Virus record (IMG/VR): IMGVR_UViG_3300033153_004331
Span: 1-32,208 of that record
Strand: one strand, 5' to 3'
Source of the DNA: a virus
Length of the DNA: 32,208 nt
The notes beneath the pieces are model-generated. The model was not told the origin of the DNA. It ran no database searches and saw nothing but the letters and a program-made list of their open reading frames with translations. This document shows positions 1-32,208 of this stretch, in pieces (position 1 is the stretch's first letter; the number at the start of each line of letters is the position of its first letter). The translations under genes were made by a program, and so were the position numbers.

Positions 1-121
1 TTATTAATAAATGTATATGTTTATGTTCTTTATCCGATAATGGTTCATCTAAGGTATGTGCTAACATATGCTTTAAATGTAAACTTTCTGATATAAGTTT
101 ATTATCTTTTTGGGTTAACAT
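1..121 (-). CDS. Small hypothetical protein, truncated by window edge
   Basis: An ATG at 121-119 is preceded on the minus strand by a GGGGGGAT ribosome-binding site and opens a frame of at least 40 codons that runs off the window. The visible part is hydrophilic and rich in His and Leu (it begins MLTQKDNKLISESLHLKHML). Its start overlaps the end of the preceding Cys-rich gene by about 20 bp, consistent with translational coupling in the leftward small-gene string. No family recognised. The existence of the gene rests on the strong Shine-Dalgarno sequence and the open frame. Confidence 0.5.
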   Translation of the reverse strand, partial: MLTQKDNKLISESLHLKHMLAHTLDEPLSDKEHKHIHLLI

Positions 122-293
122 TTTTTATCCCCCTGTATTTAATTAGAATTTTACTACTACCATCTATTCTACATCCAATTCCTACATTTGAATTTTCAGC
201 ATAGAAATTTATAATACATTTTCCTTGTACTGGATATTTAAAAATACAATGTCTAACAGAAATACAATGTTTATGGTTTGGGCATATTATCAT
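102..293 (-). CDS. Cys-rich mini-protein, C-x5-C-x5-C...YP family
   Basis: A 63-aa protein with an AAGGAAAA ribosome-binding site. Its N-terminal half carries C4, C10, C16, then Y20-P21, then C26, with a further Cys near residue 41. The spacing is identical to that of the 60-aa gene at 598-780 and close to the 77-aa gene at 1299-1532, so the three look like one family, probably binding a metal through four Cys/His ligands (inference). The C-terminal half is basic and unremarkable. Its start shares one base with the stop of the upstream 99-aa gene (TAATG), implying coupled translation. Function unknown; no similarity to a named family recognised. Confidence 0.65.
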   Translation of the reverse strand: MIICPNHKHCISVRHCIFKYPVQGKCIINFYAENSNVGIGCRIDGSSKILIKYRGIKNVNPKR

Positions 294-592
294 TATTTTT
301 TATTTTCCTTAAAGTTTATTACCCTATCATATTTATAAGAATTAACATCGCACATTTTCATATATCTATTATCAAAAGCACACTGCACACCAAAATAATC
401 GCTAATAAAGTTAGCACATTTTCTTTGTTCGTCAATATTATTTTTACATTTACACATTGTAATAGCATATTCATTACCATATCTACAATCTATTGGTGTA
501 ACAGGTGTTGCTACACGCATTATTCTTTTTATTTCAGAATCATCATTGACTGCATCAACAATATCATCTGGATTTGTTATTGTATCACTCAT
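293..592 (-). CDS. Hypothetical Cys-containing protein, 99 aa
   Basis: A 99-aa protein with a good AGGAG ribosome-binding site. The first 30 residues are acidic and probably flexible. The remainder holds six cysteines (about 36, 47, 49, 59, 71, 81), including a C-x-C, which suggests metal binding or a redox-sensitive fold, but the spacing does not match the YP-motif family around it. It sits between two members of that family in the same leftward string and couples to the next gene through a TAATG overlap. No family recognised. Confidence 0.6.
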   Translation of the reverse strand: MSDTITNPDDIVDAVNDDSEIKRIMRVATPVTPIDCRYGNEYAITMCKCKNNIDEQRKCANFISDYFGVQCAFDNRYMKMCDVNSYKYDRVINFKENKK

Positions 593-597
593 AATTA

Positions 598-780
598 TTA
601 CTCCTCATCATATTTTATTAGTGGCATCATATATAGTACATCTTTCATACAATGTGCATATATAGAGTTATCCACTACAACCAACCTCGACGTTGGAAGA
701 TGTTTATCATAAACAGGGTATTTATAATTACAATGTTTATTACAACAACACCATTTATAATCTACGCATATTAATTTCAT
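598..780 (-). CDS. Cys-rich mini-protein, C-x5-C-x5-C...YP family
   Basis: A 60-aa protein. C5, C11, C17, Y21-P22 and H27 match residue for residue the spacing C4, C10, C16, Y20-P21, C26 of the gene at 102-293, with His replacing the last Cys. The exchange of Cys for His at one position is typical of a zinc ligand (inference). Two extra Cys follow C11 directly. The ribosome-binding site is weak (GGTAAAA), and the gene starts 2 nt after the stop of the ancestral frame of the disrupted gene at 783-975, so expression may depend on coupling that the duplication there could disturb. Function unknown. Confidence 0.6.
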   Translation of the reverse strand: MKLICVDYKWCCCNKHCNYKYPVYDKHLPTSRLVVVDNSIYAHCMKDVLYMMPLIKYDEE

Positions 781-782
781 AA

Positions 783-975
783 TTATTTTACCATATTTTT
801 TGCTTGACTAACTACGGCATGGCGTATTTCAGTTATCTCTCTAAATCTACAACAGATATAATGATAATCATCTTCAATCACCTTGTCAATATTTTTAACA
901 TATTTTTTAAATAATCTTTTCCTTGTCAATATTTTTAACATATTTTTTAAATAATCTTTTTGTCATGTTTATCAT
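783..975 (-). pseudogene. Small gene frameshifted by a 40-bp tandem duplication
   Basis: From ATG 975 the frame reads MINMTKRLFKKYVKNIDK and then, because an exact 40-bp unit (921-960) is repeated at 881-920, shifts and stops early after about 23 codons. Removing one copy restores an intact 50-aa frame ending at TAA 785-783, whose tail has two adjacent Cys and ends in ...NMVK. The restored product fits neatly between the neighbours: its ATG overlaps the upstream stop (ATGA) and its stop lies 2 nt from the next start. The duplication length is not a multiple of three. It may be a recent slippage mutation or an assembly artefact. Function unknown. Confidence 0.7.
881..960. repeat. Perfect 2 x 40-bp tandem duplication
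   Basis: Positions 881-920 and 921-960 are identical (units begin CCTTGTCAATATTTTTAACA). The repeat interrupts a minus-strand small gene and changes its reading frame. No other exact tandem duplication of this size was noticed in the window. Confidence 0.95.
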
Positions 976-1127
976 AATATTCTTTTCCTTCTTTTAATTT
1001 TAGCATTAATTCTAACCATAACTTTATCCTGCCATGAATTATAATTCTTATCACATGGTTTAATTGCTTCCATCATATTATCTATAATCTCTTTACATTT
1101 TCTACCATCTATTTTATGTACTGACAT
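972..1127 (-). CDS. Hypothetical basic protein, 51 aa
   Basis: A 51-aa frame beginning MSVHKIDGRKCKEIIDNMME, preceded by AAAGGAG. It is helical-looking and ends in a strongly basic tail (KIKRRKRIL). Its TGA stop overlaps the ATG of the next, disrupted gene as ATGA, a coupling arrangement. This is one of only two apparent TGA terminators in the window. No family recognised. Confidence 0.6.
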   Translation of the reverse strand: MSVHKIDGRKCKEIIDNMMEAIKPCDKNYNSWQDKVMVRINAKIKRRKRIL

Positions 1128-1131
1128 GATA

Positions 1132-1287
1132 TTATATTTCTCCTTTAAATGTCTTTTTCCAATGATTAAATATATCCTGCAAACTCGCTGTTGGATTTAA
1201 TAATGATGTTATACTCAAAGCAAATAAAAATACGATAGCCAATACTAAAATCCCATTCCAAAAAAATGACAATATAAAACTTAACAT
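1132..1287 (-). CDS. Single-span membrane mini-protein, 51 aa
   Basis: A 51-aa protein with a strong AAAGGGGGAAATT ribosome-binding site. Residues 2-30 form one long hydrophobic segment containing a Trp-Asn-Gly kink near 10-12, followed by a hydrophilic amphipathic tail of about 20 residues ending in Lys/Glu. Predicted inner-membrane protein. Size and topology would fit a small holin or holin-like protein, but no sequence signature supports this and several similar mini-proteins lie beside it. The downstream 51-aa gene starts 4 nt after its stop. Confidence 0.65.
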   Translation of the reverse strand: MLSFILSFFWNGILVLAIVFLFALSITSLLNPTASLQDIFNHWKKTFKGEI

Positions 1288-1298
1288 AATTTCCCCCT

Positions 1299-1532
1299 TT
1301 ATAGCTTCATAAATTTAATATGTGGCTTACATTCATTACTTTTTGATTTCCCTGCCATACCAAAATCAGCCCTATACAACATATTACTATTAATACATTT
1401 ACCTATATCGAGTTCAAAAAAAATACATGTTGTGTGAGCTATTAGTTGTGGATAGCGGTATATACAACCATTACACAGTTGTTTTATTTCCTCAGTACAT
1501 ACAAATAATATTTTATTTTTATTTATTACCAT
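1299..1532 (-). CDS. Cys-rich mini-protein, YP family, divergent member
   Basis: A 77-aa protein. C12, C20, C23, Y27-P28 and H33 reproduce the core C-x-[FY]-[KR]-Y-P-x4-[CH] of the two shorter proteins at 102-293 and 598-780, with a variable first spacing. Further Cys occur at about 36 and in the C-terminal half. The ribosome-binding site is AAAGGTTAAAT. The gene begins 2 nt after the stop of the 44-aa membrane mini-protein. Probably zinc-binding (inference); role unknown, perhaps host takeover given its place in the non-structural arm. Confidence 0.65.
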   Translation of the reverse strand: MVINKNKILFVCTEEIKQLCNGCIYRYPQLIAHTTCIFFELDIGKCINSNMLYRADFGMAGKSKSNECKPHIKFMKL

Positions 1533-1534
1533 AT

Positions 1535-1669
1535 TTAACCTTTTATTTTAAAATATATTGTAAAAAATATTACACAAATTGTGAGCAAACTTAAAAATAA
1601 TAATAATAACATGCCCTGTATTGTATTCAATGAGTCAAGGGTAATATTTAACATTGTATCAATTGGCAT
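1535..1669 (-). CDS. Single-span membrane mini-protein, 44 aa
   Basis: A 44-aa frame beginning MPIDTMLNITLDSLNTIQGM. It has a polar N-terminus of about 20 residues, then a strongly hydrophobic stretch (about 20-38, rich in Leu, Ile and Phe) and a short basic end (KIKG). AAAAGGAAAA lies upstream. The N-out/C-in or reverse topology cannot be decided. One of four consecutive tiny membrane proteins; no family recognised. Confidence 0.6.
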   Translation of the reverse strand: MPIDTMLNITLDSLNTIQGMLLLLFLSLLTICVIFFTIYFKIKG

Positions 1670-1685
1670 ATCATTTTCCTTTTAT

Positions 1686-1814
1686 TTATAGTGCATATTT
1701 AAAATTAATAACAATTAAAATAGGTATAATTAATACTAATAAATAAGCATAACTTGTCACACCTAAACCACAAATAATTACTGGATTTAAAATATTTATA
1801 ACATTATTCAGCAT
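1686..1814 (-). CDS. Single-span membrane mini-protein, 42 aa
   Basis: A 42-aa frame beginning MLNNVINILNPVIICGLGVT, hydrophobic almost throughout and ending NFKYAL. The ribosome-binding site is AAAGGAAATATT. About 105 nt of non-coding sequence, including a perfect 9-bp hairpin, separates it from the gene upstream, so it may head its own transcript or lie after a processing site. Function unknown. Confidence 0.6.
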   Translation of the reverse strand: MLNNVINILNPVIICGLGVTSYAYLLVLIIPILIVINFKYAL

Positions 1815-1840
1815 AATATTTCCTTTATCTATTTTATGTT

Positions 1841-1861
1841 ATTATCTTGAAGCAAGATAAT
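1841..1861. promoter_or_regulatory. Perfect 9-bp hairpin in non-coding gap
   Basis: ATTATCTTG and CAAGATAAT are exact inverted copies separated by AAG, within the gap between the membrane mini-protein genes at 1686-1814 and 1919-2029. On the minus (transcribed) strand it is not followed by a T run, so a simple terminator is unlikely. An RNA processing, stabilising or operator site is possible. Confidence 0.4.
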
Positions 1862-1918
1862 ATTAGAAAAGAGATAAAGTTAGAGCCTTTTATATCCACT
1901 TACTCAGGTGGTGTTAAA

Positions 1919-2029
1919 TTAACGTACTGGTATATGATTAATGATAGCACTATAACAGGTTGCCACAAAAGCCAATACCATAACAATATAGCCAATTAAA
2001 TAACAATATTTATCTACAATTCTTTTCAT
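1919..2029 (-). CDS. Single-span membrane mini-protein, 36 aa
   Basis: A 36-aa frame, MKRIVDKYCYLIGYIVMVLA and onward. It has a short positively charged start and one hydrophobic span from about residue 9 to 30, so the N-terminus is probably cytoplasmic. The AACAGGAGA ribosome-binding site overlaps the end of the upstream 50-aa gene, whose stop lies only 4 nt before this ATG. No family recognised. Confidence 0.6.
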   Translation of the reverse strand: MKRIVDKYCYLIGYIVMVLAFVATCYSAIINHIPVR

Positions 2030-2033
2030 AATA

Positions 2034-2186
2034 TTAAAATCTCCTGTTAGTTGTTGCTATTTTTACTTGCATTGCTCTAATCAATAAAGCCCTGAAATGA
2101 GATTTGAAATCAGGCGTACAATTTCTTAAACCTGTTAAAGCTCTGTTAAATTGTAATTGCCAGAATAACTCTTTTTCTTTAGTCAT
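2034..2186 (-). CDS. Hypothetical protein, 50 aa
   Basis: A 50-aa, basic, helical-looking protein beginning MTKEKELFWQLQFNRALTGL, with an AATAGGAGATT ribosome-binding site. It contains a single Cys and ends in TTNRRF. It is closely spaced with the following membrane mini-protein gene. No recognisable domain. Confidence 0.6.
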   Translation of the reverse strand: MTKEKELFWQLQFNRALTGLRNCTPDFKSHFRALLIRAMQVKIATTNRRF

Positions 2187-2215
2187 GTTAATAATCTCCT
2201 ATTGTTAATAGTTAA

Positions 2216-2539
2216 TTAAACATTATCTCCGGTTGCTTTAAACATTTCATATTTATAATAATCGGGCTTACAATAATGTACAATGTCAGGCTTGTGATGT
2301 TCTGATAAAATACTATTTGGAATAAACTTCGGGTTACTCATATTATATACTTTGACTTTCTTGTACCTATCGGGTGTAGTTCTTATCGGTCTGTCTATAA
2401 TATTTGATATTTTATCTTTTGTATCAATCCACTTTCTGCATGTAGTACATAGAGTTTTATTCTTTATAAATTTAGACCGGATAGATTTTGGTGTGAATGT
2501 TTCAAAACAATGTGGACAATGTATTTTTTTAGACTTCAT
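2216..2539 (-). CDS. Zinc-ribbon protein, 107 aa
   Basis: The N-terminus holds two C-x2-C knuckles (C8/C11 and C31/C34) about 20 residues apart in a basic context, a typical four-Cys zinc ribbon. The remaining 70 residues are polar, rich in Lys, Pro and Tyr, and of unknown fold. AAGGAT precedes the ATG. It is the first gene after the terminator at 2621-2647 in the leftward direction, so it probably has its own promoter. A TATAAT hexamer at 2571-2566 is well placed but has no convincing -35. A nucleic-acid-binding role is possible but not shown. Confidence 0.7.
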   Translation of the reverse strand: MKSKKIHCPHCFETFTPKSIRSKFIKNKTLCTTCRKWIDTKDKISNIIDRPIRTTPDRYKKVKVYNMSNPKFIPNSILSEHHKPDIVHYCKPDYYKYEMFKATGDNV

Positions 2540-2620
2540 ATTATTTTATCCTTCATTAAATAGTTATTATATTTTATCTCTTTTATATTACCACCTATAA
2601 ATAGATAGCAATATAGAAAA

Positions 2621-2647
2621 GATAAAAGGGCGGTTTTTAGGCCGCCC
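2621..2647 (-). terminator. Rho-independent terminator of the leftward 156-aa gene
   Basis: On the minus strand GGGCGG (2647-2642) and CCGCCC (2633-2628) form a GC-rich stem with an A-rich loop, followed directly by TTTTATCTTTT. It lies 8 nt after the stop codon of the gene at 2655-3125. Textbook intrinsic terminator geometry. Confidence 0.9.
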
Positions 2648-2654
2648 GATTATA

Positions 2655-3125
2655 TTACTCGCTGAACTTGAAACTGTATCCGGTCTTTTCTACTTTATCC
2701 TCTTTAACAACACGCAACTTATTTTCTAACTGTGCCATCTCCGCCTGTAAACATCCGATAATATCTTCAGTCTGTTCATCACTCCATGTGTATAAATTAT
2801 CGTTTGCCACGTTAACCATTGCCCTGATTGACTTCACCAATTTTGACATGCGGGGTTTTGCGAGTCTAACAAAGTTCAGCTTTTCCAGTTCAATAACTTC
2901 AGAATCAGTTAACTTTTCCTTATTGTAATACGTTCCCTTGCCTGCACAAATTGCTGATACTTTCTTGCCTTTTCCCTCTTCTTTTGTGAAATAGCCATGA
3001 TTCTTGAAGCCATTGTTAATAGCTTCTTTTAAATCATTACCAGTTAGTTCATTGTCTAACTCATCAATTTCAGACTGAACCAATCTCTTGCCAGTTGTAT
3101 GAACATAAACTAAATTCTTACTCAT
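2655..3125 (-). CDS. Hypothetical soluble protein, 156 aa
   Basis: A 156-aa protein with a TAAGGGGATT ribosome-binding site. The N-terminal part (about 1-65) is mixed alpha/beta-like with one Cys. The C-terminal part (about 110-150) contains acidic/Gln-rich helical sequence with heptad-like Leu spacing, suggesting a coiled coil. It forms its own leftward unit: the first gene from the divergent control region, followed at once by a strong terminator, and with a perfect palindrome just upstream. That position suits an early regulator, but no DNA-binding motif is evident. Function unknown. Confidence 0.75.
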   Translation of the reverse strand: MSKNLVYVHTTGKRLVQSEIDELDNELTGNDLKEAINNGFKNHGYFTKEEGKGKKVSAICAGKGTYYNKEKLTDSEVIELEKLNFVRLAKPRMSKLVKSIRAMVNVANDNLYTWSDEQTEDIIGCLQAEMAQLENKLRVVKEDKVEKTGYSFKFSE

Positions 3126-3147
3126 GATAAATCCCCTTATTTTATGT

Positions 3148-3163
3148 GCAGCATAATTGCTGC
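3148..3163. promoter_or_regulatory. Palindromic site upstream of leftward gene (candidate operator)
   Basis: GCAGCA-TAAT-TGCTGC has perfect 6-bp arms with a 4-bp spacer. It lies about 23-38 bp upstream of the start codon at 3125, between that gene and the AT-rich divergent region. Such symmetry fits a dimeric repressor site, or a hairpin in the 5' leader. No second copy was noticed nearby. Confidence 0.4.
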
Positions 3164-3368
3164 CATACTACTTATAAATAACTGTTTAACTGAAATGTAG
3201 CGCACGCTAACATTTACCTATATATAATATAGATATATATATAATATGATATAGATATAAATAGAATAAGAATATAAATATAATATCTATATAAATATAG
3301 ATAATATAAATATAAACCCTACATAATATAGATATACATATTAGATAATATATAATATATATAGATAG

Positions 3369-3389
3369 AATAGTAATTGATATACTATT
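3369..3389. repeat. Inverted repeat, 7-bp arms
   Basis: AATAGTA (3369-3375) and TACTATT (3383-3389) are exact inverted copies with a 7-nt spacer at the right edge of the AT-rich tract. Possible protein-binding or cruciform site. Confidence 0.5.
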
Positions 3390-3397
3390 AATATTGT

Positions 3398-3412
3398 GTA
3401 GTCTTAGACTAC
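3398..3412. repeat. Inverted repeat GTAGTC-TTA-GACTAC
   Basis: Perfect 6-bp arms with a 3-nt spacer, 8 bp after the preceding inverted repeat and 8 bp before the second TGAAATGTA copy. Likely part of the same control region. Confidence 0.5.
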
Positions 3413-3429
3413 CATACGAGTGAAATGTA

Positions 3430-3840
3430 ATTCAGATACTCCATAGGATAATCAGTCTGCCAGAATAGCAAGCCAGAAAAGAAAACAAGAAAAGAAAAGA
3501 TATTCTGTTCTTACTTATTAGTAACTGCGTTAAAGAAAAAGCATCCTTTTTTTGAATGGAATGTGATGGGGTATGCAATGGGTTCAGGGAAGTTAAGGAA
3601 AAAAATACATACACCCACACAGATATTTTTTATTTTTTCTAATTCTATGTAAACCCCCTATATATATGAAAAGAGACTCCTTTTCTAGTATATTATAAGG
3701 GACTCCTAAAATATAATTTTTGAACAAACCCGACCTGCTAGGATCTATATATATAGAGGGATGTTTTTTTACATCCCGATGCATGATTAAGAATCTATGC
3801 AAGAGGGTTGTTTTTTTTTAGTATATTCAGGGGATATAAG
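3430..3840 (+). promoter_or_regulatory. Non-coding leader with hairpins and T-run before the rightward genes
   Basis: No credible gene is seen in these 411 bp. The last 85 bp contain a palindrome CTATATATATAG (3745-3756), a hairpin with 7-bp arms GGGATGT/ACATCCC around six T (3758-3777), a bulged 9-bp hairpin TGCAT-GATT/AATC-T-ATGCA (3780-3801), and a run of nine or more T (3811-3819) just before the first rightward gene. This resembles a terminator or attenuator in a leader. The 7-mer GACTCCT occurs twice 26 bp apart (3675, 3701). Promoters probably lie here, but no convincing -35/-10 pair could be fixed. Confidence 0.4.
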
Positions 3841-3954
3841 ATGAAGACGATTAGCATATATTATCTAGCAATCAAGTATTGGTTAAACGGAGATGATTGG
3901 GATTACGCAAAAGAGTTCGCCCGATTTGTGGTCAACGGATTTCGCATGAAATAA
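3841..3954 (+). CDS. Hypothetical mini-protein, 37 aa
   Basis: A 37-aa frame with a strong CAGGGGATATAAG ribosome-binding site. It is helical and amphipathic, with a GDDW tract followed by DYAKEFARFVVNGF. It is the first gene of the rightward unit. Not matched to a family with certainty; the small size means function is unknown. Confidence 0.65.
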   Translation: MKTISIYYLAIKYWLNGDDWDYAKEFARFVVNGFRMK

Positions 3955-3996
3955 GGAATACGAAATTGGTTTTAGAATTAAATAGGGGGATATAAA

Positions 3997-4236
3997 ATGG
4001 CGACACCGATGCACGAAACAAAACTAAAACATGTAGTAATTGAAATAGATGGAGTGGAATACCAGTTTTCTATGTCTGACCTGTTAGGATTGAAACGGGT
4101 ATTAGAAGATTTGGGAATAATAAAACACGAAGTTCCATATTATATTCCATATACAGAACCTTATAAATATGAACCAAACAAATATGAATACCCCACAATT
4201 ACTTGGGGAGAAGGAACGATAGCTTGTAATGGGTAA
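3997..4236 (+). CDS. Hypothetical protein, 79 aa
   Basis: A 79-aa protein with a TAGGGGGATATAAA ribosome-binding site. Residues 9-45 look like a beta-strand pair followed by a helix (HVVIEIDGVEYQFSMSDLLG). The second half is rich in Tyr and Pro (YYIPYTEPYKYEPNKYEYP), which is probably extended. Its end overlaps the start of the next gene by 8 bp. No family recognised. Confidence 0.65.
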   Translation: MATPMHETKLKHVVIEIDGVEYQFSMSDLLGLKRVLEDLGIIKHEVPYYIPYTEPYKYEPNKYEYPTITWGEGTIACNG

Positions 4237-4744
4237 CGGGAAACTAAATATAAAAGGCAAGATAGGTAGAATAGATAAGGAAGAGCTAATCAAGTTGATG
4301 TGTGCTCGCACTCCAGAGGGGAGGAAGTTTACCCACTCTGAGATAGCAGCGCAGTTAGGAGTGTCTCGGGGAGCTGTTACAGCTATGATACCGAAGATAC
4401 CAGAAGAGATCGTAGCTAAGAGGAACGTAGAGAATTATAGAGAAGCGAGAGCAGAATTGTTCGCAGACCTCCAGAAGTTGATTCTCACCTACATCACGCC
4501 TCAGAAATTGAAGCAGTCTAGTCTCCAACAGTTAGGCAATTTGTTCAAGATGTTTTATGAAAAAGAGAAGGTTGAATTAGGTCAGGTAACAGATACAGCA
4601 GTTGTTATACACAAGAATAAATTAGACAAAGAAACGATAGCGCAGATAGAAGAAGCAATAGGTAGTGCCACAGCGAAACGGCTAGCAGCTTCCCGGAAGG
4701 AGAGCCTAGCTCTCGCCAAGGGAGAATATTTAAAAGCAGTATAA
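4229..4744 (+). CDS. Helix-turn-helix protein, candidate terminase small subunit
   Basis: A 171-aa protein. Residues 35-58 form a clear helix-turn-helix (FTHSEIAAQLGVSRGAVTAM). After it come about 75 residues of predicted helix, with a basic/alanine-rich C-terminus. A DNA-binding HTH followed by a helical oligomerisation region and a short tail, at about 170 aa, is the usual build of phage small terminases. No other small-terminase candidate appears upstream of the large subunit at 14350. The distance between them (about 10 kb) is unusual, so a transcriptional regulator remains possible. GC content looks slightly higher than in its neighbours. Confidence 0.6.
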   Translation: MGNGKLNIKGKIGRIDKEELIKLMCARTPEGRKFTHSEIAAQLGVSRGAVTAMIPKIPEEIVAKRNVENYREARAELFADLQKLILTYITPQKLKQSSLQQLGNLFKMFYEKEKVELGQVTDTAVVIHKNKLDKETIAQIEEAIGSATAKRLAASRKESLALAKGEYLKAV

Positions 4745-4757
4745 AGGGGGAAATGGT

Positions 4758-4898
4758 ATGAAAATAAACAACACAATTTATAAAGAAGCACGAGAAAAAA
4801 TCAAATTAGAAAATTATATTAATTGTTGTTTACAGGTAGATATTTGTCCTGCCTGTGGAAAATCATTAAAACCAAAACCGTGTAAATGCAAATATTAA
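4758..4898 (+). CDS. Zinc-binding mini-protein, 46 aa
   Basis: A 46-aa frame with an AAGGGGGAAAT ribosome-binding site. A helical N-terminal half is followed by C23-C24, then CPAC (30-33), and CKC (42-44) close to the C-terminus, giving enough ligands for one zinc knuckle. It ends 5 nt before the tRNA-Thr gene. The ATG at 4758 was chosen because an ATG at 4753 closes after two codons. Function unknown. Confidence 0.65.
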   Translation: MKINNTIYKEAREKIKLENYINCCLQVDICPACGKSLKPKPCKCKY

Positions 4899-4903
4899 AT
4901 AAA

Positions 4904-4978
4904 GCCGTATAAGCATTTAAGGTGATGCGCCGGTCTTGTAAATCGGGGAAAGGAGTTCGATACTTCTATGCGGCCCCA
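4904..4978 (+). tRNA. tRNA-Thr (anticodon UGU), CCA encoded
   Basis: The full cloverleaf can be drawn: acceptor GCCGTAT/ATGCGGC (one G-U), D stem GCAT/ATGC with a GG-containing loop, anticodon stem CCGGT/ATCGG with loop CTTGTAA (anticodon TGT at 4937-4939), variable GGAA, and T stem AGGAG/CTTCT with loop TTCGATA. C73 is followed by an encoded CCA (4976-4978). It reads ACA, a codon common in these AT-rich genes. The discriminator C is unusual for a bacterial tRNA-Thr. Confidence 0.93.
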
Positions 4979-4982
4979 ATAT

Positions 4983-5055
4983 AGGGGATACAGCAAGGTG
5001 CGGACTGTCCCTTGGACGGATGGTTAGGTTGGGTCGATACCAACATCCCTTACCA
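4983..5055 (+). tRNA. Divergent tRNA-like gene, anticodon UGG (Pro-like), CCA encoded
   Basis: It lies 4 nt after tRNA-Thr. Acceptor AGGGGAT/ATCCCTT has seven pairs (one G-U), A73 is followed by encoded CCA (5053-5055), and the T arm is GTTGG-GTCGATA-CCAAC. The anticodon arm TGTCC-CTTGGAC-GGATG is weak (two G-U pairs) and gives TGG at 5013-5015. The D arm is abnormally short: CAGC/GCGG with one mismatch around a 5-nt loop. Position 54 is G rather than T. An alternative CTGTCC/GGACGG hairpin competes with the anticodon arm. Either a functional but atypical tRNA-Pro, a decaying copy, or a tRNA mimic. Confidence 0.6.
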
Positions 5056-5072
5056 AATCGAATAATATAAAA

Positions 5073-5333
5073 GGGAGTTTTTGGCGGGTATCTCTCCGAG
5101 ACAAAAAAAGAACCGTCACCAAATAAAAATTTATTTCTCTCGCATTGAGGGCAGTTCGTCCACTAAGGCGTAAGCATTTGGTAACGTGTGTATCATGAAA
5201 AAGAAGGAGTCCATCACCGTAGTCATGATATTGAGACCTCACGAGCATTATGCAAACTGAGCGACCTGAACGAGAGAATCCAAACAACTCGGGAGATAAC
5301 AATGGTTCAGGTGATAGCGGCCCCGAAACTCCC
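5073..5333 (+). ncRNA. Candidate structured non-coding RNA (~261 nt) beside tRNAs
   Basis: No credible gene occupies this stretch, yet it holds many exact helices. The ends pair as GGGAGTTT (5073-5080) with AAACTCCC (5326-5333), continued by CGGG/CCCG (5085-5088/5322-5325) and TATC/GATA (5089-5092/5313-5316). Inside are ACCTGAAC/GTTCAGGT (5264-5271/5305-5312), TATCATGA/TCATGATA (5191-5198/5223-5230), GGGC/GTCC (5149-5152/5158-5161) and either CCAAAT/ATTTGG (5119-5124/5176-5181) or a local AAATAAA/TTTATTT hairpin. A closed multibranch fold with stacked inner helices is more than expected from chance. It does not show tmRNA, RNase P or 6S landmarks that I can recognise. Confidence 0.6.
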
Positions 5334-5362
5334 ACTACCCACTAAAAGGAAACATATCTAAA

Positions 5363-5686
5363 ATGCCCAACCATATTACATTCAGCGAGGAAGACAGAAA
5401 ATTGATAACACAACACGATGTAAAACTAGGACAATTGTGCTCTTCCGTAAAAGAATTAAAAGATAGTCAGAAAGATTTACGAGATGAAATTAAAGATGGG
5501 TTTAAAGATATAGCTAAAGAATTGAAAAATAATTCTATAGGGTGCGTGACAAATCGTGCAAACTGTAGAACAGAAATGGATGGTAAATTTGTAACTACCA
5601 AGACAATATTATTAGTAATATCAGCAAACACTGCCCTGTTAACAGCAATAGGGTTTCTATTAAAATGGACAGGGGTAATAGCGTAA
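5363..5686 (+). CDS. Coiled-coil protein with C-terminal membrane anchor (XhlA-like)
   Basis: A 107-aa protein. Residues 9-58 are charged with heptad-like spacing (coiled coil), then come two Cys eight residues apart, and residues 79-104 are a hydrophobic membrane span with a short tail. This layout resembles haemolysin XhlA/holin-associated phage proteins, which sit in the cytoplasmic membrane and help lysis. The match is architectural only, and no endolysin is next to it. AAAGGAAA lies about 12 nt before the ATG. The gene directly follows the ncRNA candidate. Confidence 0.65.
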   Translation: MPNHITFSEEDRKLITQHDVKLGQLCSSVKELKDSQKDLRDEIKDGFKDIAKELKNNSIGCVTNRANCRTEMDGKFVTTKTILLVISANTALLTAIGFLLKWTGVIA

Positions 5687-5723
5687 TACAAAATAATTAT
5701 AGATTAACTGGAGGTACTACCAG

Positions 5724-6296
5724 ATGAAACTATGGAACAGCAACAGATCGAGATGGTTAAAAGCAGCAATGGACAGGATAACAAATTGCATCGTCACAAT
5801 AACACAACCACACCACGAAATACATGATGGTAAAACGTGGTTTCTCCAAGACATTACATCAGATATGGATGCCGAAGCTGGTGATTTTATTTCCATCCAG
5901 TTTACAACCCCAGCAGCAACTGCCGGATTAGTTCATGTAACATTTGATGCTTATGTTGGTGCAGCTTATACATTTGATATACGAGAAGGACAAACCGGAG
6001 GAGGAACTGGAGGAAGCGCATTAACAGCATATAATCGTAGACGAGGTTCTGCGAATACACACGGAATGACTTTTACGAAAGATGACACCATAGGTACTGG
6101 TGGAACCGTATTCCAAACAAAATTTTACGGATCAGGCTCAGGGCCATTTGCAACAGGCGGATCAGCTCGTGATTCTGGTGAATGGGTATTAGATGCATCA
6201 ACTCTATATCAGGTTCGGGCGTATTCAGTGAACGCTGTAGAAGGGTTTCTTTCTATGGAATTCTATCTTCATATTGATAAAGACGATATATCTTAA
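5724..6296 (+). CDS. Virion surface/decoration-like protein, 190 aa
   Basis: A 190-aa protein with a TGGAGG ribosome-binding site. After a basic helical start come PHHEIHDGKTWF (about 29-40) and a beta-rich body with a Gly-rich segment followed by AYNRRRGSAN. Proteins with the HHEIH...NRxR pattern recur in phages as virion structural proteins of jelly-roll type, often beside tail or head genes (from memory of such proteins). A capsid decoration or head-fibre role is therefore likely but not demonstrated. It is separate from the main head cluster by 8 kb. Confidence 0.6.
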   Translation: MKLWNSNRSRWLKAAMDRITNCIVTITQPHHEIHDGKTWFLQDITSDMDAEAGDFISIQFTTPAATAGLVHVTFDAYVGAAYTFDIREGQTGGGTGGSALTAYNRRRGSANTHGMTFTKDDTIGTGGTVFQTKFYGSGSGPFATGGSARDSGEWVLDASTLYQVRAYSVNAVEGFLSMEFYLHIDKDDIS

Positions 6297-6309
6297 CGGG
6301 ATAATTATT

Positions 6310-6540
6310 ATGATAACTTGTGATATATGTGATGAAAAAACGAGGAATACAAATAATATTCCTATAAATATTCCAGTCGGTAAAAACATTATGGATCTAT
6401 GCCATACCTGCGTAAAAGATTTGCGTAAGGAAGTTGGGAGAATAAATACCGCTTCTGAAGTAGATCGAGGAAATAGAATCTCAGGAGCTGTTAAAAAATT
6501 GAAGGATAACAAGAAGGATAACAAGAAGGAGAAGAATTAG
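6310..6540 (+). CDS. Zinc-finger protein with Lys-rich tail, 76 aa
   Basis: Two C-x2-C knuckles (C4/C7 and C31/C34) around a short beta segment form a four-Cys zinc finger. The C-terminus is a run of Lys, Asn and Glu encoded by a 12-bp near-repeat (KDNKKDNKKEKN). ATG 6310 is preferred over an upstream non-ATG start at 6274, because that start lies inside the previous gene and 6310 has a CGGGAT sequence in front. A nucleic-acid or protein adaptor role is possible. The next gene starts directly after the stop. Confidence 0.7.
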   Translation: MITCDICDEKTRNTNNIPINIPVGKNIMDLCHTCVKDLRKEVGRINTASEVDRGNRISGAVKKLKDNKKDNKKEKN

Positions 6541-6873
6541 ATGGAAGGATTAGAAAAAGGAATCACGATTCATATCCATGTAGGAACTCCTAATGTTGAA
6601 ATACCTTCTTCAAAGAAAGAGGAGGTTACTCCAGATCCTGATTCTGATGAGGCAAAAGGTGCAGCATTAGATTTGGAATTAATAAATAAGAATAGATTAA
6701 ACGATGAAGAATTATTAGAGCTGGGTGAACGGATTACCCTCTTTGCTCGGGATCTTTTGAAGAGAAATAAGAGTACGTGCTTACGGGAATTCATGGATAA
6801 GGCGAAGGATCATCTAACTGGTGATATGTTATCTATGGTTAAGGATGAGATAGAGTTGAGTAAGGTGATATAG
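6541..6873 (+). CDS. Hypothetical acidic protein, 110 aa
   Basis: A 110-aa protein whose AAGGAGAAG ribosome-binding site lies inside the end of the previous gene, with no gap. A beta-like N-terminus (GITIHIHVGTPNVEI) is followed by a disordered acidic linker (about 24-40), then a helical C-terminal half rich in Leu, Glu and Lys. The following gene starts immediately after its TAG. No family recognised. Confidence 0.65.
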   Translation: MEGLEKGITIHIHVGTPNVEIPSSKKEEVTPDPDSDEAKGAALDLELINKNRLNDEELLELGERITLFARDLLKRNKSTCLREFMDKAKDHLTGDMLSMVKDEIELSKVI

Positions 6874-7221
6874 ATGGGGCAATCAAACCCTTTAAGAAAA
6901 TTAGGTGCGATAGCGAAGGAGGATGTCCGAGGTGAGAAAACTCAGATATTCTATAATGAAGAAACCGACCAGATAATTCATGCATCTATGGATGATGATG
7001 GGCATTTTAAGATTACAATCATTGATATTTATGGTAGAGTCAAATATGATTATGATGTAAATAAAGATCTCATCTATAAGGGTAAACATAAAGATTTCGA
7101 TGCTGATGGTAGTGAATCCGATTGGGAAGTAACAAAATATACATATGATGTTGACGTAGATTTGACAGACAAACAAACACAAGAGGGGGTCTGGAATAGT
7201 AGATCCGGGTTAGGATGGTAA
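6874..7221 (+). CDS. Hypothetical protein, 115 aa
   Basis: A 115-aa protein with AAGGTG upstream. The body (about 25-95) alternates Tyr, Asp, Lys and hydrophobic residues, suggesting beta-strands (for example FKITIIDIYGRVKYDYDV). It ends in a Gly/Trp/Arg tail. Part of a head-to-tail string of small genes with no intergenic space. Function not recognised. Confidence 0.65.
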   Translation: MGQSNPLRKLGAIAKEDVRGEKTQIFYNEETDQIIHASMDDDGHFKITIIDIYGRVKYDYDVNKDLIYKGKHKDFDADGSESDWEVTKYTYDVDVDLTDKQTQEGVWNSRSGLGW

Positions 7222-7224
7222 AAC

Positions 7225-7392
7225 ATGGCAGAGTGCCCCGTTTGTAGTGTGGAAATTGAAGAGGGCAAAGAGTATGAAACATACATATATTGACCGGGGA
7301 TGGATTTTTGTGGCAGGATGTCATTTTGCAAAGAGTGTTATGAGAAGATGTATAAACACAGAACTAAAGTAACTAAAAGACAAAAAAAATGA
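7225..7392 (+). pseudogene. Zinc-ribbon gene split by an in-frame TGA
   Basis: From ATG 7225 the frame encodes MAECPVC... for 22 codons and meets TGA at 7291-7293. The same frame then continues PGMDFCGRMSFCKECYEKMY and on to a basic end, stopping at TGA 7390-7392, which overlaps the next start as ATGA. Only the joined product has both halves of a four-Cys ribbon (C4/C7 and C35/C38), so the TGA breaks one protein. It may be a nonsense mutation, stop readthrough (the TGA-C context is permissive), or a reinitiated fragment from ATG 7300. The start has GGAT upstream. Intact length would be 55 residues. Confidence 0.6.
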
Positions 7393-7679
7393 TAATATAT
7401 GACGATATAAAAGAAGAACATTATATTAGAGATGGAATAGTAAAGGCTATTATTGCACCTTCTGATTTTGATCTGGGTAACACAAAAACTGATGATGAAG
7501 AGACAATTAAGTTAGCTAAAGATACCGAACTTTTAACAAAAAAGATGTATATTCATATATATAATAAACCGACTAATTTGGAACCAATGATAGTATTAAG
7601 TTATACTATTTGGGTGGGAGATTTAGATAAAGAACCGATAGTATTTGCAAACAAAAAGTTTTGGTGGAGTGAAGATTAA
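7389..7679 (+). CDS. Hypothetical protein, 96 aa
   Basis: A 96-aa acidic protein whose ATG overlaps the terminal TGA of the split zinc-ribbon frame (ATGA). It has no strong ribosome-binding site of its own, so translation probably depends on coupling. Beta-strand-like segments and a C-terminal aromatic patch (FANKKFWWSED) are visible. Its stop overlaps the next ATG (TAATG). No family recognised. Confidence 0.65.
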   Translation: MIIYDDIKEEHYIRDGIVKAIIAPSDFDLGNTKTDDEETIKLAKDTELLTKKMYIHIYNKPTNLEPMIVLSYTIWVGDLDKEPIVFANKKFWWSED

Positions 7680-10357
7680 TGTCACGAATATTTGACGAAG
7701 AATTTGAAGGTGCGGGTTATGAAGAATCATGGGAAAGTGAGGTAGCTGGTTCTGGATCTTCCATTGACGAAGATGCAAATGTAACTAGTGCAGGTTCTCC
7801 GTCAGATTGGGGTAGTCAGTGTTGCGAAATAATAAACAATGCTAATGCAACATATGTGGCAGCTTTAACCACAACAGATGCTTTAAAATATTGGAGGGTG
7901 GAATTTGTTATTACCGCAGAATCTTTACCCAATAGCGAGACCACTGACCTCTTTGCTTTTTATGATAACTCCGGATCCGATCCGGCTGGTGCACTGGTTT
8001 TGGGTCAAGATGGTGGAGGGGACTTATATTTATCTTTCGAAAGTTATCATACTGGCAGTATAAATCAGTACACTTCTTTTGTTACACCCGTCCTAGATAC
8101 TAGATATAGATTTGAATTAAAGTGGGATACAACCAATGACCTATGGTCTTGGAAAATAGATGGGCAAGTTCAGCCAAATGATGAAGATGCTTCCGACCCT
8201 GTTTTAACAGAGGGGACACTGACTTTAACACGTGTTGCTGATGCGGGTGCAGTTGTTCTTGGAAGTATTAGTAGTGGGGCTATAGCTTGTACCTGTTATT
8301 ATGATCTTGTTTGTGCAGAAAATGCTGATTGGATTGGAACGGAAGCTACAGATTCAACACCTGATCAATTTTATTTTGTAGATCAGACAAATGTAGCTGT
8401 TGATACAGTTATTTATTCTAACACCATTGATGTTACAGATATAAATACTACTGCAAATATATCTATATCTGGTAACGACGGTGAATTTAGTATAAATTCT
8501 GGTTCATATACATCAACACCAACAACTGTTAGTCGTAATGATACTGTGCGATTGCGTCAAACTAGTTCAGCATCGGTATCGACGTTGGTTAATACCACAC
8601 TAACTATTGATACTATATCAGATCAATGGGACGTAACAACAACTGCTGCTTCTACCAATCAAATTGTTACTATTGAGGGTAAGGGGATAATCGCTAATTG
8701 TGATGCTTTAACTAATGATACTGGTGGAACTGGAACTGGTGATTGGACGGAAGAGGGTGGTGGTACAATGACACTCACTCCTGACGTATTTTTATTTGGA
8801 ACATCTTCAATAGCTGGTAAATATGCAAATAAGGATGGGTTTCAACAGTTTGATCTCGGTGTTGGAAATGAATTAGATTTTGATACAGCAGGAGATGAGG
8901 AAGGCCAGCATATTTATATATGGGTTAATATGGCTGCCTTTGCTGTTCTTGATGATATTTCTACTGGTGGATTATTTATTCGTATATCTAGTTCAAGTCC
9001 GGGAATAACTAATTATAAGGATTATTGTATAGCAGGAGGTAATGGAAGTTCCAACGGAGTAGATGCAAATGGTTGGACAGGTGGGTGGAAATTGTTTATG
9101 ATTGATCCTACTAAAACAGCAACAGCAACGAATGGTAGTTGCGATATTGGAGCAATACGAACTTTGGGATTGCAAATGGAAACGTGGGATTCAGTTCGAG
9201 CAGAGTCTATATTTATAGATCAGATTGCAGTGGGTTCAGGTATACGTATAACGGGCGATAGCACAGAAGGTTGGAAAGAAGCTATGGAGTATTGTACGGA
9301 TTATGCCAGTAGAGCTTGGGGTATGATTCAAGAACGAGATGGTATTTATTATATTTTTGGTAAAGTTTATATTGGGGATACATCTCAAGCAGCCAATACT
9401 TCTTTTGAAGATTTTGGTCGTGTAATTCAATTTGGTACATCTCAATATTATAATTCAGTTGGCTCGTGGGTAACTTCTATGGCTTCAGATGCTTGTGGGA
9501 TTATAATTGAAGACCACGCTTCTTATAGAACTAATTTTACCGATGGTGTTTTAGTTGGAACAGATAGTGGGCGTTCTGGTTCTGTGATAATAGGAAATAG
9601 CGATCAAGCTGTTTCTCTTGATTTATACGGTGGGAATAACGCAACCTCAGTTACCAAAGTTTATGGAACTTCTTTTAAGGATCTTACAGGAAGTATAAAC
9701 AGTGGGAATGATGTAGACCATAAATTTTTTAGTGTTTCTTTTTCTGGATGTAGTCAGTTTGATCCAATTGGTGTACCCGTAATAAGAAACTGTGTTTTTG
9801 CCGAAACAGCAAACACAGATGCAGCTTTACTTTGGAATGCAAATATAGATATTCAAGATTGTAATTTTATTGCCAACACAATAGGAGCTGGAATTGAGCA
9901 TGAAAGTGGAGCAACAGCAACATATACAAAATTATATTTTGATGGTAACACATATGATGTATTAAATTCAACCGGTAGTGCTATGACCGTAACTAAGGCT
10001 GGTACACCACAATCTGATCCAACATCGTCAGAAGGGAGTTCAGTTTCATTTGAGGGGGCAGTAGATATAACTCTCACTATTAAAGATGAGGATGGAGATT
10101 TATTATCTGGTATAACAACGGGAGTATATCAAACTTCAGATAGAACAGAATTATTACAAGAAGATACTAATATAAGCGGTATAGCAGATGACACATATAC
10201 AGGAAGTACACCAGTTGAGGTAGAAGTGCGTTGTCGACAAGCAAGCAGTGGTGGTACTAAATATAAAAATTATAGTAGTGTACAAAATATAACATCTAGT
10301 GGATTAGTTATGACAATAACACTTATTGAAGATCCAAATAATAACGCAACAACATAA
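7679..10357 (+). CDS. Large surface/fibre-like protein, 892 aa
   Basis: Residues about 40-215 resemble a concanavalin/LamG-type jelly roll (alternating strands with RFELKWDTTNDLWSWKIDG). The middle is Ser/Thr/Asp/Gly-rich and beta. Around 690-770 short turns such as IRNCVF and IQDCNFIAN look like parallel beta-helix rungs. The C-terminal 90 residues resemble an Ig/carboxypeptidase-regulatory-like beta domain. There is no signal peptide and Trp is scattered throughout. This is the build of a phage fibre or surface adhesin. The position upstream of the terminase is unusual. GGAG precedes the ATG. Receptor or surface-glycan binding is inference. Confidence 0.65.
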   Translation: MSRIFDEEFEGAGYEESWESEVAGSGSSIDEDANVTSAGSPSDWGSQCCEIINNANATYVAALTTTDALKYWRVEFVITAESLPNSETTDLFAFYDNSGSDPAGALVLGQDGGGDLYLSFESYHTGSINQYTSFVTPVLDTRYRFELKWDTTNDLWSWKIDGQVQPNDEDASDPVLTEGTLTLTRVADAGAVVLGSISSGAIACTCYYDLVCAENADWIGTEATDSTPDQFYFVDQTNVAVDTVIYSNTIDVTDINTTANISISGNDGEFSINSGSYTSTPTTVSRNDTVRLRQTSSASVSTLVNTTLTIDTISDQWDVTTTAASTNQIVTIEGKGIIANCDALTNDTGGTGTGDWTEEGGGTMTLTPDVFLFGTSSIAGKYANKDGFQQFDLGVGNELDFDTAGDEEGQHIYIWVNMAAFAVLDDISTGGLFIRISSSSPGITNYKDYCIAGGNGSSNGVDANGWTGGWKLFMIDPTKTATATNGSCDIGAIRTLGLQMETWDSVRAESIFIDQIAVGSGIRITGDSTEGWKEAMEYCTDYASRAWGMIQERDGIYYIFGKVYIGDTSQAANTSFEDFGRVIQFGTSQYYNSVGSWVTSMASDACGIIIEDHASYRTNFTDGVLVGTDSGRSGSVIIGNSDQAVSLDLYGGNNATSVTKVYGTSFKDLTGSINSGNDVDHKFFSVSFSGCSQFDPIGVPVIRNCVFAETANTDAALLWNANIDIQDCNFIANTIGAGIEHESGATATYTKLYFDGNTYDVLNSTGSAMTVTKAGTPQSDPTSSEGSSVSFEGAVDITLTIKDEDGDLLSGITTGVYQTSDRTELLQEDTNISGIADDTYTGSTPVEVEVRCRQASSGGTKYKNYSSVQNITSSGLVMTITLIEDPNNNATT

Positions 10358-10383
10358 CCGGGGGTTTAGGAGAATAAACTAAA

Positions 10384-12948
10384 ATGGCTCATGATACAAC
10401 AATTTTAGACGGCGACATAGGTGTGTGGTGGTTTCCAAATAACAGGGCGAAGTTCCTACACTGGATTGGTGGCACGGAAACTAATTATACAATGAATGAA
10501 GTTTATTCAGCTATGGCAACGTTGCTTGATGAGAGCACAACTATTGATGATGGGACGTGTTTCTCCGCTGAAACTCCGGTTGAGTACACAACAGGTAAAA
10601 TAGATGCCGGGGATAATGAACCTTGGTATATTTCTTTTGATTTGATGGAGCATATTACAGGTGGTGCTTTACGTACTTCTGGTTGGACACGAGTACAGGA
10701 TTCTAATACTGGTATTGTTTGTGTTCAGGTAGATAAAGATGGAGCAATAGACGCTGATGATCGTGGGTTTGATATTGTCCATGATGATGGTGATGTTGGC
10801 ACACTGTTAGAATTTATTGATACTGGCGGGGACGTTGATTATTGTATAATTCGTCCAGATTCTGATGCTATAGCTAATAGTTTTGATGGAGCAACAGCAG
10901 ATCAATTAACGTGTAATGCACACGTTGCCGATGTTTTAGAAACTGACGGTGTAGCTACTACTGGTGAAATGATTTGGGCTAACATATATTCTATTGGTAC
11001 GATTGATGCTAATGTGCATATGTATGTTTATCAGGGTGAACGATTAACTACCGATACTTCTGAACGTAGATTTAGTTGGAACAGTGCCACTCTTGATTGG
11101 TATGGTAATGGACATATAGATATTGTTGTCCCAATTCAAGACATCACAACCGCAACTTGGCCTGTAATTGATGCCGGCTATTTGAGAGTGTTTGCTCGTA
11201 AGGGTGGGGATCTTTTTGCATCATTTGAGGTATCAAACTCAACAACCTCTGGTGGTAGAAATCCGGTTCCGATGGGTACATCACTTGATCTAGATGCTGG
11301 TTTTACAGGAGATGCTGGAAGAGGTCATGGTACTTCTGTTGTGTCATTTACAGGTGCAGTTGGGAATGGCCCGTTTGTTAATGGTGAAATAATTTCACAG
11401 GCAGGAAGTCTTGCGAGAGGTATTTTAGATTTAACAAACTCCACAGTAACAACTGGTGGGGAACTAGTTTATTGGCCCATAGCAGTTGTATCAAATGGTG
11501 GGGCATTAACTACCTTTGATAATACTAATATTATTACAGGGGCAACCTCAACAGCAACAGCAACTTCTGATGGAAATCCTGCTGCGGATGGCCCAGCAGA
11601 TTCCGCTTGGTTTACAGGTACAGAACCAACAATTACATTTACAAGCACAGAAACTGATGTTGATAATGATGGTAATGATGAAGAATACGGTATTGAAATT
11701 GATTGTAATTCTAGTCCACTAACAGAGGTATATCAGTGGATGAAGTGGATCTGTTCATATGGTGAGGGTGATACAGATACTATTGAAGCTGCTGAAGATT
11801 TAGTATATGGTGAGGAATATGAGGGTGGTACAACATATATCACATATACTGGTGGTTCAACTCCAGATAATATTGCTGAAGGAGAATCTGTAACTCAGTT
11901 AACAACTCTCGCAACGGGTGTTGTTATTTCACATAACACAACGAGTGATGTTGTTTTAATTAGATCAACACGAGGTGGTTTTGAGAGTGGTTACACAATT
12001 GAAGCTGACGATGATGGTTCTACTTGGACAACAGTAACTGCTGCTAACTTTGCTGCTAAGACAGTGGCTCCATTAGGAACGTTTGCTGGTGGGACAATGT
12101 TTTTTGCAAGGGGAGTTGTGCCGTTACTTACTGGTGTATTGCCAGCAGATGAGAATTCATATATTTGTACAGATATTGGTGGAACATCTAATGAGCGACC
12201 AACTGCTATCTCAATTGAGGTAACTCCACTTGAAGGTACTGATGAAACCACAGATACAGATGATAATGTGGCTATTTGGAAATTAACAGGATCTGGTGGT
12301 AATATTGAGAAAGATACTGGTGATGCAATGGTTTGTGACGGGGGTGAAGCTCTCGGAGATACAACAATAGCTGTGGATGATATTCCTGTATGGGCACCTG
12401 CTGCTGGCACAATTGTTCTTGTTGATGTTACAGATTCAAATAAGGAGTATGCTATACGATATAGTTCTTATGATTCTGCATCAGATACATATACACTTGC
12501 CAATATTGATATAGCTGACGTAGATAGTGGGTCAACTACAACAGTGGTTGAATCTGGTGTATTTGGTTCTGCTTTACGTGGTGATTTGGTTTATGACCAT
12601 AATCAAGACGAAGTTAGTTATATTGAAACAGTTGATTCTGCAAATCAGATAACAGTTTATCCAGCTTTTACATTAACTACAGCAGGAAATCATGTTGAAC
12701 TCAATTGTGTACCAATTGTGACTACATCATCTGATGAAGTATTCAATGCTATTATGCATAGATATGCTGTTAATGCAACGGAATCTGTTGGATTGATTTA
12801 TCCGGGTTCAACATTGTATTTCAGAGTTAAGGTGCGTAATACTAGAAGTGCAGTGAAGAAGATTAAACCATATAGTTCTGATGGTTCTACATCTGGTACA
12901 GATCAGTCTATTCCGGTGGTTAGAACTGAAGATACTATTATAACTTAA
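10384..12948 (+). CDS. Large virion structural protein with beta repeats, 854 aa
   Basis: An 854-aa acidic, Thr/Asp/Gly-rich, beta-dominated protein with a TTTAGGAGAA ribosome-binding site. At least two modules carry the pattern GE-x-[IV]-x-Q...A-x-G-[VI]-[IL] followed by a short strand (about 335-355 and 500-525), a repeat style seen in many uncharacterised phage surface proteins. The C-terminus is more basic and compact, with a beta hairpin rich in Arg and Lys. It immediately follows the 892-aa fibre-like gene and is probably assembled into the same structure (inference). No enzymatic motif seen. Confidence 0.6.
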   Translation: MAHDTTILDGDIGVWWFPNNRAKFLHWIGGTETNYTMNEVYSAMATLLDESTTIDDGTCFSAETPVEYTTGKIDAGDNEPWYISFDLMEHITGGALRTSGWTRVQDSNTGIVCVQVDKDGAIDADDRGFDIVHDDGDVGTLLEFIDTGGDVDYCIIRPDSDAIANSFDGATADQLTCNAHVADVLETDGVATTGEMIWANIYSIGTIDANVHMYVYQGERLTTDTSERRFSWNSATLDWYGNGHIDIVVPIQDITTATWPVIDAGYLRVFARKGGDLFASFEVSNSTTSGGRNPVPMGTSLDLDAGFTGDAGRGHGTSVVSFTGAVGNGPFVNGEIISQAGSLARGILDLTNSTVTTGGELVYWPIAVVSNGGALTTFDNTNIITGATSTATATSDGNPAADGPADSAWFTGTEPTITFTSTETDVDNDGNDEEYGIEIDCNSSPLTEVYQWMKWICSYGEGDTDTIEAAEDLVYGEEYEGGTTYITYTGGSTPDNIAEGESVTQLTTLATGVVISHNTTSDVVLIRSTRGGFESGYTIEADDDGSTWTTVTAANFAAKTVAPLGTFAGGTMFFARGVVPLLTGVLPADENSYICTDIGGTSNERPTAISIEVTPLEGTDETTDTDDNVAIWKLTGSGGNIEKDTGDAMVCDGGEALGDTTIAVDDIPVWAPAAGTIVLVDVTDSNKEYAIRYSSYDSASDTYTLANIDIADVDSGSTTTVVESGVFGSALRGDLVYDHNQDEVSYIETVDSANQITVYPAFTLTTAGNHVELNCVPIVTTSSDEVFNAIMHRYAVNATESVGLIYPGSTLYFRVKVRNTRSAVKKIKPYSSDGSTSGTDQSIPVVRTEDTIIT

Positions 12949-12958
12949 CGGGGGAGTT

Positions 12959-13162
12959 ATGTATAATACTGATGCTTTAAAGAAAGGTATAGAAGATATA
13001 GAAAAAAATATTGAGGTTTTTGAAGTGGCAATCAAAAAGGAACGGGCACAAATAAATGTGTACCGTTCCATGATTGATGATCTTGATCGTAAGAAATTAG
13101 AAAAGGCAGAAGCAATAAAGAATATTAAAGTGGAGGTAGTTAGGGATGGCGATAAATGTTAA
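12959..13162 (+). CDS. Coiled-coil protein, 67 aa
   Basis: A 67-aa protein with a GGGGGAG ribosome-binding site. It is Lys/Glu-rich with heptad-like Ile/Leu positions over residues 5-58, so probably one long coiled coil. It overlaps the next gene by 17 bp. It may be an assembly chaperone or adaptor for the adjacent structural proteins, but nothing specific supports this. Confidence 0.65.
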   Translation: MYNTDALKKGIEDIEKNIEVFEVAIKKERAQINVYRSMIDDLDRKKLEKAEAIKNIKVEVVRDGDKC

Positions 13163-13649
13163 TTATTATGATAAAGTCATCTACATAACATCTCCCACAA
13201 CTACAGTTACAGTACAAGAATTATTGGATGGAGTTCGGGCAGCCGAAGACACAGTGGAGGGAATGGCATTTGGAGATCCAGTAGCAACACTGACAGATGC
13301 ATTTGCAGATGCTGAAGGTTCCGTTAATGTTGGGGCCGGATATTTAAATCCAATAACGATGACTCTTGATTCTGATTGGTACATAGAATTTTGGGATGGT
13401 GTTGGACTCGGAACAGTTGCAAATGGTAATGTTTCTGGTGGTAAAGATGGCAGACCAGTACGATGTGAAGTCGGATCATCTGACACAGCATTAGCATTGG
13501 GAGCTGAACGGGGTATTCAAGTTAGTGGTGGTGCTGGAGCATCGGCTCAGGAAGTTTGGGAATATGATGTCAGTTCAACATCGAGTGGGGCCGGATATAT
13601 TCTTAGGCGTATATGGAGTAAAATAAAATTTATAGCAGGGGAATTGTAA
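13146..13649 (+). CDS. Structural-type protein, 167 aa
   Basis: A 167-aa protein starting inside the end of the coiled-coil gene, with GGAGG upstream. It opens with a strand-rich segment (VNYYDKVIYITSPTTTVTVQ), continues with small residues and Gly turns, and ends with a helix plus a basic segment (ILRRIWSKIKFIAGEL). Similar short beta proteins sit beside fibres in many phages. The role here is not established. The next gene begins 1 nt after its stop. Confidence 0.6.
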   Translation: MAINVNYYDKVIYITSPTTTVTVQELLDGVRAAEDTVEGMAFGDPVATLTDAFADAEGSVNVGAGYLNPITMTLDSDWYIEFWDGVGLGTVANGNVSGGKDGRPVRCEVGSSDTALALGAERGIQVSGGAGASAQEVWEYDVSSTSSGAGYILRRIWSKIKFIAGEL

Positions 13650-13650
13650 A

Positions 13651-13878
13651 ATGCCAACAATATGGAAACGAAGAGATCCAAAAGGTGCAGTAGATATACA
13701 GGCTAAGGCACAAAAAAGATTAGCAGCCATGAAAGAGGCTGGTAATATATCTGGTAGAACACAGAAAGAAGCCGATGATGAACAGGCTATAGATGCTATT
13801 TTTGATACTACACAGGAGACAGAAGAACCTGATGATAGATCAGCATTTCAAAAGAGTATAGATTGGTTATTCGATTAA
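13651..13878 (+). CDS. Hypothetical protein, 75 aa
   Basis: A 75-aa protein with a basic N-terminal half (WKRRDPKG..., Lys/Ala-rich helix) and an acidic C-terminal half ending SIDWLFD. The GGGGAATT ribosome-binding site lies in the end of the previous gene. Charge-segregated and probably helical. No family recognised. Confidence 0.6.
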   Translation: MPTIWKRRDPKGAVDIQAKAQKRLAAMKEAGNISGRTQKEADDEQAIDAIFDTTQETEEPDDRSAFQKSIDWLFD

Positions 13879-13892
13879 CGACGGGGTGTATT

Positions 13893-14339
13893 ATGGTACA
13901 TTTAAGATTAATAATGATTTTATTTTTTGTTAGTTTGTTTTCGTTGGGATTATTTTTATGGGTAGCCCCAGTAGATGCGGACAGTGGGTATGTGTGTTTT
14001 GCAGATGCCCATCCTGATTTAGCAACTAAAAAGAATATTTTTAGATTGGGTGGTAGTGGAATAATTAATGGATATATAGTTAAACCATTAGCAGAATCAA
14101 AACATCCGAGTTATTATCAATGGTTTCAATGGATTGATACAATAGAAGAGGATGGTAAACTGGATGGCATATGTGATTTTGTTGTTTTAATTTCTGTTAA
14201 CGAAGCTGATGAAATAACACTAAAATTGTATCCGTGTGCACAAGCAACAGACGAAGTTTTAAGAACTGCTGATGTAATGGGTATAGATCCGAAAACATTG
14301 ATTCATTTTGCAAGTGATGTAATAAAAAACGAAGTGTAG
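13893..14339 (+). CDS. Secreted or membrane-anchored protein, 148 aa
   Basis: ATG 13893 was chosen (ACGGGGTGTATT in front); an upstream TTG at 13863 would overlap the preceding gene and place ten residues before the signal. Residues 5-26 are a hydrophobic signal or anchor (LRLIMILFFVSLFSLGLFLW), followed by VAPVDAD, a possible signal-peptidase I site. No lipobox Cys is well placed. The exported part has a few Cys and aromatic residues and looks globular. It may act in the periplasm, for example in lysis or superinfection exclusion, but this is not shown. It lies directly upstream of the large terminase. Confidence 0.6.
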   Translation: MVHLRLIMILFFVSLFSLGLFLWVAPVDADSGYVCFADAHPDLATKKNIFRLGGSGIINGYIVKPLAESKHPSYYQWFQWIDTIEEDGKLDGICDFVVLISVNEADEITLKLYPCAQATDEVLRTADVMGIDPKTLIHFASDVIKNEV

Positions 14340-14349
14340 AGAGGGGAAT

Positions 14350-15987
14350 ATGGGGGATATAGATAGCAAAGATATTATTCAACTAGTGGATTCATTTGAT
14401 TGTTTTAGTTGGATAATGAATAACAATTTGCAATTGGGTGCTGGGCCTTGGAAGTTAGTAGGGCACGAGTACCAAGTTGGAATGTTACAAGAAAAGAATC
14501 CCCGCCAATGTTTTATTAAAGGCGCACAGATGGGTATATCTGAATGTCTGGTATTGAAGACTCTACATGGTATGATTCATGGTAGATATAAACAAGGTGC
14601 TCTATATTTGTTTCCAACGAGGGATGATGTTGGGGATTTTAGTCAGACAAGATTTGATCCTCTAATAGAAACTAATCCTTTTATTGGTGAGTTTGTTCAT
14701 GGAACAGACAGAAAGAATGTAAAAAAAATACACACCGGGCATTTATATCTTCGGGGTGCTAGAGCAACAAAATCCATAGCAGCATCGAAAAAAAGTTCTA
14801 GTCAATTGAAATCAGTTCCAGTTGATAGAGTTGTATTTGATGAGATGGATGAGATGGATAAAGCTATGGTTGTACTCGCTGAAGAGCGTGTATCCCATTC
14901 AGATATAAGAGATGAATATGGCCCCGGAGAATTAGAATATTTAGGAACACCAACAATTCCTGATTATGGTATTGATAGAATATTTCAGAAATCAGATCAG
15001 AGATTATGGCAGATAACATGTCAGGGATGTGGTAAAGAAACCTGTCTCGAGATGGAGTTTCCAAATTGTTTGAAACGTGATGCTGAAGGAAATGTAATAA
15101 GAGTTTGTATTCATTGTGGTCATGAGATATATCCAGCAGATGGTAACTGGAGAATTAGTTATCCAGAACGGAGTAAAGAATTAGTTGGATGGTATATTAG
15201 CCAGTTGAATTCAATATATATTCCACCTAGAAAAATATTAGATTTATACGAAGATCCACCCAATGGTGATTTGAGTGAGGTAATGAACTCAAAATTGGGT
15301 AAAGCATATGTACCAGCAGAAAACAGATTAGATCCTAGTGATGTTTATTCTTGCTGTAGTGAAGATCCTATGTTGATGAATCATGATGGCCCCACATGTA
15401 TGGGTGTTGATGTTGGTAAATTATTACATGTTGTTATAGCAGAGAGAAAAACCAGAGACACATTGAAGATTGTTAAAACGTGTCGGGTAGATAGTTTTCA
15501 TGATCTCCATGATTTAATAGGTAAATTTAATGTTCGATCTACGGTAATTGATTTACGACCAGAGATTAGAAAGGTCAGAGAGTTTCAAAGAGTTGAACCT
15601 GTAATGGTTTTCGGATGTGAATATGTAGAAACCAAAACAGGAATGATTCAATGGAATGATAAAGATCGCACAATTAAATGTAATAGAACAGAGATATGTG
15701 ATGCAACACATGATTTAGTAATGGGATTCGGAAAGTTAGTTCTTCCACGAGTCAATGCAGAGATAGAGCAGTTTACAAAAGAAACCTGCAATATGGCAAA
15801 AGTGTTGGAAGAACGTGGTGATACTGGACAACAAGTATACAGGTATAGAAACCTCGGGCCGGATCATTATCGACATGCTTTGAATTATTGTTTATTAGCA
15901 TCAGAACGTTGTGGTGTTATAAGTGATAAGAATATTATAGCAAGATATTTTAATAAAAGACGAAGAAAGAATTTCATGACAGCATAA
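14350..15987 (+). CDS. Terminase large subunit, GpA type
   Basis: A 545-aa packaging motor with ATPase and nuclease. GPWKLVGHEYQ (32-42) and FIKGAQMGISE (55-65) match the adenine-binding and Walker-A-like region of the GpA family, which has an altered P-loop. VVFDEMD (161-167) is Walker B. A zinc-ribbon-like pair C224/C227 and C253/C256 lies between ATPase and nuclease, as in this family. GVDVG (352-356, D354) and IDLRPE (D401) supply nuclease acidic residues. AGAGGGG precedes the ATG. The length is slightly short for the family, but all motifs are present. A structured leader follows. Confidence 0.92.
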   Translation: MGDIDSKDIIQLVDSFDCFSWIMNNNLQLGAGPWKLVGHEYQVGMLQEKNPRQCFIKGAQMGISECLVLKTLHGMIHGRYKQGALYLFPTRDDVGDFSQTRFDPLIETNPFIGEFVHGTDRKNVKKIHTGHLYLRGARATKSIAASKKSSSQLKSVPVDRVVFDEMDEMDKAMVVLAEERVSHSDIRDEYGPGELEYLGTPTIPDYGIDRIFQKSDQRLWQITCQGCGKETCLEMEFPNCLKRDAEGNVIRVCIHCGHEIYPADGNWRISYPERSKELVGWYISQLNSIYIPPRKILDLYEDPPNGDLSEVMNSKLGKAYVPAENRLDPSDVYSCCSEDPMLMNHDGPTCMGVDVGKLLHVVIAERKTRDTLKIVKTCRVDSFHDLHDLIGKFNVRSTVIDLRPEIRKVREFQRVEPVMVFGCEYVETKTGMIQWNDKDRTIKCNRTEICDATHDLVMGFGKLVLPRVNAEIEQFTKETCNMAKVLEERGDTGQQVYRYRNLGPDHYRHALNYCLLASERCGVISDKNIIARYFNKRRRKNFMTA

Positions 15988-16050
15988 AAGGGGAGGCACA
16001 TTTCGTGCCAACGGGATTACACCGATAAAGGTAAAACAGGAGGAGTTATT
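15988..16050 (+). promoter_or_regulatory. Structured RNA leader, copy A (two hairpins plus possible pseudoknot)
   Basis: After AAGGGGAG come hairpin 1, GGCAC-ATTTC-GTGCC (15995-16009), and hairpin 2, CGG-GATTACA-CCG (16012-16024). The spacer AAAGGTAAAACAGGAGGAG follows, carrying the ribosome-binding site. TTAC in loop 2 (16017-16020) can pair with GTAA (16031-16034) just before the Shine-Dalgarno. The same order of elements, with different but still paired stems, recurs before the scaffold gene. Probably controls translation of the 163-aa gene. Confidence 0.6.
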
Positions 16051-16542
16051 ATGAGTGATTTTATTTTAGTATGTGACAGTAACATTAGATACCCAATGAC
16101 AGCAAACGAAAGAGATCGGTATCAGAAGAAACGAGGAATGGGTGGTAGGTTGTTTCCTTTTTTCACATTTGATAACGGTGATGAAGTCTTTATGAATAAG
16201 GTTATTGGTATCGAAGTTGGTGAATACAATAAACCGAAAGTATTACTGGATGTTGAGAGTCCTGTAATTCAGATAAAAGACATACCAAAATTGGACAAAG
16301 CACCAACTACAGAACAGGAAGTGGCGAGAAAGAAAAAAGAAGCTGAAGATGAATTGATGAAAGATATGTATGAGAAATCAAACTGCAAACATGATGATGT
16401 GAGTTTATTTGCTCAGGATACTAAAAAAGGGAAACGATATTTTCCAGTATGTGATTTCTGTGGACATAGAGGACGATACGTAAAAACTGAAAATCTAACT
16501 GATGAAGAAAAAGAAGCAGCTCAAGTATGGGTTGAGAGGTAA
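16051..16542 (+). CDS. Zinc-binding protein between terminase and portal, 163 aa
   Basis: A 163-aa protein. The N-terminal 75 residues look like a small alpha/beta fold (FILVCDSNIRYPMTANERDR). A charged helix lies at 85-110. The C-terminal part has C112, H114, C134 and C137 (CDFCGHRG), a probable zinc ribbon. AGGAGGAG in the structured leader precedes the start, and the portal gene follows after 3 nt. No family recognised. Its position between packaging genes suggests a role in head assembly or packaging (inference). Confidence 0.65.
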   Translation: MSDFILVCDSNIRYPMTANERDRYQKKRGMGGRLFPFFTFDNGDEVFMNKVIGIEVGEYNKPKVLLDVESPVIQIKDIPKLDKAPTTEQEVARKKKEAEDELMKDMYEKSNCKHDDVSLFAQDTKKGKRYFPVCDFCGHRGRYVKTENLTDEEKEAAQVWVER

Positions 16543-16545
16543 ACT

Positions 16546-18660
16546 ATGTTCGACAGACTAAATAAAACTAAAAAGTTAGAAAAGGCCAAAGAGTTATTTA
16601 TTGAGGCTGTTGATTCTGATAAGAATTATCAAGAGGAAGCTAGAGATGATTTTGATTTCAGAAATGGAAATCAATGGAAAGATACAGAACGTATAGCCTT
16701 GGAAAATGATGCCCGTCCAGTTCTTACTTTTAATTTAATTAAATCGAGTATAGACTTGTTAATAGGAATGTCAACTGATAATAGAAAGCGATTCAGATGT
16801 AGTCCTGTAGAAAAGAATGATGAGTTTTTATGTGAAGTGTTAAATGATATTCTCGAATGGCTATATGATTCTAACGATTATGAAAGGGAAGAAACATCTG
16901 CTCTGGAATCAGCAGCAATAAGTGGTAGAGGATATTTAGCGGTTGACTTTGTTCCAGATCCAAGAAGGTTTGGTGATATTAAATTGTCACTGGTTGACGT
17001 TCCTGTTCACGAGGTACATTTTGATCCAGCTTCTCGTAGGCACAATTTAGAAGATGCGTCTTATATTTGTTGGGATAAATGGTTGTCTCGTACTGATTTT
17101 AAAGTTAGATACCCGAAGGTGCCAGATCGAAAGATAGATGCTCTTATAGAACACGGCCCGGAACTGATTGGTTCTGGTGGTGTGTCTATGACAAATAACG
17201 GTGGTATAACAGATATTCCTGTTGATGTAGTTAGTGATGATTCTGATTATGATAAGCCCGTAGATTATGAGTTTTATAATAAAAACAAAGATATGATACG
17301 TGTTGTTCATATGGAATATTGGGATACTTTTAAACGATACTTCGGATTTAATCCTGAGACAAAAGAATTTGAAGAGTTTGATGGTAAGAATTTGAAACAG
17401 ATTAAAGCTGAATTTTTAGCAGAGTATGGCGAGGAATTTACCTTTGAAATCTTGATGGACAAGAAAGTTAAATGGATACAGTTTGTTGGTGATGATATTC
17501 TATATGATGATGATTCACCTTTACCTTATCCCGGATTTTCTATTTGCCTAATGACAGCATATAGAGATCCTAGTGGTAGAACAGCCGATCATTTCGGGGT
17601 AGTTCGTTTGATGAAAGACCCACAGAAAGAAGTTAACAAGAGATGGTCACAGACTTTGAATATGTTAAATCAGCAAGTTCAGGCTGGAGTGTTTGCAGAA
17701 GCGGATGCTTTTGTTGATGATGCTCAAGCTGAATCTTCTATGAAGGAAGCTGGTTCTGTAACATATTTAACTGCTGGTGCTATTAGTGGTGGTAAATTTA
17801 AAGAGAGGGTTGTTCCTAGATTTCCTAATGCTCCAATGCAGTTGGAACAATATTCACAGGATATTATAAAGAAGATCACAGGGATCAATCCAGATCTATT
17901 AGGTCAGGATAGTGGTAGACAGGAACCCGGAGTTGTTGTTAGATTACGACAACAGCAGGGACTGACACTATTGAAACCATTGTTTAATAATTTCAATGCG
18001 ATGAAAAAAGAAATCTTTAAAAGAGTTCTGACAATCGTGATGCAGTTTATGCCAGATCAACAGATATTACGTATCATAGGACAGAATGATAGATACGAAA
18101 TTGATAAAGAGAATGGCATAATTATGGATAAGCAAAATGAATTAGAAGCACCTATACGTAACATACGTGATTTTGAATATAATATTAATGCAGACAGTGC
18201 TTCATCTACAATGACTCAGAAGATGTTTGAGTTAACTGCTCTGTTAGAAATGCAACAGAAGGACTTCCCGGTTGATCCTCTTATTATTATTGAGAAGATG
18301 GAACTACCGATTACGGATAAACTTCGTTGGATCGAATACATTCAGAGTCAGCAAGAGGGTCAGGCTAAAGCTCAGGAAGAGGAGAAGGTAGCTGAGATAG
18401 AGTTTAAGGATCGTGAGATAGCTGCTGATGAAACCAAGAACCAGATGGATTTCGTTACAGACATGCTCAAGATTAAACAGATGGCTGATAAGGATGATAA
18501 GAAGCAGACAACTGATTTTGCTAAGTTAGATCAGCAATCTCAGCAGATGCTGGCTAATTTTATTTCACAAATGGCTAGCACATTGGCTCAGAGTCAGAAG
18601 GGGGAGGAGAAGAAAAATGAACCCAAAAAGGGAACAAGTAAGGATAAGAAGGGGAAATAA
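16546..18660 (+). CDS. Portal protein, P22 type
   Basis: A 704-aa protein that forms the dodecameric head vertex for DNA entry. The family hallmarks are the N-terminal helical start with ARDDFDFRNGNQW (32-44) and RPVLTFNLIKSSID (57-70), and later VPVHEVHFDPASRR and the DPSGRTADHFGVVRLMKDPQ region. The last 110 residues are Lys/Gln/Glu-rich, mostly helical, and end in a lysine tail, the place of the barrel or a disordered extension in P22-like portals. The length is close to that of P22 gp1. A small gene with its own ribosome-binding site begins inside its 3' end. Confidence 0.92.
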   Translation: MFDRLNKTKKLEKAKELFIEAVDSDKNYQEEARDDFDFRNGNQWKDTERIALENDARPVLTFNLIKSSIDLLIGMSTDNRKRFRCSPVEKNDEFLCEVLNDILEWLYDSNDYEREETSALESAAISGRGYLAVDFVPDPRRFGDIKLSLVDVPVHEVHFDPASRRHNLEDASYICWDKWLSRTDFKVRYPKVPDRKIDALIEHGPELIGSGGVSMTNNGGITDIPVDVVSDDSDYDKPVDYEFYNKNKDMIRVVHMEYWDTFKRYFGFNPETKEFEEFDGKNLKQIKAEFLAEYGEEFTFEILMDKKVKWIQFVGDDILYDDDSPLPYPGFSICLMTAYRDPSGRTADHFGVVRLMKDPQKEVNKRWSQTLNMLNQQVQAGVFAEADAFVDDAQAESSMKEAGSVTYLTAGAISGGKFKERVVPRFPNAPMQLEQYSQDIIKKITGINPDLLGQDSGRQEPGVVVRLRQQQGLTLLKPLFNNFNAMKKEIFKRVLTIVMQFMPDQQILRIIGQNDRYEIDKENGIIMDKQNELEAPIRNIRDFEYNINADSASSTMTQKMFELTALLEMQQKDFPVDPLIIIEKMELPITDKLRWIEYIQSQQEGQAKAQEEEKVAEIEFKDREIAADETKNQMDFVTDMLKIKQMADKDDKKQTTDFAKLDQQSQQMLANFISQMASTLAQSQKGEEKKNEPKKGTSKDKKGK

Positions 18661-18781
18661 AATCCGACAAGAAAAGAAGGATCTTCAAAAACAACTCAAG
18701 AAAGATTATGAGAAGTATATTAAAAAAAATGGTGGGTGGCCTACCGCTAAAAAACAGCAGATTATACAAAAAATATGCTAA
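18617..18781 (+). CDS. Basic mini-protein overlapping portal 3' end, 54 aa
   Basis: A 54-aa frame starts at ATG 18617 inside the portal gene, in another frame, behind a strong GGGGAGGAGAAGAAAA ribosome-binding site, and runs 121 bp past the portal stop. It begins MNPKREQVRIRRGNKIRQEK, is very basic and helical, and ends GGWPTAKKQQIIQKIC. The ribosome-binding site and the extension past the portal make it credible. It could be a nucleic-acid-binding or assembly factor; no family recognised. Confidence 0.6.
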   Translation: MNPKREQVRIRRGNKIRQEKKDLQKQLKKDYEKYIKKNGGWPTAKKQQIIQKIC

Positions 18782-18803
18782 TAGTACATAAAAAAGTCAC
18801 TGA

Positions 18804-18860
18804 CCCCTGATTTAGCATTTTTAAACTATTGAAATTATTGAAATAAAAACAGGGGTTTTT
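18804..18860 (+). terminator. Possible terminator or structured RNA after portal
   Basis: CCCCTG (18804-18809) pairs with CAGGGG (18850-18855), followed by TTTTT (18856-18860). The 40-nt A/T-rich loop is long for an intrinsic terminator, so efficiency is uncertain. It ends the portal gene group in a 181-bp non-coding gap (18782-18962). Confidence 0.45.
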
Positions 18861-18861
18861 A

Positions 18862-18894
18862 TGAAATGCATACCCTACTATGGGTAAAATTTCA
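18862..18894 (+). promoter_or_regulatory. Two-tier hairpin in portal-scaffold gap
   Basis: TGAAAT/ATTTCA (18862-18867/18889-18894) encloses TACCC/GGGTA (18871-18875/18882-18886). It lies right after the possible terminator and about 70 bp before the next gene. It may be a regulatory or processing structure. The rest of the gap up to 18962 is AT-rich with no gene; a promoter may be present but could not be defined. Confidence 0.4.
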
Positions 18895-18962
18895 CTTATA
18901 GTAAAATCAGTGTGTTATAAAAATAATAATTTTTTTAAACGTAATATAGAGGGGGATAGATT

Positions 18963-19154
18963 ATGGCTATATCACATTCGTTCATAACAAAAAACGGGAT
19001 GAAAACAAAAAAACTAACAGGGATGACAGCAATCAGAGAGAAATGTCTTGAGTGTATGGGTTGGAGTTTTGCAGAAGTTAAAAACTGCCCATCAAAAGAT
19101 TGTGCTTTATTTCCTTTTAGGTTTGGAAGAAGTCCAAAACAGGGGGAAATATAA
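18963..19154 (+). CDS. Small zinc-binding phage protein, KCLEC...NCPSKDC family
   Basis: A 63-aa protein with an AGGGGGATAGATT ribosome-binding site. C28, C31, C42 and C47 form the pattern KCLEC-x10-C-x4-C, followed by LFPFRFGRSP. This signature is common among small phage and bacterial proteins of unknown function (from memory), probably one zinc site. Its stop overlaps the next ATG (TAATG), so the two are translationally coupled. Biochemical role unknown. Confidence 0.75.
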   Translation: MAISHSFITKNGMKTKKLTGMTAIREKCLECMGWSFAEVKNCPSKDCALFPFRFGRSPKQGEI

Positions 19155-19345
19155 TGAGTGCATTAACACCAGCTAATGGAAAATATCGCAGCATGTGGAA
19201 AATTTATGGTAAGCAGATGTCTGATAAAGATATGTGTAAAAATTATAACAAGGGTTATGACGAAATAAAATGGGGCGATACAGAAAGATTTGAAGAGAAA
19301 GATCAAACATTAGGTGGTCATAAGAGAATAAGATATATAGGTTAA
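19154..19345 (+). CDS. Hypothetical protein, 63 aa
   Basis: A 63-aa polar protein rich in Lys, Tyr, Asp and Gly, coupled by a TAATG overlap to the zinc protein before it, with CAGGGGGAAA upstream. No hydrophobic core is obvious (WKIYGKQMSDKDMCKNYNKG), so it may be small and partly disordered. It is followed by the structured scaffold leader. No family recognised. Confidence 0.6.
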   Translation: MSALTPANGKYRSMWKIYGKQMSDKDMCKNYNKGYDEIKWGDTERFEEKDQTLGGHKRIRYIG

Positions 19346-19492
19346 TACCGATAATCCATGAGGAGGTCTCCCCCCCTCGCATGGATACGTGGTGTTGGGA
19401 TGCTATGCGTCTCAACTACCACAATTTTAAAGGGGAGTCCATTACGGACAACACCGATTACTGGTGCAAAGGTAAATTAGGAGGAGAATACA
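19346..19492 (+). promoter_or_regulatory. Structured RNA leader of scaffold gene, copy B with extra hairpins
   Basis: There are four helices in 147 nt. CCATG-AGG pairs with CCT and CATGG (19356-19363/19375-19384). A long hairpin pairs GTGGT-GTTGGGA with TCTCAAC-T-ACCAC (19389-19400/19410-19422). Then come GTCC-ATTAC-GGAC (19437-19449) and CACC-GATTACT-GGTG (19452-19466). The last two follow AAGGGGAG and precede AAAGGTAAATTAGGAGGAG, as in copy A at 15988-16050. TTAC (19458-19461) can pair with GTAA (19472-19475). Probably a translation or stability control element for the scaffold. Confidence 0.6.
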
Positions 19493-20482
19493 ATGGGAGA
19501 AGACAATGCGAACGTGGATGAAATCTTTAAAGACTTGGACAAAATTGATGAAGAGTTAGGAATCAAACCAGAAGCCAAGACTGATGATGATCCAAAAGGA
19601 ACAGAGTTACAATCGACTGTGGATTCGTTAACAGAAAAATTAGAAGCAGCATCTAAAGAGAAACAAGGATTGATGAATGCTGCTAAATCTGAAAGGCGAA
19701 AACGTCAAGAAATGAAGGGCAGTCTCGACAGTTTAACATCGACAGTCAACAGTATTATTCAGCAACGTCAAGCTGGCAAAAAAGACGATCTCAATGATGT
19801 TGGGATGCTTGTTGATTTTTCTGAAGATGGTGAAAAAGCATATATACCTAATAAAGAATTAGATGATATGCTCAATCCACTATACCAGAAAATTGAACAA
19901 TTAGAATCAACGATACGAATGACGGCAGGTGCAGCAGAGGGAAACAGACAGGCAAAAGATACGATGGACTCTATTGTGGGATCTGATGAACGTTATGGTA
20001 GCGTATATGGCAAGTACAGAGCAGCAAGAAATTGGGTAGAGAATCAAGTAATTGATTTTCAGCGAGATAACAATATAAATCGTGTTGTGTCTTCTGGACA
20101 GGCTTTAGATAAAATCTTTACAGAAGATATGGAAAAAGAGTTTAAAGAGAAATATCCTGAATTCAGTTTAGTTGATGTTGTGACGGCTGAAGATTCACAG
20201 CGACATTTCTCTAATATGTTATCTAACACGGCTGATACTTTTGATAGTCTTATGAATAACGATAAGAGTCAAAAACCTGTGGACAGTAGCAAATTTAAAC
20301 AAATAATAAATAAACCGTTAGGTCTTTCTAGTGCAACAAATGCGAAAGGTAGCGAACTCACTGTGAGTGAAAAGGTTGGGCAATTGAATAGTACAGATAT
20401 TATGGATCTATCCGATGCACAGGCTTCACAGTTGGAGGAGGCGCTATTACGTGAAGAAAGGGCTGATGGTGTTAAATTTTAA
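19493..20482 (+). CDS. Scaffolding protein
   Basis: A 329-aa acidic, mostly helical protein directly before the major capsid gene, the usual scaffold position. Residues about 35-105 are a Lys/Glu-rich coiled coil (LTEKLEAASKEKQGLMNAAK). The middle has long helices, and the last 30 residues are charged and helical, the region that binds coat protein in P22-type scaffolds. It is not recognised by sequence, only by composition, size and position. AGGAGGAG lies at the end of the structured leader. Confidence 0.8.
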   Translation: MGEDNANVDEIFKDLDKIDEELGIKPEAKTDDDPKGTELQSTVDSLTEKLEAASKEKQGLMNAAKSERRKRQEMKGSLDSLTSTVNSIIQQRQAGKKDDLNDVGMLVDFSEDGEKAYIPNKELDDMLNPLYQKIEQLESTIRMTAGAAEGNRQAKDTMDSIVGSDERYGSVYGKYRAARNWVENQVIDFQRDNNINRVVSSGQALDKIFTEDMEKEFKEKYPEFSLVDVVTAEDSQRHFSNMLSNTADTFDSLMNNDKSQKPVDSSKFKQIINKPLGLSSATNAKGSELTVSEKVGQLNSTDIMDLSDAQASQLEEALLREERADGVKF

Positions 20483-20497
20483 TAAGGAGAAATTAAA

Positions 20498-21550
20498 ATG
20501 GCAGTAACAGCTTTTGGGACTAACGATCCTCAAACCGTAAAGATTTGGAGTTCACTGACAATGCGTGAATCTCTTAAAAGTACTTTGTTCAGTAAGTTTC
20601 TTGGTACTTCTAAAACATCCATTTTGCAACGGTTAACAGACCTTGAAAAAAGCGCAGGTGATCAGATTAAGTATGATCTCTTGATGCAGATGGGTAATGC
20701 AGGGGTTACTGGTGATGATCGTATGCGTGGTCAGGAAGAAGCATTGGTCTACCATCAGGATACAGTTAATATAGATCAATTGAGAAACGCACATTCATTT
20801 AGGCGTATGAGTCAGCAGAGAACTCTGCACAACCTTCGGGCTGATGCAAAGACTAACTTGGCTGATTGGTTTGCTGGTAAAATGGATAGTTATATGTTTA
20901 GGACTCTTTGTGGCGATACATCGCTTGTACATGGACAGACAGCTACAGCTCCAGATTCCGATCATATAATTTATTCTGGTGATGCAACAGCAGAGGGAAA
21001 CATCGGTAGTAACGATCAGATCTCTCTGGCAGATCTCGACTATTGTAAGGAGAAAGCCGTAACATTAACTCCGCCTATTCGTCCTACGAATATTGACGGT
21101 AGTGATTATTATGTTGTAGTGCTCCATCCGTACAGTGTGGTTGATCTTAGGTTAGATGTTGCTAATAGTGCTTACACGGATTGGCCCACTATCCAGATGT
21201 ATGCGAATAAACGTGGTGAGAGTAATCCGATATTCACTGGCGCTCTTGGGGTTTACAACGGTATGATTATGTTTGATAATACCAGATTGTATAGTCCAGT
21301 TTCTACAGTATATCGAAACCTGTTCTTAGGTGCTCAGTCAGGTGTATTTGCAGTAGGTAGTGCATATGATTCTATTGAATCTCAGCGAGTCGGTAAAGAT
21401 AATCTGATGAGTTGGTATGAGGAAATAGATGACTTCGGTAATGAGAAGGGTATCTCTGTGGGATGTATCTTTGGTATGAACAAGTCAGTGTTCAACTCTA
21501 AGGATTACAGTACTGTAGTTATCTCATCTTATTCTGTAGCACATGCATAG
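20498..21550 (+). CDS. Major capsid protein (DUF4043 / N4-gp56-like, HK97 fold)
   Basis: A 350-aa shell subunit. Residues 17-37 (WSSLTMRESLKSTLFSKFLG) and the segment AGVTGDDRMRGQEEALVYHQ (68-87), followed by QLRNAHSFRRMSQQRT, match the pattern of the DUF4043/N4-gp56 major capsid family as I recall it. The C-terminal half has beta-rich sequence, with the usual FGMNKSVFN-type stretch before the tail. The length suits a processed-free HK97-fold coat. TAAGGAGAAATTAAA precedes the ATG, a strong site as expected for the most abundant protein. Confidence 0.88.
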   Translation: MAVTAFGTNDPQTVKIWSSLTMRESLKSTLFSKFLGTSKTSILQRLTDLEKSAGDQIKYDLLMQMGNAGVTGDDRMRGQEEALVYHQDTVNIDQLRNAHSFRRMSQQRTLHNLRADAKTNLADWFAGKMDSYMFRTLCGDTSLVHGQTATAPDSDHIIYSGDATAEGNIGSNDQISLADLDYCKEKAVTLTPPIRPTNIDGSDYYVVVLHPYSVVDLRLDVANSAYTDWPTIQMYANKRGESNPIFTGALGVYNGMIMFDNTRLYSPVSTVYRNLFLGAQSGVFAVGSAYDSIESQRVGKDNLMSWYEEIDDFGNEKGISVGCIFGMNKSVFNSKDYSTVVISSYSVAHA

Positions 21551-21586
21551 AAACAACTAACTAATTAAATATAGGAGAAAAATATA

Positions 21587-22057
21587 ATGGCGACAATTTA
21601 TAATTTTACAGATGGGTCTATTGACGGTCAGCCTAAAGCGAGTGATACTCTGCCTAATACATCAGGCTTGTATTCTCGTTCTAATATAGTTGACTGTGCA
21701 AATCAGGCACTGGATGCAGGAGAAGACGATGTTGGTAGTGTGATCAATATCCCTGCTGATACTTGGGTTCTTCAGGTTCTATTGAGGACTATCACCGCAG
21801 AAACAGCTAATGGAACCGTTGATCTAGGTCACGGTGGAGTTGTTGATGCTTGGGGTGGTGCTTTGGCTATTGATGCTGCTGCTGGTATTGTAGCTACGAC
21901 AGATCTGGCTCAGTATTTTGCTGATGCTGATACTATTGACGTATTAGCAACAACTGATACTGCTGATATAGATATTGACGGTTGGAAGTTTGAAGTAATT
22001 GCTATTATGCAGCCGGGAAGTAAGAGTGACCTAGCTGGTAGTGTAGTGAGTACGTAA
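21587..22057 (+). CDS. Decoration-like protein 1, 156 aa
   Basis: A 156-aa acidic, Ala/Asp/Thr-rich, beta-type protein right after the coat gene, with ATAGGAGAAAA upstream. It shares with the next gene the blocks TAETANGT-[VI]-D-[LI]-G and TTDTADIDIDG in the same order, so the two are paralogues. Small beta proteins following the coat gene are commonly capsid decoration or head-fibre proteins (inference from position and composition). No Cys-based or enzymatic motif. Confidence 0.7.
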   Translation: MATIYNFTDGSIDGQPKASDTLPNTSGLYSRSNIVDCANQALDAGEDDVGSVINIPADTWVLQVLLRTITAETANGTVDLGHGGVVDAWGGALAIDAAAGIVATTDLAQYFADADTIDVLATTDTADIDIDGWKFEVIAIMQPGSKSDLAGSVVST

Positions 22058-22076
22058 TTAATAATTAACTGGTTTG

Positions 22077-22098
22077 GGCGGAGAATAAAACCTCCGCC
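22077..22098 (+). terminator. GC-rich hairpin between decoration-like genes
   Basis: GGCGGAG (22077-22083) pairs with CTCCGCC (22092-22098) around AATAAAAC. It is followed by only two T, so it is a weak terminator at best. It may instead stabilise the upstream coat mRNA or set the expression ratio. Confidence 0.5.
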
Positions 22099-22125
22099 TT
22101 AACTCCATGAAGGAGGATTAAAACT

Positions 22126-22593
22126 ATGGCAGCTTGGACACCGAATGCAATGTCGTATAACAAAGCGAAATTCAGCCCAAATGATAGGCAGAGATTTCGT
22201 GTGGCTAAAGGTTCTTGGGATGCAGCAGCAGATGGCACATTAGATGCTGGTACTGCCGATACACTCCCTATTATTACTGTTCCAGCTAACTGTATAATTC
22301 TTAGTTGTTCGATTACAGTTGGTACTGCGGAAACAGCTAATGGCACAATTGATATAGGAGTTACAGGAACTTATATTAATGACGATTTGGATTTGTATTA
22401 CGATGCTCTTCCAATTGTTGGAACTACTACTTACGCTAATACTGGTGTTGGTGGTTCTGTATTTACAGGTGCTGGTGAAGTAGAAGTTACAGTTACAGCT
22501 ACTACAGATACGGCTGATATTGATATTGATGGTGCACAGTTTGATGTTTATGTAACATACGTTGAATTGGATGCTCAGGTATCAGTAAATTAA
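22126..22593 (+). CDS. Decoration-like protein 2, 155 aa
   Basis: A 155-aa paralogue of the previous protein with the same Ala/Asp/Thr-rich beta composition. VPANCIILSCSITVGTAETA and TTDTADIDIDG correspond to blocks in the 156-aa protein. An N-terminal extension of about 30 residues is more basic (YNKAKFSPNDRQRFRVAKG). AAGGAGGATT precedes the ATG. Hairpins flank the gene on both sides. Likely a second capsid surface or head-completion component; experimental role unknown. Confidence 0.7.
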   Translation: MAAWTPNAMSYNKAKFSPNDRQRFRVAKGSWDAAADGTLDAGTADTLPIITVPANCIILSCSITVGTAETANGTIDIGVTGTYINDDLDLYYDALPIVGTTTYANTGVGGSVFTGAGEVEVTVTATTDTADIDIDGAQFDVYVTYVELDAQVSVN

Positions 22594-22600
22594 ACTTATC

Positions 22601-22626
22601 GGGGAGTGGTTTTTCCTCTCCCCTTT
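22601..22626 (+). terminator. Hairpin/terminator after decoration-like protein 2
   Basis: GGGGAGTGG (22601-22609) pairs with CCTCTCCCC (22615-22623), with one T-T mismatch, followed by TTTATTATA. The geometry is close to an intrinsic terminator, and downstream adaptor genes would then be transcribed at a lower level by readthrough. Confidence 0.6.
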
Positions 22627-22641
22627 ATTATAGGATAAAAT

Positions 22642-23262
22642 ATGGCTTTAGTTAGCGAAGTAATAAGATCAGCGAGATATGATCTTGGAGATATGGGACA
22701 GAAATTTGATGACGATCAGTTGGTGAACTATCTGAATCGTATTATGCAATTATTGGACAGACTCTTAATAGCAAGAGGATCTGATTTTACATTAGATAGT
22801 ACAACAGATACCCTATCTTCTGGTAGTAATACTATAACTGAACCAACATTGAGTACTAAAATGATTCAATTATATTATGGTACTATTAGAATATATAAAG
22901 AATATTTTAATGATGTATCATATAGGTATCAGATAAATAGTGAGAATAGTTCAACAGGTTCCCCTAGCTATTGGGCACATAAAGGGAGTGATATATTTTT
23001 TAACATAGATGCTGATGATGATTATACTATTACTCTTTATTATCATCAAAGAACAGCAACATTAACTATGAGTTCTGATATGCCGTATAGTGATTTCTTC
23101 AATGAGTATCTCAGAGAAGCACTCATTATAATGGCATCAAAAGCTAAAGACGATAAAATTGTTAATGTTGATATGCAGTTCCATGAAATGTTTAAACAAA
23201 TTGTTAATAGTACAGTTATTGGTCGTAATCATGTACCCAAGTATTATAATTTAGGATTTTAA
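22642..23262 (+). CDS. Head-tail adaptor protein, SU10-like, first copy
   Basis: A 206-aa protein. An N-terminal helical start (MALVSEVIRSARYDLGDMGQ) with F/W-DDxxLxxYLN-type residues, a beta insertion and C-terminal helices resemble phage adaptor proteins that sit below the portal in SU10-like short-tailed phages. The order portal-coat-adaptor-nozzle supports this. Exactly as long as the next protein, with which it shares general layout. TATAGGATAAAAT precedes the ATG. Assignment is by pattern and position. Confidence 0.7.
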   Translation: MALVSEVIRSARYDLGDMGQKFDDDQLVNYLNRIMQLLDRLLIARGSDFTLDSTTDTLSSGSNTITEPTLSTKMIQLYYGTIRIYKEYFNDVSYRYQINSENSSTGSPSYWAHKGSDIFFNIDADDDYTITLYYHQRTATLTMSSDMPYSDFFNEYLREALIIMASKAKDDKIVNVDMQFHEMFKQIVNSTVIGRNHVPKYYNLGF

Positions 23263-23263
23263 A

Positions 23264-23884
23264 ATGGCATATACAATAGATGAAGCAATCATAGAAGTGC
23301 GTAGTTTAATTAATGAGCCACTTCCTGCATTTTGGACTGATGCAGAAATAGAGGGTTGGGTTAAAGAATGTGCTATTGATGTTAGTACCAAACTTCTATC
23401 TGTTGAAGATGAAGACACTATCACAATGGCTACTGATCAATGGATATACACATCTTCGGATGAGGCATGGTTAGCTGATAATTTAAAAATTAAAGGTTGT
23501 TACTATGATGCTGGTAGTGGTGATGTAAAAGGGTTGCAGAGAATAGATATTCAGAAGTTCGGACATACTCAAGTTAGTTCGGGTAATCCCAGAAACTTCT
23601 TCGAGAATAACCGTAAGTTTTATGTATGGCCTATACCAACAGCAACAGAAGATGGAAATGATATAAATGTATTTCATGCATATGAAACGGATGATATAGC
23701 AAACTTGAGAGATGAGCACCAACCATTAACATTTTTATATGCTGCTGCAAAAGCAAAAGCTAAAGATAGAATGTTTCAAGAGAGTGCTTTATATATGAGT
23801 CAATATCTCAATGCAATTAATTTTGAACGACAAGATAAATATGATTTTGGTGTAGATCCATTTAGCACATTTAAACTGAAGTAG
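23264..23884 (+). CDS. Head-tail adaptor protein, SU10-like, second copy
   Basis: A 206-aa protein beginning 1 nt after the previous stop. It starts MAYTIDEAIIEVRSLINEPL, with an FWTDAEIEGWVKEC motif (about 24-37), a typical D-x2-[IL]-x2-[WY]-[VIL] adaptor start. A beta region contains FYVWPIPTATEDGNDI, and the C-terminus is helical. Probably forms the second adaptor ring or an alternative neck component beside the first copy (inference). Confidence 0.7.
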   Translation: MAYTIDEAIIEVRSLINEPLPAFWTDAEIEGWVKECAIDVSTKLLSVEDEDTITMATDQWIYTSSDEAWLADNLKIKGCYYDAGSGDVKGLQRIDIQKFGHTQVSSGNPRNFFENNRKFYVWPIPTATEDGNDINVFHAYETDDIANLRDEHQPLTFLYAAAKAKAKDRMFQESALYMSQYLNAINFERQDKYDFGVDPFSTFKLK

Positions 23885-23894
23885 GAAATATAGT

Positions 23895-26800
23895 ATGCCA
23901 AAAACTGCTGATAAGCAAAAACAAACTAATGTTAAAGCCGATCTCCCTAAAGTTCAGAATGTGGAAGTCAAAGATCAGATGTTTCCATTTGATGGGGCAT
24001 GGATGCCATCTACTGATCCAATTTTAATTGGGCCTAAGAACTTTCAAGAATTAACTAATATGAGATATGGTGAAAGTGGTATAGAAGGAGTCAATGGCAA
24101 TATTGATTTCAATGCGACAGCCATATCTGATTATACAAATATAGAAACAGGTATACATTTTAGAACAAATAGAACCGATGATTCTTATATTTTAGCTCAT
24201 GCTAAAGATGATTCTGGTAATGGCAGAGTATATTACAGTACATCTGCTGTTGGAATTGATGAAGGATTGGGTCATTTCAAAATGGATTTTGATAATGAAC
24301 CAAATAAAATAGTTGATGATTACAGTCTTGATGCTAAAGAATTTAGTGATTGGACTAATGGATTTAGTACGGACACACAGAACTCTATTATTGCACCCGA
24401 CGGAACACTAACAGGTGTCAAATTAACAGAAGATGCTACAGCAAGTGAAATACATAAGATTTCCTTTGCACCAACCATTGCTCTCAGTAGTAATACAGAT
24501 TATACTGTATCATTTTTTATGAAAGCTGGGACTAAAAACAGATTTATGGTTTATTTTTATGATGTTGATGCTAGCGATTATATGCGTATGAGAGTCGATG
24601 CTAATACTGGTACTATTACTTCTACATCTGTAAATGGTGGTGTAACAATTTCTGATTCTTCAATAACACCATATCCGAACGATTGGTATCTTGTTACATG
24701 TTCTTTTAATACAGGTTCCACATGGAATGCTACTTCTAGTTTTACATTGAGAATGACGGAAACAAATAGTAATTGGATAGATGATTATGATGGTGACGGT
24801 TCTTCATATATTTATATATGGGGAGCAAAGATGACACAATCATCTTCATATGAATGTGTTCCTAAAGTTTTACATACAGATGTTAGTACCAATTTAGATG
24901 GCAGATTTAGTAATGGCCCATCCGGTGCTGTTGCATATTGTAATCAAGAAGAATCATTAATATGGGAAGGTACTGAAGCAGATATACAAACATTGTTTAC
25001 TCTGGCAAATGCAGATCCAGATAATGCAGGAGCATATCCAATAGATGAAACCTTTAATTGTTTAAATAGAATTATAGCTGATTATATCACAATGGATACT
25101 TCTGATAGAGCAGATCTAATTGTTCTTTCTACAGCCCCACTGCAAGGAATAAAATTATACGTAGATCCGTCTAATCCTAATAGTAATGGTGCGAATACTG
25201 ATGCATTAGTTGTTAAAGAGTGGAATGGGACAGCTATGGCTGCTGTTACTACTCTGGTTGATGGGACAGCAAAATTAACTACAACTGGTACACTGTCTTT
25301 TGATAGTACTGTTAGCACATCTAAACCAAAACATTATCAGGAACGATATTCTTATGCTTATACAATAGGTATGACAGCATCTGCTGGTACTTCTTCTGCT
25401 AGAATATATCAAGTTACTCTTGATAAACCGATGCAAGCACCAACAAATATTTGGGATGGTATTTACAGACAACCTATACAAGCCCAACGGTATGACAATG
25501 CTAATACAGCATATGAAGATTTCACTGTCCATGTTCATGAACCATCTACTGTTGAATTACCAGTGGGTTTGTTTTTAGGACAGATTACGTCTTCTGATCA
25601 TTTTATTATAATGTTTGACGAACCTATGGCAGCTATTAAATTTACTATGTTAGGTTCACTGGTCAATATTTTAGATGCCCAATTTGCTGCTGCTGGTGGA
25701 TTGCAATATTGGAATGGAGAAGCGTATGCTAATTTAACATTTACTGATGAGACATTAGATGCTGCTGGGGATTCGAGTTGTTCCCAAACAGGATTATTCC
25801 ATTGGACTCCACCTACAGATGAAGAGAAGACAACTCTGTTTGGTACAATAGGGTATGCCTATAAATTTATTACTGATGGTACTTTTACGGGATCAGCAGA
25901 TGATGATGAAGTTACTGTTGATTTAGTAACAGCGATACCAGCACAGGAAGATATAAAAGTATATAAATTAGCGTCACAATATAAAAACAAATTAATGTTT
26001 TGTGGATATGTCGAGGGTAACGAAGGTAATAGAATTGACTTCAGTGTTGATAATAATCCGCACATGTTTAATGGGGCAGACAGTTCCGATAACGGATACC
26101 AGAGTATTTTTGTAGGATCTGTTGAAGAGATAACTGCTGCTACTCAGTTATATAATAGATTTGGTTCAAATATTTTAAGCATGTTTGTTATTCTAAAAAA
26201 TAGTGAGGTATGGTTGATGGTGGGTGATACTCCTATTGACTATAAGTTGTATCCAATATCATTCAGGATCGGATGTCCTGCACCTAAAACATTAACAACA
26301 GCAGAAGTTGGTTTTGAAATTGGTGAAGATGTTAAACGTAATGTAGCTATGTGGATTAGTCATCAAGGCCCGGTTATGTTTGATGGAGCTATTGTACATC
26401 CAATAAAAGGAATAGAAATATTTTTTGATCCTAATGAAGCGGGTAGTATAAATTTTGATGTTTTTAATAAATCACAATCTTGGTTTGATAGTACAAATAA
26501 TGAATGGAATGTTTTAATTCCAACTGGCGCATCTACTGATTTAAATAAGTGGTTAGTTTACGATGTTATACGACAACGATGGTTTGAAAAAAATACTAAT
26601 TTAGGAACAGCAATTACATGTGGTATACATAGTATTGCTACAACTGGTGATCAGTTTATTTATGGCGGTGCTAGTGATGGTAGAATATATGAATTAGAAA
26701 CTGGCCCGAGCTGGAACGGTTCACCAATTAAATGCACAGTTTTTACTGGTGATTTTTTTCCAACCGGGAGTCAATGGGATGAAACATTAATTAGAAGATT

Positions 26801-27197
26801 AAAATTAGTAACTAAACGTTTAACTGAAGATGGTGCTACCATTGGTATTTTTTATTATAAAGATACTGCGGGAGATTCTGGTTTAGCTTTTTCATTTGCT
26901 GATGTTACAGCAGACATATCCAATACTTCAGTAGCTGGAATTGCTTTTACAGATGTTACCGCAGCTATATCTAATACGGGTAATGCTGGTTTGTCTTTCG
27001 CATCTGCACCAGTTAGTGCATTAGATATGTCACTAGTTAATGAGTATGAGAGAGTAGTTAGAGTTACAAAAGATATGAATGAAATAGGGTGGGCACATGC
27101 ATTTAAATTTGAATTCACATCTTCTGAAAGTAATAAAGGATTTCAACCTTTAATGTGGGGTACACAATCACTGAAAGTTAGAACAGAACAGGGGTAA
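23895..27197 (+). CDS. Tail nozzle/stabilisation protein with inserted carbohydrate-binding-like domain
   Basis: An 1100-aa protein. The N-terminus (PFDGAWMPSTDPILIGPKNF, then NMRYGESGIEGVNGN) and the later LDGRFSNGPSGAVAYCNQEE segment fit short-tailed phage nozzle or P22 gp10-like stabilisation proteins, which have a beta-propeller base below the adaptors. Residues about 148-325 look like an inserted jelly roll, with NTDYTVSFFMKAG and YIYIWGAKM. Residues about 995-1040 hold a short tandem repeat (AFxDVTAxISNT twice). It is larger than usual for the family, accounted for mostly by insertions. The domain assignment is by eye. Confidence 0.72.
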   Translation: MPKTADKQKQTNVKADLPKVQNVEVKDQMFPFDGAWMPSTDPILIGPKNFQELTNMRYGESGIEGVNGNIDFNATAISDYTNIETGIHFRTNRTDDSYILAHAKDDSGNGRVYYSTSAVGIDEGLGHFKMDFDNEPNKIVDDYSLDAKEFSDWTNGFSTDTQNSIIAPDGTLTGVKLTEDATASEIHKISFAPTIALSSNTDYTVSFFMKAGTKNRFMVYFYDVDASDYMRMRVDANTGTITSTSVNGGVTISDSSITPYPNDWYLVTCSFNTGSTWNATSSFTLRMTETNSNWIDDYDGDGSSYIYIWGAKMTQSSSYECVPKVLHTDVSTNLDGRFSNGPSGAVAYCNQEESLIWEGTEADIQTLFTLANADPDNAGAYPIDETFNCLNRIIADYITMDTSDRADLIVLSTAPLQGIKLYVDPSNPNSNGANTDALVVKEWNGTAMAAVTTLVDGTAKLTTTGTLSFDSTVSTSKPKHYQERYSYAYTIGMTASAGTSSARIYQVTLDKPMQAPTNIWDGIYRQPIQAQRYDNANTAYEDFTVHVHEPSTVELPVGLFLGQITSSDHFIIMFDEPMAAIKFTMLGSLVNILDAQFAAAGGLQYWNGEAYANLTFTDETLDAAGDSSCSQTGLFHWTPPTDEEKTTLFGTIGYAYKFITDGTFTGSADDDEVTVDLVTAIPAQEDIKVYKLASQYKNKLMFCGYVEGNEGNRIDFSVDNNPHMFNGADSSDNGYQSIFVGSVEEITAATQLYNRFGSNILSMFVILKNSEVWLMVGDTPIDYKLYPISFRIGCPAPKTLTTAEVGFEIGEDVKRNVAMWISHQGPVMFDGAIVHPIKGIEIFFDPNEAGSINFDVFNKSQSWFDSTNNEWNVLIPTGASTDLNKWLVYDVIRQRWFEKNTNLGTAITCGIHSIATTGDQFIYGGASDGRIYELETGPSWNGSPIKCTVFTGDFFPTGSQWDETLIRRLKLVTKRLTEDGATIGIFYYKDTAGDSGLAFSFADVTADISNTSVAGIAFTDVTAAISNTGNAGLSFASAPVSALDMSLVNEYERVVRVTKDMNEIGWAHAFKFEFTSSESNKGFQPLMWGTQSLKVRTEQG

Positions 27198-27203
27198 GTA
27201 AAC

Positions 27204-28040
27204 ATGGCTAATAATATATATGCAGGTAATGCATTAACTAGTGGCGGAGCAGGATCATTGGATGATATTTCTCATTCCGTATTAACTAGTGGAGATGTAG
27301 CTATTATTACTACATCGGCTACAGAACTATTATATTTTTATGTGTTTGATGCCACGAGTGGTGCTGCTGCATCATCTCCAGACGTAATTGCACCAGTGAG
27401 TACATCAGGTGATGAACGTTGGCATTTATCTTATACACAATCATTTAGTTCTTTCTTTAGGGATTCTGCCAAAGCAACAAATTTAGATGAATTCTATACA
27501 GGACTCGGATTAAAATACGATCATATGTGGATTGGAGCAGGGGCGTGGAATACCAATGAAACAGCAGGAGCTGGTTTTTCTGGTGAAGAGTTCGCAACAA
27601 ATGATGTTACTATATCTTATTACGGTTTTGATGATACAACACAAGAATATATTGAATTTGATATTGTTATGCCAGCTACATGGGATCGTGGTACAATTAA
27701 AGTAAAATTCCATTGGTTGCCAACATCTGCTGCAACTGCTGCTGAAGAAGTTAGATGGGGATTAGAAGGGTACGCATTTACAGATGGTGATGAAATGGAT
27801 CAGGCTATGGGTACTCCACAAGAAGTTACCGATACTGTCCTTGCTGGAGAAGATGAAGCATTACATATATCTGCTGCAACATCTGCACTAACAATTGGTG
27901 GTACACCAACATTGGGCGATACACTCCATTTCAAAGCATACCGAGATCCGGTACATGCTGATGATGATATGGTTGGGGATGCCAATTTGCTTGGTATAAC
28001 CATTGAGTTTGCAAACACTAACGTTGTGACGGCTTGGTAA
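27204..28040 (+). CDS. Tail/fibre structural protein, 278 aa
   Basis: A 278-aa beta-rich protein with CAGGGGTAAG upstream. An N-terminal Gly/Ser-rich domain is followed from about residue 105 by a block with MWIGAGAWNTNETAG, FDIVMPATWDRGTIKVKFHW and VTDTVLAGEDEALHISAAT. I recognise this MPxxWDxGT...DGDxxDxAxGTP pattern as a recurring domain in uncharacterised phage fibre or head-fibre proteins. It lies between nozzle and collar-domain protein, so a tail-associated fibre is likely. Function inferred. Confidence 0.7.
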   Translation: MANNIYAGNALTSGGAGSLDDISHSVLTSGDVAIITTSATELLYFYVFDATSGAAASSPDVIAPVSTSGDERWHLSYTQSFSSFFRDSAKATNLDEFYTGLGLKYDHMWIGAGAWNTNETAGAGFSGEEFATNDVTISYYGFDDTTQEYIEFDIVMPATWDRGTIKVKFHWLPTSAATAAEEVRWGLEGYAFTDGDEMDQAMGTPQEVTDTVLAGEDEALHISAATSALTIGGTPTLGDTLHFKAYRDPVHADDDMVGDANLLGITIEFANTNVVTAW

Positions 28041-28043
28041 ATT

Positions 28044-29096
28044 ATGAAACGATACGGATTATACAGTATACATTCCAACAGACACTATAAAAACATTCTC
28101 CCGGAAGGACTAATTATTCCATATCAGGGTGGTACATCTGCCCCATCTGGATGGGATTTATATACGGCTGCTAATGATAAATGGATAGTTGGAGCAGGAA
28201 GTACTTATGCTGTTGACGAAAATAGTGCTACTAACTCAGATATAGTTTGGACTACGAGTGATGGTGGATTACATACTGGAAGTACATTCTATGGGTTTGC
28301 TGATGGTGGATTTGCTGATGTTGGTGCTGTTTCTTCTGCTGCAAAATATGGTGGAACACATACAGTAACAGTTTCTGGTTATGATCCGGGATACGAGCAA
28401 TTAGTATTTATTAAATCACAATCGGATAATGTTAGATTTCCACAAGATGGAATAGTGTTAGGTGCCCAAGATTTTAGTGGGTTATCAGTTGTCAAAGATA
28501 ACGCACGACTCTTAAAAGCTGGTGCTACAATAACGAGTGGGGCTGCACAAGTTGCAGATAGTGTAACATCGAGTACGTCAGGAAACCACGACCACAGATC
28601 CACTAGTGTAGCTCAGAAAGCTGGAAATGGAAATACATGTTATGATTATATCGCTGCTGGTGGACATGCACATACAATTGGTATTACGTTAACACAACAA
28701 ACAAAGAGATTTTATTTGTCAGCATGGACAGATGCTGCTGCTTCTTTTAAAGGGACATCTAAAATGATAGCTATGTATGAATCGGTGTCTCCCCCTGCTG
28801 GTTGGATGTTGTGTGATGGGACGGGTGGTACTCCTGATTTAAGAGACCATTTCATACAATTGGATTCAGCAGCAAATGATAATCAGAGTGCTGGTGATAA
28901 TACAGTCAATGGAACCGAGAGTTCAGTTTCCTCGTCGGGTGGTCACGCTCATCAGGGTGGATCAAACTCTGGGTTTCTTAATCGTCAAGCTGTACATCAT
29001 AGTAATTCAGATGGAGCACACTCTGACCACGTATTTGATGATGATGAAGCATGGTTGCCACCGTATTATGCGTTGGCTTTTATAATGAGGAGTTAA
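28044..29096 (+). CDS. Tail-collar-domain fibre protein, 350 aa
   Basis: A 350-aa protein with two tail-collar-like units: GLIIPYQGGTSAPSGWDLYT (22-41) and, near 241-275, MIAMYESVSPPAGWMLCDGT with TPDLRDHFI, the classic APxGWxxCDG...TPDLRxxFI pattern. Histidine clusters occur as HDHRST, GGHAHTIG and GGHAHQGG, with more near 318-330, resembling HxH motifs that bind metal in phage fibre tips. It starts 3 nt after the previous stop without a strong ribosome-binding site, so it is probably coupled. Likely receptor-facing. Confidence 0.8.
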   Translation: MKRYGLYSIHSNRHYKNILPEGLIIPYQGGTSAPSGWDLYTAANDKWIVGAGSTYAVDENSATNSDIVWTTSDGGLHTGSTFYGFADGGFADVGAVSSAAKYGGTHTVTVSGYDPGYEQLVFIKSQSDNVRFPQDGIVLGAQDFSGLSVVKDNARLLKAGATITSGAAQVADSVTSSTSGNHDHRSTSVAQKAGNGNTCYDYIAAGGHAHTIGITLTQQTKRFYLSAWTDAAASFKGTSKMIAMYESVSPPAGWMLCDGTGGTPDLRDHFIQLDSAANDNQSAGDNTVNGTESSVSSSGGHAHQGGSNSGFLNRQAVHHSNSDGAHSDHVFDDDEAWLPPYYALAFIMRS

Positions 29097-29097
29097 G

Positions 29098-29577
29098 ATG
29101 GCAGTTAGAAAACCTGTAATGGATTTAAATAATCCTAGACTACAAGAGCAATTAATGGTTATGGGGCAGCGTAATGCTAATGCTGCTATTCCGGGTATGT
29201 CTAGACGAGGAATATATCGTGGATTTGGTGCTAGGACAGGTGCCAATGTATTAGCATCTAAAAGATTTGCTGATTCTTATAATCTTAGAGAAAGAGATAT
29301 GGCTGAATCACAACGTAGGTTCGGATTAGATTTTGGTCAAAGGTATAAGAGTCATCGTGATGCTAAAAGCGGTGCTAGAATCGGTAAACTCTTAGGACTC
29401 GGAGGATTGGCTCTCACTTATAAAGGTAATAGAGAAGCTGCTGCTGGAAGAGCAGAAGAAAGAATGTGGCGTGAGAACATGATGAAGTTTTTAACTACAC
29501 CAAAAAGAAAAAGAACTGGTGGAATAGTCAATAACAATATTTATAATCGTATGAGTGGAGTTCCTAATATAACATAG
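29098..29577 (+). CDS. Hypothetical protein, head of ejection-type module, 159 aa
   Basis: A 159-aa basic protein with GAGGAG just upstream, overlapping the end of the collar gene. It is rich in Arg, Ala and Gly, mostly helical, with one short hydrophobic patch (LLGLGGLALTY, about 99-109) and a basic C-terminus with an Asn-rich end. Placed before two Gly-rich proteins and a coiled-coil protein, as ejection or internal virion proteins often are in short-tailed phages. No specific family recognised. Confidence 0.6.
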   Translation: MAVRKPVMDLNNPRLQEQLMVMGQRNANAAIPGMSRRGIYRGFGARTGANVLASKRFADSYNLRERDMAESQRRFGLDFGQRYKSHRDAKSGARIGKLLGLGGLALTYKGNREAAAGRAEERMWRENMMKFLTTPKRKRTGGIVNNNIYNRMSGVPNIT

Positions 29578-29589
29578 TGGAGAATACCA

Positions 29590-30045
29590 ATGGCTTATGG
29601 CAATGTTCAGCAAAATAGCAGAGGAAGAAAGAGAAAGAATCCTTATTTATGGATGATTCAAGGACAAGCAGATCAAAGACAAGGGCATCAGAGTGTTGTA
29701 GCTAAAATGAATAAAGAACAAGACTTACGTGATCGTGCACAGGATACTTCGAGGTGGAATAGAAACTTCAATTTACAAACACAGCAAGCTGCAACTGCTG
29801 CTGACTCTGCACGATTTGCTGCTGGAAGCCAAATGACCGGTATGGGATTAAATGTAGTGGACAAATTTGGTGGTGCCGGAGGGAAGTGGGGTTTAGATTC
29901 CTTTGGTGGTCGAGGTGGATTAGGTGCTATTGGTGGTGGAGCTGCTATGGGATACGGATTAGCTAGTATGTTTGGTAGTGGGAGTAAGAAGAATCAGAAA
30001 TATGGTGCTTTAGCTGGTGGTGCTCTAGGTTGGTTATTAGGATAA
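29590..30045 (+). CDS. Glycine-rich probable internal virion protein, 151 aa
   Basis: A 151-aa protein with TGGAGAATA upstream. The N-terminal half is polar and helical (Gln/Arg/Lys-rich). The C-terminal half (about 85-151) is made of Gly/Ala-rich hydrophobic stretches with GxxxG spacing (GGLGAIGGGAAMGYGLASMF, GALAGGALGWLLG), able to insert into or cross a membrane. This composition is typical of small phage ejection proteins such as P22 gp7/gp20-like ones. Inference from composition and position only. Confidence 0.62.
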   Translation: MAYGNVQQNSRGRKRKNPYLWMIQGQADQRQGHQSVVAKMNKEQDLRDRAQDTSRWNRNFNLQTQQAATAADSARFAAGSQMTGMGLNVVDKFGGAGGKWGLDSFGGRGGLGAIGGGAAMGYGLASMFGSGSKKNQKYGALAGGALGWLLG

Positions 30046-30066
30046 CGACTATTACAGGAGATAACA

Positions 30067-31263
30067 ATGGCAAACGACGAAATAGGATACACACCTGAAC
30101 AAGAATCAATGCTCAGAAGGTATAAACAACAGCAAGCTGTTAGAGGTGATTTGTTGTCAGAAGAAGAACAAACTACTTTGGATGAATATGTTCCAGATTC
30201 TCCTGTGGGTGAGAGTGAGAGTAGAGCACAACGATACCAAACAGTAGCTGGAGATTATGGACAATATGGTGCAGAAGAAGATAATAGTTATTTACAAGAT
30301 ACTATTGCTGATTCTATAGGTTTGCCGTCCTTTAATTCCAATACTTTGAATATAGAAGGGGAAGGCCCGGAAGGCCCGGATGTGGATGGTGATCAGTTGG
30401 GTGAAGCTGCGAGAGAATCCTATGGATATGGTTTTGGTAGTGTATTAGGAGGTACAGCCAAGAGAGGACTTATGGGTATGGGTACTGCTGCTGGACTTGG
30501 TGCTCCTATGGGATTTATGGGCAAAGCGTTTATGGGTGGTGCTATGAATCCAATTAGTGCTGCTTTATTAATGAAAAAAATGATTAGCCAAGGTGTTGAT
30601 GTTAGTGGAATGAGAGCTGATTTGGCTAGATCATTTGAACAGATGGATATAGATCCTTATGGGGAAGAAGCTGCTGATATACTAGAAGGTGCCAAGGGAT
30701 TTGATGCTGATAAAATAGGTGAAATAACAGAAAAAGATCCTACTTTTGCAACAAAGGATACTGTGGGAATGCTTGGGCCGGGGGGTCGCACACGAGGTTT
30801 TAAAAACTCTGTTGCAAGTTTAGCTAATAAGGGTTTAAAATCTGCCCAAAGGGAAGCAAGAGAAATGGATATAGGGCAAACAATGGCATCAGCAAGACAA
30901 AAAGGATTTTGGGGTAATCTCACGGATGCATTTTCATATGTTAAGGATGATCCTAAAGCAAAAGACAGAAATAAAGCGCAGATGGAATCATTAGAAGCTA
31001 AGGCTTTAGGTATGGATGTACAAGGGATGCGTGATTTCAATGATTATATGGGATCTGGTTTTATGGGGTATGGTAAAAATTGGGGTATTGATGAAGGAGA
31101 TCCTTCTGGTTTTGATGGTGGTGGATTTGCTGGTGGTGGTATTAGGGGTGGAATAGATAGAGCATCCGCAACCGATTATGGTTTTGATGATGATGATCTC
31201 AGTGGTGTTAATGGTGGTTGGGGTGGTCAAGACGGTGATAGCGATACAACTGGATATGGTTAA
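30067..31263 (+). CDS. Probable ejection/internal virion protein, 398 aa
   Basis: A 398-aa protein with a CAGGAGATAACA ribosome-binding site. The N-terminal 120 residues are acidic and polar. Residues about 122-170 are Gly/Met/Ala-rich hydrophobic sequence (TAAGLGAPMGFMGKAFMGGA) fit for membrane insertion. Helical, charged sequence follows, and the last 60 residues are Gly/Asp-rich (GGGFAGGGIRGGIDR). Together with the neighbours this suggests a DNA-ejection conduit component delivered from the virion. Not matched to a named family. Confidence 0.62.
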   Translation: MANDEIGYTPEQESMLRRYKQQQAVRGDLLSEEEQTTLDEYVPDSPVGESESRAQRYQTVAGDYGQYGAEEDNSYLQDTIADSIGLPSFNSNTLNIEGEGPEGPDVDGDQLGEAARESYGYGFGSVLGGTAKRGLMGMGTAAGLGAPMGFMGKAFMGGAMNPISAALLMKKMISQGVDVSGMRADLARSFEQMDIDPYGEEAADILEGAKGFDADKIGEITEKDPTFATKDTVGMLGPGGRTRGFKNSVASLANKGLKSAQREAREMDIGQTMASARQKGFWGNLTDAFSYVKDDPKAKDRNKAQMESLEAKALGMDVQGMRDFNDYMGSGFMGYGKNWGIDEGDPSGFDGGGFAGGGIRGGIDRASATDYGFDDDDLSGVNGGWGGQDGDSDTTGYG

Positions 31264-31281
31264 TAGAAGGAGAGTATTATA

Positions 31282-32208
31282 ATGCCTAAAGGTGCAGAAT
31301 ATTATGGCCCGATAAAACAGGGGCTGGGATTCATTAATAAGCAGATGAATGTTAACTCTGATAGAGCTGATGCTAGAGAAGCTCGTGGATTGCAGAGACT
31401 ATTAACATCTTCTCAGTTGGAAACGGCACAAGAGAATAGAATATTAAACAGGAGAACTGCGGAAAGAGCTGATGACAGTTTAGCTGAAACTATTAAAGCT
31501 AATGCCCACAGTCAGAAAATGAGTATAGCTAATCTTAAATTAAATCAATCAGCAAATTGGCGACAAGCTAAAAATTTTGAAGCACAGAAGGGGAAGCGAG
31601 ATGCAATGATAGCTGATCAGAAACAGATGCATACTCCAGTACCTGCTAATGTTTTTAATTATCTTAATGACACACCTCGTATAAGAGAATTGTTACAGCA
31701 ACCATATATGGTAAAAGTTGTTGAATCTATTTATGGTGGCACTGGGAATATTAAATTTGATCCAGCAACAGGTAATTTAATAGATGCTCGTACTAAAAAA
31801 CAAAAAAATATTAGTCCATACAATCATGCTAATAAATACTATGCAGCTTTAGATGGTGCTGTTGTTAGTGCACTAGATCCCCCATCAGTTGTTAGAGGAG
31901 ATGTTACACAAATCGAATCTGAAATGGGGGAATTGAATACGCAGTTGTCTAATTTAAAAACAGCATCTAAAGGAGTAGACAGGAGTGTTAAAGAGAGTGC
32001 AGAGATAAAAGTTAAACTAAATGAATTAAAAGGCAGGCTGGGACGCAGGAAAGCTACTTCTGTCGATGATTATATTGAAATGTATGATGAGCAAAAAGCA
32101 AGAATCATTGAGAGATATGCTAAAGCTAAGAGAGATGGTATACGTCCAGAGATAGATAACTATTTTACTCTGAGTATTAATCGTATTACTACGATGCAAG
32201 ATAGATTG
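31282..32208 (+). CDS. Probable internal virion coiled-coil protein, truncated by window edge
   Basis: From ATG 31282, with AGAAGGAGAG upstream, a frame of 309 codons stays open to the last base, so the true length is unknown. It begins MPKGAEYYGPIKQGLGFINK. Residues about 15-115 are helical and polar, and residues about 210-260 form an acidic/basic coiled coil (IESEMGELNTQLSNLK...). It continues the ejection-type module: size, helicity and place fit the large internal virion protein of short-tailed phages. Catalytic domains, if any, would lie beyond the window. Confidence 0.7.
   Translation, partial: MPKGAEYYGPIKQGLGFINKQMNVNSDRADAREARGLQRLLTSSQLETAQENRILNRRTAERADDSLAETIKANAHSQKMSIANLKLNQSANWRQAKNFEAQKGKRDAMIADQKQMHTPVPANVFNYLNDTPRIRELLQQPYMVKVVESIYGGTGNIKFDPATGNLIDARTKKQKNISPYNHANKYYAALDGAVVSALDPPSVVRGDVTQIESEMGELNTQLSNLKTASKGVDRSVKESAEIKVKLNELKGRLGRRKATSVDDYIEMYDEQKARIIERYAKAKRDGIRPEIDNYFTLSINRITTMQDRL

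Follow-up and report, generated by a model that had tools for sequence, protein, structure and literature searches.

In phage P22, synthesis of the scaffold protein is feedback-controlled after transcription, and we know of no pseudoknot leader in this phage. In the gene 32 mRNAs of phages T4, T2 and RB69, the pseudoknot of an autogenous translational operator is found about 40-67 nt upstream, and the stretch in between is unstructured and rich in UUAAA (PMC535899, PMC3014915); T4 gp32 binds this pseudoknot and from there spreads across the ribosome-binding site (PMC535899). The leader of E. coli rpsO (S15) controls translation through a pseudoknot at its initiation region (PMC3014915). The STAXI motif consists of pseudoknots in tandem, located near genes for Ssb and integrase (PMC2864571).

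The window analyzed here is a 32,208-base virus record (IMG/VR IMGVR_UViG_3300033153_004331, positions 1-32,208); the leaders, their parts, the genes around them and the upstream hairpins described below all lie on its plus strand. Two leaders of 63 nt each, 3.4 kb apart, share one order of elements. Leader 1 (15988..16050) occupies all of the sequence between the stop codon of the terminase gene and the ATG of a zinc-ribbon ORF. Reading its sequence, we find GGGGA (15990-15994), the covarying hairpin H1 (GGCAC-ATTTC-GTGCC, 15995..16009), an AA linker and a second hairpin, H2 (16012-16024), in which stem S1 (CGG/CCG, 16012-16014 with 16022-16024) closes the loop GATTACA. The TTAC of this loop (16017-16020) can form a second stem, S2, with GTAA at 16031-16034, giving a pseudoknot at 16012..16034, and the Shine-Dalgarno sequence (SD), AGGAGGAG (16038..16045), starts 3 nt past S2. 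Leader 2 (19430..19492) precedes the scaffold and coat genes and has GGGGA at 19432-19436, again read in the sequence, a covarying H1 (GTCC-ATTAC-GGAC, 19437..19449), the AA linker and an H2 at 19452-19466 with S1 CACC/GGTG (19452-19455 with 19463-19466) and loop GATTACT. Its pseudoknot (19452..19475) joins TTAC 19458-19461 to GTAA 19472-19475, and the SD (19479-19486) lies 3' of it, ahead of the ATG at 19493. The predicted folding energies of the leaders are unremarkable and close to those of shuffled sequences (z of -1.7 and -1.0); the case for the leaders is comparative.

Both leaders stand at the head of genes for virion assembly. Leader 1 precedes the zinc-ribbon ORF (16051..16542, ATG at 16051; 163 aa with a CxH...CxxC pattern that is kept in its homologues), for which Pfam and PHROG gave no match, and the gene for a P22-like portal protein (16546..18660; PF16510, E = 4.8e-97), which begins 3 nt past that ORF. 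Leader 2 precedes a presumed scaffold gene (19493..20482, 329 aa), without a significant family match in Pfam or PHROG and named by its place between portal and coat and by the long helices of its structural model, and the gene for the major coat protein (20498..21550; PF13252, Phage_capsid_3, E = 1.2e-50; phrog_334). The terminase upstream of leader 1 is of the GpA type by profile search. As in P22-type head modules, the P22-like portal gene precedes those for scaffold and coat, the scaffold here being assigned by position only. The original prediction, which described the two leaders and placed them before a zinc-protein/portal pair and a scaffold/coat pair, was right to the base for the elements, and its gene assignments hold as well. 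Elsewhere, the window contains an exact 40-nt tandem duplication (881-960) and a phage-borne tRNA gene detected by an Rfam scan (4904-4975). Its coat gene is uninterrupted, unlike those of relatives with Group I introns (RF00028) in or beside the coat gene (L035:4864-5130 and 5867-6157; L037:9524-9794; L043:3690-3936).

Since covariation between two sequences is weak evidence, we searched for relatives, and a portal query returned nine loci in IMG/VR. Seven further copies of the element were found in four relatives: L035, L036 and L037 carry it before the zinc-ribbon ORF as well as before the scaffold ORF, and L043 carries it ahead of the scaffold, its zinc side falling past the contig end. 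In this small clade of uncultured phages, wherever both regions are covered, the element precedes both genes (four phages with two copies). Full-leader MAFFT alignments misplace H1 and the third pseudoknot loop (L3), and pairs were therefore counted on a gap-free composite of the outer four H1 pairs, the inner three S1 pairs and the four S2 pairs; the composite omits the H1 loop, some pairs and L3, and the registers of H1 and L3 were set by hand. Over the nine leaders, which come from five related phages and do not yield phylogenetically independent counts, all 99 of the 99 pair cells were paired, versus 73% in shuffles; changes on both sides had occurred at 8 of the 11 pairs, with 28 double-change cells against 8.7 in shuffles. 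As a control, sliding the partners by 1-3 columns reduced pairing to 27-43%. The arms of H1 pair within their own leader in 9/9 cases and in only 10/72 when swapped between leaders; swapped S1 arms pair in 26/72. Among 3203 other SD-led ORF leaders, 33 (1.0%) matched a relaxed descriptor of the whole shape, compared with 9/9 of the homologous gene starts. It is unlikely, judging from these sequences, that stems so divergent kept pairing through descent alone, and an RNA structure conserved by shape rather than by sequence is well supported by the comparison.

The same data bear on the idea that the repeats act in DNA, as a promoter present twice, its GGGGAG being similar to a T7-type transcript start, or as a recombination boundary. 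Two near-direct repeats do flank the zinc/portal module, and the S1 types are not sorted by gene: CGG/CCG occurs in the zinc leaders of the window and L035 and in the scaffold leader of L037, while CACC/CACT occurs in the scaffold leader of the window, in both L036 leaders and in the zinc leader of L037. This distribution suggests exchange between copies. We nevertheless regard a DNA-level role as extremely improbable, since it is pairing and not sequence that is conserved and the stem covariation already speaks against it; in addition, the bases upstream of GGGGA, read by eye, have no consensus in common, unlike those of a T7-type promoter, and a promoter scan of the region was at chance level.

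For the pseudoknot, the comparison is informative at fewer positions. Loop 2 is invariably 7 nt long (G-R-T-T-W-C-N), and its TTAC matches the GTAA ahead of the SD. The L035 scaffold leader has TTTC in the loop and GAAA in the tail, which amounts to one compensatory S2 pair; the remaining three S2 pairs are invariant over the nine leaders and uninformative either way. As three of the four pairs never vary, the evidence for the pseudoknot consists of a single compensatory event together with its geometry. S1 has 3-5 bp and S2 has 4 bp, L1 is 2 nt, L2 is 1 nt and L3 is 5-12 nt and mostly A-rich, and the distance from the end of S2 to the SD is 0-5 nt in 9/9 leaders. We take these loop lengths to fit a classical H-type pseudoknot. 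The original prediction had claimed two covarying hairpins and a shared TTAC/GTAA pseudoknot before the SD from the window's own pair of leaders, and had proposed a search of related phages. The homologues, which lay outside its view, bear out this structural reading: with the seven copies from four relatives, hairpin and pseudoknot pairs are kept in all 99 cells, H1 and S1 covary, and S2 has the one compensated pair (TTTC/GAAA) in L035.

An H-type pseudoknot with an A-rich third loop adjoining the SD also brings to mind compact small-molecule riboswitches such as preQ1-I or SAM-II. We consider this very unlikely here: invariant bases are few outside the pairs, the genes are structural rather than metabolic, and Rfam gave no match at E values up to 5. 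Against the covariance models of Rfam 15, which include preQ1-I, SAM-II and STAXI, neither leader matched at gathering score, and at E up to 5 no plausible match fell on either leader in the window; a scan of the relatives gave no match at their leaders. The original view that no named motif fits thus agrees with Rfam.

Structure upstream of the scaffold gene extends beyond this clade. Coat- and terminase-based scans yielded a wider clade, with portal or coat identities of mostly 55-80%; the zinc-gene leaders that were read in it have a plain SD and lack the element. Upstream of the scaffold gene, hairpin A (19354..19386 in the window, loop TCTCCCCC at 19367-19374) recurs across the wider clade with a free stem sequence and a conserved loop, NYTCCCCC, and covaries in 15 relatives: 90/90 stem cells are paired, with double changes at all six pairs (15 phages). 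Its carriers are the window, L035, L038-L040, L043, L054, L061, L064, L067, L069, L071, L072, L075, L081 and L082, and among the relatives it is commoner than the twin leaders. Between hairpin A and leader 2, a strong stem, hairpin B, is predicted at 19389..19422. In L054, L064 and L075 a simpler form, GTGACAACTACGAWAAGGTTGAAAGGA, stands directly before the scaffold SD, and its CAAC can pair with a GTTG at the place of GTAA. We infer that an older structured scaffold leader was elaborated in the window's clade and then copied to the portal operon, in that order. Pairing of the C-rich loop of hairpin A with the downstream GGGGAG was considered and rejected, since dinucleotide shuffling of the G-rich region gave complementarity just as good; a mini-ORF started at GGGGAG was rejected as well, as no start codon is common to the leaders. 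A further GGGGAG lies within a hairpin (GGGGAG...CTCCCC) at 22600-22625 of the window, ahead of an ORF at 22642, and such a hairpin also precedes the homologues of that ORF (L035:8204, L036:14222, L037:11850).

Strong hairpins A and B upstream of leader 2, together with a terminator-like inverted repeat 3' of the portal gene, are what might be expected if the folded 5' regions marked or protected the portal and scaffold transcripts at their ends, as elements of mRNA processing or stability. Such a role appears improbable, since the pseudoknot is tied to the SD and not to a transcript end, leader 1 has neither hairpin A nor hairpin B, and promoter and terminator scans of the region gave results at chance level. 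The inverted repeat itself (18805-18865, CCCCTG...CAGGGGTTTTT, with a long loop) was not picked up by the terminator scan; it is possibly a terminator that splits the portal and scaffold transcripts.

We lean, with little better than even confidence, to the view that both leaders represent a single cis-acting mRNA element, whose most likely function is to control how translation starts at the first gene of either head operon. The element would consist of GGGGA, H1, two linker bases and a compact H-type pseudoknot whose last strand lies 0-5 nt 5' of the SD. Once formed, or once stabilized by a bound protein, the pseudoknot would hinder 30S binding at the adjoining SD, and portal and scaffold/coat synthesis would in this way answer jointly to one signal. 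Consistent with an operator are the pair of copies that each of four phages has at homologous genes, the P22-like portal and gene order, the retention by the wider clade of another covarying structure in the scaffold leader, and the precedent of pseudoknot translational operators in phages (PMC535899, PMC3014915). Since the SD is not base-paired in the leaders, simple sequestration is not predicted, and occlusion by a bound or stabilized pseudoknot, as in T4 gene 32, is favored.

The unpaired SD also suits a constitutive translation enhancer or ribosome standby site, in which GGGGA, itself SD-like, would offer ribosomes another site to land and the folded H1 and H2 between it and the real SD would keep the site open, yielding more of the abundant head proteins with no regulator. 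GGGGA is conserved in 9/9 leaders, and G-rich SDs are common among these phages. A passive role of this kind, or one in stability, is the main rival to the operator reading. We judge the enhancer unlikely all the same, because a passive element does not need a covarying pseudoknot at a fixed position, high output is not an obvious need of the zinc gene, and distant relatives have a plain SD at that gene.

Returning to the operator, regulation by the leaders and any trans-acting factor are hypothetical, and the common trans-acting control that the original prediction proposed is plausible. The most natural candidate would be a feedback repressor, either a head protein or the zinc-ribbon protein, as the cases of T4 gene 32 and P22 scaffold autoregulation suggest. 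The zinc-ribbon protein is a candidate because leader 1 leads directly into its gene. A small beta domain is present in its structural model; a structure search gave nonsignificant matches only, many of them Hfq (E of about 0.6-1), so that an Hfq-like fold is only a lead; the same search with the scaffold model returned no matches. A more elaborate version, that a phage protein, possibly the zinc-ribbon one, binds both pseudoknots and sets the portal-to-scaffold/coat ratio, forming a two-operon posttranscriptional head-assembly regulon with the C-loop hairpin as a second, more widely shared part, strikes us as decidedly speculative and rather unlikely. If the portal and scaffold/coat operons are under pseudoknot control, this would offer an RNA handle on how tailed phages balance their portal, scaffold and coat proteins.

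We scanned 2.9 million viral contigs and the GTDB genome set for the pattern; these scans, which required exact anchor bases that diverged copies could escape, found structured copies in this clade only, and looser scans of viral contigs and bacterial genomes left chance matches only after filtering. The portal search of bacterial genomes found nothing and thus provides no host or prophage link. Such a leader is absent from three cultured phages (∼33-36% coat identity) and from one uncultured podovirus with a related portal, and literature searches found no such motif. On these sequence comparisons, the twin leaders look like an undescribed form of a known kind of element, the phage mRNA pseudoknot leader, and belong to no named family.

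Among described systems, STAXI resembles the leaders as a repeated pseudoknot near phage- or plasmid-type genes, but its copies are tandem and near DNA-binding genes, whereas here there is one copy per operon, 3.4 kb apart, and no Rfam match. Similarly, preQ1-I and related riboswitches have a small H-type pseudoknot close to the SD, again with an A-rich third loop, but the leaders have other loop sequences, nonmetabolic genes and no covariance-model match. With rpsO they share a pseudoknot at the initiation region; that leader belongs to a bacterial ribosomal-protein gene, while ours are without an Rfam match. P22 has the same portal-scaffold-coat order and portal type, although the scaffold proteins have no detectable similarity. 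Like these leaders, the T4-type gene 32 operator has its small H-type pseudoknot in the leader of a phage mRNA, on the 5' side of the ribosome-binding site. It controls the gene for a single-stranded-DNA-binding protein, whereas the genes here are the zinc-ribbon ORF and portal and the scaffold and coat; the present leaders moreover lack an unstructured UUAAA/UAAA tract of >40 nt from pseudoknot to start codon, S2 being 0-5 nt from the SD (9/9), and have a preceding hairpin and two copies per genome. The best reading, by analogy, is that the element would operate in the manner of the gene 32 pseudoknot of T4 without belonging to that class of operators.
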